NCBI GenBank assembly: GCA_003138365.1
Contig: PLFY01000133.1
Coordinates: forward strand, 15,294 to 79,293
DNA length: 64,000 nucleotides
Reading direction: 5' to 3'
Source of the DNA: Acidobacteriaceae bacterium
GTDB lineage: Bacteria > Acidobacteriota > Terriglobia > Terriglobales > Acidobacteriaceae
The first letter of the stretch is position 1. Each line of letters begins with the position of its first letter. Of the stretch, positions 1 through 64,000 are shown piece after piece. Made by a program: the position numbers and the translations under genes. Below the pieces are notes generated by a model. The model ran no database searches, had not been told where the DNA came from, and saw only the letters and a program-made list of their open reading frames with translations.

Positions 1-14
1 TGAAGTCGTGCCCT
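1..14. repeat. Partial dispersed repeat at window edge
   Basis: The first 14 bases are the exact reverse complement of 27220-27233, which is part of a hairpin repeat there. Only the end of the copy is inside the window. The rest of 15-123 holds no gene that I can support; it lies downstream of the permease gene on the minus strand. Confidence 0.5.
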
Positions 15-123
15 GACGCTTTTGCAGTCTCAATGGAGTTTTGCAAGAGGCTCCTTCCTCTCTCCTTTATGTACGGGCTGAGGCGCATACCCTCCATCCA
101 GACACGCGCTATTGGACGGGCTC

Positions 124-1509
124 TTAGTCCGTTGAGGAGGTAGCCATTCTGCGCCGTGCCAGTGGAGCAGCCGTGACCCAGTAGAGCACCGGGCCCAGCA
201 AGCCCACCGCGACCGAGAAGAGCAGCGCCGATGTAGTGCCGATGAGCTTTTCGTCGCGCGAGGCATAGAGCGCATAGCCGATCAACGCAGCCGGGCCCAG
301 GCCCAGCAAAGCTGCGGTAGTCAGATTGCCGGCTTTGAAGGGCCTCGCCAGATTGGGCTCACGAATCCGCAGGACAACGAGGGCCACGAACTCCAGCAGC
401 AAACTCGTGCCATATAAGATGAGGTCGATGGAGATGAGCCGTTCAAAGGGCAGTTTGAGCGCCATGGCCCAGGCCAGGCCGCAGAGCAGAACGCTCACCC
501 AGGGAACTCCGCGCTTGTTGCGCCGGGCAACCACGCGCGGCAACATACCGTCTTCGGCCATGGCCATGGGCAGGCGCGTATAACTCATGACCAGCGCGTT
601 GAACATGCCGACGCCCGAAATGGCGCCGCCGGCAACCACGGCCAACCCCAGCCCCGCTCCGACGAGTCCAGTGCCGCCGAGCGCCCTTGCGGCCGTGGTC
701 CAGTCGCCGGTCGAGAAGCTGTCCGCGGAGAGACCAGCCAGCGCCATGGCCGCCAGCGGCAAGATGTAGGTGATGGCCACCAGAATTGTGGATAGGATCA
801 TGGCGCGAGGATAGTTGCGCTGCGGATTCTCCACCTCCTGGGCCACGGTGGAGGCGTTGTCCCAGCCCATGTAGTTCCACATCGCCACCAGGACCGCTGT
901 CGAAAAACCGGATTCCGCACCAAGCCCCAGTCCAGTCCCCAAACCGGGCCCGCCCCATTGCACCTGGGGGTGCAGCGTAAGCCCGCGCCACAGCCCGAGA
1001 ATTACAAAGACCACGAAGGGCGCAAGCAGCAACGCGAACAGCCCCATCGAGTCCTCTCCCACTGCCGGCGCACCGCGCAGGTTCCACGCGCAGCAAAGCA
1101 CCACGACCGCCAGCGACCAGGCGTAGCCGTACCAACCAGCGGTGAGCCCAGGCGAGAACTTGCCCAGGTAAAGCACAAAGATGGCCGGATAAATGGCCAT
1201 GTCGAAGACGCTGGCCGAGAGCGAGAGCCACCCCTCCTGATAGCCCCAGAAGGTCCCCAGCGCACGCCGCACCCAGATGTAAAAGCCGCCCTCGGCAGGA
1301 ATGGCGCTGGCCAGTTCGCCGATCATCAGCGCCGTTGGCAGGGACCACAGAAGTGGCAAGACCAGCAGAATCGCGATGGCCTTCAGGAATCCGGCTCCTC
1401 CGAGAATGTCCTCAATACCATACGGGCCGCCTGAAACCATGAAATAGGTGGCGGCTACCAGCGGTAGAAAGCGCATCTTCCGGCGAGCAGGGTTGAGGGC
1501 AAGTGGCAT
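124..1509 (-). CDS. APC-family amino acid permease
   Basis: A 461-residue hydrophobic protein of the amino acid-polyamine-organocation superfamily, expected to sit in the inner membrane with about 12 helices and import or exchange amino acids. The first helix carries the unwound substrate-site motif MVSGGPYGIED (about residues 24-34), followed by the conserved ELASAIPAEGG and FYIWVRRALG stretch of the second and third helices. I start at the ATG at 1509 (MPLALNP) rather than 32 codons upstream, because the upstream part is basic and unlike a membrane-protein start. It is monocistronic and divergent from tRNA-Ser. The substrate cannot be read from the sequence. Confidence 0.9.
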   Translation of the reverse strand: MPLALNPARRKMRFLPLVAATYFMVSGGPYGIEDILGGAGFLKAIAILLVLPLLWSLPTALMIGELASAIPAEGGFYIWVRRALGTFWGYQEGWLSLSASVFDMAIYPAIFVLYLGKFSPGLTAGWYGYAWSLAVVVLCCAWNLRGAPAVGEDSMGLFALLLAPFVVFVILGLWRGLTLHPQVQWGGPGLGTGLGLGAESGFSTAVLVAMWNYMGWDNASTVAQEVENPQRNYPRAMILSTILVAITYILPLAAMALAGLSADSFSTGDWTTAARALGGTGLVGAGLGLAVVAGGAISGVGMFNALVMSYTRLPMAMAEDGMLPRVVARRNKRGVPWVSVLLCGLAWAMALKLPFERLISIDLILYGTSLLLEFVALVVLRIREPNLARPFKAGNLTTAALLGLGPAALIGYALYASRDEKLIGTTSALLFSVAVGLLGPVLYWVTAAPLARRRMATSSTD

Positions 1510-1597
1510 CACAAGCGAATCTAACAACCGTTGCCGCCCGCGGAAAGAGAAAAATGAGGGAGGGGAAACGATCCTGCCTCGCGCGCCGCGCCAGTCA

Positions 1598-1629
1598 TTG
1601 CGCACCCCAAGCGCATCATCCGGTATAAT
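1598..1629 (+). promoter_or_regulatory. Probable tRNA-Ser promoter
   Basis: A perfect -10 hexamer TATAAT (1624-1629) ends 13 bases before the tRNA. A TTGCGC (1598-1603) could be the -35, but the 20-base spacer is longer than the usual 17, so the -35 assignment is tentative. Confidence 0.5.
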
Positions 1630-1642
1630 CCCCTTGAGACCC

Positions 1643-1735
1643 GGAGAGATGGCCGAGCGGCTGAAGGCGGCGGTTTGCTAAACCGTTATAGGGTCAAAAG
1701 CTCTATCGGGGGTTCGAATCCCCCTCTCTCCGCCA
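1643..1735 (+). tRNA. tRNA-Ser (anticodon GCT), CCA encoded
   Basis: The acceptor arms GGAGAGA (1643-1649) and TCTCTCC (1725-1731) pair fully. The anticodon loop TTGCTAA gives anticodon GCT, reading AGC and AGU serine codons. A long variable arm follows the anticodon stem, as in class II tRNAs, and the T arm contains GGTTCGAATCC. Discriminator G1732 is followed by an encoded CCA. A recombinase remnant begins 88 bases downstream, so this tRNA is a plausible former integration site. Confidence 0.97.
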
Positions 1736-1823
1736 TCGATTTAAAATCAACGGCTTACAGCACCGGCTATATTCTCGCGAAAAGTCCGTTTTCCCGGTAT
1801 TAACCCTCTGGAGAGCGGAACAC

Positions 1824-2400
1824 ATGGCAAATCGCAAGGTTGCCCTGCTTCCGCGGGTCAAGACACTTCATCAGCAGCGCCCCTACCTCAAACCAGCACT
1901 GGCCGCGAACGGCAAGATTCGTCCGCACTGGGCCGTTTATAACAATCAGCCGACTCACTTCCCCAATGACGTCTGCTACCTCCGGTACGAACAGGGCAAA
2001 CGGCTGGTCTTGGAGCAGGTCGGCGCTGACTTGGCTGTGGCACAAGTCGAGTTGCTGCGGCGAACCATCTCGAAGGGAAGGCGCTCGGAAATGCTGTGAG
2101 GAGGCCGAGGCTCCTGTCTCGCGCGTCCGTCTGGGCTCGACGATGGAACTCGTACTTGGATGGTATAGGAGCCCGTGTTCACTCCGAACGGCAAAAGGGT
2201 ACGGAGATGTCCTGGAGCAGTTCCGCCAGCGCTGCCAGAAGGGCTACCTGGACGAAATGAGCCGCGCCGATCTGGTCGCGTTCATCGTGAAAAAGAAGGA
2301 GCGGGTGCTGAGTAGCCGCACCATTTTCAATCGAGTGTCCAATGTTTGGACACATTCCTCCGCGCGCATGGGCTACTGACGGAGCGTGATTTGGCCACGC
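1824..2400 (+). pseudogene. Tyrosine recombinase (integrase) remnant
   Basis: Broken 5' part of a phage-type integrase. Residues from 1824-2099 (MANRKVALLPRV..., then NGKIRPHWAVYN and CYLRYEQGKR) resemble the N-terminal arm of these enzymes. The reading then shifts frame at about 2100 and continues as FRQRCQKGYLDEMSRADL, typical of the SAM-like core-binding domain. At about 2345 it shifts again to [14 protein letters not shown] and ends. The catalytic domain with its Arg-His-Arg-Tyr residues is absent. Two frameshifts and the truncation make it non-functional. The position just after tRNA-Ser fits an old integration event. The interval 2401-2630 holds no gene and probably carries the promoter and leader of the chemosensory operon. 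Confidence 0.75.
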
Positions 2401-2630
2401 CCCAATTCGGGCCGAGAGTTCTGTTTCTGGACTCCTCTCATGAAGTGAGCGGTATTGACCGCTTTCCCCTTGCGACCGCTGAGCCGAAGGTTCCAACTAG
2501 ACTTCGTAACTTGCCATGCGCATCTCTCACCTCTACTTGCGCACAACACAAATTCCACCGATCCGCTGAATCCGGCCAAGGGCGAGCTTCGGATTACAAC
2601 GCAACTCGAAGAGCACGAAAGGAAAGGGAC

Positions 2631-4553
2631 ATGGCACTCGTCAAGAAAGTTGCCGTCCAGGCAACGTCCGCGTCAACGGAGGGGGGAAAGCCCTCGCTTG
2701 TAACCGCCCGCGAGGCGGAAGCGCAACGCAAAAAGGCGAGGACCCTCGCCAAACAACAGCAGGCTGCCGAGCGCATTGCCGCTGCCACGGGAGAGTTGGC
2801 CTCCGGCATCGCCGAAGCATCGTCGGCGGCCGAGGAGTTGAAGCGCGCCAGCGATCAGATCGCCACCGGCGCCGAGGAAGCCTCGAGCGCCGCGCAGGAG
2901 TCGCTGGCCGCGTTCCAGCAGGTGGGAGTCTCGATCACCCGGCAACTGCAGAACGCCGATCTCAGCGCCGGCAAGGGCGAGGCCTGCCAAACGTTGATCG
3001 CCCGAACCAGCGGGGACGTGGCCGGTCTGATTTCGAACGTTGGTGTGGCCGCGCAGCGCCAGGTCGATTCCGTGCGCATGGTGGTGGAACTGGAGAAGCA
3101 GGCCGCCACGATCGGCGACATCGTCAAGGCGGTGGCGCGCATCGCCGACCAGACCAACCTGCTGGCCTTGAATGCGGCCATCGAAGCCGCGCGGGCCGGC
3201 AAGCACGGCAAGGGCTTCGCGGTGGTTGCCGACGAGGTGCGCACGCTGGCCGAGACCTCGGAGAAGAGCGCAAAGCAGATTCAGGAACTGGTCGGGCAGA
3301 TTCAGGCGGATGTCAAGAAGATCGCCGAAGGCATCAATACGTCCGCCAAGACGATGGAAGAAGAGGTGGAAAAAGGCAAGATCATCACCGCCCAACTGGA
3401 GCAGATTCGCCTCGACGCCATTGAGATCGTCAAGGGCATCCGCGAAATTGCGGTGAACGCCGGGCAGTCGAATGTGGCTGCAGGGCAGGCCCTCAAGGGT
3501 TCGCAGAGCATCGCGGCCGCTGCCGAGGAGCAGTCCTCCGCGGCCGAAGAGTCGGGCAAGACGGTGGCCGAGCAGGCCCAGGCGCTGGCCGAGTGCGAAC
3601 AGGCCGCCCAGGCCCTGTCGGAGCTGGCCGAAGATCTGAAGAACTCGACCGACGTGGCCAAGAGCGCAGAGCAGGTGGCTTCCTCGTCCGAGGAGTTGTC
3701 TTCGGCAGTGCAGGAGATCAATCGCTCCAGCGCCCAGATCATGACCGCGCTGGGTCAGATTCGCAAGGGCGCCGAGGTGCAGTCGTCTGCTTCCGAGGAG
3801 TCCGCGGCAGCCACCAACCAGATCGAGAAGGGGTTGGAAGTTGCGCAGAAGCGGGCCACAGCGAGTGCCGAGAAGGTGGTGGCGATCAAGAATCTGCTCG
3901 GCGAGAACAAGACCGCAGTCAATGGGCTGATCAACGGCCTATCCAGCTCTGCGGACGCCTCCCGCTCCAGCATCAAGCAGATGAACGACCTCGAGCTGGT
4001 GTCCCGGCGTATCGACAAGATCGTCGAGGCTATCAGCACGGTGTCGATTCAGACCAACATGCTGGCCGTCAATGGAGCCATTGAAGCCGCGCGGGCAGGA
4101 GAGTTTGGCAAGGGCTTCGTGGTGGTGGCCACCGACATCCGCAACCTGGCCCACGACTCGGCCGAGAACGCGGACCGCATCAAGGATCTGGTGAAGGCGG
4201 TGCAGGATCAGATCGGGGTTGTGGGCCGCGACCTGAACGAGATTGTGGCCTCGGCCGTCAGCGAGGTGGAGAAGGCCAAGAGCACAACCACCGATCTGGT
4301 TTCCATTGAGGCCGACATCCTGGTCGTCGAAAAGGGCTGTCAGGAGATTCTTTCCGCGTCGGAAGAGATTGCCGCCGCATTGGGCCAGGTGAAGAAGGGC
4401 ATCGAGCAGATCTCCGCCGCCGCAACCGAGGCCGACAAGGCAGCAACCGAAGCCTCCAGCGCCGCGCAGCAGCAGTCCAAGGGCGCCGAAGACCTGGCCG
4501 CAGCCATCGAAGAAATCGCTTCGCTGGCCGACGAACTGCAGAGCGCAGCGTAA
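2631..4553 (+). CDS. Soluble methyl-accepting chemotaxis protein with two signalling domains
   Basis: A 640-residue, Ala/Glu/Ser-rich, coiled-coil protein. Two receptor signalling tips are visible: one begins near residue 171 ([17 protein letters not shown]), the second near residue 471 ([17 protein letters not shown]), exactly 300 residues apart. No transmembrane segment, HAMP or ligand-binding domain is present, so the protein should be cytosolic and partner-regulated. Tips of this kind bind CheA and CheW, and flanking Glu/Gln-rich helices are methylated by CheR and demethylated by CheB. The ATG at 2631 follows AGGAAAGGGA; in-frame ATGs further upstream fall in the integrase remnant and lack this site. 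First gene of an eight-gene operon. Confidence 0.93.
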
Positions 4554-4565
4554 GGGAGCGCGACC

Positions 4566-6230
4566 ATGACGACAAGAGCATCGAAGCACAATAATGGCGG
4601 CACGCTGGTCGAGGAGCCGATTCTCGATCAGGGCGCTCCCGACAATCAGCCGGATGAGGCGGCGAGCGAAGTCCGCTACGCCGCGGCGCCCGCCTCGAAT
4701 CCACAACAGAATCTACAACAGGGCCCACAAAAGGGCACGCAACAGGGGACACAGCAGTTTGTGACCTTCATCGCCGGCGACGAGGTCTTCGCGGCCGACA
4801 TGACGCCAGTGAAGGAGATCATTCGAGTTCCCGAAGTGGTGCGGGTGCCGCTGGCGCCGGCCGCTCTTGAGGGTCTTGCCAACCTGCGCGGCAAGGTTCT
4901 GCCCATCATCAGCCTGCGCCGTCTCTTCGGGTTTGAAGAGCTGGCCCACGACGACTCGACGCGAGCTCTGGTGGTGGACGTCGGCCAGCCGCTGGGTTTC
5001 GTGGTCGACCGTGTCTCGAGCGTGGTGGGCGTCGACGCCGGTCACATTGAAGACGTAGGCTCCCTGCGCACCACGGTGAATACCGAGGTGCTTTCCAGCC
5101 TCATCAAGGATGTGGGCGGCCACGCCATGATCATGGTGCTGGACTTTGCCAAGCTGATCGAGCGGGAGTTCTCGCAGATTGCGGCCATCACAAAAAACAC
5201 CGGCGTTGCGGGCACGGCGCAGGCCGGCGTGCAAGCCGACGAAGAAGACCTGAGCGATGAACTGCAACTGGTCAGCTTCGACGTCGACGGGCAGGAGTAC
5301 GCCATCGCAATCGAGGACGTGCAGGAGATTGTGCAGGTGCCGGAGGCGGTCATCCACGTGCCGCACTCGGAGTCGCATGTGCTGGGCGTGATGACCTTGC
5401 GCAGCCGCCTGCTGCCGCTGGTGAACCTGCGCGCCATGTTCGCCCTGCCCTACCGCGAGCTGGACGAGAAGAGCCGCATCGTTGTGCTCACCCTGGGCGG
5501 CGTCTCGGTGGGTGTGGTGGTGGATGCGGTCAGCGAGGTGCTGCGCGTCTCGAAGTCCGGAGTCGATCCGCTTCCCGCGATGCTGGCCCGCGAAGGAAAC
5601 CTGGCCGAGGTGACCTCCATCTGCCGTCTGGACAATGGCAAGCGCCTGGTGTCGATCGTCACCGCGCGCAATCTCTTCGGTCATTCGGTCATCAAGGAGG
5701 CATTGAGCGCTGTGAACGAAAGTGAACTGGAAGAGGGCCAGCAAACCAAAGAAGCGGACGACAACCTGGACGACGATGAACAGGTGGTCATCTTCCGCCT
5801 GGACAAGGAGGAGTTCGGCGCGCCCATCGCCAGCGTGCAGGAGATTGTGCGGGTTCCGGAAGAGTTGATCCGCGTTCCCAAGGCGCCTTCGTTCGTCGAG
5901 GGGGTCATCAATCTGCGCGGAACCGTGCTGCCGGTGATCGATCTCCGCCTGCGGCTGGGCCTGAACCAGGTAGAGCGCAGCGATCGCCAGCGGATCATGG
6001 TGTTTCTCATCTCCGATGTGCGCACCGGATTCATCGTCGATCAGGTGGCTGAGGTGTTGAAGATTCCCAAGGCAGCCATCGAACCTGCGCCGCAACTGTC
6101 CAGCGATCAGGTCAGGCTGCTCAGCCGCATGGCCAATCTCGAAAAGCAGAAGCGCATGGTGCAACTGATCGATCCACCTCACTTGATGGAGAAGGGTGAG
6201 CTGGTTGCGCTCGCCGCAGTTACGGGATAA
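4566..6230 (+). CDS. cheW: Triple-domain CheW coupling protein
   Basis: 554 residues with three consecutive CheW domains, at about 64-205, 232-375 and 405-545. Each has the recognisable core: VKEIIRVPEVVRVP/NLRGKVLPIISLR, VQEIVQVPEAVIHVP/TLRSRLLPLVNLR and VQEIVRVPEELIRVP/NLRGTVLPVIDLR. CheW links the receptor tip to the kinase CheA in cytoplasmic arrays. Ordinary CheW is a single domain of about 160 residues, so this is a three-fold fusion behind a Gln/Ala-rich N-terminus of about 60 residues. It begins 12 bases after the MCP stop and is followed 4 bases later by cheB. Three docking units may match a receptor with two tips plus the CheA regulatory domain; that is inference. Confidence 0.95.
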   Translation: MTTRASKHNNGGTLVEEPILDQGAPDNQPDEAASEVRYAAAPASNPQQNLQQGPQKGTQQGTQQFVTFIAGDEVFAADMTPVKEIIRVPEVVRVPLAPAALEGLANLRGKVLPIISLRRLFGFEELAHDDSTRALVVDVGQPLGFVVDRVSSVVGVDAGHIEDVGSLRTTVNTEVLSSLIKDVGGHAMIMVLDFAKLIEREFSQIAAITKNTGVAGTAQAGVQADEEDLSDELQLVSFDVDGQEYAIAIEDVQEIVQVPEAVIHVPHSESHVLGVMTLRSRLLPLVNLRAMFALPYRELDEKSRIVVLTLGGVSVGVVVDAVSEVLRVSKSGVDPLPAMLAREGNLAEVTSICRLDNGKRLVSIVTARNLFGHSVIKEALSAVNESELEEGQQTKEADDNLDDDEQVVIFRLDKEEFGAPIASVQEIVRVPEELIRVPKAPSFVEGVINLRGTVLPVIDLRLRLGLNQVERSDRQRIMVFLISDVRTGFIVDQVAEVLKIPKAAIEPAPQLSSDQVRLLSRMANLEKQKRMVQLIDPPHLMEKGELVALAAVTG

Positions 6231-6234
6231 GCCA

Positions 6235-7308
6235 ATGATCAAGCTGCTGATTGTCGACGACTCGGCGCTGATGCGCCGCCAGTTGATGGTCCTGTTTCAG
6301 GCAGAGGGAGACTTCGAGGTTCGTCAGGCCAGAAACGGCGACGAAGCGGTGAGGGAAAACCGGGAATTCGAGCCGCATGTTGTGACGTTGGACATCAACA
6401 TGCCGGAGATGGACGGATTGACCGCGCTTTCTCTCATCATGGCCGAGAGGCCCGTCGCTGTGGTCATGGTCTCCTCGCTCACCAACGAGGGGGCTCTGGC
6501 GACGTTTGAAGCTCTGAATCTGGGCGCGGTGGATTTTGTTGCCAAGCCGGGCGGAACGATTTCGCTTTCCATCGACAAGATCGCCGCGGAACTGGTATCG
6601 AAGGTGCGCAGCGCGGCGCGGGCACGGCCGAGGAACAGAGTATCGACCGCTGGCGCGTTGGCCAGGCGCATGCAGGAGGAGCGCAAGAAGGCTTCTCAGG
6701 CCTCTGCCGCGTTGGCCGCGCCCAGAGGAACCAGCGACGGCTTGGTGGTGATGGGCGCATCCACGGGCGGTCCGCGCGCCTTGGAGATTGTCTTATCGGG
6801 GTTGGCGGCGAACTTCCCCTGGCCGGTGCTGGTGGCGCAGCACATGCCTGGGGCGTTCACCAGGGCCTTCGCCGACCGGCTGGATCAGTTGTGCGCTTTG
6901 CAGGTCGTGGAGGCGGGCTCTGCCCTGGCGATCGAGGCCGGGAAGATCTACATCGGCAGGGGTGGGGCGGACATGGTGCTGGCCAACCGCGCCGGCAGGC
7001 TGACCGTTCTGCCCACGCCGGAGAATTCGAACTACCTGTGGCACCCGTCGGTCGAGTTGCTGGGCCGGTCGGTGCTTGAACACTACGATCCGAGGCGGGT
7101 CACGGCGGTGCTGATGACCGGGATGGGCTACGACGGTTCGGATGCGTTTTCCGAGATCAAGAAGCGCGGCGGCCGCACCATTGCCGAATCGGAAGAATCG
7201 GCTGTGGTTTACGGAATGCCGGCCGAGTTGGTCGGCAAGGGTGGCGCAAGCCTGGTGCTTGCCATTGAAAAGATCGCCGCGCAGGTCTCCGCCTGGGCCG
7301 GCCGGTAA
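6235..7308 (+). CDS. cheB: CheB protein-glutamate methylesterase
   Basis: 357 residues: receiver domain (about 1-120) with acidic pair D8/D9 and phospho-acceptor D53, then a linker and the methylesterase/deamidase domain. The catalytic Ser-His-Asp triad is visible as S176 (GASTGG), H203 (QHMPG) and D300 (GMGYDG). When phosphorylated by CheA it removes methyl groups from receptor glutamates. The start at 6235 gives MIKLLIVDD and lies 4 bases after the CheW stop. An upstream in-frame ATG inside the CheW gene is less likely because the receiver domain begins directly at this Met. Confidence 0.96.
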   Translation: MIKLLIVDDSALMRRQLMVLFQAEGDFEVRQARNGDEAVRENREFEPHVVTLDINMPEMDGLTALSLIMAERPVAVVMVSSLTNEGALATFEALNLGAVDFVAKPGGTISLSIDKIAAELVSKVRSAARARPRNRVSTAGALARRMQEERKKASQASAALAAPRGTSDGLVVMGASTGGPRALEIVLSGLAANFPWPVLVAQHMPGAFTRAFADRLDQLCALQVVEAGSALAIEAGKIYIGRGGADMVLANRAGRLTVLPTPENSNYLWHPSVELLGRSVLEHYDPRRVTAVLMTGMGYDGSDAFSEIKKRGGRTIAESEESAVVYGMPAELVGKGGASLVLAIEKIAAQVSAWAGR

Positions 7309-7364
7309 GAAAAAAAGGGCGGCTGCGCAGGAGATCATCTGGGCCGGCCAGTCAGGAATGAACG

Positions 7365-8003
7365 ATGGGTCTGGTTAAAGGGAAAGCTGCGCAACCTGCC
7401 GGGAACACCACGTCCAAACCGGCCAGTTGCGAGGAGTTGGCGGCTGGGCTGGAAAGCGCCGATGCGGCAGTTCGCCGCCACGCCGCCAGGGAGATTCCAG
7501 CCTGCGCGGATGCCGGCGCCGCGCTGGTCAGCCGGCTGAAACGCGAGGAGGAGATCGCGGTGCGAGCGGCGATTCTGACCGCGTTGATTCGGCTCGACGA
7601 TCCAGTAGCAACAGCGGGGTTGGCCGACTGCCTGCGCAGCGAGGACGTGGCCCTGCGCAACGAAGCCATTGAGGCCCTCAAGGAGCTGGCCTCGAGCGGC
7701 GACCGGGCCGGCGCTGTGCCGCCGGTTCTCGCCTCCTTGCTGGCCGATCCCGATCCCGATGTGCGCATCTTTGCCGTCAATGTCATGGAGTCGGCGCCGC
7801 ATCCGGATGTGGAGAGTTGGCTGATCGAAGCGATCGAGCGCGACTCGCACGTCAACGTTTGCGCCACTGCGGTGGACCTGTTGTGCGAGGTGGGCACGGA
7901 GGCGGCCATCGATCCGCTCGTCCGGCTCAAGGCTCGCTTTGCCTCTGAACCGTATATTCAATTTGCCGCCGGCCTGGCGTTGAAACGCATTCGTGAAATC
8001 TGA
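7365..8003 (+). CDS. HEAT-repeat protein of the chemosensory operon
   Basis: A 212-residue protein made largely of HEAT-like helical repeats from about residue 20 to the end, seen as recurring patterns such as AVRRHAAREI, AVRAAILTALIRL, ALRNEAIEALKEL and DVRIFAVNVMESA. There is no signal peptide or membrane segment. HEAT repeats make curved scaffolds for protein-protein contacts, so this is probably an adaptor for the receptor, CheB or CheR. It is encoded between cheB (56-base gap) and cheR (6-base gap). I recall HEAT proteins in some non-flagellar chemosensory clusters, but the exact role is unknown. Confidence 0.85.
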   Translation: MGLVKGKAAQPAGNTTSKPASCEELAAGLESADAAVRRHAAREIPACADAGAALVSRLKREEEIAVRAAILTALIRLDDPVATAGLADCLRSEDVALRNEAIEALKELASSGDRAGAVPPVLASLLADPDPDVRIFAVNVMESAPHPDVESWLIEAIERDSHVNVCATAVDLLCEVGTEAAIDPLVRLKARFASEPYIQFAAGLALKRIREI

Positions 8004-8009
8004 TCTCCC

Positions 8010-8876
8010 ATGAGCGCATTTACGCCACAACCAGATCCCGGCCACGGCATCAGCAGCGAGGATTTCCTCAAGTTTCGGGAGTTCTTCTATCGCCGGACCG
8101 GCATCAGCTTCGAGGCCTCCAAGCGCTATTTTGTTGACAAGCGCCTGGCCGAGCGCATCGAGTCCACCGGCACGGGAAACTTTCGCGGCTACTTCACCCT
8201 GCTGCGTTTTCAGGCATCGGGCGAGGAGTTGCAACTGCTCACCAACTCCATGACTGTGAACGAAACCTATTTTCTGCGCGAGGAGTATCAGTTTCAATGC
8301 CTGGTCGATTCCATCCTTCCGGAGATCGTCAAGCACAAAGACGGCTCCGATCCGATTCGCATCTGGTGCATTCCATCTTCTTCGGGCGAAGAACCCTATT
8401 CGATCGCCATGTACCTGCTTGAAAAATGGCCCCAGATCAACGAATGGGATGTGGAGATCATCTCCTCGGACATCGACACCAGCATCCTGCGCCGCGCCCG
8501 GCAAGGCCGCTATTCGGTTCGCTCGGTGCAGTATGTGCCGGCGCGCTGGCTGGCAAAGTATTTCAAAGGCATCGGCGACGAGTACCAGCTCTCGGACGAT
8601 CTGTGCCAGGCGGTCGAGTTCACCCGCGTCAATCTCTCCGAGCCCGGCGACACCGCCAACTACCGCAACTTCGACGTCATCTTCTGCCGCAACCTGCTCA
8701 TCTATTTCGACGACCTGTCGCGCAAGACCGCGACGGACACATTTTACGAAGCCCTCAATCCAGGCGGCTTTATCTGCCTGGGTCATTCCGAATCCATGAG
8801 CCGCATCTCGTCCTTGTTCAAGGTGCGCAAGTTTCCGGAAGCGATCGTTTATCAGAAAACACTGGAGGCGCGATGA
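8010..8876 (+). CDS. cheR: CheR protein-glutamate O-methyltransferase
   Basis: 288 residues with the normal two-part CheR layout: an all-helical N-terminal domain (about 15-75, including FYRRTGISF and LTNSMTVNETYFLRE) and a SAM-dependent methyltransferase domain with WCIPSSSGEEPYSIAM at the cofactor site and FDVIFCRNLLIYFD further on. It transfers methyl groups from S-adenosylmethionine to receptor glutamates, opposing CheB. No C-terminal TPR extension is present, unlike FrzF of Myxococcus. The stop overlaps the cheY start by four bases, indicating translational coupling. Confidence 0.96.
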   Translation: MSAFTPQPDPGHGISSEDFLKFREFFYRRTGISFEASKRYFVDKRLAERIESTGTGNFRGYFTLLRFQASGEELQLLTNSMTVNETYFLREEYQFQCLVDSILPEIVKHKDGSDPIRIWCIPSSSGEEPYSIAMYLLEKWPQINEWDVEIISSDIDTSILRRARQGRYSVRSVQYVPARWLAKYFKGIGDEYQLSDDLCQAVEFTRVNLSEPGDTANYRNFDVIFCRNLLIYFDDLSRKTATDTFYEALNPGGFICLGHSESMSRISSLFKVRKFPEAIVYQKTLEAR

Positions 8877-9262
8877 AACGCGGCCTGGTTGTGAAACGCA
8901 TCCTCATCGTCGACGATGCCGCCACCGTGCGCATGTATCACCGCGGCATTCTGGAGTCCGCCGGTTACACGGTGGACGAGGCGCTGAACGGGATCGAGGC
9001 GCTGGAGAAGGCGCTTGAAACCCCTTTCGACCTGCTGCTGGTGGACATCAACATGCCCAGGCTCGACGGTTTTGGCTTCCTCAAAGAGCTGCGCCGCCAA
9101 CCGATGCCGCAGCCGCCGGCCATCATGGTCTCGACTGAAGCTGAAGCCCGAGACGAAGTGGCTGCCTACCGCGCCGGAGCCAGTTGCTATCTGCTCAAGC
9201 CAGTGCGGCCCTCGCAGTTATTGGCCCATGCCCGGCTGATGCTTGGGGAGGCAAACAAATGA
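8873..9262 (+). CDS. cheY: CheY-type single-domain response regulator
   Basis: 129 residues, a stand-alone receiver domain. All hallmark residues are present: acidic pair D14/D15, phospho-acceptor D58 in LLLVDINMPRLDG, T88 and K109 (LLKPVRP). It has no output domain, so after phosphorylation by CheA it should act by binding a target protein. That target is not a flagellar motor encoded nearby. The gene overlaps both neighbours by ATGA, and a frame-shifted reading of cheR upstream is not part of it. Confidence 0.94.
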   Translation: MKRGLVVKRILIVDDAATVRMYHRGILESAGYTVDEALNGIEALEKALETPFDLLLVDINMPRLDGFGFLKELRRQPMPQPPAIMVSTEAEARDEVAAYRAGASCYLLKPVRPSQLLAHARLMLGEANK

Positions 9263-11787
9263 CCCCCCTGCTCGAACAGTTTCTATCCGAGTCGCGCGAG
9301 TTTTCCCAGGGCATCGGCGAAAAGCTGATGCAAATGGAGGATGCGCCCAGCGATCAGGGGCTCATCAATGAGCTGTTCCGCCTTGTGCATACCCTCAAGG
9401 GCAACAGCGGCCTGTTCACATTTCCTGAAATGACGCGTGTCCTGCATGCGGGCGAAGACCTGTTGGGACTTGTCCGCAACGGCCAGATCGCCTATTCGCG
9501 GGAGTTGGCGGACTGCCTGCTCGATGCCATCGATTTCGTGATGGTCCTGTGCGCGGATATCGAAGCAACGGAACAGATCGATGCCTCGCGTGCACAGGAC
9601 TCAGCCCGCATGGCCGAGTCGCTGCGGGCGCTGATGCCGGCCGCCCAAACCGCGCGGTCCGTCTCCGCCGCGAACTCCAGCAAGCCGGCCACAATCACCC
9701 AGGACGCGCACTCCGCCGAATTGCCGCCGCTCGCCGAGCTTCCCAAAGCCACACGCATCGAGGCTCTTCACCAATGCCATCAAGGAGAGACGCTGCATTG
9801 GATCTGCTACACGCCGGCTTCGGACTGTTTCTTTCAGGGCGACGATCCGCTCTTCTCTGCGCGCCAGACCCCGGGCCTGCTGTGGGGCAGCGCCAAGCCG
9901 ACCGAGCCTCTGCCACCGCTGGCCGAGCTTGACACTTACCGTTGCGTACTCGAATTCCATCTGCTCAGCGCGGCCCCCCGCGAGGAACTCGACGAACACT
10001 TCCGTTATGTGCCGGATCAGGTGCGCATCGTTCAAGTCAATCCGGGCTGGCTGAGCCTCTCTGAAGACAGTTCCGAAGACAGCTCAGCAGTCAGCGCGCA
10101 ACCGGTTCCAGCCGTTCCGGAGGGCGCTGCGGGCGAGGCAAATCTCATCTCTGCCGCCCCACTGAAAGCAGCGGCAAAGGCATCCATCGAGGATTGCGCA
10201 GAGCAAGTCGCCGCGCTCGAATCGATTCTCTCCGCCCAGCGGCAAATCCTGATGCTCGACGACCGCCCTGACTGGGGCGTGGGAAGACTCAAGGCGGCTG
10301 GGTCGGTGCTGCTCAATCTGGCCAACTCCGCCGGTGATCGAGTTGCGGCAAGCGAAGTTGAAGCAGCGTTGGCGGAATGCCTGGCCACAGGCCAGAACTC
10401 TATGCTGCTCTTGTGGCTGGAAGCCAGCAAGGAACATCTCATCGCCAGTTGCGTCGCCCAGCCCGGACCTTCGGCGTACCCCGCATCGAACCCAGCCGCG
10501 GGCCCGTCGAAGGAGCCCAAAGAGGGCGCTGCCGAAGCGGAGGCGAGCCTCGCCAAACCTGCAGCCGACGAAGGGATCAAGTTCGGCCGCCGGGCAGAAG
10601 ATCATGTGACCGGGCCACGCAGTCTCAAAGTCGATCAGGCCAAGATCGACCGGCTGATGAACCTGATCGGCGAACTGGTGGTCTCAAAGAATGCACTTCC
10701 CTATCTTGCCCAGCGGGCAGAGACGCACTATGGCGTGCGCGAGCTTTCCCGCGAGATCAAAGGGGAGTATTCGGTCATCAACCGCATTGCCGACGAGATG
10801 CAGGACGCGATCATGCAGGTACGCATGATGGCCGTCTCGTTTGTCTTTCAGCGATTCCCGCGGCTGGTGCGCGACATCTCCCGCAAGCTCGGCAAGGACG
10901 TGCAACTGGTGCTTGAGGGCGAGCAGACCGAGGCCGACAAGAACATCATTGAATCGCTGGCCGACCCGCTGATCCACATCGTCCGCAACAGCCTCGATCA
11001 TGGTCTGGAGACTCCTGAAGTCCGCCGCGCCTGCGGCAAGCGGGAGACCGGGACACTGACCATCCGCGCCGCGCAGGAGGCTGACCGCGTGGTCATCGAG
11101 ATCACCGACGATGGCAAGGGCATCGATCCGGCGGTGATCAAGCGCAAGGCTTACGAGAAAGGGTTGATCGACGAAGCTGCCCTCGAGCGAATCGACGACC
11201 GCGAGGCCGTCAACCTGATCTTCGCCGCCGGGTTGTCCACCTCCGAAGTTGTCTCCGACCTGTCGGGCCGTGGAGTGGGCATGGACGTGGTGCGCTCGGC
11301 GGTTCAAAAGATCAACGGCACGGTCGTCATCGAAAGCAAGCTGGGCACGGGCACCACGATTCGAATATCGCTTCCCCTTTCGATGGCCGTGACGCAGGTG
11401 ATGATCGTCGAGTCCGACGGCCAACTGTTTGGGGTCCCGATGGACAACGTAGTCGAGACCGTTCGCGTCCCCAGAAGCGACCTCCGCGCCATCAAGCAGA
11501 GCCTCACGGTCGTCCTGCGCGGGCGCATCGTGCCGCTGAAGGCGCTCAACACTTTGCTGGGAATCTCCGCTAGCCCTCGAGTGAATTCTGACGATGAGCT
11601 AGCTGTGCTGCTGGTTCAGGCAGGTGGCGAAGTTCTTGGGCTTCTGGTTGACGGATTCAAGGAGACCATCGGCCTCATTCAGAAGCCGCTCGCCGGCTTT
11701 CTCTCAGGCCTGTCCGCCTATTCGGGTTCAGCCTTGATGGGCGACGGCTCAGTGCTCATGATTCTCAACATTCGGGAGATTGTCTGA
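9259..11787 (+). CDS. cheA: CheA chemosensory histidine kinase
   Basis: 842 residues. An N-terminal HPt domain carries phospho-acceptor H44 (LVHTLKGNSG). A long divergent, Ala/Pro-rich middle (about 130-450) is followed by the dimerisation helices from about 455 (KIDRLMNLIGELVVSKN), the ATP-binding domain with N box HIVRNSLDHGLE near 574, DDGKGID near 617 and GRGVGMDVV, and a C-terminal CheW-like domain from about 714. It autophosphorylates at His and passes phosphate to CheY and CheB. There is no fused receiver, unlike FrzE. The start was set at the ATGA overlapping the cheY stop; the earlier in-frame ATG lies inside cheY. Confidence 0.96.
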   Translation: MTPLLEQFLSESREFSQGIGEKLMQMEDAPSDQGLINELFRLVHTLKGNSGLFTFPEMTRVLHAGEDLLGLVRNGQIAYSRELADCLLDAIDFVMVLCADIEATEQIDASRAQDSARMAESLRALMPAAQTARSVSAANSSKPATITQDAHSAELPPLAELPKATRIEALHQCHQGETLHWICYTPASDCFFQGDDPLFSARQTPGLLWGSAKPTEPLPPLAELDTYRCVLEFHLLSAAPREELDEHFRYVPDQVRIVQVNPGWLSLSEDSSEDSSAVSAQPVPAVPEGAAGEANLISAAPLKAAAKASIEDCAEQVAALESILSAQRQILMLDDRPDWGVGRLKAAGSVLLNLANSAGDRVAASEVEAALAECLATGQNSMLLLWLEASKEHLIASCVAQPGPSAYPASNPAAGPSKEPKEGAAEAEASLAKPAADEGIKFGRRAEDHVTGPRSLKVDQAKIDRLMNLIGELVVSKNALPYLAQRAETHYGVRELSREIKGEYSVINRIADEMQDAIMQVRMMAVSFVFQRFPRLVRDISRKLGKDVQLVLEGEQTEADKNIIESLADPLIHIVRNSLDHGLETPEVRRACGKRETGTLTIRAAQEADRVVIEITDDGKGIDPAVIKRKAYEKGLIDEAALERIDDREAVNLIFAAGLSTSEVVSDLSGRGVGMDVVRSAVQKINGTVVIESKLGTGTTIRISLPLSMAVTQVMIVESDGQLFGVPMDNVVETVRVPRSDLRAIKQSLTVVLRGRIVPLKALNTLLGISASPRVNSDDELAVLLVQAGGEVLGLLVDGFKETIGLIQKPLAGFLSGLSAYSGSALMGDGSVLMILNIREIV

Positions 11788-12029
11788 TGCCCATCGAATT
11801 CAAGAGAAACAGTGCTGTGTTTCACGATGTTGTCAGCGTCGAAGAAGCCGAGAAGCTGCTCGAATGGTTGCAGCGGAAGCCGGCCGCAAAGGTGGATCTC
11901 ACGCGTTGCAACCATCTGCATACCGCCAACCTCCAGGTGTTGATGACGGCCAGGCCGGGAATTTCCCATTGGCCGGAAAACTCTGAACTGCGCGCATGGC
12001 TTGAGACAGCGTTGAATTCCGAAGCGTAA
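11787..12029 (+). CDS. Small STAS-like protein closing the chemosensory operon
   Basis: An 80-residue protein whose ATG shares one base with the cheA stop (TGATG). The middle, AEKLLEWLQRKPAAKVDLTRCNHLHTANLQVL, in part has the strand-helix pattern of a minimal STAS/anti-anti-sigma domain (KVDLTRC then HLHTANLQVLM). Similar short proteins occur, as I recall, at the end of proteobacterial clusters that also hold a HEAT protein. No classical phosphorylatable Ser is obvious. Likely a binding partner in the output of this pathway; function not established. Confidence 0.72.
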   Translation: MPIEFKRNSAVFHDVVSVEEAEKLLEWLQRKPAAKVDLTRCNHLHTANLQVLMTARPGISHWPENSELRAWLETALNSEA

Positions 12030-12120
12030 GAACCTTCGATGGCAATGACCATTTTCGTCGTAGCCGCCAGTTTCGTCGGCGTACGCCAGGTCTGTGACCG
12101 TTTGTTTTTGTACCAATTGT

Positions 12121-12153
12121 GGGTGCCCCAGGTCTCGATTTTGAGACCTGGGA
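12121..12153 (+). repeat. Dispersed hairpin repeat, family A copy 1
   Basis: Contains a perfect 10-bp inverted repeat, CCCAGGTCTC (12127-12136) and GAGACCTGGG (12143-12152), with a 6-base loop. The same 33-base sequence recurs inverted at 50530-50562 with 5 mismatches. It lies between the convergent chemosensory operon and the aldehyde dehydrogenase gene, so it may also stop transcription, although it lacks a T-run. Confidence 0.75.
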
Positions 12154-12192
12154 AAGCAAAATCTCGAGAGACAAATTCATGCGGTCAAAGAC

Positions 12193-13638
12193 CTAGCTCA
12201 GTCCCGACATGACTAACATGCGGGGCTCGGTCATCTCCTGGATGGCGGAGCGGATGCCTTCGCGGCCCAGGCCGGAGTCCTTGATGCCGCCGTAGGGCAT
12301 TGGATCGAGTCGCCAGCTTGGGGTGTCACCGACGATCAGCGTGCCCACTTCGAGTTCGCGGTAGGCGGTGAGGATGCGGCCGGCGTCGCGGGTGAGCAGG
12401 CCGGCCTGGAGGCCATAGCGCGAGTGATTCACGTCGGCCAGGGCCTGCTCGAAGTCGTCGTAGGGCTCGATGGCCACAACAGGACCGAAGACCTCTTCGT
12501 CGCGCACCTTCATGCCCGGCTTGGTTCCGGTAAGGATGACGGGAGTGACGACGGAGCCGTGGCGCTCGCCGCCGGCTACCAGCTTGGCGCCGCCGTCGAC
12601 GGCTTCCTTGACCCAGGCCTCGACGCGTTCGGCTTCGCCAATCCTGATCAGCGGGCCCACTTCAGTGGCTTCATCCGAGGGGTCCCCGGCTACCATCTTG
12701 GCGGTGGTCTCGACAACCTTCCACAAGAACGTCTGGAAGATTTTGCGCTCGACAAAGACGCGCTGGACGCTGATGCACGATTGGCCGGCGAAGCCAAAGG
12801 CTGCGTGCGCGGTGCGTTCGGCTGCCTCGTCGAGGTCGAGCCAATCGCTGTGGACGATGAGCGCGGCATTGCCGCCGAGTTCGAGCAGCACACGCTTGCG
12901 CCCGGAGTGGGCTTTGAGTTCCCACCCCACTTTGGCCGAGCCGGTAAAGCTGACCAGCTTGATGCGATCTTCCTTTTCAGCAAGCCATGCGGCGTCGATA
13001 TTGCTGAGGGGCAGAACGGCCAGCGCTTCGCCGGGCCAACCGGCTTTGAGAATCACTTCGCCCAGAGCCAGCGCGGTAAACGGAGTTTGCGGGGCGGGCT
13101 TGAGAATCAGCGGACATCCGGCAGCAAGCGCGGGCGCCACTTTGTGGGCGACAAGGTTCAAAGGAAAATTGAACGGCGTAATCGCCAGGACCGGGCCGAC
13201 CGGGAAGCGCTGCACCAGCCCCCAGCGGCCCTCGTTGCCCTCGGTCAGGTCAAGGGGAAGGCTTTCGCCTCCGAGCCGGGCGGCTTCTTCGGCAGCGGTC
13301 TTGAAGGTGAGCACGGCGCGGTCGACTTCACCGCGAGCCAGGCGGACGGGTTTGCCGGCTTCAGCGACGATGAGTTGAGCGAAGCGCTCCTTCTGCTCGA
13401 TGAGCGCGGCGGCTACGTCTTCGAGAATCTCGCGGCGTTTCCATCGGGGCAGGGCGCGAGTGCGGCGCAGGCTGGCCATGGCGTGGTTCACGGCCTGGCG
13501 CGCGTCGGCGCGGGTGGCCACAGTCACACGGCCCACCAGACCCTGATCCCACGGTGAACGCACTTCGAGCGTTTCGCCTTCGATCCACTCTTTGCCGCAC
13601 AGCAGAAATCCCGTTTGCGTTCCCGGCCGCATCTTCAT
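12193..13638 (-). CDS. NAD(P)-dependent aldehyde dehydrogenase
   Basis: 481 residues, full length for the ALDH superfamily. Active-site residues are in place: catalytic C288 (FAGQSCIS), general base E253 (LLELGGN) and N157 (TPFNFPLN). FTGSAKVGWELK near 231 is the cofactor-loop motif. Oxidises an aldehyde to the acid in the cytosol. The sequence is closest in feel to the lactaldehyde / non-phosphorylating glyceraldehyde-3-phosphate dehydrogenase-like group; the substrate is not determined. The ATG (13638) overlaps the stop of the ClpP-like gene by four bases, so the two are co-translated, an unexpected pairing. Confidence 0.93.
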   Translation of the reverse strand: MKMRPGTQTGFLLCGKEWIEGETLEVRSPWDQGLVGRVTVATRADARQAVNHAMASLRRTRALPRWKRREILEDVAAALIEQKERFAQLIVAEAGKPVRLARGEVDRAVLTFKTAAEEAARLGGESLPLDLTEGNEGRWGLVQRFPVGPVLAITPFNFPLNLVAHKVAPALAAGCPLILKPAPQTPFTALALGEVILKAGWPGEALAVLPLSNIDAAWLAEKEDRIKLVSFTGSAKVGWELKAHSGRKRVLLELGGNAALIVHSDWLDLDEAAERTAHAAFGFAGQSCISVQRVFVERKIFQTFLWKVVETTAKMVAGDPSDEATEVGPLIRIGEAERVEAWVKEAVDGGAKLVAGGERHGSVVTPVILTGTKPGMKVRDEEVFGPVVAIEPYDDFEQALADVNHSRYGLQAGLLTRDAGRILTAYRELEVGTLIVGDTPSWRLDPMPYGGIKDSGLGREGIRSAIQEMTEPRMLVMSGLS

Positions 13639-14849
13639 GAATGAGCAACTCCTTCTTGTTCGGAGGGTATGTCGGGTGCGTTCTCAACCAGAATACGCGG
13701 GGATCGCAGATCGAGGCCGATGACTTCGTCGATGAGGCCGAGCCAATAAGCTTCTGTCGCGGTCATGGGGAAATCGCCGGATTGAAGCCGGCGGCAGAAG
13801 GATACGAACAAGAACCAAATTGAGAAGCACATCGTATCCATGTACTGAAAAACAGCCTTCCACCAATCCTGTTTTGACGAAAAACCGGTTTTGCCCGTTT
13901 TTAAGATTGCTGTGTCACGCAAAGGATCATTGAAGAAATCCTCGAGCCAGCGGTTTTTCAATTTCGCAATCATCTCGCGATGATGATATTCGAAAAAATC
14001 GCAAAGCAGAGAATACTTGACTTCCATGGCGGCGAACGATGGATACATGGAAACATTCGTAAGTGCATCGCCCAGAATTGCGGTCTTAACCGATGCTTTC
14101 CTCTTCATTTCATCGGATAATCTCAGAGCATCCATCAAATCCGTCAAATTCGAATTCTTGGCGAACGAAGCAACGTCATTTGCGGTTTGGCCTGCAATGA
14201 CAAGTTGCTCCAGGATTGCATGGTTGACATAGCCAAGATTGAGAATTGAAATCATGGTTTCGGCAACACTCTTTGCGGTCAATGAGTCTTCGTAACCAAA
14301 TAACCCCGGCCCCCCCTTCTCAACTCCAAATCTATCGAGATTCAGCCAAAACGTCGAAAAGCGGAACATAAACCGGTCTATACAGTTTCGCGCCAGAGCG
14401 ATCGCAAATCCTTCATCTTGCCCGGCCATATCCTTGGCGAAACTGGCTGCGACATCTTTGGTGAGAGCCGTGGGCTGATAGATGATATGGCGTGTACCAT
14501 GACAGAGAATCCTACTATAGGGGTATGCGAGAGCATAATCGCCAGCCATCAGGATGTCTGAGGCTGCACTCGATGCCTCGCCGAGTGCCACCGTAATCAG
14601 GCGGCACGGCTCGGAGCGATCTTGGTCGCTGGCACGCAGAGCATCCAGAAGCAGCCTAGCGGATTCTGTGTCGCCTCCGGGGCTGTCGATGTACACGGTA
14701 ATTGGCTCGCGTGAAGTGGTTTGGAGCCTGACTATCTCAGGAAGAAGGCGGGAGACAAGAGTGTCGTCGATGATCCCGGAGATGGTGACCGATCGATTGT
14801 GGTTTGGCCTATACTTCGGATCACGCCGGATCGGTTCCTGTCCTGACAT
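13635..14849 (-). CDS. ClpP-like serine protease with large internal insertion
   Basis: 404 residues. The N-terminal third matches the ClpP fold: VYIDSPGGDTESARLL (52-67), catalytic Ser S94 in GEASSAAS, catalytic His H117 in YSRILCHG. The remaining ClpP signature appears only near the end, as GDFPMTATEAYWLGLIDEVIG, giving catalytic Asp D359. In ordinary ClpP (about 200 residues) His and Asp are about 50 residues apart; here 242, so roughly 190 residues are inserted, with no recognisable domain (helical, aromatic-rich; a hydrophobic patch near 340-352). The insertion region is more AT-rich than the neighbours, suggesting transfer. Start: ATG at 14849; the reading frame is open upstream but overlaps the small gene. 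The 3' end overlaps the aldehyde dehydrogenase gene. Confidence 0.8.
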   Translation of the reverse strand: MSGQEPIRRDPKYRPNHNRSVTISGIIDDTLVSRLLPEIVRLQTTSREPITVYIDSPGGDTESARLLLDALRASDQDRSEPCRLITVALGEASSAASDILMAGDYALAYPYSRILCHGTRHIIYQPTALTKDVAASFAKDMAGQDEGFAIALARNCIDRFMFRFSTFWLNLDRFGVEKGGPGLFGYEDSLTAKSVAETMISILNLGYVNHAILEQLVIAGQTANDVASFAKNSNLTDLMDALRLSDEMKRKASVKTAILGDALTNVSMYPSFAAMEVKYSLLCDFFEYHHREMIAKLKNRWLEDFFNDPLRDTAILKTGKTGFSSKQDWWKAVFQYMDTMCFSIWFLFVSFCRRLQSGDFPMTATEAYWLGLIDEVIGLDLRSPRILVENAPDIPSEQEGVAHS

Positions 14850-15039
14850 CCTGGCCTTCCGTGTGGGAGGTGCTAGGCTTACTCGCCTTCGCCGCCTCCT
14901 CCCGCTTGCGCGCATCGTCGTAGAAGCGATCCCAGTCTGTGGAACCGTCCTCTTTGCGATAGACGATACGGATGCGGCGTAGCGCGTCGTCGAACTCGCG
15001 GTCCGCTTCTGTTTCACCATATGGCCTGGCAATGGGCAT
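14821..15039 (-). CDS. Small hypothetical protein upstream of ClpP-like gene
   Basis: A 72-residue acidic/charged protein (MPIARPYGETEADREF..., then DWDRFYDDARKREEAAK). A good ribosome binding site (GGAGGT, complement of 15044-15049) precedes the ATG at 15039, and the stop lies 29 bases inside the ClpP-like gene, so the two are coupled. I do not recognise a family. Possible roles are substrate, adaptor or regulator of the protease; these are guesses from position only. Confidence 0.6.
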   Translation of the reverse strand: MPIARPYGETEADREFDDALRRIRIVYRKEDGSTDWDRFYDDARKREEAAKASKPSTSHTEGQDVRTGTDPA

Positions 15040-15181
15040 GCGCACCTCCGTTTGTTGAGTGTAACACCGCACCAATATCGCTTGAATATCGACCCAAGGT
15101 AACGAAGGTCAATAGGAGTCAATAGGCGCCAATTCTAGCAGGCGATCAAATGGGGAATCTGATACGGTACACTGTTCGCCT

Positions 15182-15886
15182 ATGATCCATGATGGCAAGA
15201 GCCGCAAACTTCCTTTTGATGCAGCCGAGGCGGTGGCGCATCTGAAGGCCAACGACGCCAAATTGGGCGCGCTGATTGACAGGGCGGGCGAGTTCACGCT
15301 GCGGCTCGATCCAGCGCCTTCGCCGTTCGAGTCTCTGCTGGAGTCCATCCTCTACCAGCAATTGCACGGCAAGGCGGCGGCCACCATCCATCGCAGGGTG
15401 CGCGAGTACTTTGGCGGCGACCCGGCGCCACTGCTTCTGCTGGATACGCCGGATGAGGTCCTGCGGGCGGCGGGCGTTTCGGGAAACAAGTGCAAGGCGC
15501 TGAAGGACCTGGCCGCACGCACGCTGGACGGGACAGTGCCAACGCACGCTGCGATCCGGAAGATGACGGACGCGGAGATCATCGAGCGGCTGACGGCAGT
15601 GCGCGGCATTGGCCCATGGACGGTGGAAATGCTGCTGATTTTTCGAATGGGCCGGCCCGATGTGCTGCCGGTAACCGACTACGGCGTGCGCAAAGGGTTT
15701 GCGCTGACCTTCCAGCGTGTGCCGAAGACCCGCCCTCTCGCGGCCGAGGATTTGCCCAAGCCTGAAGTGCTGTTCAGAAGGGGAAAGCGTTGGGCGCCGT
15801 TCCGTTCTGTGGCGAGTTGGTACCTTTGGCGGGCATGCGATCTGGCCAAGGGCACGGCCCCTTCAGGGCGGTCCAGCCTACAATAG
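15182..15886 (+). CDS. DNA-3-methyladenine glycosylase II (AlkA-like)
   Basis: 234 residues of the HhH-GPD base-excision repair superfamily. The helix-hairpin-helix LTAVRGIGPWTVEMLL (about 137-152) contacts the DNA backbone, and LPVTDYGVRKG places the catalytic Asp at 166. It removes alkylated bases such as 3-methyladenine. There is no Cys4 iron-sulfur cluster and no N-terminal Ada domain; it corresponds to the short AlkA type. The start at 15182 follows a plausible -10 (TACACT). It is followed 50 bases later by the GH57 gene on the same strand. Confidence 0.9.
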   Translation: MIHDGKSRKLPFDAAEAVAHLKANDAKLGALIDRAGEFTLRLDPAPSPFESLLESILYQQLHGKAAATIHRRVREYFGGDPAPLLLLDTPDEVLRAAGVSGNKCKALKDLAARTLDGTVPTHAAIRKMTDAEIIERLTAVRGIGPWTVEMLLIFRMGRPDVLPVTDYGVRKGFALTFQRVPKTRPLAAEDLPKPEVLFRRGKRWAPFRSVASWYLWRACDLAKGTAPSGRSSLQ

Positions 15887-15936
15887 CCAAGACGGCTGGC
15901 ATCTTGAAGCGATGCAGGCCCGCGATGGGAACCCTA

Positions 15937-18417
15937 ATGGCCACAAGCAAACGTTTTATCTGCATTCATGGTCACTTTTACCAGCCGCCGCGCGAGAATC
16001 CCTGGCTGGAGACGGTGGAAACACAGGACACGGCAGCGCCCTACCATGATTGGAACGAGCGCATCTGCGCGGAGTGTTACGCGCCCAATGGCGCGGCGCG
16101 CATCGTGAATATCAAGAATCAGATCATGCGCATTGTGAACAACTACGCGCGCATGAGTTTCAACTTCGGGCCGACGCTGCTGAGCTGGCTGAAGGAGAAT
16201 GCGCCGCGCACTTACCGCATGATTCTGGACGGCGAGCAGCGCAGCCGGAAGAGCTTTGACGGCCACAGCTCGGCCATGGCGCAGGTTTACAACCACATCA
16301 TTCTGCCGCTGGCCAGCGAGCGTGACCGCATCACCCAGATCCGCTGGGGCATTGCCGACTATGAACACCACTACGGCATGCCGCCGGAGGGCATGTGGCT
16401 GGCGGAGACCGCGGCCGACACCGAATCGCTGGAACTGCTTGCGCAACACGGCATCAAGTTCACGCTGCTGGCGCCGCACCAGTGCAAGCGCATTCGGCCG
16501 CTGAAAGACGGTGGGGGCTGGAGCGATACCGCCGGCGCCACGGTAGACACCACGCGCCCCTATCTGGTGCGCTTCGACTCCGGAGTCTCGATTGCCGTAT
16601 TTTTCTACAATGGCCCCGTTTCGCGGGCGATTGCCTTTGAGGGTTTGCTGAACTCAGGAGAGAACTTTGTCGCGCGCCTCAAAGCCGGATTCAAAGACAG
16701 CTCGCAGGCCCAGTTGGTCCACGTGGCCACCGACGGCGAGTCGTATGGGCATCACCACAAGCACGGCGAAATGGCGCTGGCGTATACCTTGCGCAGGCTT
16801 GAGGGAGACAAAACCGTGAACCTCGCCAATTATGGCAGCTTTCTGGAGGAGTTTCCGCCCGAGTACGAGTGCGAGATTGTGGACAACACTTCCTGGAGCT
16901 GCGTACACGGGATAGAGCGCTGGCGCTCGAACTGCGGCTGCAATGGCGGCAAGCCGGGCTGCAACCAGCTTTGGCGCGCGCCGCTGCGCCAGGCCCTGGA
17001 CGAGCTGCGGGACGCCGTGGTCCCGCTCACGGAGCAGGAGGGCGGCAAGCTCTTCAAAGACGTGTGGGCCGCCCGCGACGGCTACATCGAAGTGGTGCTC
17101 GACCGCGGCGAGGAGTCGGTTGAGCGCTTTTTCCGCGCGCATGAGAGCCACATTCTTTCTGACCCAGAGCGTGTGCGCGCCTTGGAACTGATGGAACTGC
17201 AGCGCCACGCGCAACTGATGTACACCAGTTGCGGCTGGTTCTTCGACGACATTGCGGGCATTGAAACGGTGCAGGTCATTGCGTATGCCGCCCGGGTGCT
17301 GCAACTGGCGCAGGAACTGTTCGCCGGGCAGGCCGTAGCGCTGGAACCCAGTTTTCTGGTACACATGGCAGCGGCCCGGTCCAACGACGCGAGCGCCGGC
17401 GACGGCGCCCAGATCTACAAGAAGTGCGTAGCCACCATGGAGCTGGGTCTTGAGCAAGTGGCGGCCCACTACGCCATCAGCTCGGTTTTCTCCTCGTTCG
17501 CCGAGGAAACCGACCTGTTCTGCTACCACGTGCGGCGCATCTCCTACGACATCTATACCTCCGGCCGCGGACGGCTGGCGTTAGGCCGGGCGCAGATTGC
17601 CAGCGCCATCACCGGCCAGGAACAAAGCTTTTCGTTTGCGGTTTTGCACTTCGGCGACCAGAACATTACCGCTGCCGTAAAACCTTACATGGAGGCCGAC
17701 GCGGCGGAGTTCGAAGCCTTTGCCAAACAGGCCGCGGAACATGTGCAGCGCGCGTACTTTCCTGAGGTGATTCGCCTGCTCGACCGCTATTACGGCCGCG
17801 TGGACTATTCGCTGACCTCGCTGTTTACCGACGAGCAGCGGCGCATCGTGCAGCTTATCCTCAACTCGACGCTGTGGGACATTGAGAACTCGCTGACCAC
17901 CATCTACGAGGACCACGCCAGCCTCTCGCACTATCTATCGCAGGCCGGTCTGCCCAAGCCGCCGGCGCTCACCCTGGCGGCGGCCTTTGCCGTGAACGCA
18001 GGCCTGCGCCGCGCACTGGAGAGCGACTCGATCGACCAGGCCCTGTTGCGTTCATTTCTTGCGCTGGCCAAGGCAGACCAGGTTCCGCTGGAGACGGCGA
18101 ACCTGTCCTATATTGCCGATCAACGCATGAAGCGCACCATGGTCGAACTGCAAATGTCCTCCGGGTCGCTGGAGTTGCTGGAACGAGCGTTGGCATTGGC
18201 TCGTAACCTGGTCGAGATGCCTTTTGAGCTGAACCTCTGGCAGGCGCAGAACATCTGGTACGAGATTCTGCGCACCTCGAACTACGGGTTGACCTCTCTG
18301 GGGAAAGGCGACCGCCCGCGGTGGGACAAGCTTTTCAATGAACTTGGCGGTTGTCTGTCGATCGACTGCGCAGCCATCCGCGACCAGGACCCAGCCGTGG
18401 CGACCGCGGGAGATTAA
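15937..18417 (+). CDS. Glycoside hydrolase family 57 protein with DUF3536
   Basis: 826 residues, no signal peptide. The N-terminal half is a GH57 barrel: opening HGHFYQPPRENPW (about 11-23), candidate nucleophile E157 (GMWLAE) and conserved DGESYGHHHKHGE beginning at 266. The C-terminal half corresponds to DUF3536, usually attached to this GH57 subgroup. Family members act on alpha-1,4/1,6-glucans; the exact activity here is unproved. The ATG at 15937 is preceded by GGGA at good spacing; a second ATG four codons upstream is possible. The gene converges with the Rieske gene, leaving only nine bases. Confidence 0.9.
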   Translation: MATSKRFICIHGHFYQPPRENPWLETVETQDTAAPYHDWNERICAECYAPNGAARIVNIKNQIMRIVNNYARMSFNFGPTLLSWLKENAPRTYRMILDGEQRSRKSFDGHSSAMAQVYNHIILPLASERDRITQIRWGIADYEHHYGMPPEGMWLAETAADTESLELLAQHGIKFTLLAPHQCKRIRPLKDGGGWSDTAGATVDTTRPYLVRFDSGVSIAVFFYNGPVSRAIAFEGLLNSGENFVARLKAGFKDSSQAQLVHVATDGESYGHHHKHGEMALAYTLRRLEGDKTVNLANYGSFLEEFPPEYECEIVDNTSWSCVHGIERWRSNCGCNGGKPGCNQLWRAPLRQALDELRDAVVPLTEQEGGKLFKDVWAARDGYIEVVLDRGEESVERFFRAHESHILSDPERVRALELMELQRHAQLMYTSCGWFFDDIAGIETVQVIAYAARVLQLAQELFAGQAVALEPSFLVHMAAARSNDASAGDGAQIYKKCVATMELGLEQVAAHYAISSVFSSFAEETDLFCYHVRRISYDIYTSGRGRLALGRAQIASAITGQEQSFSFAVLHFGDQNITAAVKPYMEADAAEFEAFAKQAAEHVQRAYFPEVIRLLDRYYGRVDYSLTSLFTDEQRRIVQLILNSTLWDIENSLTTIYEDHASLSHYLSQAGLPKPPALTLAAAFAVNAGLRRALESDSIDQALLRSFLALAKADQVPLETANLSYIADQRMKRTMVELQMSSGSLELLERALALARNLVEMPFELNLWQAQNIWYEILRTSNYGLTSLGKGDRPRWDKLFNELGGCLSIDCAAIRDQDPAVATAGD

Positions 18418-18426
18418 GAGCTTCAA

Positions 18427-19536
18427 TCAACTTCGCCAGTGCAGCTCGACCGGGCCGTCCATGGGATGTTTGGGCGTGGCGCCTGGCTGCCTTTCAAGCC
18501 GCGCCTGTTTCAACGCGAAGTACCACTTGGCCGGCTTGTCGGCATCGTCAATGAGCATCAAGCTCGGGTTGTGCCGCAAGCCCTCGGCCTGCTGGATCAT
18601 GGTGATCTGGTCCTGGCGTACAAACTTCGCGCCGAAGAATTTCGCAATGGGTGTGACAAACGGCACGTGGTAAAAAACATTCCACGCCGCAATCACATCG
18701 ATGCGGCAGGTTGAGGCGGTGACCGGCGTGACTGTAGTCAGCGAAGAAAACCACTTGTCGCCGCAGCGAATGATCTCCGTGCGGCGGTTGGGCAGCGCAA
18801 AGTCGATGGTCGTCTCGATCGGCTGGCCGTAAACGCCCAGCAGCTTATAAGGCGCGGAGTTGCCGCTGGGGGCGTGGGCGCTCATGCGAAAACCCTCGGG
18901 GATGGGTTCGAAGCGCTTGGTCTTCTCGCGGATGGATCCGCGGGTGCGCCACCACCAGGCCTGGTGGACAAAGGGGCCGTGCGCCGGGTCCATCAGCCCG
19001 ATGATGCCGTGATCCACGTTGCAGGGCAGCTCGGCAGTGAGGAAAGCGGAGCGGTAGCGGGGGCCAAACTTCGCCAGCTCCGGTACCGGCCTGCGCTCTG
19101 CGGTCTCGCCTTTTCGTCCGCTGCCGGGGCTGGGAATGAACACCCAGGCGTGGCCGTCGCGTTCCTCGCAGGGAAAGGCAGTGGCAAAGATGCGCGTCGC
19201 GTCCAGGTGGTCGTGGCTTGAGAGCGACGGGATGACCGCGCACTGGCCGCTGCACGGCTCGAACTCCCAGCCGTGGTACCTGCAGGTGACGCGCTGGCCG
19301 TCAAACCAGCCAACGCTCAGCGGGATGCCGCGATGCGGGCAACTGTCGCGCATGGCAAAGACGCGTCCATCGCTGCGCCGCCCAAGAACCAGCGGGATAT
19401 CCAGGAGCATGGCCGTAGTCAGCTTGCCGGGGCGCAACCGGGAAGTCCGGAGCGCGGGATACCAATCGTCGTAGAGGAGCGTGGCAGTGGGGCTCTGGAT
19501 GGAGGCGCCGGCTTCAGATGTGGTGATGAGCGGCAT
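18427..19536 (-). CDS. Rieske [2Fe-2S] ring-hydroxylating-type oxygenase
   Basis: 369 residues. Rieske ligands are C66/H68 (CPHRG) and C85/H88 (CRYHGW), in a cofactor domain of about residues 22-120. The C-terminal part contains VDHGIIGLMDPAHGPFVHQ, the likely mononuclear iron site with His ligands as in the Vanillate/Pheophorbide a oxygenase group. It needs an external reductase, which is not encoded nearby. The substrate is unknown. It lies downstream of the hopanoid-type glycosyltransferase gene on the same strand (99-base gap), so a lipid or sterol-like substrate is a possibility but only an inference. Confidence 0.88.
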   Translation of the reverse strand: MPLITTSEAGASIQSPTATLLYDDWYPALRTSRLRPGKLTTAMLLDIPLVLGRRSDGRVFAMRDSCPHRGIPLSVGWFDGQRVTCRYHGWEFEPCSGQCAVIPSLSSHDHLDATRIFATAFPCEERDGHAWVFIPSPGSGRKGETAERRPVPELAKFGPRYRSAFLTAELPCNVDHGIIGLMDPAHGPFVHQAWWWRTRGSIREKTKRFEPIPEGFRMSAHAPSGNSAPYKLLGVYGQPIETTIDFALPNRRTEIIRCGDKWFSSLTTVTPVTASTCRIDVIAAWNVFYHVPFVTPIAKFFGAKFVRQDQITMIQQAEGLRHNPSLMLIDDADKPAKWYFALKQARLERQPGATPKHPMDGPVELHWRS

Positions 19537-19635
19537 TTGGGACTGACGATAACACCCTTGTCGTCGTAGAGGCCAGCCGCTCTTGATTGAGGCTGGGGGT
19601 GTGGAAGTGGGTTCCGCGGCGAAGACCGCTCCAAA

Positions 19636-20859
19636 CTAACTTGTCGATTCGCCCACTCTTTGCAGCTTTCCGCCCTTGAGCACAAACCGCTCGCCGCGCC
19701 AGACGATAGTGTTCCCGGCGAATCCGGCCACCCATACGCCCATGGCTACGATGTCGCGCAGGGGCAGCAACCACAGGCTGGGTAGAACTTGGTGGTCGCC
19801 GAGCACTTGAGCGCCGACCGTCATGGCCTGTGTGACGCGAAGCAAGAAGCTCAATCCAAGGAGCCACAGGCTCAGGGGGCTCAGCCCGCTAGCCAGCACA
19901 TTCAGCAGCGCCCAGCCCAGGCCGTGGGTGAAGATGAGGCCCGCATAGCCCCAGGGGCGGGCGTTGCGGACGGTGCGGGCCCAGCGCAACTGGTGATCGA
20001 GGAAGCCGCGCCAGGCGTAGGCGGGAATGGCCGTCTCAACGACTTCGGCGCTGAGCGCGATGCGGTAGCCGGCCTGGTCCACGCGGGCGCCGAGTTCGTA
20101 GTCGTCGGCAAGGTGGTCGGCCAGCGGTTCCAGGCCGCCGATCTGGTTGAGCGCCTGGCGGCTGATGGCCAGCGTGGAGCCGAGGCCGTAGTGAAGCCCT
20201 CCCTCAATCATTTTGGAGAGCAGGACGCCGGCCTGGAAGTCGGTGGCGATGCCCAGCGCCTCAAGTTGCGAAGGGAGCGTGCCGTGGGCGCGACCACGAT
20301 AGAGAGCGGTGACTAAACCTACGGGGGCCTGCACTCTGCCGGGCTGCATCGCGGACTGGCCTGGAGAATGGCCGGCGGGAGCGGCGAAGTGGGCCATCAC
20401 GCGCTCCAGATAACGGGAGGAGACGGTAATGTCGGAGTCGTTGATGAGCAGGAAGTCATGGCGGGCAAGGGGGACGAGCTGGGCCAGCGTGCTGACTTTT
20501 CCGTTGCTTCCAAGGCGGGATGGACACACAATAAGTTGAATGGAATGAAAGGGAAACTCCAGCTTGAGCTGTTCAACGGCGGAGGCTGCGGGGTCAGACA
20601 GGCTGGAAACGCCAAACAGCAGCTCAAATTCGCCGGCGTAGGCCTGAGCGCAGTGGCTGCGGAAGGCTTCGATCATACCGGGGTCGAGTCCCTTGAGGGA
20701 CTTGAGGATGCTGACGCCGGGCGAAAACGGCGACAGCGGGGTGCGCCGGGCTGCCAAGACGGCGCGGGCCGCAACCATGGCCGCCAAAAAGTAACCCATG
20801 CCGGCCACAGTCAGCACCGTGGTGAGGATCTCCACGGATTGAGCCAAAACATGGGACAT
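19636..20859 (-). CDS. hpnI: Hopanoid-associated glycosyltransferase, HpnI-like (GT21)
   Basis: 407 residues. An N-terminal membrane helix is followed by a GT21/ceramide glucosyltransferase-like domain: VSILKSLKGLDP, FGVSSLSDPA, then INDSDITVSSRYL and late HQLRWARTVR, matching the D1-D2-D3-(Q/R)XXRW pattern. The C-terminus has several hydrophobic helices. HpnI transfers N-acetylglucosamine to a hopanoid polyol in bacteriohopanetetrol cyclitol ether formation. The start was moved to MSHVLAQ because the 25 codons before it are unlike a start region. No other hpn gene is in the window, so the specific name is probable rather than certain. Confidence 0.82.
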   Translation of the reverse strand: MSHVLAQSVEILTTVLTVAGMGYFLAAMVAARAVLAARRTPLSPFSPGVSILKSLKGLDPGMIEAFRSHCAQAYAGEFELLFGVSSLSDPAASAVEQLKLEFPFHSIQLIVCPSRLGSNGKVSTLAQLVPLARHDFLLINDSDITVSSRYLERVMAHFAAPAGHSPGQSAMQPGRVQAPVGLVTALYRGRAHGTLPSQLEALGIATDFQAGVLLSKMIEGGLHYGLGSTLAISRQALNQIGGLEPLADHLADDYELGARVDQAGYRIALSAEVVETAIPAYAWRGFLDHQLRWARTVRNARPWGYAGLIFTHGLGWALLNVLASGLSPLSLWLLGLSFLLRVTQAMTVGAQVLGDHQVLPSLWLLPLRDIVAMGVWVAGFAGNTIVWRGERFVLKGGKLQRVGESTS

Positions 20860-20983
20860 CACAGGGGTTAGTGTAGCGGAAAAGCAGTGGCCGGTGGACA
20901 GTGAACAGTGAACAGAGGGCAGATGCGTTGGCAAATCGGCGCATGACGACAGAACAATGAAACCATTCGCGCGGCCGCACCGC

Positions 20984-22798
20984 TTATTGCGATGGACTTT
21001 CGTCCGCCGGCAAGATGGTTACCGTCGATGCGAACAGCCTGTAGTTCGAATACCGGTGAAGTTCATCTCCGACCCGATCCCCGGAGAGCCATGTGGTTTC
21101 GACGTCACTGGGCAGCCACAGCATTAGATTGAGCTTTGGTATCTTCACGTCGCTGTAGTTGAGTATCGAGCGCAGTTGATTCAGTTGGATGCTGGGGAGC
21201 GGAGCCAGCAGGTCTGTCTGCATGCGAACAATCTGAAATGTCGATTGGTCTATCCAGGCCACACCCTGACTGTACGTTAAGCAGGGGCCGCTGGGCGTGT
21301 GAACGACGGTGTCCATGTGTGTGTGCCCTGGAGTCTGGGCAAAGGCCAGCACATAGGTTTCGTGATTGCCAATCTTCTGTCGTCCAAGGTAACGAAAACG
21401 GGATTCCTGGATGTTGCCCGGAATAAAGAAAAGCCATGAAGTGGCGAAGCCGGTGCTCCGGGGGGTGTCGGGATCGTCAGCAGAGTCACGGATAGGATGG
21501 TCATGCGCATCCGTCCTGTACTCATCGAAAGAGTCGCCAAGGGCCGGATCTTTTCTGGATACGATGCGGTAACCGAAAATACGGGTCTGGTATTGCGTAA
21601 CAGGCACGGACTGAATTCCATATTGCATTCGCCTCCCCACGGGCATCGTCGCGCTGTTCTGCATGGTCGAACCGGTTGTCTGCTGAACTTCCTCCCTCGC
21701 AATCAGGTTGGGGATTCTGTGCAACAGGTCTGCAGTCACTGCGCTGGTCTGTTCAAGAATCGACTCAGTGCCATCCTGCGCCGGTACAACGGTCATGCTG
21801 TCCTGTGCATTCAGGCCTGCTTCAAATTTGATCCCGCGCAAGGCCGGCACAGCTCTTTTCAATTCCTCCACGGAGTCATCCACGTAAGTGGGAGCGGGCG
21901 CTGCATGATTCGATAGAGTCGCTGTCGCGATACCCGGCAGGCTGTCTGGAAGAACTCCGCAGGAGGGAGCAGACGGAGATTTTGATTGAGCCGGTGCAAC
22001 GGGAGCCGCGAAAGCGGTGGGCGGACCCTTCAAATTCACCATTTTGCCGGCGACTTCGGGATCGATCTGCCGGGCAGTTGTTCTATCCGTCTCAGCTCCG
22101 GCAGTGTCGTGCATGTTCTGCTTCGTAACTCCACGCGCGTAAAGCGCATAGGCATTTTTTGGATTGAGTTGCAGCGACTTGTTGAAGTCGCCCAGGGCGC
22201 CATCGTAATCGCCGCCATTGCTATATGCAATGCCGCGGTTATAGAAAGCATCCGCATCGTCCGGCTTGATGCGGATCGCTTCATTGAAGTCCAGAATTGC
22301 GAAGTTGTAATCGCCAACATCGATGTACGCAATACCGCGATTGTCGAAGGCGGAAGCATAGTTGAAGGGTGTGGGATCGTTGTTGCCGATCGCATACCCC
22401 GGCTTGATGCGGATGGCTTCGCTGAAGTCCAGGATTGCGCGGTCATATTCATGCTTGCCGGTGTGCGCATTGCCGCGATTGTTGAAGGCTGCGGCATAGT
22501 CCGGTCTTAGTTGGATGGCCTGGTTGTAATCTTCGATGGCCCGGTCGAGTTCACCCTTGGCGTCGAACGCATTGCCGCGGTTATTGAATGCGGTTGCGAG
22601 GTCCGCGGGCGTGTCCGCATGAGTTTCAATGATTGCCGTACAGCCTTTGACGATGAGATCCGGATTGCTGTTCAGGCAATTCGCCCAGTTTTTTTCATGC
22701 TCACTGCGAAGCGGGTCAGGCACGCCAGGGCTCTGCGCCCGTGCCGGAGTTGCGACAGTTGCCATCGCCAGAACCACAAGTGCAAATCGATGAATCAT
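20984..22798 (-). CDS. Exported TPR-repeat protein
   Basis: 604 residues. The signal peptide MIHRFALVVLAMATVATPARAQS fits in its first 22 residues and would be cleaved after ARA. About five TPR units (AFNNRGNAFDAKGELDRAIEDY and relatives) occupy roughly 70-260. A Pro/Ala/Ser linker leads into a C-terminal half of about 300 residues (FGYRIVSRK, FATSWLFFIPGN, LMLWLPSDVETTW) that resembles lipoprotein-carrier-like beta domains common in acidobacterial secreted proteins. Probably periplasmic. The start at 22798 removes 13 residues that precede the signal sequence. No clear function. Confidence 0.8.
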   Translation of the reverse strand: MIHRFALVVLAMATVATPARAQSPGVPDPLRSEHEKNWANCLNSNPDLIVKGCTAIIETHADTPADLATAFNNRGNAFDAKGELDRAIEDYNQAIQLRPDYAAAFNNRGNAHTGKHEYDRAILDFSEAIRIKPGYAIGNNDPTPFNYASAFDNRGIAYIDVGDYNFAILDFNEAIRIKPDDADAFYNRGIAYSNGGDYDGALGDFNKSLQLNPKNAYALYARGVTKQNMHDTAGAETDRTTARQIDPEVAGKMVNLKGPPTAFAAPVAPAQSKSPSAPSCGVLPDSLPGIATATLSNHAAPAPTYVDDSVEELKRAVPALRGIKFEAGLNAQDSMTVVPAQDGTESILEQTSAVTADLLHRIPNLIAREEVQQTTGSTMQNSATMPVGRRMQYGIQSVPVTQYQTRIFGYRIVSRKDPALGDSFDEYRTDAHDHPIRDSADDPDTPRSTGFATSWLFFIPGNIQESRFRYLGRQKIGNHETYVLAFAQTPGHTHMDTVVHTPSGPCLTYSQGVAWIDQSTFQIVRMQTDLLAPLPSIQLNQLRSILNYSDVKIPKLNLMLWLPSDVETTWLSGDRVGDELHRYSNYRLFASTVTILPADESPSQ

Positions 22799-22958
22799 GG
22801 CTCCAGATCCGATCTGTACGTACCTTCTTTCTCGCATTGGAGAATACTCCAGCTTGGCCGGGGGATCTTCATTCTTCTTCCCCGGCTACGAGCCAAGATT
22901 CCGCGATCTGCCTCCGCGGAACTGTCTGTTCCAGGCTCTCCACTCTCTTTTCGATGGC

Positions 22959-24215
22959 CTACTCGTAGCGGAGGGCTTCGATGGGGTCCATGGAGGCCGC
23001 TTTCCACGCCGGATAAATGCCGAAGATGAGTCCGATTGCGAGGGAGACGCCAAGGGCGATGAGAACCCACATGGTAGAAAGCGCAGCATGAAGGAAAGGA
23101 ACAGCATAATGCAAGATTAGGGTGAACACGGCGCCGGCCAGGATGCCGATCAGCCCGCCGACAATGCACAGAGTCACCGCTTCCAGCGTGAATTGCAGAA
23201 GGATATTCTTCTTGGTTGCGCCAATGGCCTTGCGGATTCCAATTTCCCTGGTGCGCTCAGTCACTGAGACAAGCATGATGTTCATCACGCCGACGCCGCC
23301 AACCATCAGGCCTACCGATGAGACGGCGACCATGAAAAGAAAGAGGCCGCCGGTAAGCGTGTTCCAAAGGCGGGTAAGAGAGTCGGGCCCAAAGATGGCG
23401 AAGTTGTCGTCCTGCTCCAGGCGAACGTTGCGGCGGCGGCGAAGCAGCTCGCGAATTTCATCGATCACAAGCGCCTTGTGGGAGGGATCGTCATACTTCA
23501 CGGTGATCCAGAAGTCCTTCTGTTCGGGATGGATCTTCTGGAAAGTTTCAACCGGAAAATACACTGAGTTGTCCTGCGTGTTGCGGCCGCTTCCAAACGG
23601 CTGGGGCTGCTTATCGAGCACGCCGATCACCGTGAAAATATCACCTTCACAATCGATATCCTTGCCGATCGGGGATTCGCCGGGGAAGAGGTCTTCGGCC
23701 GCATCGTGGCCGAGTACGGCGACATTTGCGTGGCGCTCTTCTTCGGCATCGGTCCACATCCGGCCTTCGATCAGTTCGATATCCTGCGTCACCTTCACAT
23801 CTGAAGAGCTGCCATTCAAAATGGTGTTCGTAATCTTGTGCGTGCCCGCCTTGATCGACACGCTGCCCAGGCCCGTCTGGAAATTCTGGTAGGTGAGGCC
23901 GGGATCGACGGCAACGACGTAGGGAAGGCTGCGCATCGCAATCCCGTCGTCAAAGGTAAGCTGTTTACGATTGAGTTCCTCGGTGGTGGGACGCTTGCCA
24001 AACGGTTCAAAGCGGAAGACCCACAGATCGTTGGTGCCCAGAGACTTCACGAATGTGTCGATGTTGCTATTGAGTCCGTTGATGGCGGAAGAGATCAGAA
24101 TCACGGTCGCAATACCGATGGAGATTCCAAGAACGGTGAGGCCGGAGCGCAATTTGTTTTTGCGCAACGTATCGAGCGCCATCCGTACAGATTCTTGTGA
24201 GTCGCGTAGCCTCAT
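22959..24215 (-). CDS. MacB-like ABC transporter permease (second of pair)
   Basis: 418 residues with the MacB/FtsX layout: N-terminal helix (LRSGLTVLGISIGIATVILI), a large periplasmic MacB_PCD domain (about 50-280), then three C-terminal helices around TERTREIGIRKAIGATKKNIL and ending EALRYE. Such proteins use an ATPase partner to drive efflux or mechanical transfer across the periplasm. It starts two bases after the stop of the other permease gene, so they are co-translated and probably form a heterodimer. No ATPase or HlyD-type adaptor gene is adjacent. Confidence 0.92.
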   Translation of the reverse strand: MRLRDSQESVRMALDTLRKNKLRSGLTVLGISIGIATVILISSAINGLNSNIDTFVKSLGTNDLWVFRFEPFGKRPTTEELNRKQLTFDDGIAMRSLPYVVAVDPGLTYQNFQTGLGSVSIKAGTHKITNTILNGSSSDVKVTQDIELIEGRMWTDAEEERHANVAVLGHDAAEDLFPGESPIGKDIDCEGDIFTVIGVLDKQPQPFGSGRNTQDNSVYFPVETFQKIHPEQKDFWITVKYDDPSHKALVIDEIRELLRRRRNVRLEQDDNFAIFGPDSLTRLWNTLTGGLFLFMVAVSSVGLMVGGVGVMNIMLVSVTERTREIGIRKAIGATKKNILLQFTLEAVTLCIVGGLIGILAGAVFTLILHYAVPFLHAALSTMWVLIALGVSLAIGLIFGIYPAWKAASMDPIEALRYE

Positions 24216-24217
24216 GC

Positions 24218-25444
24218 CTATAGCTCCGATCGCAGGGCGACAATGGGATCGAGTTGCGAAGCCTTGTTTGCCGGGTAAACTCCGAAGAATAATCCAACTG
24301 CGGTAGACACAAACAAGCTTACGACGATGGGCCAGATCTCAACTTCCGAAGGGAAGGAGATGACAAGAGTAATGACCTTGGCCAGGGTGATGCCGGCGAT
24401 CACTCCGATGACGCCGCCCGTCAGCGACATGGTGGCCGACTCGATGAGGAACTGGATCAGGATGTCATGGCGGCGCGCACCCAGAGCCTTGCGGACGCCG
24501 ATCTCCCGGGTGCGCTCGGTCACCGAGACCAGCATAATGTTCATGATGACGATACCGCCAATCACCAGAGAGATGCCGGCAATAGCGACAACGATGGCGC
24601 CGAAATTGTTGAGGATGTTGCCGAGCAGGTTGGCAAAGGTTGCGCTGGTATCGACGGTGAAGGTGTCGGCGTCGCCCGGCAGCAGATGGCGGCGCGAGCG
24701 CATGATGACGCGCAGTTGATCGATTACATTGTCCATCACTTCGCCGCCGCCGCCGGCATCGGCGTAGATGGTCAGGCTGACGTTGGAGCCGAACTGATCG
24801 AGATACGCGGTAAGAGGGATGCCCACCCAGTTATCCATGCTGGTTCCCATGGTCTTGCCCTGGCTCTCCGCAACTCCAATTACCGTGTAGGGAGACCCGT
24901 TGACGCGAATCTCCTTCCCCAGCGGGTCGCCCTGCCCGAGGACGTTGTCGACAATGTCAGAGCCGACGATGGCCACGTGAGCGCTGTGTTCGTCTTCAGA
25001 CTCGGTGAAGGAGCGCCCCTCGGCGATGTTGAGATTCGCAATCGCAAACATGGTCCAGGTGACTCCGCGGATGGTGGAGTCAGTGGTGGACCGCGTCTGG
25101 TAAACGACTGAACCGGACGTGGAGCGATCGGCTCCGACCACCACGCAAGACTTGCATTCCGAGACAACCGCCCTGTAGTCGTCGAGGGAAATATTCTTGC
25201 GCTTCTGCCACTCAAGATACTCTTCAGTGGTGTTGAAGAACGCCGGCGTCTTGGTGATGGTCACCACGCTGGCGCCGTAGCGATTGATGTTGTCGGTCAC
25301 AAATCTCTTGGCTCCGTTGGTCAGGGTCACCACCGTGATGACGGACGCAACACCGATGACTACGCCAAGCAGCGTCAGGATGGAGCGCATCTTGTTGGCC
25401 CAGAGGGATTGCAGCGCGAGTTTGAAGGCCTCAGTGAATTGCAT
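24218..25444 (-). CDS. MacB-like ABC transporter permease (first of pair)
   Basis: 408 residues, same architecture as its downstream neighbour: MRSILTLLGVVIGVASVITVV as first helix, periplasmic domain to about residue 260, then TERTREIGVRKALGARRHDIL and LRSEL at the end. The two proteins are clearly paralogous but diverged. The upstream region 25445-25818 should hold the promoter. The missing ATPase must be encoded elsewhere if this is an active transporter. Confidence 0.92.
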   Translation of the reverse strand: MQFTEAFKLALQSLWANKMRSILTLLGVVIGVASVITVVTLTNGAKRFVTDNINRYGASVVTITKTPAFFNTTEEYLEWQKRKNISLDDYRAVVSECKSCVVVGADRSTSGSVVYQTRSTTDSTIRGVTWTMFAIANLNIAEGRSFTESEDEHSAHVAIVGSDIVDNVLGQGDPLGKEIRVNGSPYTVIGVAESQGKTMGTSMDNWVGIPLTAYLDQFGSNVSLTIYADAGGGGEVMDNVIDQLRVIMRSRRHLLPGDADTFTVDTSATFANLLGNILNNFGAIVVAIAGISLVIGGIVIMNIMLVSVTERTREIGVRKALGARRHDILIQFLIESATMSLTGGVIGVIAGITLAKVITLVISFPSEVEIWPIVVSLFVSTAVGLFFGVYPANKASQLDPIVALRSEL

Positions 25445-25818
25445 GGTCCCGCTTTCCTGACCAGGGCTAAAATCGGCTCGTGGTTTCCCGTCCTCTTGCC
25501 CCCTCTCTTCTCGAAGGGCCCGCGCAAGGATGGGACTCCCCGCATTTTCGGGGCATCCCGCCAGATTCTTCCAGTGTACTCAATCTGCGGCAACCGAAAA
25601 ACTCCAGGCGGTTATTCCTATGGACGGAACACAGAGCGTTCAAGCCGCGTTTCGGTGTCGCCGTGCCGGGCGCGCCAGGCTCATTTGCATTGCGCGGCTG
25701 GTTTGCCCCTGAATTTGATACGCGGCAATGCGCGCGATGGTTCCTGGGTTGGGTGGAAGCAGGGGGCGTCACGGGCGAATTTGTTGACCCTCAGGCAGAA
25801 AGACCATCAGGGGCGGCT
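25445..25818. other. Intergenic region without a supported gene
   Basis: 374 bases between the permease pair and dUTPase (both minus strand). Open frames here show no recognisable protein pattern. A GC-rich hairpin with arms CCCCG and CGGGG around 25537-25552 is visible. It presumably contains the permease promoter, but no convincing -35/-10 pair stands out. Confidence 0.5.
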
Positions 25819-26253
25819 CTACCGGCCCGAGCTGCCAAAGCCCTTTTCGGCGCGGGCGGAGTCTTCCAGGTCTTCCACCTGGGCCACGGCCCCGGTGAGG
25901 ACGGGAACGGGGATCATCTGGGCGATTTTCTCGCCCGCTTTCAGCTCGACGGCCGCCTCACCCAGGTTGGTCATGAGCACAAGAATCTCGCCCCGGTAGC
26001 CGGCATCGATGACCCCACCCGTGGTGGCGATCCCTTTGGCCGCCATGGACGAGCGGTCGCGCACCAGCAGGCCCAGCGCAGCGCCGGTGGCGGGATGGCG
26101 GGCCTCGACGGCAATGCCGGTGCGCACTCTTACCGTGGCGTGGGAGGCCAGAAGCGTGGCTTCCAACGCAAACAGGTCGTAGCCCATATCCTCGCCGGGG
26201 TGGGCCACCACCGGCAGCCGGGCGTTCTCTTCCAACAGCTTCACTCGCAGCAT
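25819..26253 (-). CDS. dut: dUTP diphosphatase
   Basis: 144 residues, the usual size of the trimeric dUTPase. All five motifs can be seen: GEDMGYDLFA, VRDRSSMAAKGI, GGVIDAGYRGEI, GEKIAQMIPVPVL and C-terminal GFGSSGR. It hydrolyses dUTP to dUMP and pyrophosphate, keeping uracil out of DNA and feeding thymidylate synthesis. Start ATG at 26253 (MLRVKLLEE), six codons inside the longest frame. An octamer repeat block begins 20 bases upstream of the start. Confidence 0.95.
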   Translation of the reverse strand: MLRVKLLEENARLPVVAHPGEDMGYDLFALEATLLASHATVRVRTGIAVEARHPATGAALGLLVRDRSSMAAKGIATTGGVIDAGYRGEILVLMTNLGEAAVELKAGEKIAQMIPVPVLTGAVAQVEDLEDSARAEKGFGSSGR

Positions 26254-26272
26254 GGATTGATGGTAAAGCAAG

Positions 26273-26312
26273 GCAGCGAGTCAGCGAGTCAGCAGGCCAG
26301 CAAGTCAGCCGA
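26273..26312 (+). repeat. Octamer tandem repeat, left block (5 units)
   Basis: Five units of eight bases related to TCAGCGAG: GCAGCGAG, TCAGCGAG, TCAGCAGG, CCAGCAAG, TCAGCCGA. They are the reverse complement of the units in the larger block at 26391-26542, so the blocks form an interrupted palindrome around 26313-26390. A similar four-unit block lies at 53775-53806. Confidence 0.85.
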
Positions 26313-26390
26313 TGCATTGGGGGAACGCGCATTTGGTTTTGGGACAATGGATGGGCTTAACCGCTCTTAGGCCAATGCGGCCGCAGACGT

Positions 26391-26542
26391 GCTGACTCGC
26401 TGATTCGCTGACTCGCCGACCTGCTGACTCGCCGACCCGCTGACTCGCTGACTCGCTGACCCGCTGACTCGCTGACCCGCTGACTCGCTGACCCGCTGAC
26501 CCGCTGACCCGCTGACTCGCTGACCCGCTGACCCGCTGACTC
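26391..26542 (+). repeat. Octamer tandem repeat, right block (19 units)
   Basis: Nineteen uninterrupted 8-base units, mostly GCTGACTC or GCTGACCC with a few single-base variants (GCTGATTC, GCCGACCT, GCCGACCC). There are no spacers, so this is a simple-sequence array, not CRISPR. Translation gives only Ser/Gly/Arg/Val-type low-complexity peptides, so it is not treated as coding. It ends 15 bases before the hairpin that follows rnpB. Confidence 0.92.
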
Positions 26543-26557
26543 GCCTCAAAAGTGGTC

Positions 26558-26589
26558 AGCCCCGGCCGGGAAGGTTCCCGGCCGGGGCT
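26558..26589 (-). terminator. Rho-independent terminator of rnpB
   Basis: Perfect 14-bp inverted repeat, AGCCCCGGCCGGGA (26558-26571) and TCCCGGCCGGGGCT (26576-26589), loop of four bases. Read on the minus strand it follows the RNase P RNA 3' end by 16 bases and is followed by GACCACTTTTG, a short T-run. Confidence 0.8.
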
Positions 26590-26605
26590 GTCGTTTTGGT
26601 CAAAA

Positions 26606-27147
26606 CAATTCGGCAAAAGGACCTGTAAGCCGAATTCTGTCGTGTGCGGTCATTCCTCTAGACGCCGCGTTGCCGCGGACGTTCATCAGCGACCTACCCG
26701 GAGGTTCCGGCAATTGCTTAAGCCGCCTGGGCGCATCGGGCCGATGCGCAACGCCGCCTGGCTCTTGGCGGGCGATTCCCTCCCTATTTGGTCTTGCTCC
26801 GTGTGGGGTTTACCTTGACCCCAGCCTTTACAGGCTGAGCGGTGCGCTCTTACCGCACCATTTCACCCTTACCCCGGCGCTGGAGTTTCCGCAACGACGG
26901 GCGTACCCGGCAAGCCGGGCCAACTCGGGTATTGCGTTTCCAGGGAGGCCCTCCGACCGGATCCGAAGAAGCGGGGAGGGGTAGCCGAGGCGGTATCTTT
27001 TCTGTGGCACTGGCCGTCCATGGGTTTTGAGGCCCACGTCCCGGACGTTATCCGGCACACTGCCCTGCGGAGTTCGGACTTTCCTCCCCCGGCGGACTCG
27101 CTTGCGCGAAACCACCGGCAGCGACCGCCCGGTCCTCCTGCCAATTG
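26606..27147 (-). ncRNA. rnpB: RNase P RNA (bacterial type A)
   Basis: The minus strand shows the conserved core blocks in order: GGAGGAAAGTCCGAACTCC near the 5' end, CAGTGCCACAGAAAAGATACC, AAGGGTGAAATGGTGCGGTA, then TAGAGGAATGACCGC and finally ACAGAATTCGGCTTAC. The ends pair as helix P1 (5' CAATTGGCAGGAGGACC with 3' GGTCCTTTTGCCGAATTG), which sets the limits given. The RNA is the catalytic part of RNase P, which trims the 5' leaders of pre-tRNAs. At about 540 nt it is clearly longer than the common 350-450 nt, owing to extended peripheral helices. A TAAACT just upstream of the 5' end is a candidate -10. Confidence 0.95.
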
Positions 27148-27219
27148 TTAGTTTACCGCAGTTCCGGTTTTCAGTACTGAGTATGTCGCGCGTAGCTCGG
27201 AATCTATCAATGTTTTGAA

Positions 27220-27275
27220 AGGGCACGACTTCAGTCGTGCCGCAAATGCCGCATAATAATCGTGGGCTTCAGCCC
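27220..27275 (+). repeat. Dispersed hairpin repeat, family C
   Basis: Two successive small hairpins: GGCACGACT/AGTCGTGCC (27222-27230 and 27233-27241) and GGGCT/AGCCC (27264-27268 and 27271-27275). The first 14 bases match the first 14 bases of the window in inverted orientation. From memory, related sequence is common between acidobacterial genes. It lies between rnpB and the hicB gene, where hicA would normally be. Confidence 0.65.
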
Positions 27276-27300
27276 CTGGGGGAAGCTCTTCGGTGAAGCC

Positions 27301-27666
27301 ATGATGGAATACAAAGGTTATGCCGCTGGCCCCATCGACTTCGATCCGGAGGATAAGACATTCTCCGGCACGGTCGCCGGGCTTCGGGATGTGATTCATT
27401 TTGAGGGCAGGACTGCGACGGAGCTGGAGCGCGCCTTCCGCGGGAGCATCGACAGCTATCTGGAACTTTGCGCCGAGACCGGCCAGCAGCCCGACCGCCC
27501 CTTCAACGGAAAAATTCTGGCGCGCACCGAGTCGGAACTGCACCGCAAAGCCGCCCTGCGCGCGGCGGTCGAAGGCGTGAGTTTGAGCCGTTGGATCAGC
27601 CGGCAGATTGAAAGCGCAAGGCGAGCGGTACGGCAACCGCAGCCCGGTCCTCCTGCCAAGATCTAG
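27301..27666 (+). CDS. HicB-family antitoxin (solitary)
   Basis: 121 residues: an N-terminal HicB domain (EYKGYAAGPIDFDPEDKTFSG, then VIHFEGRTATELERAF) and a C-terminal ribbon-helix-helix (LHRKAALRAAVEGVSLSRWI) for operator binding. HicB neutralises the mRNA interferase HicA and represses the operon. hicA normally lies immediately upstream; here that space is occupied by the family C repeat and no HicA-like frame is seen. So this is an orphan antitoxin or a regulator. Start 27301; a second ATG follows directly. Confidence 0.85.
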   Translation: MMEYKGYAAGPIDFDPEDKTFSGTVAGLRDVIHFEGRTATELERAFRGSIDSYLELCAETGQQPDRPFNGKILARTESELHRKAALRAAVEGVSLSRWISRQIESARRAVRQPQPGPPAKI

Positions 27667-27684
27667 TGTCGCGCAGAATCGAGA

Positions 27685-28599
27685 TTACTGGCTTCGATAG
27701 GGGATCATTGAATCTTTGACATCTACACAATAGATATCCTGTTTTTTGAGCAGCATCTCAACAGACTTCCGTGCTTCGGCCGGATTTGGACATGGACCAA
27801 TAAAAAGTCTTTTGATTTCGAGGCGTTGTTCGGGACAAGTCAACGGGATTTTTAAATACGGAATCAGCATCGAGCTACCCTGCCTGAAAAACACATCGTT
27901 GCCAAATTGGCGCAAGTGAACCACCAATCGCCATTCACGCTCCTCATGAAATGCATAATCTTTTGTAACTGCACAATCTCGACTGAAATCCCAGAAATGC
28001 CTAAGTGCAATACCTGCCGGGGTATGACGCCCAACCTGTTCCGTAGAAGGAAGTGTACGTTTGATCCTCTCTGCTTCTTCGATATATGAATCGACCACCT
28101 TCTGAATTTTTCCTTTCAATTGCCTTTCAACATCATCATCGAAATACTGACAAGGAATAAGAGGGTTATCGGGTGAGTAATGTGGTCCAGGAATATTTTC
28201 AGAGAAGTGCTGACCAATGGCCTTCAGGTAATTCGGCGAAAAGCCAATACTATAGCCGCCGGATTTTCCGGAATATGCTCTCCATTGGCTCAAGAGATTA
28301 CCATCTTCAGAAAAAGACGTTGCGTAATAATCCTGTGAAGTAATTTCGAATAGTATTGTTTCACCTTGGCTTATTACTCCCTCATCGCCGATTCTTTTCG
28401 CCAACTCTTGAAATAAAAGCTTAGAAACAATTTGACCTTCACTTGCATCGTTCAAATATCGATAATGAGTCGCCCAAATCTTCTTGTCCTTGTCTCCAAG
28501 GATCCCCAGCAGCCCTTCCGGCGTTGTGTAGTGATAGAGCAGCCCATCAGGCTCGGCATTCTCTTGCTCGGGTCGATGCTCTTGTTCCTCCATTGTCAC
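27685..28599 (-). CDS. DUF2971 domain protein
   Basis: 304 residues. The N-terminal pattern LYHYTTPEGLLGIL, IWATHYRYLNDASEGQ and later YATSFSEDGNLLSQWRAYSG, YSIGFSPNYL, DYAFHEEREWRLV is characteristic of DUF2971, a family of unknown function often found near defence or toxin genes. It is third in an operon after mntA and hepT, with its ATG overlapping the hepT stop by four bases. Base composition is noticeably AT-richer than its neighbours, suggesting recent acquisition. Soluble, no signal peptide. Its activity is unknown. Confidence 0.8.
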   Translation of the reverse strand: MTMEEQEHRPEQENAEPDGLLYHYTTPEGLLGILGDKDKKIWATHYRYLNDASEGQIVSKLLFQELAKRIGDEGVISQGETILFEITSQDYYATSFSEDGNLLSQWRAYSGKSGGYSIGFSPNYLKAIGQHFSENIPGPHYSPDNPLIPCQYFDDDVERQLKGKIQKVVDSYIEEAERIKRTLPSTEQVGRHTPAGIALRHFWDFSRDCAVTKDYAFHEEREWRLVVHLRQFGNDVFFRQGSSMLIPYLKIPLTCPEQRLEIKRLFIGPCPNPAEARKSVEMLLKKQDIYCVDVKDSMIPYRSQ

Positions 28600-28964
28600 C
28601 CCTCCGATTCCAATTCCCGGAGCACTTTCACAATCTGCAGGCGCAGATCAGGCACGTCAACTTGCACGGAATCCCAGATCATCGCCGAGCTTACGGCAAA
28701 ATATCCGTGCGCCACACGATTTCTCATTCCATATATTTGCGCAAAGGGAATCGAAGGATACTTGGTGGCGAACTCGGGTCCGACCTCAAGCAGGTTGTTG
28801 GCGGCTTCGCCGATGATCTCGATGTTACGGACAACGGCGTCCTGCAACATTTGATTGGCTACGAACTGTTCCTCGGTCACGCCCGCAGTGTACTCAAGGC
28901 TCCGATCCGCAGCCTCCAGCATGTGGAGGAGATAGTCCTTGGCGCGGAATTCGTGTTTGTTCAA
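28596..28964 (-). CDS. hepT: HepT-like toxin (DUF86)
   Basis: 122 residues, helical HEPN-type protein. The RX4HXY motif is intact as R81-N-R-V-A-H86-G-Y88. In characterised systems HepT is an RNase whose tyrosine in this motif is AMPylated by the MntA nucleotidyltransferase, which silences it. Here the mntA gene precedes and overlaps it by four bases. It overlaps the DUF2971 gene by four bases as well. The intact motif suggests an active toxin. Confidence 0.9.
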   Translation of the reverse strand: MNKHEFRAKDYLLHMLEAADRSLEYTAGVTEEQFVANQMLQDAVVRNIEIIGEAANNLLEVGPEFATKYPSIPFAQIYGMRNRVAHGYFAVSSAMIWDSVQVDVPDLRLQIVKVLRELESEG

Positions 28965-29251
28965 AGGGATGCGGCCTCGGCGAGAACCTTCTCGCGAAAG
29001 CGGGGATGAAGTTCGCCCGGTGTGCGGACGTCGACCTTGACCCCAAGCGCCTTTTCCAACTCGATCTGCAGGCCGGCCATATCCAGCAGGCTGGCACGAG
29101 GCGCCGGGTCAACGAGGATGTCCAGGTCGCTGCCTTCCTGGTCATCGCCGTGCAGCACAGAGCCGAACACGCGCGGATTCGCCATGCCCGCCTCAAGAAC
29201 AAGCTGGCGAATGGTCTCGCGATGCTGCGGCAATACCTCAGACGGTCTCAT
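28961..29251 (-). CDS. mntA: MntA-type minimal nucleotidyltransferase antitoxin
   Basis: 96 residues. The GSX10DXD motif is complete: G30-S31 and D42-L-D44 (FGSVLHGDDQEGSDLDILVD). This is the minimal nucleotidyltransferase fold (MNT) that transfers AMP groups to HepT. It is first in the mntA-hepT-DUF2971 operon; the overlapping start/stop pairs indicate coordinated translation. The start at 29251 lies 181 bases from the divergent-facing end of rsgA. Confidence 0.9.
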   Translation of the reverse strand: MRPSEVLPQHRETIRQLVLEAGMANPRVFGSVLHGDDQEGSDLDILVDPAPRASLLDMAGLQIELEKALGVKVDVRTPGELHPRFREKVLAEAASL

Positions 29252-29347
29252 GCGGCTTTCTCACTCAAGCTGCTAACAGTTTACTGCCAATGTCAAGGAC
29301 AAGCACACGGCGGGATGGGCGAAGGTTACAGGGCCTCGAAAGCGGGT

Positions 29348-30433
29348 CTATCGGTTTGGCTTCGGGGTGTCCCGCTTGGGATGATGCCGGACGGATTTCT
29401 CGATGGCGTTCCATTTGGCGCGGGTCTCTTTGGCGAGGCGGGGGTTGGTTTTACGCTCCAGATGGGCTAGTTCCTTCTGCATCTTTTGGTAGTTGGCTAG
29501 GCGGCCAGGGTCGAGGTTGGCGGCGGTTACGGTGCAACCGGGCTCGGCGCCATGGGTGCAGTCGCGGAAGCGGCAGGCGAGGGCTAGCTGCTGGATGTCG
29601 TCGAAGCTGTCTTCAAGCTTTTCGGTGGACGCCCAGAGCTGAACTTCGCGGAGGCCGGGCAGGTCCATGAGCAGCCAGCCACGGGGCATCACAAACAACT
29701 GGCGGCTGGTGGTGGTGTGGCGGCCGCGGCTGTCGCTGGCGCGGACGGGGGTTGTACGCTGGCGCTCGTCGCCGAGAAGCCGGTTGAGGATGGTGGATTT
29801 GCCCACGCCGGAAGAGCCGATGAGGGCGGCGGTTTCTCCGGGGGCAAGCAAAGCAGGGAGCGCGTCCAGACCATGATCGGAGATCGCGCTGATGGGGAGC
29901 ACGGTGATGCCGGGGCTCAACAGTTGTGTGCTGGCGACAACCTCGGCCAGGTCGAGGCCAAGCTCGGCGGTGAGGTCGGTCTTGTTGAGCAGGACCACGG
30001 GGCGAGCGCCGCTTTCGTTGGCCAGGACAAGAAAGCGCTCGATGCGGCGCGGGTTGTAGTCGCGATCCAAACCGCTGACGATGAAGAGCACATCAATGTT
30101 GGCGGCCAGCACCTGCTCGCGGACTTCGCGTTCCGGCTGCTTGCGCGAGAGTTTGGTTTTGCGGTTGAGTACGCTGACGATGACCGCGGCATCGTTGCGC
30201 AGGACGACCCAGTCTCCCACAGCCGGCCAGAGGGACGAAGACTTGCGCAGCAAGCCGCTGACGCTCGCGTCGATCTCGCCGGTTTCAGTCCACACCAGGA
30301 AGCGGCCATGGTTGGCCGAGGCGACGCGGCCGGGAATGCCTGTTGTGAGCTGGTTCTGAAAGAAGTCGCACCAGCCCAGTTTTTCAAGGCCAAATTCTCC
30401 GAGATTCGATTGTTCAAGATTCACGGGGACCAT
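29348..30433 (-). CDS. rsgA: Ribosome small-subunit-dependent GTPase RsgA
   Basis: 361 residues. N-terminal OB-fold, then a circularly permuted GTPase domain with motif order NKTD (G4), GSSGVGKST (G1), DLPG (G3), and a C-terminal zinc site CRFRDCTHGAEPGC. RsgA (YjeQ) checks late assembly of the 30S subunit. The start was set at 30433 (MVPVNLEQ), which has an AGAGAGG-like site; nine more codons are open upstream. It runs opposite to lipB with about 150 bases between the starts. Confidence 0.94.
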   Translation of the reverse strand: MVPVNLEQSNLGEFGLEKLGWCDFFQNQLTTGIPGRVASANHGRFLVWTETGEIDASVSGLLRKSSSLWPAVGDWVVLRNDAAVIVSVLNRKTKLSRKQPEREVREQVLAANIDVLFIVSGLDRDYNPRRIERFLVLANESGARPVVLLNKTDLTAELGLDLAEVVASTQLLSPGITVLPISAISDHGLDALPALLAPGETAALIGSSGVGKSTILNRLLGDERQRTTPVRASDSRGRHTTTSRQLFVMPRGWLLMDLPGLREVQLWASTEKLEDSFDDIQQLALACRFRDCTHGAEPGCTVTAANLDPGRLANYQKMQKELAHLERKTNPRLAKETRAKWNAIEKSVRHHPKRDTPKPNR

Positions 30434-30587
30434 CCTCTCTTTGTTGGAGCGAAGAGACACACCTCAGCCAACCTCTGGCGGCGAGGCAGTGTGTGAGAGG
30501 ACGAACTAGACAATGACGTTCAGCGGCGCTCCGTGTAAACACAATGTATCAAATCGGCCCCGCCGCATGGCTACAATCGAGAAGACG

Positions 30588-31445
30588 ATGATCCAGTACC
30601 TTTATCTCGGGCGGGTGGGCTACGACGAGGGCCTGCGGCTCCAGGCGGAGATTGCTGAGTTGCGCTTGCAGGGGCGCGTGGAGAATGTGCTGCTGCTCCT
30701 GGAGCATCCGCCGGTGCTGACGCTGGGGCGGAATGCGCACCGGACCAACGTGCTGGCCTCGGACGAGTTGCTGGCGCGGCGCGGGGTTACGGTACACGAG
30801 ATCAATCGCGGCGGCGATGTGACCTATCACGGGCCGGGGCAGTTGGTGGGGTACCCGATCTTCGATCTGCGCAGCCTGCGCAACCCGAACGGCGGCTCAA
30901 ACGGATTCCGGATGGGGCCGGTGGACTTTGTGCGGCTGATGGAAGAGGCGCTGATCCGGCTGTGCGGCGGGTTTGGGGTGCGGGCGGGAAGGATTGCAGG
31001 GCTTACCGGCGTCTGGTGCGGCGGACCTGCGGGCAGCGGATCTGAATCGGAGCGAAAGATCGGCGCGATCGGGATTCATGTCTCGCGCGGCATTACATCC
31101 CACGGGTTTGCCTTCAACGTGACGACCGATCTGCGCGACTTTGCGTTGATTATTCCGTGCGGTATCCCCGACCACGCGGTCACCAGCCTCAAAAATGAAT
31201 TCTCGGCCCGTGAGGTCCGGCAGCCGGAGGAGTTGCCCGCGCTGGAGGCCGTGGCGCACCAGGCGGCGCGGCAGTTTGGGCTGGTGTTTGACCAGCAGGT
31301 GCTGGCTGTCGAGAGTCTGGCGGCGCTGCGGACTCAGGCTGCTGCCCAGGCCGCGCCCGAGTTTCCGGCTGAAGATATACCGATGCGGGTTCCAGCGGAG
31401 GTTGAACGGCTCAGGCATACAAAGGGACGGCCAGTCCAGGCGTAA
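30588..31445 (+). CDS. lipB: Lipoyl(octanoyl) transferase
   Basis: 285 residues. Family motifs are clear: LLLEHPPVLTLGRNA, RGGDVTYHGPGQLVGYPIFDL, KIGAIGIHVSRGITSHGFAFNV (with the catalytic Lys) and PCGIPDHAVTSL (catalytic Cys). LipB moves octanoate from acyl carrier protein to lipoyl domains, the first step of lipoate assembly. An alternative ATG at 30567 would add seven residues; 30588 has the better upstream GAGAAG. The C-terminus is about 50 residues longer than usual and low in complexity. Followed 80 bases later by an E2 gene that is its substrate. Confidence 0.94.
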   Translation: MIQYLYLGRVGYDEGLRLQAEIAELRLQGRVENVLLLLEHPPVLTLGRNAHRTNVLASDELLARRGVTVHEINRGGDVTYHGPGQLVGYPIFDLRSLRNPNGGSNGFRMGPVDFVRLMEEALIRLCGGFGVRAGRIAGLTGVWCGGPAGSGSESERKIGAIGIHVSRGITSHGFAFNVTTDLRDFALIIPCGIPDHAVTSLKNEFSAREVRQPEELPALEAVAHQAARQFGLVFDQQVLAVESLAALRTQAAAQAAPEFPAEDIPMRVPAEVERLRHTKGRPVQA

Positions 31446-31525
31446 GCAACCCGCGGTGGAGCGATTTATAATCCGGCAGGAACCGGGTGCGGAATTGAAG
31501 TTCCAAATGGCGGAGAGAGGGATCC

Positions 31526-33043
31526 ATGCCAACCGACGTGATCATGCCGCAGATGGGCGAGTCTATCTTTGAGGGCACCATTACCAAGTGGCTCAAAAAG
31601 GCCGGCGACGCGGTGGAGAAAGATGAGCCGTTGTTTGAGATTTCCACTGATAAAGTGGACGCGGAGATTCCCTCGCCTGTGGCTGGCGTGCTGAGCGAGA
31701 TCAAGGTTCAAGAAGGCGCTACGGTCGAGATCAATACGGTGGTGGCGGTGGTGAGCGAAATGGGCGCGGTGGTTGCGCCCCAGGCTTCCGCTGCCAGTCC
31801 GGTGATTGGCGGGACCGATGTAGTGATGCCGCAGATGGCCGAGTCGATCTTCGAGGGCACCATTACCAAGTGGCTGAAAAAGGCCGGCGACATGGTCGAG
31901 AAAGACGAGCCGCTTTTTGAGATTTCCACCGACAAGGTGGATGCGGAGATTCCCTCGCCTGTGGCTGGTTTGCTGAGCGAGATCAAGGTGGCTGAGGGAG
32001 CGACGGTCGAAATCAATACCGTGGTTGCGGTGATTGGCGGCACCGGCGCAAATGCCTCCGTGCCAGCTTCTCCTGCTCCAGCAATTGCAAAGCCATCAGC
32101 TCCCGCGCCGCAGGCGCAGTTGGCCCCACCGCAGGCGGCTGGCGAGCGCATTCGCTCCTCACCGCTGGTGCGGCGGATTGCCAAAGACAACAACCTCGAC
32201 CTCAGCCAGATCGCGGGCACTGGTTCTGAAGGCCGCATTACCAAAGAAGATGTGCTGCGGCATTTGAGCGAGCGCGGGCCTGGCAGCCAGGCTGCCAAGG
32301 CGCCTGCACTTCAAAGCACACCGGCGGCTCCATCGTTGGCCGGGCAGGTCGTCCCGCTCACCAAGATGCGCGCAATTATCGCCCAGCGGATGGTGGAGAG
32401 CGTGGCGACAAGCCCGCACGTTTACACCGTCTACAAAGTGGACATGACGCGGGTGGCTCGCATCCGGGCGCGCGAAAAGAGCAGGTTCGAACAGCAGAAT
32501 GGCGTGAAGCTGACGTTTATGCCTTTTATTGCCGCGGCTGCAGTCGAAGCGCTGCGCAAGTTTCCCGTTGTCAACGCGACGTTGGAAAGCGGCTCCATTC
32601 ACTACCACGCGCACATCAACCTCGGCATTGCAGTGGCGCTGGAGTGGGGGCTGATTGTGCCGGTCATCAAGCAGGCCGAGGAGCGCAGCTTTGCAGAGAT
32701 TGCAAAGGCCATGAACGACCTTGCCCTGCGCGCAAGGACGAAGAAGCTTCTGCCCGAGGAGGTTGTGGGAGGCACGTTCACGCTGACCAACTCCGGCGTT
32801 TTCGGCGGCGAGTTCGGCACCCCGATCATCAACCAGCCGGAGTCGGCCATTCTCGCCATTGGCGGGTTGAAGAAGGAGGCGGTTGTGCTCACGGACGCCG
32901 AGGGCAACGACTCGATTGCCATCCGTTCAATGCAGCACTTCTGCCTGGGCTTCGATCACCGCACCATCGACGGCGCAGATTCGGGCAAGTTCATGAGCGT
33001 GTTCAAGAAGACGCTCGAGGGCTGGGATCGGGAGATCGGGTAG
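31526..33043 (+). CDS. 2-oxo acid dehydrogenase E2 component with two lipoyl domains
   Basis: 505 residues. Two near-identical lipoyl domains (about 3-78 and 97-172) each carry the lipoylated Lys in EISTDKVDAEIPSPVAG. An E3-binding domain follows (SSPLVRRIAKDNNLDLSQI, about 210-245), then the acyltransferase domain ending with the catalytic DHRTIDGADSG. It transfers acyl groups to CoA in the pyruvate, 2-oxoglutarate or branched-chain complex. Resemblance to actinobacterial SucB/DlaT suggests the succinyl or acetyl enzyme, but I cannot decide. The E1 and E3 genes are not adjacent; lipB is immediately upstream. Confidence 0.93.
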   Translation: MPTDVIMPQMGESIFEGTITKWLKKAGDAVEKDEPLFEISTDKVDAEIPSPVAGVLSEIKVQEGATVEINTVVAVVSEMGAVVAPQASAASPVIGGTDVVMPQMAESIFEGTITKWLKKAGDMVEKDEPLFEISTDKVDAEIPSPVAGLLSEIKVAEGATVEINTVVAVIGGTGANASVPASPAPAIAKPSAPAPQAQLAPPQAAGERIRSSPLVRRIAKDNNLDLSQIAGTGSEGRITKEDVLRHLSERGPGSQAAKAPALQSTPAAPSLAGQVVPLTKMRAIIAQRMVESVATSPHVYTVYKVDMTRVARIRAREKSRFEQQNGVKLTFMPFIAAAAVEALRKFPVVNATLESGSIHYHAHINLGIAVALEWGLIVPVIKQAEERSFAEIAKAMNDLALRARTKKLLPEEVVGGTFTLTNSGVFGGEFGTPIINQPESAILAIGGLKKEAVVLTDAEGNDSIAIRSMQHFCLGFDHRTIDGADSGKFMSVFKKTLEGWDREIG

Positions 33044-33053
33044 GGAGGCGCCG

Positions 33054-33212
33054 CTATTCCTCGGCAGCTTCGACATATTCCCCGATGGCAACCTGGATGT
33101 TGGCAAGGGCTTCTTCCTCGGTGGCCCCCTGCGACCAGCAGCCGGGCAAGCCGGGACAGGAGACGCTGTAGCCTTCCTCGGATTGGCGGAGAACAACGCG
33201 ATAATTTGCCAA
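33054..33212 (-). CDS. Short HicB-like protein
   Basis: About 52 residues if it starts at TTG 33212 (ANYRVVLRQSEEGYSVSCPGLPGC, then GATEEEALANIQVAIGEYV in two runs). This is the HicB partner fold without a DNA-binding tail. An ATG at 33281 in the same frame would add 23 residues but overlaps nothing else convincingly and is unlike the family. No HicA-type toxin is adjacent. It is convergent with the E2 gene, 10 bases away. Confidence 0.65.
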   Translation of the reverse strand: MANYRVVLRQSEEGYSVSCPGLPGCWSQGATEEEALANIQVAIGEYVEAAEE

Positions 33213-33267
33213 GAAAGTTATGGTACACCCAGCTTCAATCCGGCGCCGATCCGACGATCTTTGACGA

Positions 33268-34191
33268 TTACTTCCAAACATGCTGCACGGCGCCGGCAGG
33301 TTGGTGGTGGGTGATCTCTGTGTAAGTCGCCTCGACATCGAATGAAAGATCTTTGGGTATCCAGTTCTGGTCGGTTGGCGGGAGCTGGATGGTTATCTGA
33401 GGCAGAGTCTTGCCTTCACGCACCTGCTCTTTGACGGCGCTGTATAAGTCGAGCAGGAACTGGCGCTGACCGGTAAGTATCTCGATGCCGCCGGCATCGC
33501 CGTGGCCGGGCAGGACGAACAGCGGTTGCAGTTGTATGGCCTTCGCGAGCACGCGCGGCCAGTTGGCGAGGTTCGCATCCCATAACTTGTTGCGCGGGCC
33601 GTTGACGGCGGCGTCGCCGGTGCAGAGAACACGCTCCTTGGGTAGCCAGACATAGCCGTCGCCTTCCGTATGACCCCAGCCCAGGTGCAGGAAGTCGACT
33701 TCTCGGGTCGAGTCTTTCAGGACAAATCGACTCCCTCGAAAGGTCTGCTCAGGCCGCTGCACATTGTCCTGGTGCAGATCGCGAACGTCCTGCCGTTTAG
33801 CCTCCGCTGCCTGCCAACGCGTGGGTTCGTAGCGATCCATCTCTTCTGTGACTTTGTAATAGGCAAGCGTGGTTGCGCCCGCTGCCGTCCACAGCGAGTT
33901 GCCGTAGGAATGATCGCCGTGGGCATGGGTATCGAAGACATAGCGCACCGGCTTTGGCGATAGCTGCTTGACTTCGACCATGAGCTCGCGGGCACGTGCG
34001 GGATAGTTGGCGTCCACGACGATGAGATAGTCCTTCATCTCAACGATGGCTGTGTTGCTGTAGCCCTTGGGCGCATCGCCGAGCAGGAACCAGACGCCCG
34101 GCGCGATCAGGCGCGGCGGAGCGGACTGGGCATGAATGGCTGAGACGGCGTGCGCCAGAAGCAGAACAAAAGCGACAACGATAGGACGCAT
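33268..34191 (-). CDS. Exported metallo-beta-lactamase-fold hydrolase
   Basis: 307 residues with a signal peptide (about 1-22, cleaved after HAQ). The metal-binding motif HAHGDH sits at 89-94, with further ligands at GWGHTEGD, CTGDAAVN and PGHGDAGG. The fold covers beta-lactamases, thioesterases and quinoprotein-associated hydrolases; the substrate cannot be read. The ATG at 34191 is preceded by AGGAGTG and preferred to GTG nine bases upstream. Lies 52 bases downstream of the beta-propeller gene on the same strand, suggesting co-transcription. Confidence 0.9.
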   Translation of the reverse strand: MRPIVVAFVLLLAHAVSAIHAQSAPPRLIAPGVWFLLGDAPKGYSNTAIVEMKDYLIVVDANYPARARELMVEVKQLSPKPVRYVFDTHAHGDHSYGNSLWTAAGATTLAYYKVTEEMDRYEPTRWQAAEAKRQDVRDLHQDNVQRPEQTFRGSRFVLKDSTREVDFLHLGWGHTEGDGYVWLPKERVLCTGDAAVNGPRNKLWDANLANWPRVLAKAIQLQPLFVLPGHGDAGGIEILTGQRQFLLDLYSAVKEQVREGKTLPQITIQLPPTDQNWIPKDLSFDVEATYTEITHHQPAGAVQHVWK

Positions 34192-34243
34192 GTGAATCAC
34201 TCCTATGAACGCACCTCGCTGCGTGCGTTTGCTTAACTGAAGA

Positions 34244-35251
34244 TCAACGCGCCTCTGCCCACGCGAGCCCGTCGGTGGATTTGCCTGTGGCGATCAGCCG
34301 CGCGACCTTCCACGAAGCGAGATCGATTTCTGCTACCTGGCTGCTGCCCGCGCAGGAGACATAGGCGGTTTTTCCGTCGGGGCGAGCCAGCGTTTCCTGC
34401 GGATCGGAGCAGACCGCGACAGATGGGGCCGCCTTCATGGTCTTCAGGTCGATGACGTCAACTTTGTTTTTGTCGGGGATCGCAATCAGCAGCCAGCGAC
34501 CGTCAGGGGTGGGAGCGCTTCCGTAGCCGAGGCCGTCGAGCGGGACCCAACTCTTCACCTGGTTGGTGGCTGTGTCGATGACCGCCAAACGCGGCTCTTT
34601 CTGGTCGGCGGTAAAGACCCAGCGATCGTCGTTGGAGATGGAGATGCGCTGCGTAGCGCCGGAGATGGGAATGATGGCGAGGGTCTTGCGGGCAGGGATG
34701 TCGAGGACGGACACAGTGCCGGGGCCGACGTTGGCGGTGTAGCCGCGGCGGCCGTCGTGGGAGAGCGCAAGCATGTGGCTCTGCGGCTGGCCGGTGGGGA
34801 TCGACCCCACGATCTTGAGCGTTTTCGGGTCAATAAGGGTGATCGCCTGATCAAGCTCGGTGGTCACATAGAGCAAGCCATCCTTGGGTCCGAAGATGGG
34901 CATGTGCGGGCGGACGGGGTGGCCGAAGTCGAGGTTGCCCACGACCTTTTGCGAAGCGATGTCGATGACCACCATGTTCCGGCCATCGGTTCCGGGCTTG
35001 CCTACGCCGGAGTTTCCATAGATGGGCACGTAAGCCAGGCGGCCGTCGGGCGACGCGATGACTTCATGGCCAGTGACGCCGCCCTCGGGGACGGAAGCGA
35101 TGACTTTTCCGGCGGCGGGATCGACGATGGCGAGACTTGTGTCTCCCTTTTGCGTGACCAGCAAGCGGCCCTGCTGCGCGAAAGCCGCGGGAATCGCAAA
35201 GGAAAGGAGTGGGGACAACAGCAATGTGGCAACAGACCGGGGAATGGTCAT
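34244..35251 (-). CDS. Exported YVTN/cytochrome D1-type beta-propeller protein
   Basis: 335 residues. N-terminal signal peptide (SVATLLLSPLLSFAIPAAFAQ) followed by repeated propeller blades, each with a pattern such as LLVTQKGDTSLAIVDPAAGKVIAS or MVVIDIASQKVVGNL. No haem or copper ligands are obvious. Such proteins are secreted, often binding or lactonase-like, but the role is unknown. The ATG at 35251 was chosen because it opens the signal sequence. Transcribed with the metallo-beta-lactamase-fold gene. Confidence 0.85.
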   Translation of the reverse strand: MTIPRSVATLLLSPLLSFAIPAAFAQQGRLLVTQKGDTSLAIVDPAAGKVIASVPEGGVTGHEVIASPDGRLAYVPIYGNSGVGKPGTDGRNMVVIDIASQKVVGNLDFGHPVRPHMPIFGPKDGLLYVTTELDQAITLIDPKTLKIVGSIPTGQPQSHMLALSHDGRRGYTANVGPGTVSVLDIPARKTLAIIPISGATQRISISNDDRWVFTADQKEPRLAVIDTATNQVKSWVPLDGLGYGSAPTPDGRWLLIAIPDKNKVDVIDLKTMKAAPSVAVCSDPQETLARPDGKTAYVSCAGSSQVAEIDLASWKVARLIATGKSTDGLAWAEAR

Positions 35252-35357
35252 GAGAAAGCACCTCGCTCGCACTACGAAACGACTATATCGCACGGGGGGA
35301 GCGATGTGTTTGCGCATCCCGATGATCGTCGCGGTCCGATCGGATATCCTTGGCGGC

Positions 35358-35963
35358 ATGGAGCTGCCAGCGAGAGATCGAGAACTGGTGCAGATTGTGG
35401 ATGCGGCGCTGGCCGATGTGGCGCGGCGGGCGGGGGAGCGGCTGGTCTGCCGGCTGGGGTGTACGCAGTGCTGTTACGGAGCGTTTGCGATCAGTGCGCT
35501 GGATGTGTTGCGGCTGCGGGCGGGTATGGAGGCGCTGCGGCATGAGGAGCCGGACTTGGCGGCAGAGATTGAGCGCCGGGCTCGGAATTGGATTGCGGTG
35601 CATGGTGTGGAGTTTCCTGGCGACGTGGCTACGGGACTGTTGGGCGAATCAGAGGAGGAACGCGAAAGATTCGAGGAGTTTGCCAATGAGGAGGCTTGTC
35701 CGGCGCTTGATCCGGCTTCCGGGCGGTGCGATGTGTACGCGTGGCGGCCCATGACCTGCCGCGTCTTCGGTCCTCCCATTCGCATGGACGCTGGGATGGG
35801 TCACGGCGAAGCCCTGGGACACTGCGAGCTGTGTTTTGCGGGCGCGAGCGAACAGGAAATCGCCGCCTGCGAGATGCCGGTTACGCATGACCTTGAAGCG
35901 GAGTTGCTGGACGAGGTGGGCGCCAAGGGCGAGACGGTGGTGGCGTTCGCGCTGGTGCGGTGA
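35358..35963 (+). CDS. YkgJ-family cysteine-cluster protein
   Basis: 201 residues. The family signature is CRLGCTQCCYGAF near residue 30 and further Cys pairs CPALDPASGRCDVYAWRPMTCRVFG and HCELCF, together expected to bind zinc or an iron-sulfur cluster. Function is unknown; some members have been linked to metal-dependent modification. The start at 35358 (MELPARD) gives a Met before the conserved helix. Divergent from the propeller gene with 106 bases between starts. Confidence 0.85.
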   Translation: MELPARDRELVQIVDAALADVARRAGERLVCRLGCTQCCYGAFAISALDVLRLRAGMEALRHEEPDLAAEIERRARNWIAVHGVEFPGDVATGLLGESEEERERFEEFANEEACPALDPASGRCDVYAWRPMTCRVFGPPIRMDAGMGHGEALGHCELCFAGASEQEIAACEMPVTHDLEAELLDEVGAKGETVVAFALVR

Positions 35964-35990
35964 GTAGGATCGATAACCGAGTTCACTGCT

Positions 35991-36032
35991 TCCCACCCTA
36001 GCGACAAAAACAAAAGCGTCGCGAGAGTGGGG
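35991..36032 (+). repeat. Dispersed hairpin repeat, family B copy 1
   Basis: An imperfect inverted repeat with arms CCCACCCTAGCGAC (35992-36005) and GTCGCGAGAGTGGGG (36018-36032). The same theme, CCCACCCT ... GGGTGGGG-like, appears at 56888-56940. It lies between the YkgJ and alanine racemase genes. Confidence 0.6.
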
Positions 36033-36096
36033 CACCCAGCGTTTCCGGCAAAGTTGATCCGGCGCGTTCGCGATAGACTGAAGCTTGGACAGCCTG

Positions 36097-37299
36097 ATGC
36101 CAACACGCCCCTGCTGGGTTGAGATTCGCACCCGTTCCCTGGAAGAAAACTATCGATTTCTCGTGAGCCTTGCCGAGGGGCAGGCGGAGTTGCTGGCCAT
36201 GGTCAAGGCTGACGCTTACGGCCATTCGCTTGCCGCTTGCGTTCCGGCGGCGGTGCGCGTGGGGGCTCGGTGGCTTGGCGTCACCAGCGTTGAAGAAGGT
36301 GTGGCGACGCGTGCCCTGTGTCCCCAGGGACGGGTGCTGGTGATGGGCGGCGTCTTTGCGGGGCAAGGCCACGCGGTGGTCGAGCATTTGCTTACGGCGG
36401 TGGCTTGGGAGCCATGGCAACTGGACGAGCTTGAACGTGCGGCCCATTCGGCGAATTGTCCGGCTGGGGTTCAGGCTGTGGGGTTGCCGGTTCACCTGGA
36501 GATCGATACCGGGATGAGCCGGCAGGGCGTGAGTCCGGATGGTCTTGCCGCGGCTTTGGCGCGGTTTGGCCCGGCCTCGGCACTTAGGCTTGAGGGCGTC
36601 ATGACGCACCTGTTTGCCGCGGACGAGGCGGACGGCGCGGTGACCGAGGCGCAACTTGTTCGATTGAACCAGGCGCTGGGGCAAATTGCGGACGCGGGAT
36701 TGACGCCGGATTGGCTCAATGTGGGGAATTCGGCGGCGCTGCTCGCCGGCGAGGCCGGGCGAATCGCGGCTTTGGCCGGCCGCCACGGGATGAAGGCGAT
36801 GCTCAGGCCAGGGCTGGCGCTTTATGGTTTGGCGCCGCAGTTTGATCCCGGATTTGCGCCAGAAAAAGTGCCGGACGGCTTGGCCGCGGCGCGCGCCGCC
36901 TTACAACCGGTGCTGAGTTGGAAGACCGCGGTGGTGGGCGTCCGGACCGTTCCCGCGGGTGCGGTGGTGGGCTATAACGGAACCTTTGTGGCGACGGAGC
37001 CGATGCGTCTGGCGTTGGCGGCCGTGGGGTATGCGGACGGCCTGGACCGGAGGCTTGGCAACAACTTCAGCCTTCTTGTGCATGGGCAGCGAGCCCCGCT
37101 GGTGGGCCGCATCAGCATGGACCAGGCGGTGCTGGACGTGACGGAGATTGCTGGGGTGGAAGCCGGCGATGAGGTGGTGATTCTGGGAACGCAACGGGAC
37201 GAGACCATTACCGCGTTCGACCACGCCGAGGCAACGGGGACGATTCCGTGGGAGGTCTTTACGCGGATTGGGCCGCGGGTGCGGCGGGTCGCGGTTTAA
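36097..37299 (+). CDS. alr: Alanine racemase
   Basis: 400 residues, fold type III PLP enzyme. PLP-binding lysine K37 (MVKADAYGH) and the second catalytic residue Y293 (VVGYNGTF) are both present, as are GYADG and GRISMDQ of the C-terminal domain. Interconverts L- and D-alanine for peptidoglycan in the cytosol. An in-frame TTG twelve bases upstream is possible but less likely. Confidence 0.95.
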   Translation: MPTRPCWVEIRTRSLEENYRFLVSLAEGQAELLAMVKADAYGHSLAACVPAAVRVGARWLGVTSVEEGVATRALCPQGRVLVMGGVFAGQGHAVVEHLLTAVAWEPWQLDELERAAHSANCPAGVQAVGLPVHLEIDTGMSRQGVSPDGLAAALARFGPASALRLEGVMTHLFAADEADGAVTEAQLVRLNQALGQIADAGLTPDWLNVGNSAALLAGEAGRIAALAGRHGMKAMLRPGLALYGLAPQFDPGFAPEKVPDGLAAARAALQPVLSWKTAVVGVRTVPAGAVVGYNGTFVATEPMRLALAAVGYADGLDRRLGNNFSLLVHGQRAPLVGRISMDQAVLDVTEIAGVEAGDEVVILGTQRDETITAFDHAEATGTIPWEVFTRIGPRVRRVAV

Positions 37300-37427
37300 C
37301 TGTCCGCAGAGCATGGTGAAAGCAAGATCGAATCAGGTGAAGAATCTCTCTCAATGATCCGAACTGCGTCCCGAATTGGGGTATGCGTGTCGGGGAATCG
37401 AGGAGGCCGCGAAAGGAGACAGCAAGA

Positions 37428-38180
37428 GTGTCGACTACTCCCACGCCGATCGTATCCGGAGAGAACCGCGCTCCCGCCAGCAGTTCGCCGCCGCACAAAA
37501 TCGGTCTTTCAGCAAGAGTCGCGATCAGAATAATCGCAGTACTGACCATAGCCATTTGCGCCCTCTTCCTGCCTGCCGGCACGTTGAGGTTCTGGCAGGG
37601 CTGGGTTTATCTGGGCGTCCTGCCCGTTCCCAGCCTTTGCGCCTACCTTTACTTTTTGAAGCACGATCCACAACTTGTCGAACGCAGATTGCAACAGAAG
37701 GAGCAGGTCCGCGAACAGAAGCTTCTGATGCGTTGGTTCAAGCCGCTTTTCTTGTGTGTGTTTTTAGTGCCGGGGTTCGACTACCGCCTGGGCTGGACGC
37801 GCACATTGCTGGGCGCAGTGCCGTTGTGGCTGACGGTGTTTTCTCAGGTCATGGCGTTGACGGGAATGTGCTTTGCGTCTTGGGTCATCACCGTCAACCG
37901 ATTCGCGGGACGCACGATCCGGGTCGAGGAGGGTCAGAAAGTCATCTCGACCGGCCCATACAGCATCGTTCGTCATCCGATGTATTCAGGGAGCGTGGTC
38001 TTGTTGATGTTCACGCCGTTGGCGCTCGGTTCCTACATCTCCGTGCCCATTTTCGCGCTGCTAATCCCGTTCTACGTCATCCGCCTGCTCAACGAGGAGA
38101 AGGTGCTTCGCGAGGAGTTGCCCGGCTACCCAGAGTACTGTCTGCACACGCGGTTTCGTCTGATTCCCTTCGTCTGGTAA
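37428..38180 (+). CDS. Isoprenylcysteine carboxyl methyltransferase-like membrane protein
   Basis: 250 residues, five or so membrane helices. C-terminal motif STGPYSIVRHPMYSG followed by NEEKVLREELPGYPEY is the SAM-binding signature of the ICMT/PEMT family. The substrate in bacteria is unknown; lipids or small molecules are candidates. I choose GTG 37428 as start because AAGGAGA ends about nine bases before it; the ATG 45 bases upstream would add a basic, non-membrane stretch and lacks such a site. Confidence 0.85.
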   Translation: MSTTPTPIVSGENRAPASSSPPHKIGLSARVAIRIIAVLTIAICALFLPAGTLRFWQGWVYLGVLPVPSLCAYLYFLKHDPQLVERRLQQKEQVREQKLLMRWFKPLFLCVFLVPGFDYRLGWTRTLLGAVPLWLTVFSQVMALTGMCFASWVITVNRFAGRTIRVEEGQKVISTGPYSIVRHPMYSGSVVLLMFTPLALGSYISVPIFALLIPFYVIRLLNEEKVLREELPGYPEYCLHTRFRLIPFVW

Positions 38181-38226
38181 GGCGCAAGCAGTTTGCATCC
38201 GCCCATGGAACCAATGAGCAGAACAA

Positions 38227-38251
38227 GCGCAGGAGGGGAACCCTCTTGCGC
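38227..38251. terminator. Bidirectional terminator-like hairpin
   Basis: Arms GCGCAGGAGGG (38227-38237) and CCCTCTTGCGC (38241-38251) pair with one G-T, loop GAA. It sits between the ends of two convergent genes, which is where a shared terminator is expected. A poly-T tract is not evident. Confidence 0.55.
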
Positions 38252-38285
38252 CTGTTTGCCGTTCACTCCATGATGACTAGCGTTC

Positions 38286-39932
38286 TTATTGCTTGACCGG
38301 TTGCGGGGGCAGAGCCTTGGGCGCCTTCAGATGAGGCGCGTTGGGGGCGAGCGGAGCTTTGGGTGCGGCCGCAACGGTTGGCGCTGGTGGCGTCGCAGGG
38401 AAGGCGGACCCCTTCTTGATGCGCAAGTCGCCGTTGTCGGCATTCAGGACAATTTTCGATGTGCCGGAGCCGATCTTCCCGCTGACGGTCTTGTTCTCGT
38501 CGCCGCTGATGGAAAGCGCAAACTCCGTAAAGATATCGCCGTTGCGGGTGCGGCCGTCCACCGTGGCCGAAGCGTTGGGCGGCAACGTCACGACGATGCC
38601 GCCTTTGCCGTTCTTGGCATCCACAGAGTAGGCGCCGGCCGGCTCCACGGCGATGCTGCCGTCGCGATTTTCCACGGTGCTATCGCCGTAAATCTGGTTG
38701 AGGTCGACATCTTTGGCGTGCGTCACCACATGCACGGGCCCCTTGGCCTCGGCGATGCGGAGATCGTCGGAGTCGAGGGTCAGGTCGCCGGGCAGCGCGG
38801 CCAGTTGCACGTCAGTGACTGAGGTGTGCAGATGCACCGATCCGGAGACGTTCTCGATATGCACGTCGCCCAGAATTTCGCCGCTCTGCGTGATCTTGCC
38901 CTTGATCTCGGAGAGGGTGAGGTCGTTGCAGTCGCCATCGGTGGTCAGGTCGCCGTCCACCTGGTGCGCCGAGAAGTCGTGCTTGCCGCCGGCAAAGTGC
39001 ATCTGGACCGAGCCTGTAATCGCGTTCAGATGCACGTCGCCGTGTTGTGCGGAGACACTGATGCCGGCGCCGAGGCCGGCAGCCGTTACGTCCCCTTTGC
39101 CGGCGTTGATGCTGACCCTGGCAGATTTGGGTACGGTGACGGTTAGGTTGAGGCGGCCGTTGTTGTTGCTTTCTGACTTGACCAGCACGGCGCCGCCGTT
39201 GACGGTGACATGGGCGGCCTCGGCGGCAAAGATTTTGTCTGCTTCGGTATCCGAACCGGCAAAAGCCACTGCGTGTGCGCTTACCTCGATGTTGGGTCCG
39301 TCGCCGGAGGTGACGCTGACGTCGCCGCGGGGATTTTGAATCTCAACGGTGGCGTTTGCGGGAATCTGCGAGCTGAGCGCCTGCTGGTCCATATCGTGCT
39401 GGGGCAGACCGAATGCGTTGAAGAAGTTGTCATTCATTCCGTATTCGTTTTGATCTCCCATATGGGAAAACCACGGCCGCATATGCTCCCAACCTGAAGC
39501 GCCAAAGCCGAGGAAGGCAAGCAGGATAAGGATGCCGACAAAGCTGCCGCCGCGGCGCACGGGGGTTTCGCGGCGCAGGTCGAGCGCCCACTCGCCCAGC
39601 AGGGCCAGACCTGCGACGATCAGCAACAGCGGCCACCAGCGGCCATACCAGGGCCAGAATTGGTCGGCGGCAATGCGGCCGGTGACGACCAGGAGTGCGA
39701 CCACTCCGCCGGCGACAAGAATGATGGGACCGACGACTGAGGGAACGCGCGGTCCATAGGCGCCTACGTAGCTGGACTTCCAGGCGTAACGCTGGGCCTT
39801 CCAGGCATCGCGCTGCGCCCGCCAGGCGGCTTTCTGCTGCTCACGGTAGACGCGGTACTGGGTTTTGGGATCGTAAGGGGGATAGGGAGGCCGTCCGCCA
39901 CCCGGAGGCATATTGGGAGGTACGCTGCTCAT
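38286..39932 (-). CDS. DUF4097-type beta-strand repeat envelope protein
   Basis: 548 residues. A Pro-rich, then strongly charged/Trp-rich N-terminus (about 1-62) precedes two or three membrane helices (about 67-85, 94-113 and 125-145), then a long run of repeating beta-strand units such as VEIQNPRGDVSVTSGD, DVHLNAITGSVQMHF and DVDLNQIYGDSTVENRDG, characteristic of DUF4097. A Pro/Ala-rich tail ends the protein. Bacterial relatives sit with LiaF-like proteins in cell-envelope stress operons. Last gene of the sigma-factor operon, overlapping the preceding gene by four bases. Confidence 0.85.
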   Translation of the reverse strand: MSSVPPNMPPGGGRPPYPPYDPKTQYRVYREQQKAAWRAQRDAWKAQRYAWKSSYVGAYGPRVPSVVGPIILVAGGVVALLVVTGRIAADQFWPWYGRWWPLLLIVAGLALLGEWALDLRRETPVRRGGSFVGILILLAFLGFGASGWEHMRPWFSHMGDQNEYGMNDNFFNAFGLPQHDMDQQALSSQIPANATVEIQNPRGDVSVTSGDGPNIEVSAHAVAFAGSDTEADKIFAAEAAHVTVNGGAVLVKSESNNNGRLNLTVTVPKSARVSINAGKGDVTAAGLGAGISVSAQHGDVHLNAITGSVQMHFAGGKHDFSAHQVDGDLTTDGDCNDLTLSEIKGKITQSGEILGDVHIENVSGSVHLHTSVTDVQLAALPGDLTLDSDDLRIAEAKGPVHVVTHAKDVDLNQIYGDSTVENRDGSIAVEPAGAYSVDAKNGKGGIVVTLPPNASATVDGRTRNGDIFTEFALSISGDENKTVSGKIGSGTSKIVLNADNGDLRIKKGSAFPATPPAPTVAAAPKAPLAPNAPHLKAPKALPPQPVKQ

Positions 39933-40255
39933 GATTGTCCTCCATCGAGATCTTTGTCGTATTCATGGGCAGGGACGATGGCCGTCGGCTGTCCTGGGTA
40001 GGGTGGAATGCCTGTTGCCGCCCTGGGATCGATTGGGCCCTGGTAAGGAGCGCCAGGATAGGGCATAGGCGGACTGCCCCCTTCAGCGGCCAGGGCTGCG
40101 CGTTCCGCCAGCATGAGGACGCCGGCAAGAATCAGAAACAGCGGCCAGCTCTTGCCCCAACCGAGAATGTGAGCCTGGGCCAGCAGGGCAATCACGCCGA
40201 CCAATAGAAGATAAGCGGGGCCGCGAAGGCGGCGAATCATGATATAGCGGCTCAT
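39929..40255 (-). CDS. Small LiaF/DUF5668-like membrane protein
   Basis: 108 residues with two membrane helices (AYLLLVGVIALLAQAHILGWGKSW, in parts, and LFLILAGVLMLAERAALA), followed by a Pro/Tyr-rich cytosolic or periplasmic tail. Pattern fits the short LiaI/LiaF transmembrane domain family. Start at 40255 (MSRYIM), overlapping the B-box gene stop by four bases. A member of the sigma operon, function probably in membrane-stress sensing. Confidence 0.75.
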   Translation of the reverse strand: MSRYIMIRRLRGPAYLLLVGVIALLAQAHILGWGKSWPLFLILAGVLMLAERAALAAEGGSPPMPYPGAPYQGPIDPRAATGIPPYPGQPTAIVPAHEYDKDLDGGQS

Positions 40256-41082
40256 TTGGAACCTCCTTGGGAATCTCCGAGACGACGAACGATCAGCCAG
40301 ACACCGACCCCGATCAGAAGCACCGGCCATGAAAACTCAAGCAGGCGTCCGCTGAAGATATCGAGCCGATCGAGCAGGAAAAGCAATCCGAGGGCGATTA
40401 GAATCACAGCGCCGACCGGCTCCTTGCGCTTCCAGAACAGAGGCCGCCAATACTCTGAGGGATCAGGCGTAAAGCCGGGTCCGGCAGCGCCGGGAGCAGG
40501 CGGCGTGAATGGCGCTTGCCAGGCCCCCTGCTGGTAAGGCGGCTGTTGGTACGCGCCCTGTGCCTCGGGGCCCGGAGGATTGGGGTTCGGATTGCCCTGG
40601 GCCGGTCCAGCGCCTGGTTGGCCCGGATACCTGTGGCGCGTGCCCAGGTTCAGCCAGTTCCCAACCTCGTTCAGCCCCAGTGGATCGGGCGGAGGCTGGC
40701 CGTCCCGCAGCGCTCTGGCGGTGTGGAAAGCCTCGAAGGACTGGTAGAGGCACCACGCGCCGATGAAGATGCCGAAGATGCCGTGGTACTCGGTGATGCT
40801 GACCAGCACGGCAAAGATGACAACGTGGATGAGTCCCTTGAAGAACTGCCCGTTGTACATGGCGCCGACGCCGGGAATGAGTCCCAGGATGGCGGCAGCC
40901 GATGGGTGGGGCCCACTGGGCGGGACCACGAATGGTTGTTGAAAGGCCTGCCAGGATGCCTGGCAAGGCTCGCAGAGAATCTGGCCTCCAGCCGCGTTGC
41001 GCACGCAGTTGGCGCAGAGCGGCTTGCCACATGTCTGGCAATAGGCGGTCGCGGTTACACCGCTGTGATTTACGCAGTCCAT
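40252..41082 (-). CDS. B-box zinc finger membrane protein
   Basis: 276 residues. The N-terminal B-box-like zinc finger has Cys/His pairs (MDCVNHSGVTATAYCQTCGK, then CANC and CEPC; about 3-41). Two membrane segments follow (AAAILGLIPGVGAMYNGQF and IHVVIFAVLVSI region), then a Pro/Gln-rich linker (about 150-220) and a C-terminal pair of helices of the LiaF-like kind (AVILIALGLLFLLD and VLLIGVGVWLIV). An unusual mosaic, probably a membrane-tethered partner of the anti-sigma factor. Overlaps the anti-sigma gene by 13 bases. Confidence 0.8.
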   Translation of the reverse strand: MDCVNHSGVTATAYCQTCGKPLCANCVRNAAGGQILCEPCQASWQAFQQPFVVPPSGPHPSAAAILGLIPGVGAMYNGQFFKGLIHVVIFAVLVSITEYHGIFGIFIGAWCLYQSFEAFHTARALRDGQPPPDPLGLNEVGNWLNLGTRHRYPGQPGAGPAQGNPNPNPPGPEAQGAYQQPPYQQGAWQAPFTPPAPGAAGPGFTPDPSEYWRPLFWKRKEPVGAVILIALGLLFLLDRLDIFSGRLLEFSWPVLLIGVGVWLIVRRLGDSQGGSK

Positions 41083-41957
41083 ACTGTGCTCCTTTCCCGT
41101 AGTGCCATTGCGGAGCCGCCGGAGTGCGCGGGCTGAGCTTGAAACTTGAGGGAGGTTTCTAAAAAGTCACTGGAATCGTTGGGAGCCGGGCTTCCCGATT
41201 GCTGGGGAGGGTCCATCCGGGAGCCCCCATCCTTGTGGCCTGGGGTCTGTTTTGACTCGCCCGGCGGGTTGTCTTTCGGTCGTTGCTGGTTGTCGTTTTC
41301 TCCGCCCTGGTTCTCGGTGGTGCTGCGCAATTGCCGCATGGTGGACTGAACCTCGTAGACAAAACGCAGGTGGTCGTAATAGCGGATGATCGGGGTAGAG
41401 GCCATGGTCAGCCGCCGCTCCATGAACGAGCGCACCGCGGTGGGGCGAAGGCTGCTGAGCCGCAGGTTGCTCAAGCTGACGCCGGTCAGGTTAAGCGTCA
41501 GCGCGATGGTGAAGAATGCCATGGCGGCCGTCATGAGCAAGCGCGGCTCGGCAAACCGGCGGGCTTGAAAGGCGACGAGTCCGGCAATGCCGGGACGCTG
41601 CCAGGCCGGGGTCCCCGTCATGCGGCCTTTGCGTGCGGGGGTAGAGCCGGGTTGCATCGGCAACACGCTGGCGCCGCCAGCCATCAGGCCGAAGCCTTCT
41701 ACCTGCCCTGGGCCGGTCTGGGCCAGAATCTTATCCAACAGCCCTGCGGGAACCTCCGGTTCGGGCGAAAGGAACTCAAGCCACTCGCGGCCTCGCCGGG
41801 CGTCTTCAAACAGTGCCGTGCAGGCCGGGCAGACGGCCATGTGCGCGGTAAAGATCGCCTCGTCGGCCGGATTCAACAGCCCGTCCAACGCATCGGTCAA
41901 AAGTGTCTCCCACTGCCCGCAGGCCGGAGAGCTCGGAATGTTTGTGCGCTCTGCCAT
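41070..41957 (-). CDS. Anti-sigma factor with zinc finger
   Basis: 295 residues. N-terminal zinc-finger anti-sigma motif H39-X3-C43-X2-C46 with an upstream Cys13; one transmembrane helix at about 140-160; C-terminal Gln/Asn/Pro-rich periplasmic tail. It would bind and silence the sigma factor encoded just before it. Start overlaps the sigma stop by one base (TAATG), typical of sigma/anti-sigma pairs. The tail is low in complexity, so a protease-controlled release is possible but unproved. Confidence 0.88.
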   Translation of the reverse strand: MAERTNIPSSPACGQWETLLTDALDGLLNPADEAIFTAHMAVCPACTALFEDARRGREWLEFLSPEPEVPAGLLDKILAQTGPGQVEGFGLMAGGASVLPMQPGSTPARKGRMTGTPAWQRPGIAGLVAFQARRFAEPRLLMTAAMAFFTIALTLNLTGVSLSNLRLSSLRPTAVRSFMERRLTMASTPIIRYYDHLRFVYEVQSTMRQLRSTTENQGGENDNQQRPKDNPPGESKQTPGHKDGGSRMDPPQQSGSPAPNDSSDFLETSLKFQAQPAHSGGSAMALRERSTVWTA

Positions 41958-42592
41958 TACATCACCTCCCGTTTATTACGTTCCAGCAGCCGTGCTAGTT
42001 CCGCGCGGCCTCTGCTGATGCGGGACTTGACCGTCCCCTCGGGAATGCCCAGCACCTGGGCGATCTCCTTGTAATCAAGATCTTGCAGGTCACGAAGAAT
42101 GACGGCCTCGCGCAGCTCGACGGAGACGCGAGCGAGGGCATTCTGGACCATTTTCGCCAGTTCCTTCTGGGCCGCCGACTCGTGCGGCGAAGGACCGCTG
42201 GCCATCAGGCGGGCTACAGGCTGCAACTCCTCTGCCGACTCCCAGCCGTCGTCCAAAGAAGAGGTCGCGCGCTGGTTGCGGGTGCGCCGGAAGTTGTCCA
42301 CCAGCAGGTTGCGGGTCATGGTTGTGATCCACACCTGCAGGCTGCCGCGGCCGGTATCGAAACTGGCCAGGTTCGAGTAAACCTTCAAAAAAACGTCCTG
42401 AGTCAGGTCCTCCGCGTCGGCCGGGTTGCCGGTAAAGCGATAGCAGAGCCCGTAGACACGCCTGTGGTGGGAGCGGACCAGTTCGGCCCACGCGCCGGAA
42501 TCACCGTCCATGCAGCGGCGAACAGTCTGGGACCAGTCGATCTCCAGCGGACTCACCTCCACGTTTAGCGGGCGGGCGTCAGGAGCTTTCAT
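41957..42592 (-). CDS. RNA polymerase sigma factor, ECF type
   Basis: 211 residues. Region 2 (AEDLTQDVFLKVYSNLASFD, about 60-79) and the region 4 helix-turn-helix (LDYKEIAQVLGIPEGTVKSR, about 170-189) are clear; no region 3. Directs RNA polymerase to envelope-response promoters; likely auto-activates this operon. Start at 42592 has GGAGG at good distance; longer upstream frames lack such a site. The spacer to the UPF0175 gene (42593-42863) should carry its promoter but I see no clear ECF motif. Confidence 0.92.
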   Translation of the reverse strand: MKAPDARPLNVEVSPLEIDWSQTVRRCMDGDSGAWAELVRSHHRRVYGLCYRFTGNPADAEDLTQDVFLKVYSNLASFDTGRGSLQVWITTMTRNLLVDNFRRTRNQRATSSLDDGWESAEELQPVARLMASGPSPHESAAQKELAKMVQNALARVSVELREAVILRDLQDLDYKEIAQVLGIPEGTVKSRISRGRAELARLLERNKREVM

Positions 42593-42863
42593 CTTGCCTC
42601 CCAGAATGTCCCCGTTGCCGGCAGCGGGCGTCCGAAATGCGCCAATCTCCGGCGCCTCCATGGTACGCCGCGATTGTGGCCTCGGCGGGGTCCCCGGCGA
42701 CAGGTCTTTGTCGCTGGGGTGTCTCGGCGGCGATGCCAACCCTATCACGCTCCAGCTTAATGTGCCCACGCATTGCATAGTTTGCTAATACGCGGGATCT
42801 GTGCGGATAGTTCCGTGGGAGGAAGAAGTAGAATTCCTTTGCCATCCCTGCTACCCTCAAGCC

Positions 42864-43130
42864 ATGCAGATTACCGTCCAACTTCCCGACGATCTGGCCC
42901 AGCACCCCAACCCGGGGCGCGATGCCCTGGAATCGCTGGCCATTGAGGGATACCGCACGGGAACGCTCTCTCACTATCAGGCAAGCCAGATACTGGGGTT
43001 GTCGCGTTTCGAGTTCGACGGCTTTCTCAAGGATCGGCAGATCTACGACCACGCTTATGACGTCGAAGATTTGGAACAGGACCGTGAGACCATGCGCCAG
43101 CTTCAGGCCAAGGGGCTCCTCCGGGCATGA
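42864..43130 (+). CDS. UPF0175-family antitoxin-like protein
   Basis: 88 residues (MQITVQLPDDLAQ..., then LSHYQASQILGLSRFEFDGFL). The HTH-like second half fits UPF0175 proteins, which are partners of DUF3368 toxins. The stop overlaps the next start by four bases. Starts with a strand followed by helices, as DNA-binding antitoxins do. Start 42864 is the only Met before the domain. Confidence 0.85.
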   Translation: MQITVQLPDDLAQHPNPGRDALESLAIEGYRTGTLSHYQASQILGLSRFEFDGFLKDRQIYDHAYDVEDLEQDRETMRQLQAKGLLRA

Positions 43131-43612
43131 TCGTTGTTGCTGATACTTCGCCGCTCAATTACCTGATTCAGATCCATTGCGACACACTTCTCCCTCAGAT
43201 TTACGGGAAAATTGTTGTCCCTTCCGGAGTGATGCGGGAGCTGAATCACTCCGGCGCGCCGGCAGCGGTGCGCTTGTGGCTGACTCGTCTCCCGTCCTGG
43301 GTCGATGTCCGCCTGATCACTTCTCCACCGGATTCGGAGCTTGCATTCCTGGGGCTAGGTGAGCGAGACGCAATTCAATTCGCCGAGGAACACCACGCGG
43401 ACCTCCTGCTGATGGATGAACGCAAGGGGCGATTGGAAGCAAAACGGCGCGGACTGATGACGACCGGAACGTTGGGGATCTTGTTGAGTGCCGGAGAGCT
43501 GAGACTGATCGATCCGGAACTAGCCTATCGCCGGCTGATTGCCGAGACTACCTTTCGCACTTCTGCCGCACTGGAAGCGCAGTTTCTCGGGCAGGATCGC
43601 TCCACACTTTGA
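43127..43612 (+). CDS. DUF3368 (PIN-like) toxin
   Basis: 161 residues, PIN-like fold. Candidate catalytic acids: D6 (VVADTSPLNYL), E79 region (GLGERDAIQFA) and D103 area (LLLMDERKGR). PIN toxins cleave RNA using Mg2+. Paired with the upstream UPF0175 antitoxin, a known toxin-antitoxin pairing. Likely soluble and cytosolic. Confidence 0.85.
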   Translation: MIVVADTSPLNYLIQIHCDTLLPQIYGKIVVPSGVMRELNHSGAPAAVRLWLTRLPSWVDVRLITSPPDSELAFLGLGERDAIQFAEEHHADLLLMDERKGRLEAKRRGLMTTGTLGILLSAGELRLIDPELAYRRLIAETTFRTSAALEAQFLGQDRSTL

Positions 43613-43688
43613 ATTGAAAGCAGGGATCCACATCTCTGCACGCGGATGGTGGCCCAAGTCTCACTGGCGATCCCTGGAAGACCCGCGC

Positions 43689-44324
43689 CTAACCAAGCTT
43701 GACGAAATGCATGGCCGCCGAATTCATGCAGTAGCGCAGGCCCGTGGGGGCGGGGCCGTCATTGAACACGTGCCCGAGGTGAGCGTCGCACAGCCTGCAG
43801 GAGACTGCGGTGCGGACCTCCATCAGGCTTCCGTCGACAGTATCCACGACATTCTCTTGCGCGATGGGCTGCCAGAAACTGGGCCAGCCGGTACCGGAGT
43901 CGAACTTGGTTTCCGAACTGAACAGGGCCAGGTCGCAGCAGACACAGCGGAAGACGCCTCGATCGTGCAGGTTCCAACTGTCGCCGGTGAAGGGCAGCTC
44001 GGTGTCTGCGTGGCGGGTGACTCGATAGGAGGTTGGAGAGAGCATCTTCTTCCACTCGCCGTCGGACTTGATGAGGCGGGGAAGGCTGACCGTGTCCGTC
44101 TGCTTCCCGTCGGCTGAAAACTCAATGATGGTGACCGTCTTTGGACCCTCGTCCGGAGTCATTGGGCGCGCCGCTGCGACAGTGCTGCGCCGCAAGCCCC
44201 AGAAGGCCGCCGCACTGACTGCGGTTGCGACTGAAACGATGAAGGCACGACGGCCGAAAAGCTGTACGAGGCTTGGTTCGCACGGCTCAACCGGCTCGGA
44301 CGGTTGTTCCAGGTCATTCTCCAT
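43689..44324 (-). CDS. msrB: Exported peptide-methionine (R)-S-oxide reductase
   Basis: 211 residues. The catalytic domain has zinc ligands C127/C130 and C176/C179, and resolving/catalytic C199 in RYCMNSAAM. The N-terminus shows a twin-arginine-type signal: GRRAFIVSVATAVSAAAFWG at about 24-43. The protein would therefore act outside the cytosol, repairing oxidised methionine in periplasmic or envelope proteins. Start at 44324 (MENDLE); six codons upstream are also open. Confidence 0.9.
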   Translation of the reverse strand: MENDLEQPSEPVEPCEPSLVQLFGRRAFIVSVATAVSAAAFWGLRRSTVAAARPMTPDEGPKTVTIIEFSADGKQTDTVSLPRLIKSDGEWKKMLSPTSYRVTRHADTELPFTGDSWNLHDRGVFRCVCCDLALFSSETKFDSGTGWPSFWQPIAQENVVDTVDGSLMEVRTAVSCRLCDAHLGHVFNDGPAPTGLRYCMNSAAMHFVKLG

Positions 44325-44465
44325 GATCGATTCTCTTCTCAACTCGGACGGCGGAGTTCGAATGCTCGCCGTGCTCGATTGTTAGAGCGTGCGTGCAGTG
44401 AGAAGGTTACGGAATTCGACCGAATTCAGCGCGGCCTTTCGACAAGGCGGGATTACCGGCAATGC

Positions 44466-44501
44466 AGAAGAGGCCTCTTCCTCGTGGAAAGGGCCTCTTC
44501 T
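44466..44501. other. Inverted repeat between msrB and glgC
   Basis: Perfect 10-bp arms AGAAGAGGCC (44466-44475) and GGCCTCTTCT (44492-44501) with a 16-base loop. It lies downstream of glgC on the minus strand; as a terminator it would be weak because the loop is long and no T-run follows. Confidence 0.4.
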
Positions 44502-44536
44502 CATTTGCCGCGCTTCGTGATGAATCAGGACCCGCC

Positions 44537-45790
<1,254 letters not shown>

Positions 45791-45981
45791 ATCGGTTTGA
45801 TCCCGCCTTCGTTGTCGTTCCTGTCCGGCGTATGAATGTTAAGGCGAGTGGCGCTATCTGGTACAGCATATTTTTTGCGGCAGCACATTTACCCAAGCCT
45901 CACCGAACGGTGGAGAATACCACACGCGGATGAACTTGGCTGCCCTGTCTGTTGCACAGGCACTTTTGGATACGAGGCGCC

Positions 45982-46683
45982 TTACCGCTTTTTCTTGAAC
46001 TTGTACTCGAGGCCGACGGAAATTGCGAAGTTGACATCGAATTGGGAGGTCTTGGGCCCGTAGTTGATGCTGTAGTGGGTCATCACCGCGTCGGGTGTGA
46101 TCCGAAAGACCCAGCGCGCCGAGCGGTTCAGATCAAAATGGCCGCCTATGATCGCGGCCGGAGCGAGCTGGTTGTTATAAAAAGCCACCACCGACGGAGA
46201 GTTTCCGCGCAGGTCCTGCTCGAAGTTTCCATAGACTCCGCCGACCAGCACGTGGGCGAGCATTGCGCCATGTTTGTTGTGCGGGCCCAGCCACTCGGGA
46301 CCGGCGGTGAAAAAGTACTCGCTGACGAACGGCCCTTCGATGTTCTGGTCGTTGGGCGCGGCGCCGCTGGTGCCCAGATAGCCGCGTCCCGATCCCTCCA
46401 CGGCCCAGTGCTTGCTGAACCAATAGGCGCCGGAAAGATCGAGGCCACCGAGATTGGAACCCTGGAGCAGGGTAGGGCCGGCCTTCATGTGGTCGTAGGC
46501 CATACCCAATGAAGCATCAAAGCGGTTGTCATAGCGCACATTGGCCAGCGGATCGCTGGAAATGTAGGCGCCATTGCCGGCGGTCGGAGAGGCGGTTACC
46601 TGGGCCACGGCGCAGGTTCCGGCACAGACTGTCAAGGCGGCTACGGCTGCAAGAGAGACGGGCAAACTGACATGGAAACGCAT
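45982..46683 (-). CDS. Outer-membrane beta-barrel protein
   Basis: 233 residues. Signal peptide (MRFHVSLPVSLAAVAALTV..., cleaved near AVAQ) and then alternating strands ending in the aromatic pattern FAISVGLEYKFKK, typical of small outer-membrane barrels related to OmpA-like or opacity-type proteins. GTG three bases upstream of the chosen ATG (46683) would only add one residue. No partner domain; function unknown. Confidence 0.8.
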   Translation of the reverse strand: MRFHVSLPVSLAAVAALTVCAGTCAVAQVTASPTAGNGAYISSDPLANVRYDNRFDASLGMAYDHMKAGPTLLQGSNLGGLDLSGAYWFSKHWAVEGSGRGYLGTSGAAPNDQNIEGPFVSEYFFTAGPEWLGPHNKHGAMLAHVLVGGVYGNFEQDLRGNSPSVVAFYNNQLAPAAIIGGHFDLNRSARWVFRITPDAVMTHYSINYGPKTSQFDVNFAISVGLEYKFKKKR

Positions 46684-46748
46684 CACTTACCAGCTTACAG
46701 GACTGCGCCGAGGGCGGACAATGCAAACCGGGCTTCATTGTCCCGGTC

Positions 46749-47402
46749 CTAAGGCTCGCAGTGTTCCATCTGGCGGGTCCACACCAGGTAACGAGCCGTC
46801 TTTGCGGTTTCGACGATCGCTTCAACGCTCACGCGAATCGCCGACTTGGGCGCCAGCGGCGGAGCCGTGTGCTCACGCCATTCCAGAGGCAGGCGGCTGA
46901 AAATTAGCCCAGTGCGAGGCAGGTGAACGGCGGTGGAAATCACCTCCGCGGAGCGCCAGCCATGGGCCTTCATGATGCGGACCGAGTAGCAGGCGTTCTG
47001 AATGGTATCCAGAGCCTCCGGCTCCACAAAGATGGCGGTCTCCGGAATGCCCTGGGCCTCGGCGGCACGAGCCATGACGCGCGCCTCTACAAAGCGGTTG
47101 TGGGCTGGCCCGCCGGTGAGGATGAGGCGCGACGCCACGCCACGCTCGTACTCATGGACAGCCTCGGTGACGTGGGCCAATTGATCGGGGGTTGGGTTGC
47201 CGTCGTTGTCCGCAGGAGTGCCCAAAACAATAATGGCGTCAAAGCGAGTGCGCGAAGTATTTGCGGAGGGGGCCTGGCGGCGCGCGATGGCTGCCCAGGC
47301 TAACAATCCCAGAATCAGTGCGGCGGCGGCAATTGCCAAGCCTCTTGGCCAGCGCATGGGCTTGCGGCGGCGGGGTTGCCGGCGAGGGCGCTTGAGCGTC
47401 AA
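46749..47402 (-). CDS. YdcF-family (DUF218) membrane protein
   Basis: 217 residues. A basic start and one membrane helix (about 23-40) anchor a DUF218 domain with DAIIVLGTP, SRLILTGG, ARVMARAAEAQGIPETAI and STAVHLPRT. Relatives bind S-adenosylmethionine or act in envelope/vancomycin resistance. Start TTG at 47402 is supported by GGAGGA eight bases before it; the next ATG (47357) has none. Unknown substrate. Confidence 0.85.
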   Translation of the reverse strand: MTLKRPRRQPRRRKPMRWPRGLAIAAAALILGLLAWAAIARRQAPSANTSRTRFDAIIVLGTPADNDGNPTPDQLAHVTEAVHEYERGVASRLILTGGPAHNRFVEARVMARAAEAQGIPETAIFVEPEALDTIQNACYSVRIMKAHGWRSAEVISTAVHLPRTGLIFSRLPLEWREHTAPPLAPKSAIRVSVEAIVETAKTARYLVWTRQMEHCEP

Positions 47403-47481
47403 AGGGAATCTCCTCCAGCATCCACTTTAATCGTGGCTGGAGGCTCGGTTGCCGGGTGCGGTTGTGGCCGGGACGGGGCCA

Positions 47482-48105
47482 TCAGCCCAGGTCCGCCGGG
47501 GAATCCCAGGAGGAGAAGACGAAATCTTTCAAGGGTTTACGCTGGCGTGGAGCGATCTCCTGAGCGAGCATCTGCTCGTTGGCCAGAGCCGCGGGTTCGC
47601 CTTGATAGCCGAGGGCGATCACGGCGCCAATGGCGTAATTCTCTGGAATTGCCAGGGCTTGGCGGGCGGCAGCCACGTCAAAACCGGCCATCTGGTGGGT
47701 GGCAATGCCAAGGGAGGCAGCCTGAAGGGTAAGGTAGGACGATGCTGCGCCCAAATCATAAAGGGCATTGCGGTTGTCTGCACCGTTGTGGGCAAATTTG
47801 GTGCTGGAAGCACCCAGGATCAGCACAGGCGCGGAGCCGGCCCAGCCCTGGTTGAAGGGAGCGAGTGCGTCGAATATCTTCTTGTAGGTTAAAGAGTTAC
47901 GGGTTCCTACGAGAAAGCGCCAAGGCTGTTCGTTGTAGGAGGAAGCGGCCCATCGCGCGGCCTCGAAAACTCGGGCCAGGTCGGCGGGGGCTACCTCGCG
48001 GTCAGAAAAGGATCGCGGGCTCCAGCGGCTGTGCAGGACAGGCAAGACGCCTTCGACGGCGGGGGCTTGCTTCAAGTTGTTGACTTCAATGGCGGATAAG
48101 GTCAC
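47482..48105 (-). CDS. Nitroreductase-family flavoprotein
   Basis: 207 residues. FMN-binding features: SRWSPRSFSDREV, ARWAASSYNEQPWRFLV and GAASSYLTLQAASLGIATHQMAG, then IGAVIALGYQGE. Reduces nitro compounds, quinones or related substrates with NAD(P)H. The start GTG 48105 follows AGGAG by nine bases. The spacer to asnS (48106-48323) has no gene that I can support. Confidence 0.92.
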   Translation of the reverse strand: MTLSAIEVNNLKQAPAVEGVLPVLHSRWSPRSFSDREVAPADLARVFEAARWAASSYNEQPWRFLVGTRNSLTYKKIFDALAPFNQGWAGSAPVLILGASSTKFAHNGADNRNALYDLGAASSYLTLQAASLGIATHQMAGFDVAAARQALAIPENYAIGAVIALGYQGEPAALANEQMLAQEIAPRQRKPLKDFVFSSWDSPADLG

Positions 48106-48323
48106 GGGCGGGGCTCCTGAAGCAAAAAACTCGCTTCGGCTGTTTGATTCCAGGAGCGGGGCGGAAGATTCGGGCGAAAGACTGCCGTCAGCTTTTAACT
48201 GCTAGTTCCCAGCTTTCAAAAAAAGTACTTGCGGCTTGAAAACGGTGGCTTGATGGTGGGAGGTCTGATACGAAAAGTTGACCCAAGGCTTACCGCTCCT
48301 GGGGTGATCGTGAGGCTTCAGGC

Positions 48324-49679
48324 TCATGGGTAGATGCGGTGCAGGGTGCGGGCGAACGGGATGGTCTCTCTTACGTGGTCGAGGCCGCAGATCCAGGCTA
48401 CGGCGCGCTCGATGCCCATCCCGAAGCCGCTGTGGGGGACGCTGCCGTAGCGGCGGAGGTCCAGGTACCACTCGAAGGCTTCCCTGGGCAGCTTGTGCTG
48501 GTCGATGCGGCTGCTCAATAACTCATAACTTGACACGCGCTGGGACCCGCCAATGATTTCGCCGTAACCTTCAGGAGCCAGGACGTCGACGCAGAGGGCG
48601 AGGTTGGCGTTGAGGGGGTCGGGTTCCATGTAGAACGCCTTCACGTTTGCGGGGTAGCGGTGGACCATGACGGGTCGGTCGAATTGGCTGCTTAGCCAGG
48701 TTTCGTCGGGAGAGCCGAAGTCGTTGCCGTAGGTGAATGGCTGCTCAAGATGGCCGTCCTTGTGGGCCTGGTTGAGCAGGTCGGCGGCATCGTCATAGGT
48801 CAGGCGGGGGAAGGGCGGAGTTATGGCTTCTAACTTGGCTGGGTCGCGGCCGATCACTACTAACTCCGAAGCGCGGTTCTTCAAGACGCTCGCGACAATG
48901 TGGGAGAGGAAGTTTTCGGCTAACTCGAGGAGGCCGTCCAAGTCGCAATAGGCTACTTCTGGTTCTATCATCCAGAACTCCGTGAGGTGACGGCGGGTTT
49001 TGGATTTCTCGGCGCGGAACGTAGGTCCGAAGCTGTACACCTTGCCTAAAGCAAGTGCAGTGGATTCGATGTAAAGCTGCCCTGATTGGGTGAGGAAGGC
49101 TGCGTCGCCGAAGTAGTCGACGGGGAAGAGGGTGGAGGTGCCCTCGCACGCTGCCGGTGTCAGGATGGGCGGGTCGGTGCGGATGAAGCCGTTGCTATCG
49201 AAATACTCTGCGGCGGCTCTCATGATTTCGGCCCGGATCCGGAGGATGGCGGACTGGCGCGGGGAACGGACCCACAGATGGCGGTGCTCCATGAGGAAGT
49301 CGACGCCATGCTCCTTGAGGGTGATGGGGTAGGGATTGGACTCGGGGACGCGCTGGACGACCTCGAGATCGAGGACATCGAGCTCATATCCGCCCGGCGC
49401 CCGCTTGTCGGCACGGACTTTGCCGGTGACGATGACGCTCGACTCCTGGGTGAGGCCTTTCAGGGCATCGAAGACGGCGGGAGGAACGCTCTTTACGTGG
49501 GCGACGCCCTGGATGGTGCCGGTGCCGTCGCGAAAGATGGGGAAGAGGAGCTTGCCGCTCTCGCGGAGGTTGTAGAGCCAGCCGCGGAGTGTGACGGCCT
49601 GGCCTTCATGCTGGCCGAGGGTGGCGATGGTGGCTACTGGGGCGGCTTCGGGGGTTGAGGCGGTCAAGTCTTCGGGCAT
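48324..49679 (-). CDS. asnS: Asparaginyl-tRNA synthetase
   Basis: 451 residues, class IIb aminoacyl-tRNA synthetase. N-terminal OB anticodon-binding domain ([19 protein letters not shown], about 25-120), then catalytic motif 2 ([21 protein letters not shown]) and motif 3 ([25 protein letters not shown]). AsnRS-type rather than AspRS-type features, e.g. [11 protein letters not shown] and VRETIPFAR. Attaches asparagine to tRNA-Asn. Start set at 49679; the longer frame upstream adds about 100 residues that overlap the regulator gene and are not conserved. Confidence 0.93.
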
Positions 49680-49833
49680 GGGTTTCCTTGGCGGCCGGGA
49701 TGAGGCTGGGCGGCCGGACTCTTTAGGATAACGCGGAGCCTGGGCCGGCGAGTTTAGTAGGACGGGAAACTTTTTTGATCTGGACAACTTTTTGTCTTGA
49801 GATGCATCCTGTCTGAGTAGATGCGGGAGGCCC

Positions 49834-50592
49834 ATGGGCGAGCTGGCTGGAGTGAAGAACGAAGAGGTGCAAAAGACCCAGGTGGATCCGGAGACGGCGG
49901 AGCGGTTTATCGCCGAGAAGCGGATTGGGGAGCGAATCAAGCGGCTGCGGCTGAAGAAGTCGATGGGCTTGGTGGAGCTGGGCAAGCATACGGGCCTGTC
50001 GGCGAGCTTTCTCTCCCAACTTGAAACCGGGCGGGTGGTGCCGACCTTGCGGAACCTGGCGCGGGTTGCGATGGTGTTCTCGAAGGACTTGTCGTATTTC
50101 TTTGAGACAGAGCCGCAGTCTATCTTCAGGATTCACCGGCGGAAGGACCGGGTAAGGCTGCCGCAGACCGGCGTGGAGCCGCCGACTTACTTTTTTGAAA
50201 GCCTTGGTTACATGGTTCCGGACCGGTACATGGACCCTTATTTTGCCGAGTTTGTTCCGCTGACCAGGGAGATGGCGCCCAAGGCGCACATGCACGCGGG
50301 GTTTGAGTTTTTGTATGTGCTGGAGGGAGAGCTGGAGCTTCAGCACGGGGACCAGAAGTGCACGCTGGAGGGGGGCGACGCGGTCTATTTCGATGCGAGC
50401 ACGGCGCACTCCTACCAGTGCGCGGGGAAGATGCCCGCGGGAGCGATCATTGTCACCATGCATCAGCCGCTGCAAGGGCAGCCGGCGCCGCTGCGGGGGG
50501 TGAGTGCGGGGTTGGCGGCGAAGGTGGAATCCCAGCTCCCAAAAGCGAGACCTGGGACGCCCGATTCGATTGCAGGGCCGGTGGGGAGTTAG
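49834..50592 (+). CDS. XRE-family regulator with cupin domain
   Basis: 252 residues. N-terminal helix-turn-helix ([22 protein letters not shown], in two parts, and [17 protein letters not shown]; about 33-85) and a C-terminal cupin ([18 protein letters not shown], about 153-170, then [18 protein letters not shown]) for binding a small ligand. Probably a metabolite-responsive repressor. Diverges from asnS with about 150 bases between starts. The 3' end of the coding sequence overlaps family A repeat copy 2 and the stop of the convergent nucleotidase gene. Confidence 0.92.
50530..50562 (-). repeat. Dispersed hairpin repeat, family A copy 2
   Basis: The minus strand reads 33 bases matching 12121-12153 with five mismatches, including the core CCCAGGTCTCG. 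It is inside the last codons of the XRE-cupin gene, contributing the C-terminal residues [12 protein letters not shown], so the protein has been extended or altered by the repeat. Confidence 0.75.
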
Positions 50593-51125
50593 CTGGGCAG
50601 GATGGCGAAGTAATCGGCTACTTGTTGCCAGTTATCCACGCGGACGAAGCCGGTGGCGGTCAAGTTATGCGGAGCAGTGTAGAGGATGCCCTGACCTTCA
50701 AAACGAAGTAAGTTGCGGGGCAGGTCGTCGATAAGATAGTCGGCGCGGAGGATAGACTTGTTGCCGCAGAACACGTAATGCGTGGGCGGGATAAAGGGGA
50801 AGTGGCGCTGCAGCCAGCGGTACTTGGGGCCGAGGGAGTTGGGGACGGTCATGGCCTGGGTGGCGATGAAGATTTCAAAGCGGGTGGAGAGGTCTTTGAG
50901 CACACGCTGGGCGTCGGGCATAAGGGCCAGGTCCTCGAAGAAGTCTTCAGCGTCAAGGAAGGCGCGGAGTTGCTGCTGGCGGTCGAGCGGGGCAATCTCC
51001 CAGAGCCCCTTTCCGGCCAGGTCCTGGGGAGTTACTTCTTCGTCGAAAGTCTGGTTGTAGCGGCGCAGGTGTTCAGCGAGCGTGTCCGCCATAACCTCGT
51101 CCATGTCCACACAGATTCGCTGCAT
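50589..51125 (-). CDS. 5'(3')-deoxyribonucleotidase-like HAD phosphatase
   Basis: 178 residues. Opening CVDMDEVMADT is the DXDXV motif of the NT5C/HAD family, with Asp nucleophile at 7 and acid at 9; later IFIATQAMTVPNS and ADYLIDDLPRNL provide motifs II-IV. Dephosphorylates deoxynucleoside monophosphates. Start at 51125 gives the motif at once; longer open frame upstream is in the wrong sense for the zinc-ribbon gene. Stop overlaps the stop of the convergent regulator gene. Confidence 0.88.
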   Translation of the reverse strand: MQRICVDMDEVMADTLAEHLRRYNQTFDEEVTPQDLAGKGLWEIAPLDRQQQLRAFLDAEDFFEDLALMPDAQRVLKDLSTRFEIFIATQAMTVPNSLGPKYRWLQRHFPFIPPTHYVFCGNKSILRADYLIDDLPRNLLRFEGQGILYTAPHNLTATGFVRVDNWQQVADYFAILPS

Positions 51126-51129
51126 TCGG

Positions 51130-51945
51130 TCAAGCTCCAGCCGGATGGGGCTTTGCGATGCGCGGGCGTGCGGCGGGGGCGTGCTCGGGTTCCGGAGCTT
51201 TGGGAGCGGGCGCCATGGCCGGGTCCCAGTAGAGCAGGCGGCCGCAACTGTCGCAGGCGAGAAGTTCGCCCTCGCGGAGCTGGTTCCACACCTGGGGGCG
51301 GACGCCCATGCGGCAGCCGGTGCATTGCTGGTTATCGACGCGGGCGATGCCGGTGCCGCGAGAGCCGGAGAGGCGGTCATAGCGAATAAGACGGTCGGGC
51401 TCGATGAGCGGACGGAGGGCTTCGCGCTCGAGGTTGAGGGCGGCCAGTTCGGCGGAGAACTCCTTGTGGCGAAGGGCTGCGCGGGCACGGGTTTTGTCCA
51501 GGGCGGAAGCAAGAGATTCCACGCTGGCGCGGGCCGCGGCGAGGCTGGCTTCCTGAGCTTCACTGCGCTCCAGGCTGGAGAATTCTTCGTTTTCAAGTCG
51601 CTCGGCTTCGGCGGACTCAAAGGCGATTTCGTGCTCAATGGCAGCGGCCTGCTCTGGGGTCTTTACGGAGTCGAGCTGGGTGCGGAAGCGTGCGGCCTTC
51701 TGGCGGTGGGCGGTGATGTCGCGATCAAGGCGGGTGCGGAGCGATTCCTCGCGGGCGAGCCCATCGGAGGCGTCGGCGGAGTGGCGTTCGGCTGCGGTCA
51801 GTGCGGCTTGTGCCTGGGCGATTTCAGCGGGAAGGGCGCGAATGGCGAGGGTGAGGCGAGTACGCTCCAGATCCGCGCTTTGCAGCTTTACGAGGTTTTC
51901 AATTTGCGCTTGCATCCGTGTTATGAAGTCTACGGCATTTGGCAT
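51130..51945 (-). CDS. Coiled-coil zinc-ribbon protein
   Basis: 271 residues. A long charged coiled coil (about 10-190; ELVKLQSADLERTRLTL-like helix, then heptad Ala/Leu/Glu runs) followed by a C-terminal zinc ribbon with CTGCRMG and CDSCGRLL, and a Pro/Ala tail. Family resembles the CdsZ/zf-RING_7 proteins, which have been suggested to act in nucleic acid or surface processes; function unknown. It ends four bases before the nucleotidase start, suggesting one transcript. Confidence 0.82.
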   Translation of the reverse strand: MPNAVDFITRMQAQIENLVKLQSADLERTRLTLAIRALPAEIAQAQAALTAAERHSADASDGLAREESLRTRLDRDITAHRQKAARFRTQLDSVKTPEQAAAIEHEIAFESAEAERLENEEFSSLERSEAQEASLAAARASVESLASALDKTRARAALRHKEFSAELAALNLEREALRPLIEPDRLIRYDRLSGSRGTGIARVDNQQCTGCRMGVRPQVWNQLREGELLACDSCGRLLYWDPAMAPAPKAPEPEHAPAARPRIAKPHPAGA

Positions 51946-51994
51946 CTAATGAGAAACAGGGGTCAGGGAGCAGCACCCAGCGAGTGCTGCGACA

Positions 51995-53773
51995 ATGAGA
52001 AGCGGTCGGGAGGCGGGTTTGGCGAACGGTCGGACATCTTTCTGGCACAGGAACCGGTGGATCATGTGGGTTGGCGGCTTGTTGCTGATGGTTGTGGCGG
52101 GGCTAGCCGTCGTTGCGGCTGTGGTTGCGCGCCGGGCTGAGCCGTATTTGCGCGCCCGGATTGTGGAAGGGTTGCACGAGCGGTTTCATGCGCGGGTTGA
52201 GCTGGACAGCTTTCATATGTCGGTGCGCAATGGCTTGGACGGCCATTGGGGGGTCTGGGCCGAAGGGAAGGGGCTGCGGATCTGGCCGCCGGCACAGGTT
52301 GCCGGAGTTGCGGTTCCGGGAGCGAAGGAAGCGGGAACCGATGCGGATAAGCCTCTGATCCGGCTGGAGGAGTTTCGCTTCCATGCGCCACTGATCTATG
52401 AGCGGGGCAAGCCGTTCCACGTCTCGGTGGTGGAGCTGAAGGGGCTGAATGTGGATTTGCCGCCGAGGTCGCACTTTGAACATGGCGCTGCCAGTTCTGA
52501 GCCGCCGAAAGCCGGCGGGATAAGCGGCGGCTTGCTGCGATTTGGGGTGGATAGCCTTGATTGCAACAATGCGCGGCTGGTGCTGGAGACCAGCAAGCCG
52601 GGCAAGCTGCCGCTGGAGATTGCAATCGCGCACTTCAAGCTTACGAATATCGGCAGGAGCGCTGCGATCCACCCCAAGGGCCAAGACCTGTCCTTGGCGA
52701 CCCCGGCGATGGGGTTCGAGGCCGAGCTGACCAACCCTCGCCCGACGGGGGCGATCCACACGACGGGGAGCTTTGGGCCGTGGGATGGGTCGGACCTTGG
52801 CGCTAGCCCGATTGCGGGCGACTATCAGTTTGATCGTGCGGACCTGAGCGACTTCAAGGGTATTGCCGGGATTCTGACCTCGAAGGGACACTACGAGGGG
52901 ACACTGCGCGACCTGGTGGTGGATGGGGAGACCGATGTCCCGGACTTCCGGCTTGAACCCTTCGACAACCCACTGCCGCTGCACACGAAGTTTCATGCAA
53001 AGGTGGATGGGACCAACGGCGACACGTGGCTGGAGCCTGTGGATGCGACACTTGGGCACTCGCACTTTACGGCACAGGGGCAGATTGTGCGAGTGATGGC
53101 GGCGGGGCCTGGGGGTGCGGGCCAAAAGCAGAGCGTTGGGCACGATATTGCGCTGAAGGTGAACGTGGACCGGGCGCGGATTGAGGATTTTCTTCGCCTG
53201 GCGAGCCACGGGGGTACGCCGCTGCTCACCGGTTCGGTGACCCTGAAGACTACGCTGCACATTCCTCCGGGGCCCGCGCCCGTGCATGAGCGGCTGCGGC
53301 TCAATGGGAGTTTTGTGCTGGACGAGGCGCAGTTCAGCAACGCAAAGATTCAAGGTAGCATTGAGCAACTGAGCCTGCGCGGGCAGGGGCGGCCCAAGGA
53401 GATGAAAACGACCGATCCGGCGAGCATCCACTCGAAGATGGAGGGGGATTTCCAGATGGGCGGCGGGGTGATCAAGCTGCCTACGTTGACCTACACGGTG
53501 CCGGGGGCGACGATCCAATTGAAAGGCACGTATGGCGTGCAGGGTGGGACGCTGGATTTTATCGGGAACGCGAAGATGCAGGCGTCGGTTTCAGAAATGG
53601 TGGGCGGTTGGAAGGGATTGCTGCTGACCCCGCTGGACCGGTACTTGAAGAAGGATGGGGCGGGGACAGAGATTCCGATTCACATAAGAGGGACGCGGGA
53701 CCAGCCGCAATTCGGGATCGATTTCAACCGGATGAAGGGGCGTTCGGCGGAAACGCCGGGAGAGAAGCAGTAA
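51995..53773 (+). CDS. AsmA/DUF748-like membrane protein
   Basis: 592 residues. One N-terminal membrane anchor (about 23-46, IMWVGGLLLMVVAGLAVVAAVV) and a long periplasmic repeat of beta-strands, with typical AsmA patterns ARVELDSFHMSVRNGL, KPFHVSVVELKGLNVDLPPRS and later LKGTYGVQGGTLDFIG. Such proteins are proposed to bridge the envelope for lipid transport. Start at 51995 leads into the anchor. Octamer repeats follow immediately after the stop. Confidence 0.85.
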   Translation: MRSGREAGLANGRTSFWHRNRWIMWVGGLLLMVVAGLAVVAAVVARRAEPYLRARIVEGLHERFHARVELDSFHMSVRNGLDGHWGVWAEGKGLRIWPPAQVAGVAVPGAKEAGTDADKPLIRLEEFRFHAPLIYERGKPFHVSVVELKGLNVDLPPRSHFEHGAASSEPPKAGGISGGLLRFGVDSLDCNNARLVLETSKPGKLPLEIAIAHFKLTNIGRSAAIHPKGQDLSLATPAMGFEAELTNPRPTGAIHTTGSFGPWDGSDLGASPIAGDYQFDRADLSDFKGIAGILTSKGHYEGTLRDLVVDGETDVPDFRLEPFDNPLPLHTKFHAKVDGTNGDTWLEPVDATLGHSHFTAQGQIVRVMAAGPGGAGQKQSVGHDIALKVNVDRARIEDFLRLASHGGTPLLTGSVTLKTTLHIPPGPAPVHERLRLNGSFVLDEAQFSNAKIQGSIEQLSLRGQGRPKEMKTTDPASIHSKMEGDFQMGGGVIKLPTLTYTVPGATIQLKGTYGVQGGTLDFIGNAKMQASVSEMVGGWKGLLLTPLDRYLKKDGAGTEIPIHIRGTRDQPQFGIDFNRMKGRSAETPGEKQ

Positions 53774-53774
53774 G

Positions 53775-53806
53775 GCAGCGAGTCGGCAGGTCAGCAAGTC
53801 CGCCAG
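53775..53806 (+). repeat. Octamer tandem repeat, third block (4 units)
   Basis: Four units, GCAGCGAG, TCGGCAGG, TCAGCAAG, TCCGCCAG, beginning one base after the TAA stop of the AsmA-like gene. It shares the 13-base opening AAGGCAGCGAGTC with the block at 26273. Both cases lie at gene borders. The rest of 53807-54017 shows no gene. Confidence 0.7.
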
Positions 53807-54017
53807 GAGGCAAGCGTAGCGGGTTCAGCGGGCGTGGAGAAGCGACCGAGGGGAGATTTCGCAGCCCAATGACTGGTGGTACGGCCACGGCGCGATCCGC
53901 GTGTCGACGTGATCGATTGGCTTGGATCTTGTCGTTGGCGAACCAGAGAGCAGCGGAAATGGCAAGGAACAAGGCGAATCGGAACGGCTTATGGCTAATC
54001 GGCACGAGGAGCCAGCA

Positions 54018-55832
54018 ATGGACTGGATCAAACTTAACGCAAGGACAATCGCAACCAGCTTCCTGGCTTTGACACTGGGGGCTGGGGCATACCACGCCGG
54101 AGGGCAAACATTGCTTGCTCAATCCACGAGCCAACCTGAGAGCGGAACCTCTGCCAGCATGCAAGACTGGTGGAAGAACGCCGTCATCTACGAGATCTAC
54201 CCGCGGAGTTTTCAGGACACAAACGGGGACGGAATCGGCGACCTGAACGGCATAACCTCACGATTGGACTACCTGCAAGGTCTGGGGGTGGATGCGATCT
54301 GGCTGACGCCCGTTTATCCTTCGCCAGACGTGGACTTCGGCTACGACATCTCCGATTACAAGAACATCGACCCGCAGTACGGCACGCTGGCCGATTTCGA
54401 CAGGCTGGTTGCCGAGGCGGCCAAGCGGCATATTCGCGTGATCATGGACATGGTGATGAACCACACCTCAGACAAGCATGAGTGGTTCATCCAGGCGCGG
54501 TCGTCGCGCGACAATCCCTATCGGGACTGGTTTGTGTGGCACGATGGCATGGGGCAAACCAGCACGGACAAGGGCGTACCGCCGAATAACTGGCAGTCGC
54601 TTTTTGGGCACTCGGCGTGGCAGTGGGACGAGAAGACACGGCAGTACTACTACCACAAGTTCTATGTTCAACAACCGGACGTGAACTGGGACAATCCGCA
54701 GATCCACGAGGCGTTCAAGGACATCATCGCATTCTGGCTGAAGCGCGGGGTGGGCGGGTTCCGGTTCGACGCGGTGACGACGCTCTATGAAGATCCCAGC
54801 CTGGCGGATGAGGGCGTCGTGCTCGGCAAGGACGGCAAGCCGGTCATCAATGCCTATGGCGATCCGCAACTGGACAACTCGAAGACCGACAATCAGCCGG
54901 GGCTGCATCCTGTGATGCAGGAGATGCGGGTGGCGGCGGATGCGTTTAACTCGAACAAGTTTCCCGGTACGCGGGTGCTGATCGGCGAGACCTACATGGA
55001 CAATATCGCGGAACTGGCCGAGATGTATGGAGCGCCGGAGAAGCCGGAGTTTCATTTGCCCATGGATACGCAGGTGGGCTTCATCAACAAGCTCGACGTG
55101 ACGGTTTTCCGCAGCAAGCTGATCGACGTGGAGACGCAGATCGGGCACAATATTCCGCTGCTGCTGTTCGATAACCACGACAACCCGCGGCTGGACGCGC
55201 GCTACGGCGATGGGATCCACGACACGGATATTGAGCGGGTGCTCTCGACAGTTCTGTTCGCAAGCCGGGGGGCGGCGCTGTTTTACTACGGTGACGAGAT
55301 CGGGATGAAGACCACGCCGCCGGCGCGCAAGCAAGACGTGAAAGACCCGATCGGCGTGACCGGGTGGCCCAAGGAAAAGGGCCGCGACGGCGAGCGGACG
55401 CCGATGCAGTGGGACGGGAGCGCGAACGCGGGCTTCACGAAAGGCACGCCGTGGCTGCCAGTGCCGCCGAGTGCCGCGACCATCAACGTGGAGGCCGCGA
55501 AGGCGGATCCAAAGTCGTTGCTGGCGTGGTACAAGAGCCTGATCCGGCTGAAGAAGACCAACCCGGCCTTCGCGAATGGGGCCAACCTCATGCTGGACAC
55601 GGAAAATACCAAAGTACTGAGCTGGATGCGGCAGGCCCCCGGTGCGGCAGAGGCGGTGGTGGCGGTCAACTTTACGGCGGAGCCGCAGACGGTGAACCTT
55701 GCGGCCAGTGGCGCCGGCCTGCAGGCCGCTCATTTGAAAACGCTGCTGAAGACGCCCGGTGGGCCTGTGCCCAGGTCCCTGGCGGCCATCAAGCTGGGTG
55801 CGTATGGGGTTTATATCGGGGAAGTGCAGTAG
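54018..55832 (+). CDS. Secreted GH13 alpha-glucosidase/amylase
   Basis: 604 residues with a signal peptide (about 1-30). A full GH13 barrel follows: YEIYPRSFQDTNGDGIGDL, catalytic nucleophile D251 (GFRFDAV), acid/base E324 (IGETYMD) and D388 (DNHDNPR). Region order and NGDGIGDLNGI suggest the oligo-1,6-glucosidase/alpha-glucosidase subgroup. It hydrolyses alpha-glucans or small alpha-glucosides outside the cytosol. The ATG at 54018 is preceded by GAGGAGCC; an ATG at 53991 would add nine residues. Confidence 0.93.
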   Translation: MDWIKLNARTIATSFLALTLGAGAYHAGGQTLLAQSTSQPESGTSASMQDWWKNAVIYEIYPRSFQDTNGDGIGDLNGITSRLDYLQGLGVDAIWLTPVYPSPDVDFGYDISDYKNIDPQYGTLADFDRLVAEAAKRHIRVIMDMVMNHTSDKHEWFIQARSSRDNPYRDWFVWHDGMGQTSTDKGVPPNNWQSLFGHSAWQWDEKTRQYYYHKFYVQQPDVNWDNPQIHEAFKDIIAFWLKRGVGGFRFDAVTTLYEDPSLADEGVVLGKDGKPVINAYGDPQLDNSKTDNQPGLHPVMQEMRVAADAFNSNKFPGTRVLIGETYMDNIAELAEMYGAPEKPEFHLPMDTQVGFINKLDVTVFRSKLIDVETQIGHNIPLLLFDNHDNPRLDARYGDGIHDTDIERVLSTVLFASRGAALFYYGDEIGMKTTPPARKQDVKDPIGVTGWPKEKGRDGERTPMQWDGSANAGFTKGTPWLPVPPSAATINVEAAKADPKSLLAWYKSLIRLKKTNPAFANGANLMLDTENTKVLSWMRQAPGAAEAVVAVNFTAEPQTVNLAASGAGLQAAHLKTLLKTPGGPVPRSLAAIKLGAYGVYIGEVQ

Positions 55833-55921
55833 GGGACTGCTGCTGCCTTCTAGCCTCTGGCTCCTGGCCTCATCTCCGGCGTCTGGCGTTGGTTTGTAAC
55901 CTGACTGCCTTGACGATCCCG

Positions 55922-55927
55922 TATAAT
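55922..55927 (+). promoter_or_regulatory. Candidate -10 element of the SPFH gene
   Basis: A perfect TATAAT lies 38 bases before the ATG of the SPFH gene. The nearest TTGACG is only six bases upstream, too close for a -35, so only the -10 is proposed. Confidence 0.35.
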
Positions 55928-55965
55928 TCGACGTTACCCGCCACGGCGGGCAGCGGAGGATTCAA

Positions 55966-56874
55966 ATGGACATAGTGGCCTTGGTTTTGTTGGCGATTGT
56001 CGCCGTCATTGTTCTTTCCCTGGTACTGGGAAGCTTCTTCACCGTGAATACGGCACAGGTGGCCGTGATCTCGCGCTTCGGCAAGTTTCTTCGCGTGGCC
56101 GATCCGGGATTGAACTGGAAAGTTCCGTACTTCGATTCCGTGGCAGGGCTGGTGAGCCTGCGGGTCAATCAGATCACGTTGACCATGGAGACCAAGACCA
56201 AAGACAACGTGTTTGTGACCATTCCGATTTCGGTGCAGAATCGGGTGCGTCCGGAGAAGGTCTACGACGCCTACTACAAGCTGTCCGATCCGGTGGCGCA
56301 GATCAAATCCTATGTCGAGCAGGTGATTCTGGGCCACGTGCCCGGTATGACGCTCGATGAGGTGTTCGCCTCGCAATCCTCGATTGCCGCCGCGGTGAAG
56401 CAGGAGCTGGATGCGGATATGGCCACATTCGGCTACGAGATCGTCAATGTGCTGGTGACGGATATCGTTCCCGATCAAAAAGTGAAGTCGGCCATGAACG
56501 ACATCAACGCGGCGCAGCGCGAGCAGGTGGCGGCAAACGCACGGGGCGAGGCGGAGAAGATTCTCGTGGTGAAGAAGGCCGAGGCCGAGGCGGAAAGCAA
56601 GGCACTGCAGGGACAGGGAATCGCCAATCAGCGCAAGGCAATCATCGAGGGGTTGCAGGTCTCCATCGAGCAGTTCCAGAAGGTGGTGGATGGGGCGTCG
56701 TCGAAGGACGTGATGCAACTGGTGATGGTGACACAATATTTCGACACGCTGAAGTCGATTGGCGAGAACGACAAGACCAATACGCTGTTTCTGTCTCACT
56801 CGCCGGGGGCTGTGAAAGATGTTTCGGATCAGATCATGGAGGCGATGGTGATAGCGGCGCGGGCGAATGGGTGA
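55966..56874 (+). CDS. SPFH (stomatin/band 7) membrane protein
   Basis: 302 residues. N-terminal membrane anchor (IVALVLLAIVAVIVLSLVLG, 3-22), SPFH domain with VISRFGKFLRVADPGLNWKVP and QEQVAAN-like coiled-coil continuing to about 235 (AEKILVVKKAEAEAESKAL). Forms oligomeric rings in membrane microdomains and commonly controls protease or transporter partners. Close to the HIR-like/QmcA-like subgroup. No associated NfeD gene is adjacent. Ends just before a strong hairpin. Confidence 0.93.
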   Translation: MDIVALVLLAIVAVIVLSLVLGSFFTVNTAQVAVISRFGKFLRVADPGLNWKVPYFDSVAGLVSLRVNQITLTMETKTKDNVFVTIPISVQNRVRPEKVYDAYYKLSDPVAQIKSYVEQVILGHVPGMTLDEVFASQSSIAAAVKQELDADMATFGYEIVNVLVTDIVPDQKVKSAMNDINAAQREQVAANARGEAEKILVVKKAEAEAESKALQGQGIANQRKAIIEGLQVSIEQFQKVVDGASSKDVMQLVMVTQYFDTLKSIGENDKTNTLFLSHSPGAVKDVSDQIMEAMVIAARANG

Positions 56875-56887
56875 TTGAATCTGTTGA

Positions 56888-56940
56888 CGCCCCACCCTTT
56901 CGCCAGTTTTTCTTCGCAAGACCGGCGAAAGGATGGGGCG
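56888..56940. terminator. Bidirectional terminator hairpin (family B copy 2)
   Basis: Long inverted repeat CGCCCCACCCTTTCGCC (56888-56904) and GGCGAAAGGATGGGGCG (56924-56940), 16 of 17 pairs. It lies between the ends of the convergent SPFH and Crp genes. A T-run (TTTTTCTT) occupies the loop. Same theme as 35991-36032. Confidence 0.8.
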
Positions 56941-56983
56941 TCCGGCGCCTGAATGCGGCCAAGCGCCGTGCGGTTGCCTTCCC

Positions 56984-57697
56984 TTATAGAAGGCCGAGCC
57001 GGATGTATTCGTCGTGGACGATTCGATAGCATTCGCAAGCCGCGTCTGCGAGGCCGGCATGATTTTGAATGGTGACATGTCCGCGGGCATATGCGATGAG
57101 TCCCGCATTCTGCAAAATGCCGGCGGCCACGGTAACCGTGCTGCGGCGCGTACCGAGCATCATGGCAATAAACTCCTGCGTTACGAGCAGGCGATCTGCC
57201 TGAATTCTGTCATGGCACATCAGGAGCCACCGGGCCAGGCGCTCGTGAATCTCATGTACGCGGTTGCACGCGGCGGTCTGGGCGGTCTGCACGAACAGGC
57301 CATGCACGCTCCGCAACAGGCACGACCGTAGTTTGCCAGATCCCTCAGACAACTCAATCAGCGTTTTGGCATTGATGCTGTAACCGTATCCCGGTATTTG
57401 CATGAAGCATCGGTTCGGTGAGTTTCCGGAGCCCAGGATTGCGGGAATGCCGACAAACCCATCTCGGCCGGTCAAGCCGACCTCAACGGTAGTTCCGTTT
57501 TTCATCGTCGCCACAATCGAGCAGATTCCATCCTCCAGGAAATAGACAGTATCCACTTTCCTGCCGGGAGATTCGAGGGTTCGGTTTCTGGTGAAGGTTA
57601 CGGGCGAAAGATGGGGAGCAAGGCGCTCGATATCAAGTTCCGGCAATGAGGCTAACACCCGATTTATGTATGACTTCTGGAGAGAAACGGTTCGCAT
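56984..57697 (-). CDS. Crp/Fnr-family regulator (first of two)
   Basis: 237 residues. Cyclic-nucleotide-type sensory barrel (LEDGICSIVATMKNGTTVEVGL, GRDGFVGIPAIL) and C-terminal helix-turn-helix (LVTQEFIAMMLGTRRSTVTVA, in about 182-203). The dimerisation region HEIHERLARWLLMCHDR separates them. No Cys cluster as in Fnr. Start at 57697; a longer open frame upstream is not family-like. Diverges from the pseudo-receiver gene across 582 bases. Confidence 0.9.
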   Translation of the reverse strand: MRTVSLQKSYINRVLASLPELDIERLAPHLSPVTFTRNRTLESPGRKVDTVYFLEDGICSIVATMKNGTTVEVGLTGRDGFVGIPAILGSGNSPNRCFMQIPGYGYSINAKTLIELSEGSGKLRSCLLRSVHGLFVQTAQTAACNRVHEIHERLARWLLMCHDRIQADRLLVTQEFIAMMLGTRRSTVTVAAGILQNAGLIAYARGHVTIQNHAGLADAACECYRIVHDEYIRLGLL

Positions 57698-58279
57698 GGG
57701 TGCTCCTTTGCGGCGCCAGGGCCGAAGGCTCACGCCTGAATGCGCAAAAGAACCGGCGCCGGAACACTGAAACCGAAGGCGGCGTGGGTCGCGTATCAGA
57801 AATGCATACTCATGATACGCTCCTATCGCGCACGCGGAGCCGCAGGATGCGAATTCCCTGGCAGACTGCCTGCAAGGCTGGCACACAGGGTTATTCGAGA
57901 TTCTTCGATTAGGTTCGACAAACGACAGACGCCCCTGGAAGGATGAGACTAGCATTGACTTATTGAATAGATCGTGAAATCCCGTCCAGAAGAGGCGTGC
58001 GCCACTGAAGTGCATCCCGACTGGAGCTAATTCCCCACTTTCCCCTAAACAAGTTCAAGAACGCGGATCGTGTGGATCCACCCTTGGCGTCGCTGAAGTC
58101 GCAGGAGAAGACGCACGCTCCCGCACTTGCTAATTGCACCGGTCACACGGCAATGCGGACTTGTGTGCAATAGAAGAGAGCCGGCGAGTCGAGACAGAAG
58201 TATCGTCGCAAGCCAAAGCAGTATAGGCCGCCTGTTGCTGTGGGCGGTAAGGGTACTGTTGGCAGAATTGGAGATCGTC
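57698..58279. other. Intergenic region between divergent regulators
   Basis: 582 bases with short open frames of no recognised pattern. It must hold the promoters of the minus-strand Crp gene and the plus-strand pseudo-receiver. A TTGACT (57955-57960) is the best -35-like element, but no -10 is placed properly. No hairpin or repeat family member seen. Confidence 0.5.
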
Positions 58280-58669
58280 ATGCCCATAACCGTCGTCCTG
58301 GCCGTTGGATTGGATTCATCGCTACTGAGGACACAAGGCTCAGTCTGGAAATCCGCGGGATACATCGTCTCCCTGGCAGGGTCGATACGAGAAGCGATCG
58401 ATCGCTTCAGGGCCGGGGATTTCGATCTGGTTCTCCTTGGCGATTCCATTCCCGCGGAAAACAGGGAGCGCCTCACCTTTTTGATTCGCGCATTCGGTTC
58501 CCATGTACCCGTGGTGAGCATTGCGAACTCGTCCGCCGCTTGCGACGTGTTTGCGGATGCGACACTCAGGAGCGATTCAAGCGAGCTGCTCAAAGGCATG
58601 GGAGAGTTAATGGCGAAGAGGTCGAGCATGCCGGTGGCGCAGACAATGGCGTACAGCAATGCAGCCTGA
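58280..58669 (+). CDS. Receiver-like domain protein lacking canonical acidic pocket
   Basis: 129 residues with the size and alternating pattern of a receiver domain (MPITVVLAVGLDSSLL, GYIVSLAGSIREAIDRFRAG, FDLVLLGDSIPAENRERL). The usual double-Asp near residue 10 is missing; the phospho-acceptor position is G54 with D55 shifted by one; and the conserved Lys of the last loop is absent. Probably a pseudo-receiver controlled by protein binding. It lies between two Crp/Fnr genes and precedes the second by 177 bases. The start at 58280 is chosen over upstream ATG. Confidence 0.72.
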   Translation: MPITVVLAVGLDSSLLRTQGSVWKSAGYIVSLAGSIREAIDRFRAGDFDLVLLGDSIPAENRERLTFLIRAFGSHVPVVSIANSSAACDVFADATLRSDSSELLKGMGELMAKRSSMPVAQTMAYSNAA

Positions 58670-58846
58670 GGCATGTTTCTCGGGAACTTTGCTCGGATTC
58701 AGGCCTCTTTCCGCAGCCTGTAAAGCCAAGGGTTTCAACCCTGGCCTGCCAGCCGCGCCCTCTCAAACCAGACCGGCCCCAGTGATTTGTTCAGATGCTC
58801 CCTGGATACGGACGAGAATCAACTACCTGAGGACGAGGAAGAAGGG

Positions 58847-59683
58847 ATGCGGATCATGGAATATTCCTATGAGCAGACTCACAAAGAGGTAAAGGCCGGT
58901 TGCTCCGGGGCGGATTGCTTTCAGGAGAAGCCTGAGAACGGTGCGGCAATCGATTCCACGCAGTCCCCGATGCGCCCGAACTCCGGAACAAAGTGGAATG
59001 ACGTCCGGGCTCCGTGGAGAGCGGGAGAGTTCTACAAGAGTCTGCCACCCGAGGCGATGAGCGAGTTTGAATCGCACGCAGCACCGTTCTTCTGCGAGGG
59101 AACCGATGTCCTCTTCAGGGAGGAGCAACAACCGAGCAGCGTCTTGTTCTTGCTTGAGGGGCGGGTAAAGCTTTCGATGAACTCGATCGACGGCAGGCGG
59201 CTTATCATGGGCATCGCAGGGCCCGGCGAGATCCTGGGGCTGACTTCCGCGGTTTCCGGCCTCCCCTATGAGATCACGGCAGAGGCGCAGTTCCCTTGCG
59301 TCATCACGTCGCTGCAACGGCGGAGTTTTCTCGACTTTCTGCTGCGTTACCCGGTTGCCTGTCAGAACGTGGCGCGCCAGTTGAGCCTCGACTACAAGGG
59401 AACCTGCGAACAATTGCGTACGCTCGGCCTTGCATCGTCCGCGCCGGCGAAACTGGCCCGGCTCTTGCTGGAGTGGTGCGCGGCTGGCCAGCAGACAGAG
59501 CACGGCGCCCGGATCCAGTGCTCGCTCACCCACGGAGAGATCGGTGAGTACATCGGCGTATCTCGGGAAACAGTCACTCGCACCCTCCATGACTTCAAGA
59601 ACCGCGAGATGGTGGAACAGCGCGGCGCTACTTTAATCGTATTGAGTCTTCGGGCGCTGGAAATCTACGCGGGCGCAAATTGA
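58847..59683 (+). CDS. Crp/Fnr-family regulator (second of two)
   Basis: 278 residues. Long N-terminal extension of about 60 residues, cNMP-binding-like barrel (FCEGTDVLFREEQQPSSVLF, then IAGPGEILGLTSAVSG), and C-terminal helix-turn-helix (LTHGEIGEYIGVSRETVTRTL). Recognition helix SRETVTR matches that of Crp/Fnr proteins binding TGTGA- or TTGAT-like sites. ATG at 58847 preceded by GAAGAAGGG; ATG 58856 is another possibility. Followed by the next gene with overlapping TTG. Confidence 0.9.
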   Translation: MRIMEYSYEQTHKEVKAGCSGADCFQEKPENGAAIDSTQSPMRPNSGTKWNDVRAPWRAGEFYKSLPPEAMSEFESHAAPFFCEGTDVLFREEQQPSSVLFLLEGRVKLSMNSIDGRRLIMGIAGPGEILGLTSAVSGLPYEITAEAQFPCVITSLQRRSFLDFLLRYPVACQNVARQLSLDYKGTCEQLRTLGLASSAPAKLARLLLEWCAAGQQTEHGARIQCSLTHGEIGEYIGVSRETVTRTLHDFKNREMVEQRGATLIVLSLRALEIYAGAN

Positions 59684-59721
59684 CCTTTGAAGGAGGTCGA
59701 ATCCAAACGCATACATTGAAC

Positions 59722-60138
59722 GTGAAAGTGGGAGATCGCGTCAGGATCTCCAGGCCTCGCTCAAGCAGCCGATTTGCAGCGAGCGTAGAGCGGTTCTCCA
59801 GCGTGTCGGCGGTTCGCCCCGCGTCCTTCGACGCAGGCGGCCTATGCTTCCGATATGACGGCAGGGAATGGAAAGGGAGCAGTCGAGTTCGTTTGATCTC
59901 CAAAGAGGAAGAGGAGGATTATATTCACTCCCTGGCCAGGGCCGAAGAGGAAATTAACGTTGAACGCGCGGAGCGCGGCAGAGAGGACGTTTTCCTGGCA
60001 TCCTTGCTGACTTACCGGCATGAAAAGGAGTGGCTCGAACTGGGCGTTGACGAGCTGCGCAGGATCGCGGCCATGTTCGGGATCAGTCATGCGAGAGCAC
60101 AAGCACTTGAAGCTTCAGATCTCAATGCCAATAAATAG
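59722..60138 (+). CDS. Hypothetical protein downstream of Crp/Fnr gene
   Basis: About 138 residues from GTG 59722 (VKVGDRVRISRPRSS), or 152 from TTG 59680, which overlaps the upstream stop. Near the N-terminus KVGDRVRI is reminiscent of small beta-barrel (KOW-like) folds; the second half is charged helix (SKEEEEDYIHSLARAEEEINVE and ELGVDELRRIAAMFG). A strong AAGGAGGT lies at 59689-59696, yet no standard start is at the right distance, so the start is unsure. No family recognised. Confidence 0.6.
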   Translation: MKVGDRVRISRPRSSSRFAASVERFSSVSAVRPASFDAGGLCFRYDGREWKGSSRVRLISKEEEEDYIHSLARAEEEINVERAERGREDVFLASLLTYRHEKEWLELGVDELRRIAAMFGISHARAQALEASDLNANK

Positions 60139-60196
60139 CAACGGCCCCGGGCCGAGACGATGGGCATGAGCGCGGGGTTGGCCGTGCATCGAACTC

Positions 60197-60250
60197 TCAG
60201 CCGCGTAGGCTTGCCGGCGGATGGCTGATCGCGGAAAGTTCGTCGTAGGC
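60197..60250 (-). pseudogene. 3' remnant of an aldo/keto reductase
   Basis: The minus strand ends PAYDELSAISHPPASLRG and a stop, nearly the same as the C-terminus DELSAISHPPVSLRG of the intact reductase at 60929. At DNA level a 47-base stretch has six mismatches, with a 27-base core identical (60219-60245 and 60951-60977). No upstream homology remains, so this is the tail end of a duplicated gene next to the ParE gene. Confidence 0.72.
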
Positions 60251-60281
60251 GGGCCAGCCGCAACGTGCGAGCGAAGGAGTG

Positions 60282-60584
60282 CTACGAGTCGAAAGCGTCT
60301 TCAAACTTTTGCCCACCGTAAAAAATGCCAAGGATGGTGACCAGGTCGCCGGTGACCTCAAAGGTGATTGAGACACGCCTCCGAAAGTCGAAGACGCGCA
60401 ATCCGGGACGAATATCGTCCCGCCGCGCACCGCGATTGGGGAATGTCTTCAGGCTCTCGCACTGTTTCACAATGGCTTCGGTATAGTTGGCTGCAATCTT
60501 GGGAGACGCAACTGCTGCAATATGGAAAAACAGCGCTACCAGCTGATCTTCCGCTTCTGGAGCGTAGACAACGCGATACATCAC
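60282..60584 (-). CDS. parE: ParE/RelE-type toxin
   Basis: 100 residues of the ParE/RelE fold: YRVVYAPEAEDQLVALFFHIA, then KTFPNRGARRDDIRPGLRVFDFRRRVSITFEV. ParE inhibits gyrase, RelE cleaves mRNA on ribosomes; the arrangement with a ParD-type antitoxin favours ParE. The start overlaps the antitoxin stop by four bases. Intact. Confidence 0.85.
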   Translation of the reverse strand: MMYRVVYAPEAEDQLVALFFHIAAVASPKIAANYTEAIVKQCESLKTFPNRGARRDDIRPGLRVFDFRRRVSITFEVTGDLVTILGIFYGGQKFEDAFDS

Positions 60585-60859
60585 CCCGCCCTGAGCAAGG
60601 AATCGTGAGCCGCCGCAAGCGAGGCCCGCACTTTTTCTGAAGATACTGCCCGCGACGGATCGGCTTTCATGGCGTCGTAGGTGGGAGCTACCTGTTCACG
60701 GAGCCAGGTTTCAAGGGCGCGCTCGTGGAGTTGGAGCGAGCGGAGACCGTCACGGATCACTTCGCTCTCAGAGGCGTACTCGCCGGACTCGACCTTGGTG
60801 CGGACCATCTCGGCCATTTCATGGGGCAGGGTGATGCTGAGTTGCTTTGTGGTGCGCAT
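60581..60859 (-). CDS. parD: ParD-type antitoxin
   Basis: 92 residues: ribbon-helix-helix N-terminus (KQLSITLPHEMAEMVRTKVE, then YASESEVIRDGLRSL) and an extended C-terminus to grip the toxin. First gene of the pair; binds its own operator. Overlaps parE by four bases. Flanked by duplicated aldo/keto reductase ends on both sides. Confidence 0.88.
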   Translation of the reverse strand: MRTTKQLSITLPHEMAEMVRTKVESGEYASESEVIRDGLRSLQLHERALETWLREQVAPTYDAMKADPSRAVSSEKVRASLAAAHDSLLRAG

Positions 60860-60928
60860 CGGCAGCCTCTTTTCGGATAGGATTCAATCCTACTCTATTC
60901 TGACACAGCCTCATGGGGCACGTCGATG

Positions 60929-61816
60929 CTAGCCGCGCAGACTCACGGGTGGATGGCTGATCGCGGAAAGTTCGTCGAAAGCTGCCTCTGGCAATTCAAG
61001 ACGAGCCGCGGCGATATTCTCTTCCACGTGGGCGACGGACGAAGTTCCCGGAATGGGCAGAATCACCTTTGACCTCTTGAGCAGCCAGGCGAGGGCGACC
61101 TGCAGAGGAGTGGCGTTGAGTTCGGCGGCAACCTTCTGGATTGCCTCATGAACCTTTCTTCCCTGTCCCATCGGCGCCCATGGCATGAAGCCGATTCCGT
61201 TCTTTTCGCAATGATCGACAACGTAGTCGTACTCGCGGTCGGCAAAGCTGTAGCGGTTCTGCACCGTGACGATGGGCACAATGGCGCGGGCGCGCTCGAT
61301 GTGCTCACGCGTGACGTTCGAGAGCGCCACATGGCGGATCTTGCCCTGCTCGCGCAGCGTGGCCAGCGTTTCAACGGATGCCTCGAAGCTGACGGCGGGG
61401 TCGGGGACGTGGAGCTGATAAACATCGATGCGGTCGAGGCGGAGGCGCTTGAGGCTGCCTTCAAGCGCTTCGGTGAGGTGTTTGGGGCTGGCATTGTGGG
61501 TCCATTGGCCGGGGCCTGGACGCTCCCATCCGCCCTTGGTGGCGATAACCAGGCCGGCCGGGTAGGGGTAGAGCGCTTCGGCAATCAGCTCTTCAGAGAC
61601 GCCGGGGCCGTAGGAGTCGGCCGTGTCGATCAGGTTGACGCCCAGTTCAACCGCGCGCCGCAAGGTTGCAAGGGCGGCGGCCTTGTCGGCAGGAGGCCCC
61701 CAGATGCCTTTGCCTGTGATGCGCATGGCTCCGTAGCCGAGGCGATTGACGGTGAGGTCGCCGCCGATGGTGAATGTGCCTGAGGAGGCAGCAGAGATGG
61801 ATTGGCTTTCGCTCAT
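60929..61816 (-). CDS. Aldo/keto reductase
   Basis: 295 residues, (beta/alpha)8 barrel. Catalytic tetrad: D in LIDTADSYG, Y in DSYGPGVSE, K in VIATKGG and H in YQLHVPD. C-terminal NADPH contacts at ILPIPGTSSVAHVEEN. Reduces aldehydes or ketones. ATG at 61816 has GGAG nine bases before; two in-frame ATGs lie upstream at 61834 and 61861. Confidence 0.93.
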   Translation of the reverse strand: MSESQSISAASSGTFTIGGDLTVNRLGYGAMRITGKGIWGPPADKAAALATLRRAVELGVNLIDTADSYGPGVSEELIAEALYPYPAGLVIATKGGWERPGPGQWTHNASPKHLTEALEGSLKRLRLDRIDVYQLHVPDPAVSFEASVETLATLREQGKIRHVALSNVTREHIERARAIVPIVTVQNRYSFADREYDYVVDHCEKNGIGFMPWAPMGQGRKVHEAIQKVAAELNATPLQVALAWLLKRSKVILPIPGTSSVAHVEENIAAARLELPEAAFDELSAISHPPVSLRG

Positions 61817-61937
61817 TGAGATGGCTCCAGACATACAGGATAAATTCCTGGGGCCGGTCATTGAAAGGGAGGGGCAAAAGGATTGGGGGGGTGCGGCTCC
61901 AATAGGAGGCTCGGCATGAGGGCAGCGATCCGGATTG

Positions 61938-62693
61938 CTAGGTCAGTTTTGCGTTGGGCACCACTACGCCGGCGCCGCTGATGGTGCAGTTGCCGGACTG
62001 GTCGCAGCGGTAATGAACAGTGCGGTGATAGTCCTGCCATGGTCCAGCATTGCTCTCCCCGGCTGTCTTGTCGATGAGGAACGTCTTTCCCTCGTCTGTT
62101 TCGATCATCCCCCTGGAAGCGTCGAAGTCGGCTACGGTTGCGTCGCCTTCGATCATGAACAAGTAAGGAACCACATCGTTCAGCCTTGATTCCTCGCTGG
62201 CTGGGGGCACGGCCGCGGTTGCAGGCGCTTTGAGGGAGGCTTCCGACGTGCGCCTGGCAAAGGAATTCTTGCCGGCCGAACCCTTGCGTGCAGCGTGACG
62301 ACGATGGGCGGCAGATGACTTGTGAGCGGCAGAGGTTTTAAGGGCGGCTGCTACCAGTGAAGCGGAAGACGTTGTTTTTCCTTGCCCTGTATTCTTCAGT
62401 TTGTTCGCCCGGCCCTGCAGCGGCGTGGCCTGTCCGGCAGGCGTGGCCAGAGGGCTATTCAATCCGGTCGCCCTGGAATCGACCGATGCTGGATTGAGCG
62501 GCGCCAGCGGGCTCAGCGCATTTCCGGCTGTGGCTGCGATTGCGACTCCAAACAAGAGCCCGAACGCCACGGCTACCGCCGCATACCGGTAGGTTGAGTC
62601 GTCTTTAATCTTCAGGGTCTCAGCGTCGGGAATTTGCCAGGTTCTGTTCGTTTCAGTCGCATCGGCAAATTGCAGTTGAGCATTTGTGGTCAT
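61938..62693 (-). CDS. Hypothetical single-span membrane protein
   Basis: 251 residues. One membrane helix at about 36-56 (YAAVAVAFGLLFGVAIAAT), a low-complexity Ala/Ser/Lys/His-rich middle (about 95-165) and a C-terminal globular part (LNDVVPYLFMIEGDATVADFDASRG, in parts, and VHYRCDQSGNCTISGAGV). Not recognised. Overlaps the small frame upstream by four bases, which suggests co-translation. Confidence 0.7.
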   Translation of the reverse strand: MTTNAQLQFADATETNRTWQIPDAETLKIKDDSTYRYAAVAVAFGLLFGVAIAATAGNALSPLAPLNPASVDSRATGLNSPLATPAGQATPLQGRANKLKNTGQGKTTSSASLVAAALKTSAAHKSSAAHRRHAARKGSAGKNSFARRTSEASLKAPATAAVPPASEESRLNDVVPYLFMIEGDATVADFDASRGMIETDEGKTFLIDKTAGESNAGPWQDYHRTVHYRCDQSGNCTISGAGVVVPNAKLT

Positions 62694-62872
62694 GCTGGCC
62701 TCCTTGAGCGTCTTCCCAAATACCGCACCCTTGCGTTAAAGAGATTTGACCACTGATGAATCTGCTCCACAATGCGCCAAAAGGGGCAAATTCTGGCGTC
62801 AGCGCCTACGTCTTCGGGCACCGCCTTTTGATTACCCTCAGTAACCAAACTTTGAAACTTCCTGTTGTTCAT
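62690..62872 (-). CDS. Possible small protein upstream of membrane protein
   Basis: 60 residues (MNNRKFQSLVTEGNQKAVPE..., WRIVEQIHQWSNLFNARVRY). An AAAGG lies just before the ATG and the stop overlaps the next start by four bases, which is the main support. No family recognised. The rest, 62873-63104, has no gene and should hold promoters of this operon and of glpK. Confidence 0.45.
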   Translation of the reverse strand: MNNRKFQSLVTEGNQKAVPEDVGADARICPFWRIVEQIHQWSNLFNARVRYLGRRSRRPA

Positions 62873-63104
62873 CGCCTTTCTGATGATGGGGCGGCCCGCA
62901 TACGGACGAAGCTGCACCGCTGCCGGTGCAGAATAAGCATTCTAGTGAATTTGCGTCCGTACGAAGCCAAGTCTTGCGTTGCAAAGATATCCACAGGCTG
63001 CTGATTAGCCAACCAACTGCGAATTGGCCAATGCGCACGATTCTCCCCGCTTGCCCGCCTCTGGCCGGGCGTGTTTGACTGGTGGCCGTAGGGGTACACC
63101 GCAC

Positions 63105-64000
63105 ATGGCTTACATACTTGCACTGGACCAGGGAACGACGAGTTCGCGGGCGATCTTGTTCAACGAGGCGGGCACGATTGCCGCTGTGGCGCAGCATGAG
63201 TTTGAGCAGTTCTACCCAGGAGCAGGCTGGGTGGAGCACGATCCGACGGAGATATTGACCAGCCAGCTGAGCTGCGCCGTTGAGGTGCTGGGCAAGGTTG
63301 GGGCGCGCCCGCGGGATGTGGCGGCCATCGGCATTACCAACCAGCGCGAGACGGTGATTGTGTGGGAAAGGGCGACGGGCAAGCCGATTTATCCGGCGAT
63401 TGTGTGGCAGGATCGCAGAACCGCCGGGCGCTGTGCGGCCTTGCGGGAGAGTGGGGTCGAGGAGACGGTCTCGTCGAAGACCGGGCTGGTGCTCGACCCC
63501 TATTTTTCAGCAACTAAGGTGGGTTGGATTCTGGACAACGTGACCGGCGCGCGAGCCCGGGCGGAGCGGGGCGAGTTGGCCTTTGGAACGGTAGACAGTT
63601 GGCTGATCTGGCACTTGACCAGCGGGCAGCGGCATGTGACGGATGTGACCAATGCATCGCGGACGCTGCTCTTCAACATCGTGAAGGGCGAGTGGGACCC
63701 GGAACTGCTGGGGATCTTCGGGATTCCCGAAAGCATGTTGCCGCGGGTGGTCTGGTCGAGCGAGAAGGTGGGCGAGGTGACCACGACGCTGGGGCTGGGC
63801 GGTGCGGCGATTGCGGGGATTGCCGGAGACCAGCAGGCGGCTCTGTTTGGGCAGTTGTGCTGGGGCGCGGGCGAGGCAAAGAACACATATGGAACCGGTT
63901 GCTTTCTATTGCAGAACATTGGCGGGACGTTTGCGCGGTCGAAGCACAGGCTGATTACCACGGTGGCGGCGAGCGCTCAAAAGCGGCTGGAGTACGCCTT
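63105..64000 (+). CDS. glpK: Glycerol kinase (partial, cut by window end)
   Basis: The first 298 residues of a FGGY kinase. N-terminal ATP-binding motif [14 protein letters not shown] (6-19), [29 protein letters not shown] and the [10 protein letters not shown] loop are as in glycerol kinase. It phosphorylates glycerol to glycerol 3-phosphate. Start at 63105 has a typical distance to the first motif. The gene continues past position 64000. Confidence 0.95.

Follow-up and report, generated by a model that had tools for sequence, protein, structure and literature searches.

A ClpP-type serine protease family with a predicted helical domain at the handle and a dedicated small partner protein

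In the window, by which we mean the whole stretch of 64,000 nucleotides that was analysed, positions 13635-15039 comprise two minus-strand genes, one encoding a ClpP-like serine protease and the other a protein of 72 amino acids. The features of the locus are as follows.

13635..14849, minus strand: ClpP-like serine protease with a helical insertion, 404 aa, ATG start (family of 25 complete members)
14487..14801, minus strand: N-terminal half with the ClpP fold, residues 17-121, which includes the YIDSPGG strand, S94 and H117 (Pfam PF00574 match; pLDDT about 91-98 over residues 11-110)
13776..14486, minus strand: insertion, or rebuilt handle, residues 122-358, predicted all-helical (family alignment; AF2 model of the homologous insert at locus L048)
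13773..13775, minus strand: D359, at the site of the third catalytic residue, where all members have Asp or Glu (acidic in 25 of 25; gapless alignment with the ClpP catalytic Asp)
14821..15039, minus strand: small partner protein, 72 aa (leave-one-out HMM, E=0.023; family profile search)
13639..15164, no strand assigned: inserted cassette, approximate extent, flanked by the genes for the aldehyde dehydrogenase and the DNA-glycosylase (site empty in three congeners)

The upstream 72-aa gene overlaps the protease start by 29 bp, and the protease stop overlaps the start of the downstream aldehyde dehydrogenase gene in an ATGA. Canonical ClpP is encoded separately in the host genome, and no phage genes were seen adjoining the protease in the window.

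Profile and structural comparisons placed the N-terminal half of the window protease in the ClpP fold, with a Pfam CLP_protease score of 58.9 bits (cut-off 20.2) confined to residues 17-121 and a Foldseek match at E 4.9e-9. The NCBIfam models for ClpP equivalogs gave no full-length match; the best reached 54 bits against a cut-off of 228 and covered the ClpP half only, while other family members scored 42-48 bits. The sequence-only reading had described an intact triad, S94-H117-D359, with a His-Asp spacing of 242, and the alignment bears this out: all three residues are present, D359 aligns with the Asp of ClpP, and the spacing exceeds the 50 residues of four canonical ClpPs by 192. The protease shares with ClpP (PF00574, peptidase family S14) the fold of its N-terminal half, the Ser and His, a YIxSPGG strand and a C-terminal acid segment. 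It differs in about 190 extra residues at the handle, in the Glu that most members carry for Asp, and, for the window protease, in an apparently shorter N-terminus, the lack of an equivalog score above cut-off and the absence of an adjoining AAA+ ATPase gene.

None of the 25 complete members departs from Ser94 or His117; the third position is Glu in 16 and Asp in nine, and the His-acid spacing ranges from 213 to 242. The predicted third catalytic residue is therefore Asp in the window protease and Glu in most of the family. The replacement of Asp by Glu in 16 of 25 members, together with the long branch of the window copy, could suit a ClpP-like protein that has lost catalysis and serves for scaffolding or binding; we consider this improbable, as Ser and His never vary and the third position is always acidic despite strong divergence. 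Such constancy in strongly diverged proteins points, at the level of sequence, to selection on catalysis.

The family was opened by a search with the C-terminal 284 amino acids in class and phylum samples and was then extended with family alignments, whose searches covered genome contigs, viral contigs, the order and a Verrucomicrobial class. About 32 distinct loci were obtained, mostly from Acidobacteriota and Verrucomicrobiota, with further members in Omnitrophota and on a phage contig. The cassette has a patchy distribution in bacteria of soil and water and is also present in some phages. It is infrequent, occurring in 9 of 399 genomes of the class, 5 of 397 of the order and 8 of 335 of a Verrucomicrobial class. 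Scans for peptide patterns of the window protein alone revealed no close relatives in genome or viral contigs, and tblastn with the window protein or a central member found none in plasmids or phages. Three candidates were discarded, a weak match that proved to be an MFS transporter (L036) and two loci with frames full of stops (L037 and L038). Four retained protease copies carry a stop or frameshift (L056, L057, L058 and L065), some of which may be low-coverage assembly errors.

In the tree, a fully supported split divides the family from ClpP; the window protein forms a long branch as the most divergent member, at most 33% identical to any other. Another 24 complete homologues, mostly just 25-33% identical to the window protease where measured, have the same architecture, and this recurrence lies far beyond chance; we regard the two-gene architecture as very probably correct. 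We found no description of the protease family in the openly accessible literature. Taken together with the insert and partner results below, these data define an unnamed ClpP-type protease family that combines an uncharacterised domain, predicted to be helical, with a small partner of its own.

The family alignment showed that the insertion is homologous in all members. In the AlphaFold2 model of the window protein, a confident ClpP core is joined to an all-helical insert, in which a 48-residue helix opens in the position of the handle and a 32-residue helix returns to the catalytic acid, with stretches of low model confidence in the insert. Structure prediction, the check proposed in the sequence-only reading, was more favourable for the homologous insert of the central member (L048), which, folded alone with the family alignment, gave a confident all-helical domain (mean pLDDT 84.6, pTM 0.79). 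The fold of this insert had no match in the PDB (best E 1.2) or among the predicted viral structures of BFVD (best E 0.45), and the insert profile had none among PDB sequences, in agreement with the suggestion that the insertion does not resemble a known domain. The two rings of ordinary ClpP are stacked through the handle, whose helix holds the triad in position (PMC12383707); the insert thus sits at a point that controls activity, and we infer that it would abolish ring stacking.

The insertion had also been described as AT-richer than its surroundings, and its GC content is indeed 41-47% against about 62% in the flanks. On average, GC in the window is 0.55 for the core, 0.46 for the insert and 0.62 for the flanks, and since the whole protease gene is AT-richer than its flanks, as it is in most of 18 members compared, the low value of the insert is no evidence of separate acquisition. 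In most of these 18 members the GC deficit of the insert lies at codon positions 1-2 and not at position 3, which reflects amino-acid content. The idea that an AT-rich insert was acquired separately was dropped, as no systematic GC drop occurs at third codon positions.

Short ORFs, overlapping or adjacent, precede most protease members and have in common a motif close to Y-G-x-D-x-x-x-F or Y-x-G-D-x-x-x-F. A small-partner HMM was trained on ten of these ORFs and run on 17,030 ORFs from all loci; when each was left out in turn, the training partners were recovered at E 4.8e-14 to 5.1e-5 and the window partner at 0.023, against 0.33 for the best unrelated match. The HMM also matched the ORF preceding the protease at four further loci (L067, L058, L062 and L075), above anything unrelated. 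In a genome search, a family profile that includes the window partner recovered it at E=1.9e-17, and the small-partner profile yielded seven confident matches in 394 genomes, all of them adjoining the protease; an eighth match (E 0.004) was judged to be probably spurious. One of the seven, in genome G197, revealed at the end of a contig a family member that had escaped the earlier searches. Because the profile search found only neighbours of the protease, including a new member, the 72-aa protein is a real and conserved partner. The coupling to an upstream 72-residue protein noticed in the sequence-only reading was thus confirmed, both by the gene overlap and by the conservation of the partner beside the protease.

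The small partner occurs at about 22 of the 32 loci, and none was recognisable at L042, L061, L063, L114, L119 and L120. At two loci from one genus (L045:6746-7039 and L046:6989-7279), the protease is immediately preceded by a different small ORF (IGQRILAA...), which lies next to a tyrosine recombinase.

The same reading had proposed that the partner, the protease and the aldehyde dehydrogenase act together as a three-gene unit, and the ATGA overlap would fit such an arrangement. Three congeners (G001, G002 and G004), in contrast, carry the dehydrogenase in the same place without the protease, with the dehydrogenase and glycosylase genes 50-110 bp apart and no cassette between them. Homology between the window and these congeners ends at 13639-13641 and returns at 15162-15165. 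These empty sites imply that the cassette was inserted in the window genome or lost in the others, and that the ATGA overlap is a by-product of its position. In addition, the dehydrogenase was seen beside no other member in the neighbour clusterings and listings. The empty sites count strongly against the three-gene unit, to which we give a negligible chance; of the proposed downstream coupling, the overlap stands, as an accident of the cassette site, and the functional unit does not. The broader proposal of an uncharacterised protease system gained from the insert without known family or fold, from an architecture found across phyla and from the conserved partner, with the correction that the unit comprises two genes instead of three.

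Several contexts bear on mobility. A phage integrase adjoins the cassette at L045 and another lies about 2.3 kb downstream of it at L062, and at L046 the same place is taken by an L045 homologue. On the L067 contig, terminase, portal and capsid genes were read by eye, with about 5.5 kb between the end of the protease gene and the terminase gene that follows. No target-site duplication, terminal inverted repeats or transposon ends were recognised at the cassette. We read the cassette as a mobile two-gene module.

The phage contexts raise the question of whether the family is a domesticated phage head-maturation protease. ClpP-like proteases of this type (PHROG 94 and others; NF045542) share the ClpP fold and phage occurrence with the family and were its best PHROG matches (8.2e-10); moreover, one member lies on the contig with apparent terminase, portal and capsid genes, and two stand beside integrases and phage-like genes. 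The PHROG matches, however, span the ClpP half only, the NF045542 score falls well below the NCBIfam cut-off (28.4 against 120 bits), the protease gene of L067 lies outside the portal-capsid block, and the partner has no PHROG match, all of which makes this origin decidedly improbable.

Turning to the neighbouring genes, profile searches identified clear defence genes within three genes of the protease at 6 of 21 loci, namely a SMODS synthetase (L040), Swt1-HEPN and DUF499 (L048), type I restriction (L049), type III restriction (L057), AbiEii (L061) and DUF1016 (L063). Such genes were found in at most 2 of 14 control regions, which were drawn from some of the same genomes, and this excess is suggestive, the by-locus difference not being significant. 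PADLOC family counts (286 vs 8) were inflated by redundant restriction models and were unused as a statistic, and no PADLOC family matched at E<=1. Neither the flanks in the window nor the seven additional Verrucomicrobial loci were seen to hold defence genes. The layout itself is toxin-antitoxin-like, with a small upstream gene that overlaps or abuts a larger one in a conserved pair, albeit not recognisable at every locus. As the by-locus difference is not significant, we hold a defence or toxin-antitoxin role at a probability of roughly 0.35.

Most loci, the window included, lie among ordinary metabolic genes, and this setting would fit an accessory, non-defensive cytoplasmic ClpP-fold peptidase whose small protein serves as adaptor or chaperone and which spread horizontally for a housekeeping or stress benefit. 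The canonical ClpP of the host makes an extra, specialised protease plausible. A rare and scattered distribution, empty sites in congeners, phage- or prophage-like contexts and decayed copies would, in contrast, be unusual for a housekeeping enzyme. This explanation is a credible, if tentative, alternative to a defence role.

For the mobile module with a toxin-antitoxin-like or abortive-infection role, which the sparse and insertion-prone distribution suggests, we propose the following mechanism. The large gene would encode a ClpP-fold serine protease that keeps a Ser-His-Asp/Glu triad and whose handle carries, or has been replaced by, the helical domain of about 190 residues. The small gene, which is read first and overlaps the protease start, would allow the partner to be made in step with the protease. 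The partner would most likely bind the protease, with the helical insert as one possible site, and would either hold it inactive or direct its substrates. The module would presumably work without a Clp ATPase and act against phage or other mobile DNA. In its most specific form, in which a rebuilt-handle ClpP-fold protease, released from a dedicated small inhibitor, is the effector of a new class of mobile defence or toxin-antitoxin systems that need no ATPase, the proposal is doubtful.

ClpP is among the best-studied proteases. A triad-keeping family with a new helical handle domain and its own small partner would, if the proposal is true, represent another way of switching the ClpP fold on and off, and would supply a specific candidate for an immune or toxin system of bacteria that works through a protease. 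The restraint of a ClpP-superfamily protease by a partner has a precedent in Bacillus subtilis, where SppI, a demonstrated inhibitor of SppA, is encoded with this serine protease in one operon (PMC7568657). SppA and SppI differ from the pair described here in being membrane proteins, and the SppA model TIGR00706 gave 14 vs 155 bits on the window protease. A further likeness is the chloroplast ClpP1 of Chlamydomonas, a ClpP with a large translated insertion of 30 kDa; that insertion is confined to Chlorophyceae, is partly cleaved out and is built into a normal ClpP core (PMC8643629).

Minor observations concern the surroundings of the cassette. What is apparently the same phage region, with the cassette, occurs in two separate viral contigs (L067 and L068), and at three loci (L114:6987-7808, L115:9452-10276 and L135:6575-7519) what read by eye as genes for IS1-type transposases stand upstream of the cassette in divergent orientation. 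In the congener G018 (L138:3702-5825), the same dehydrogenase-glycosylase interval is filled by another gene, apparently for a glycosidase when read by eye, and the site may be an insertion hotspot. At the downstream edge in the window (13636-13660), the final protease codons may be old host DNA that includes the ribosome-binding site of the dehydrogenase, and a GGAG-like motif in this segment is common to the congener G004.
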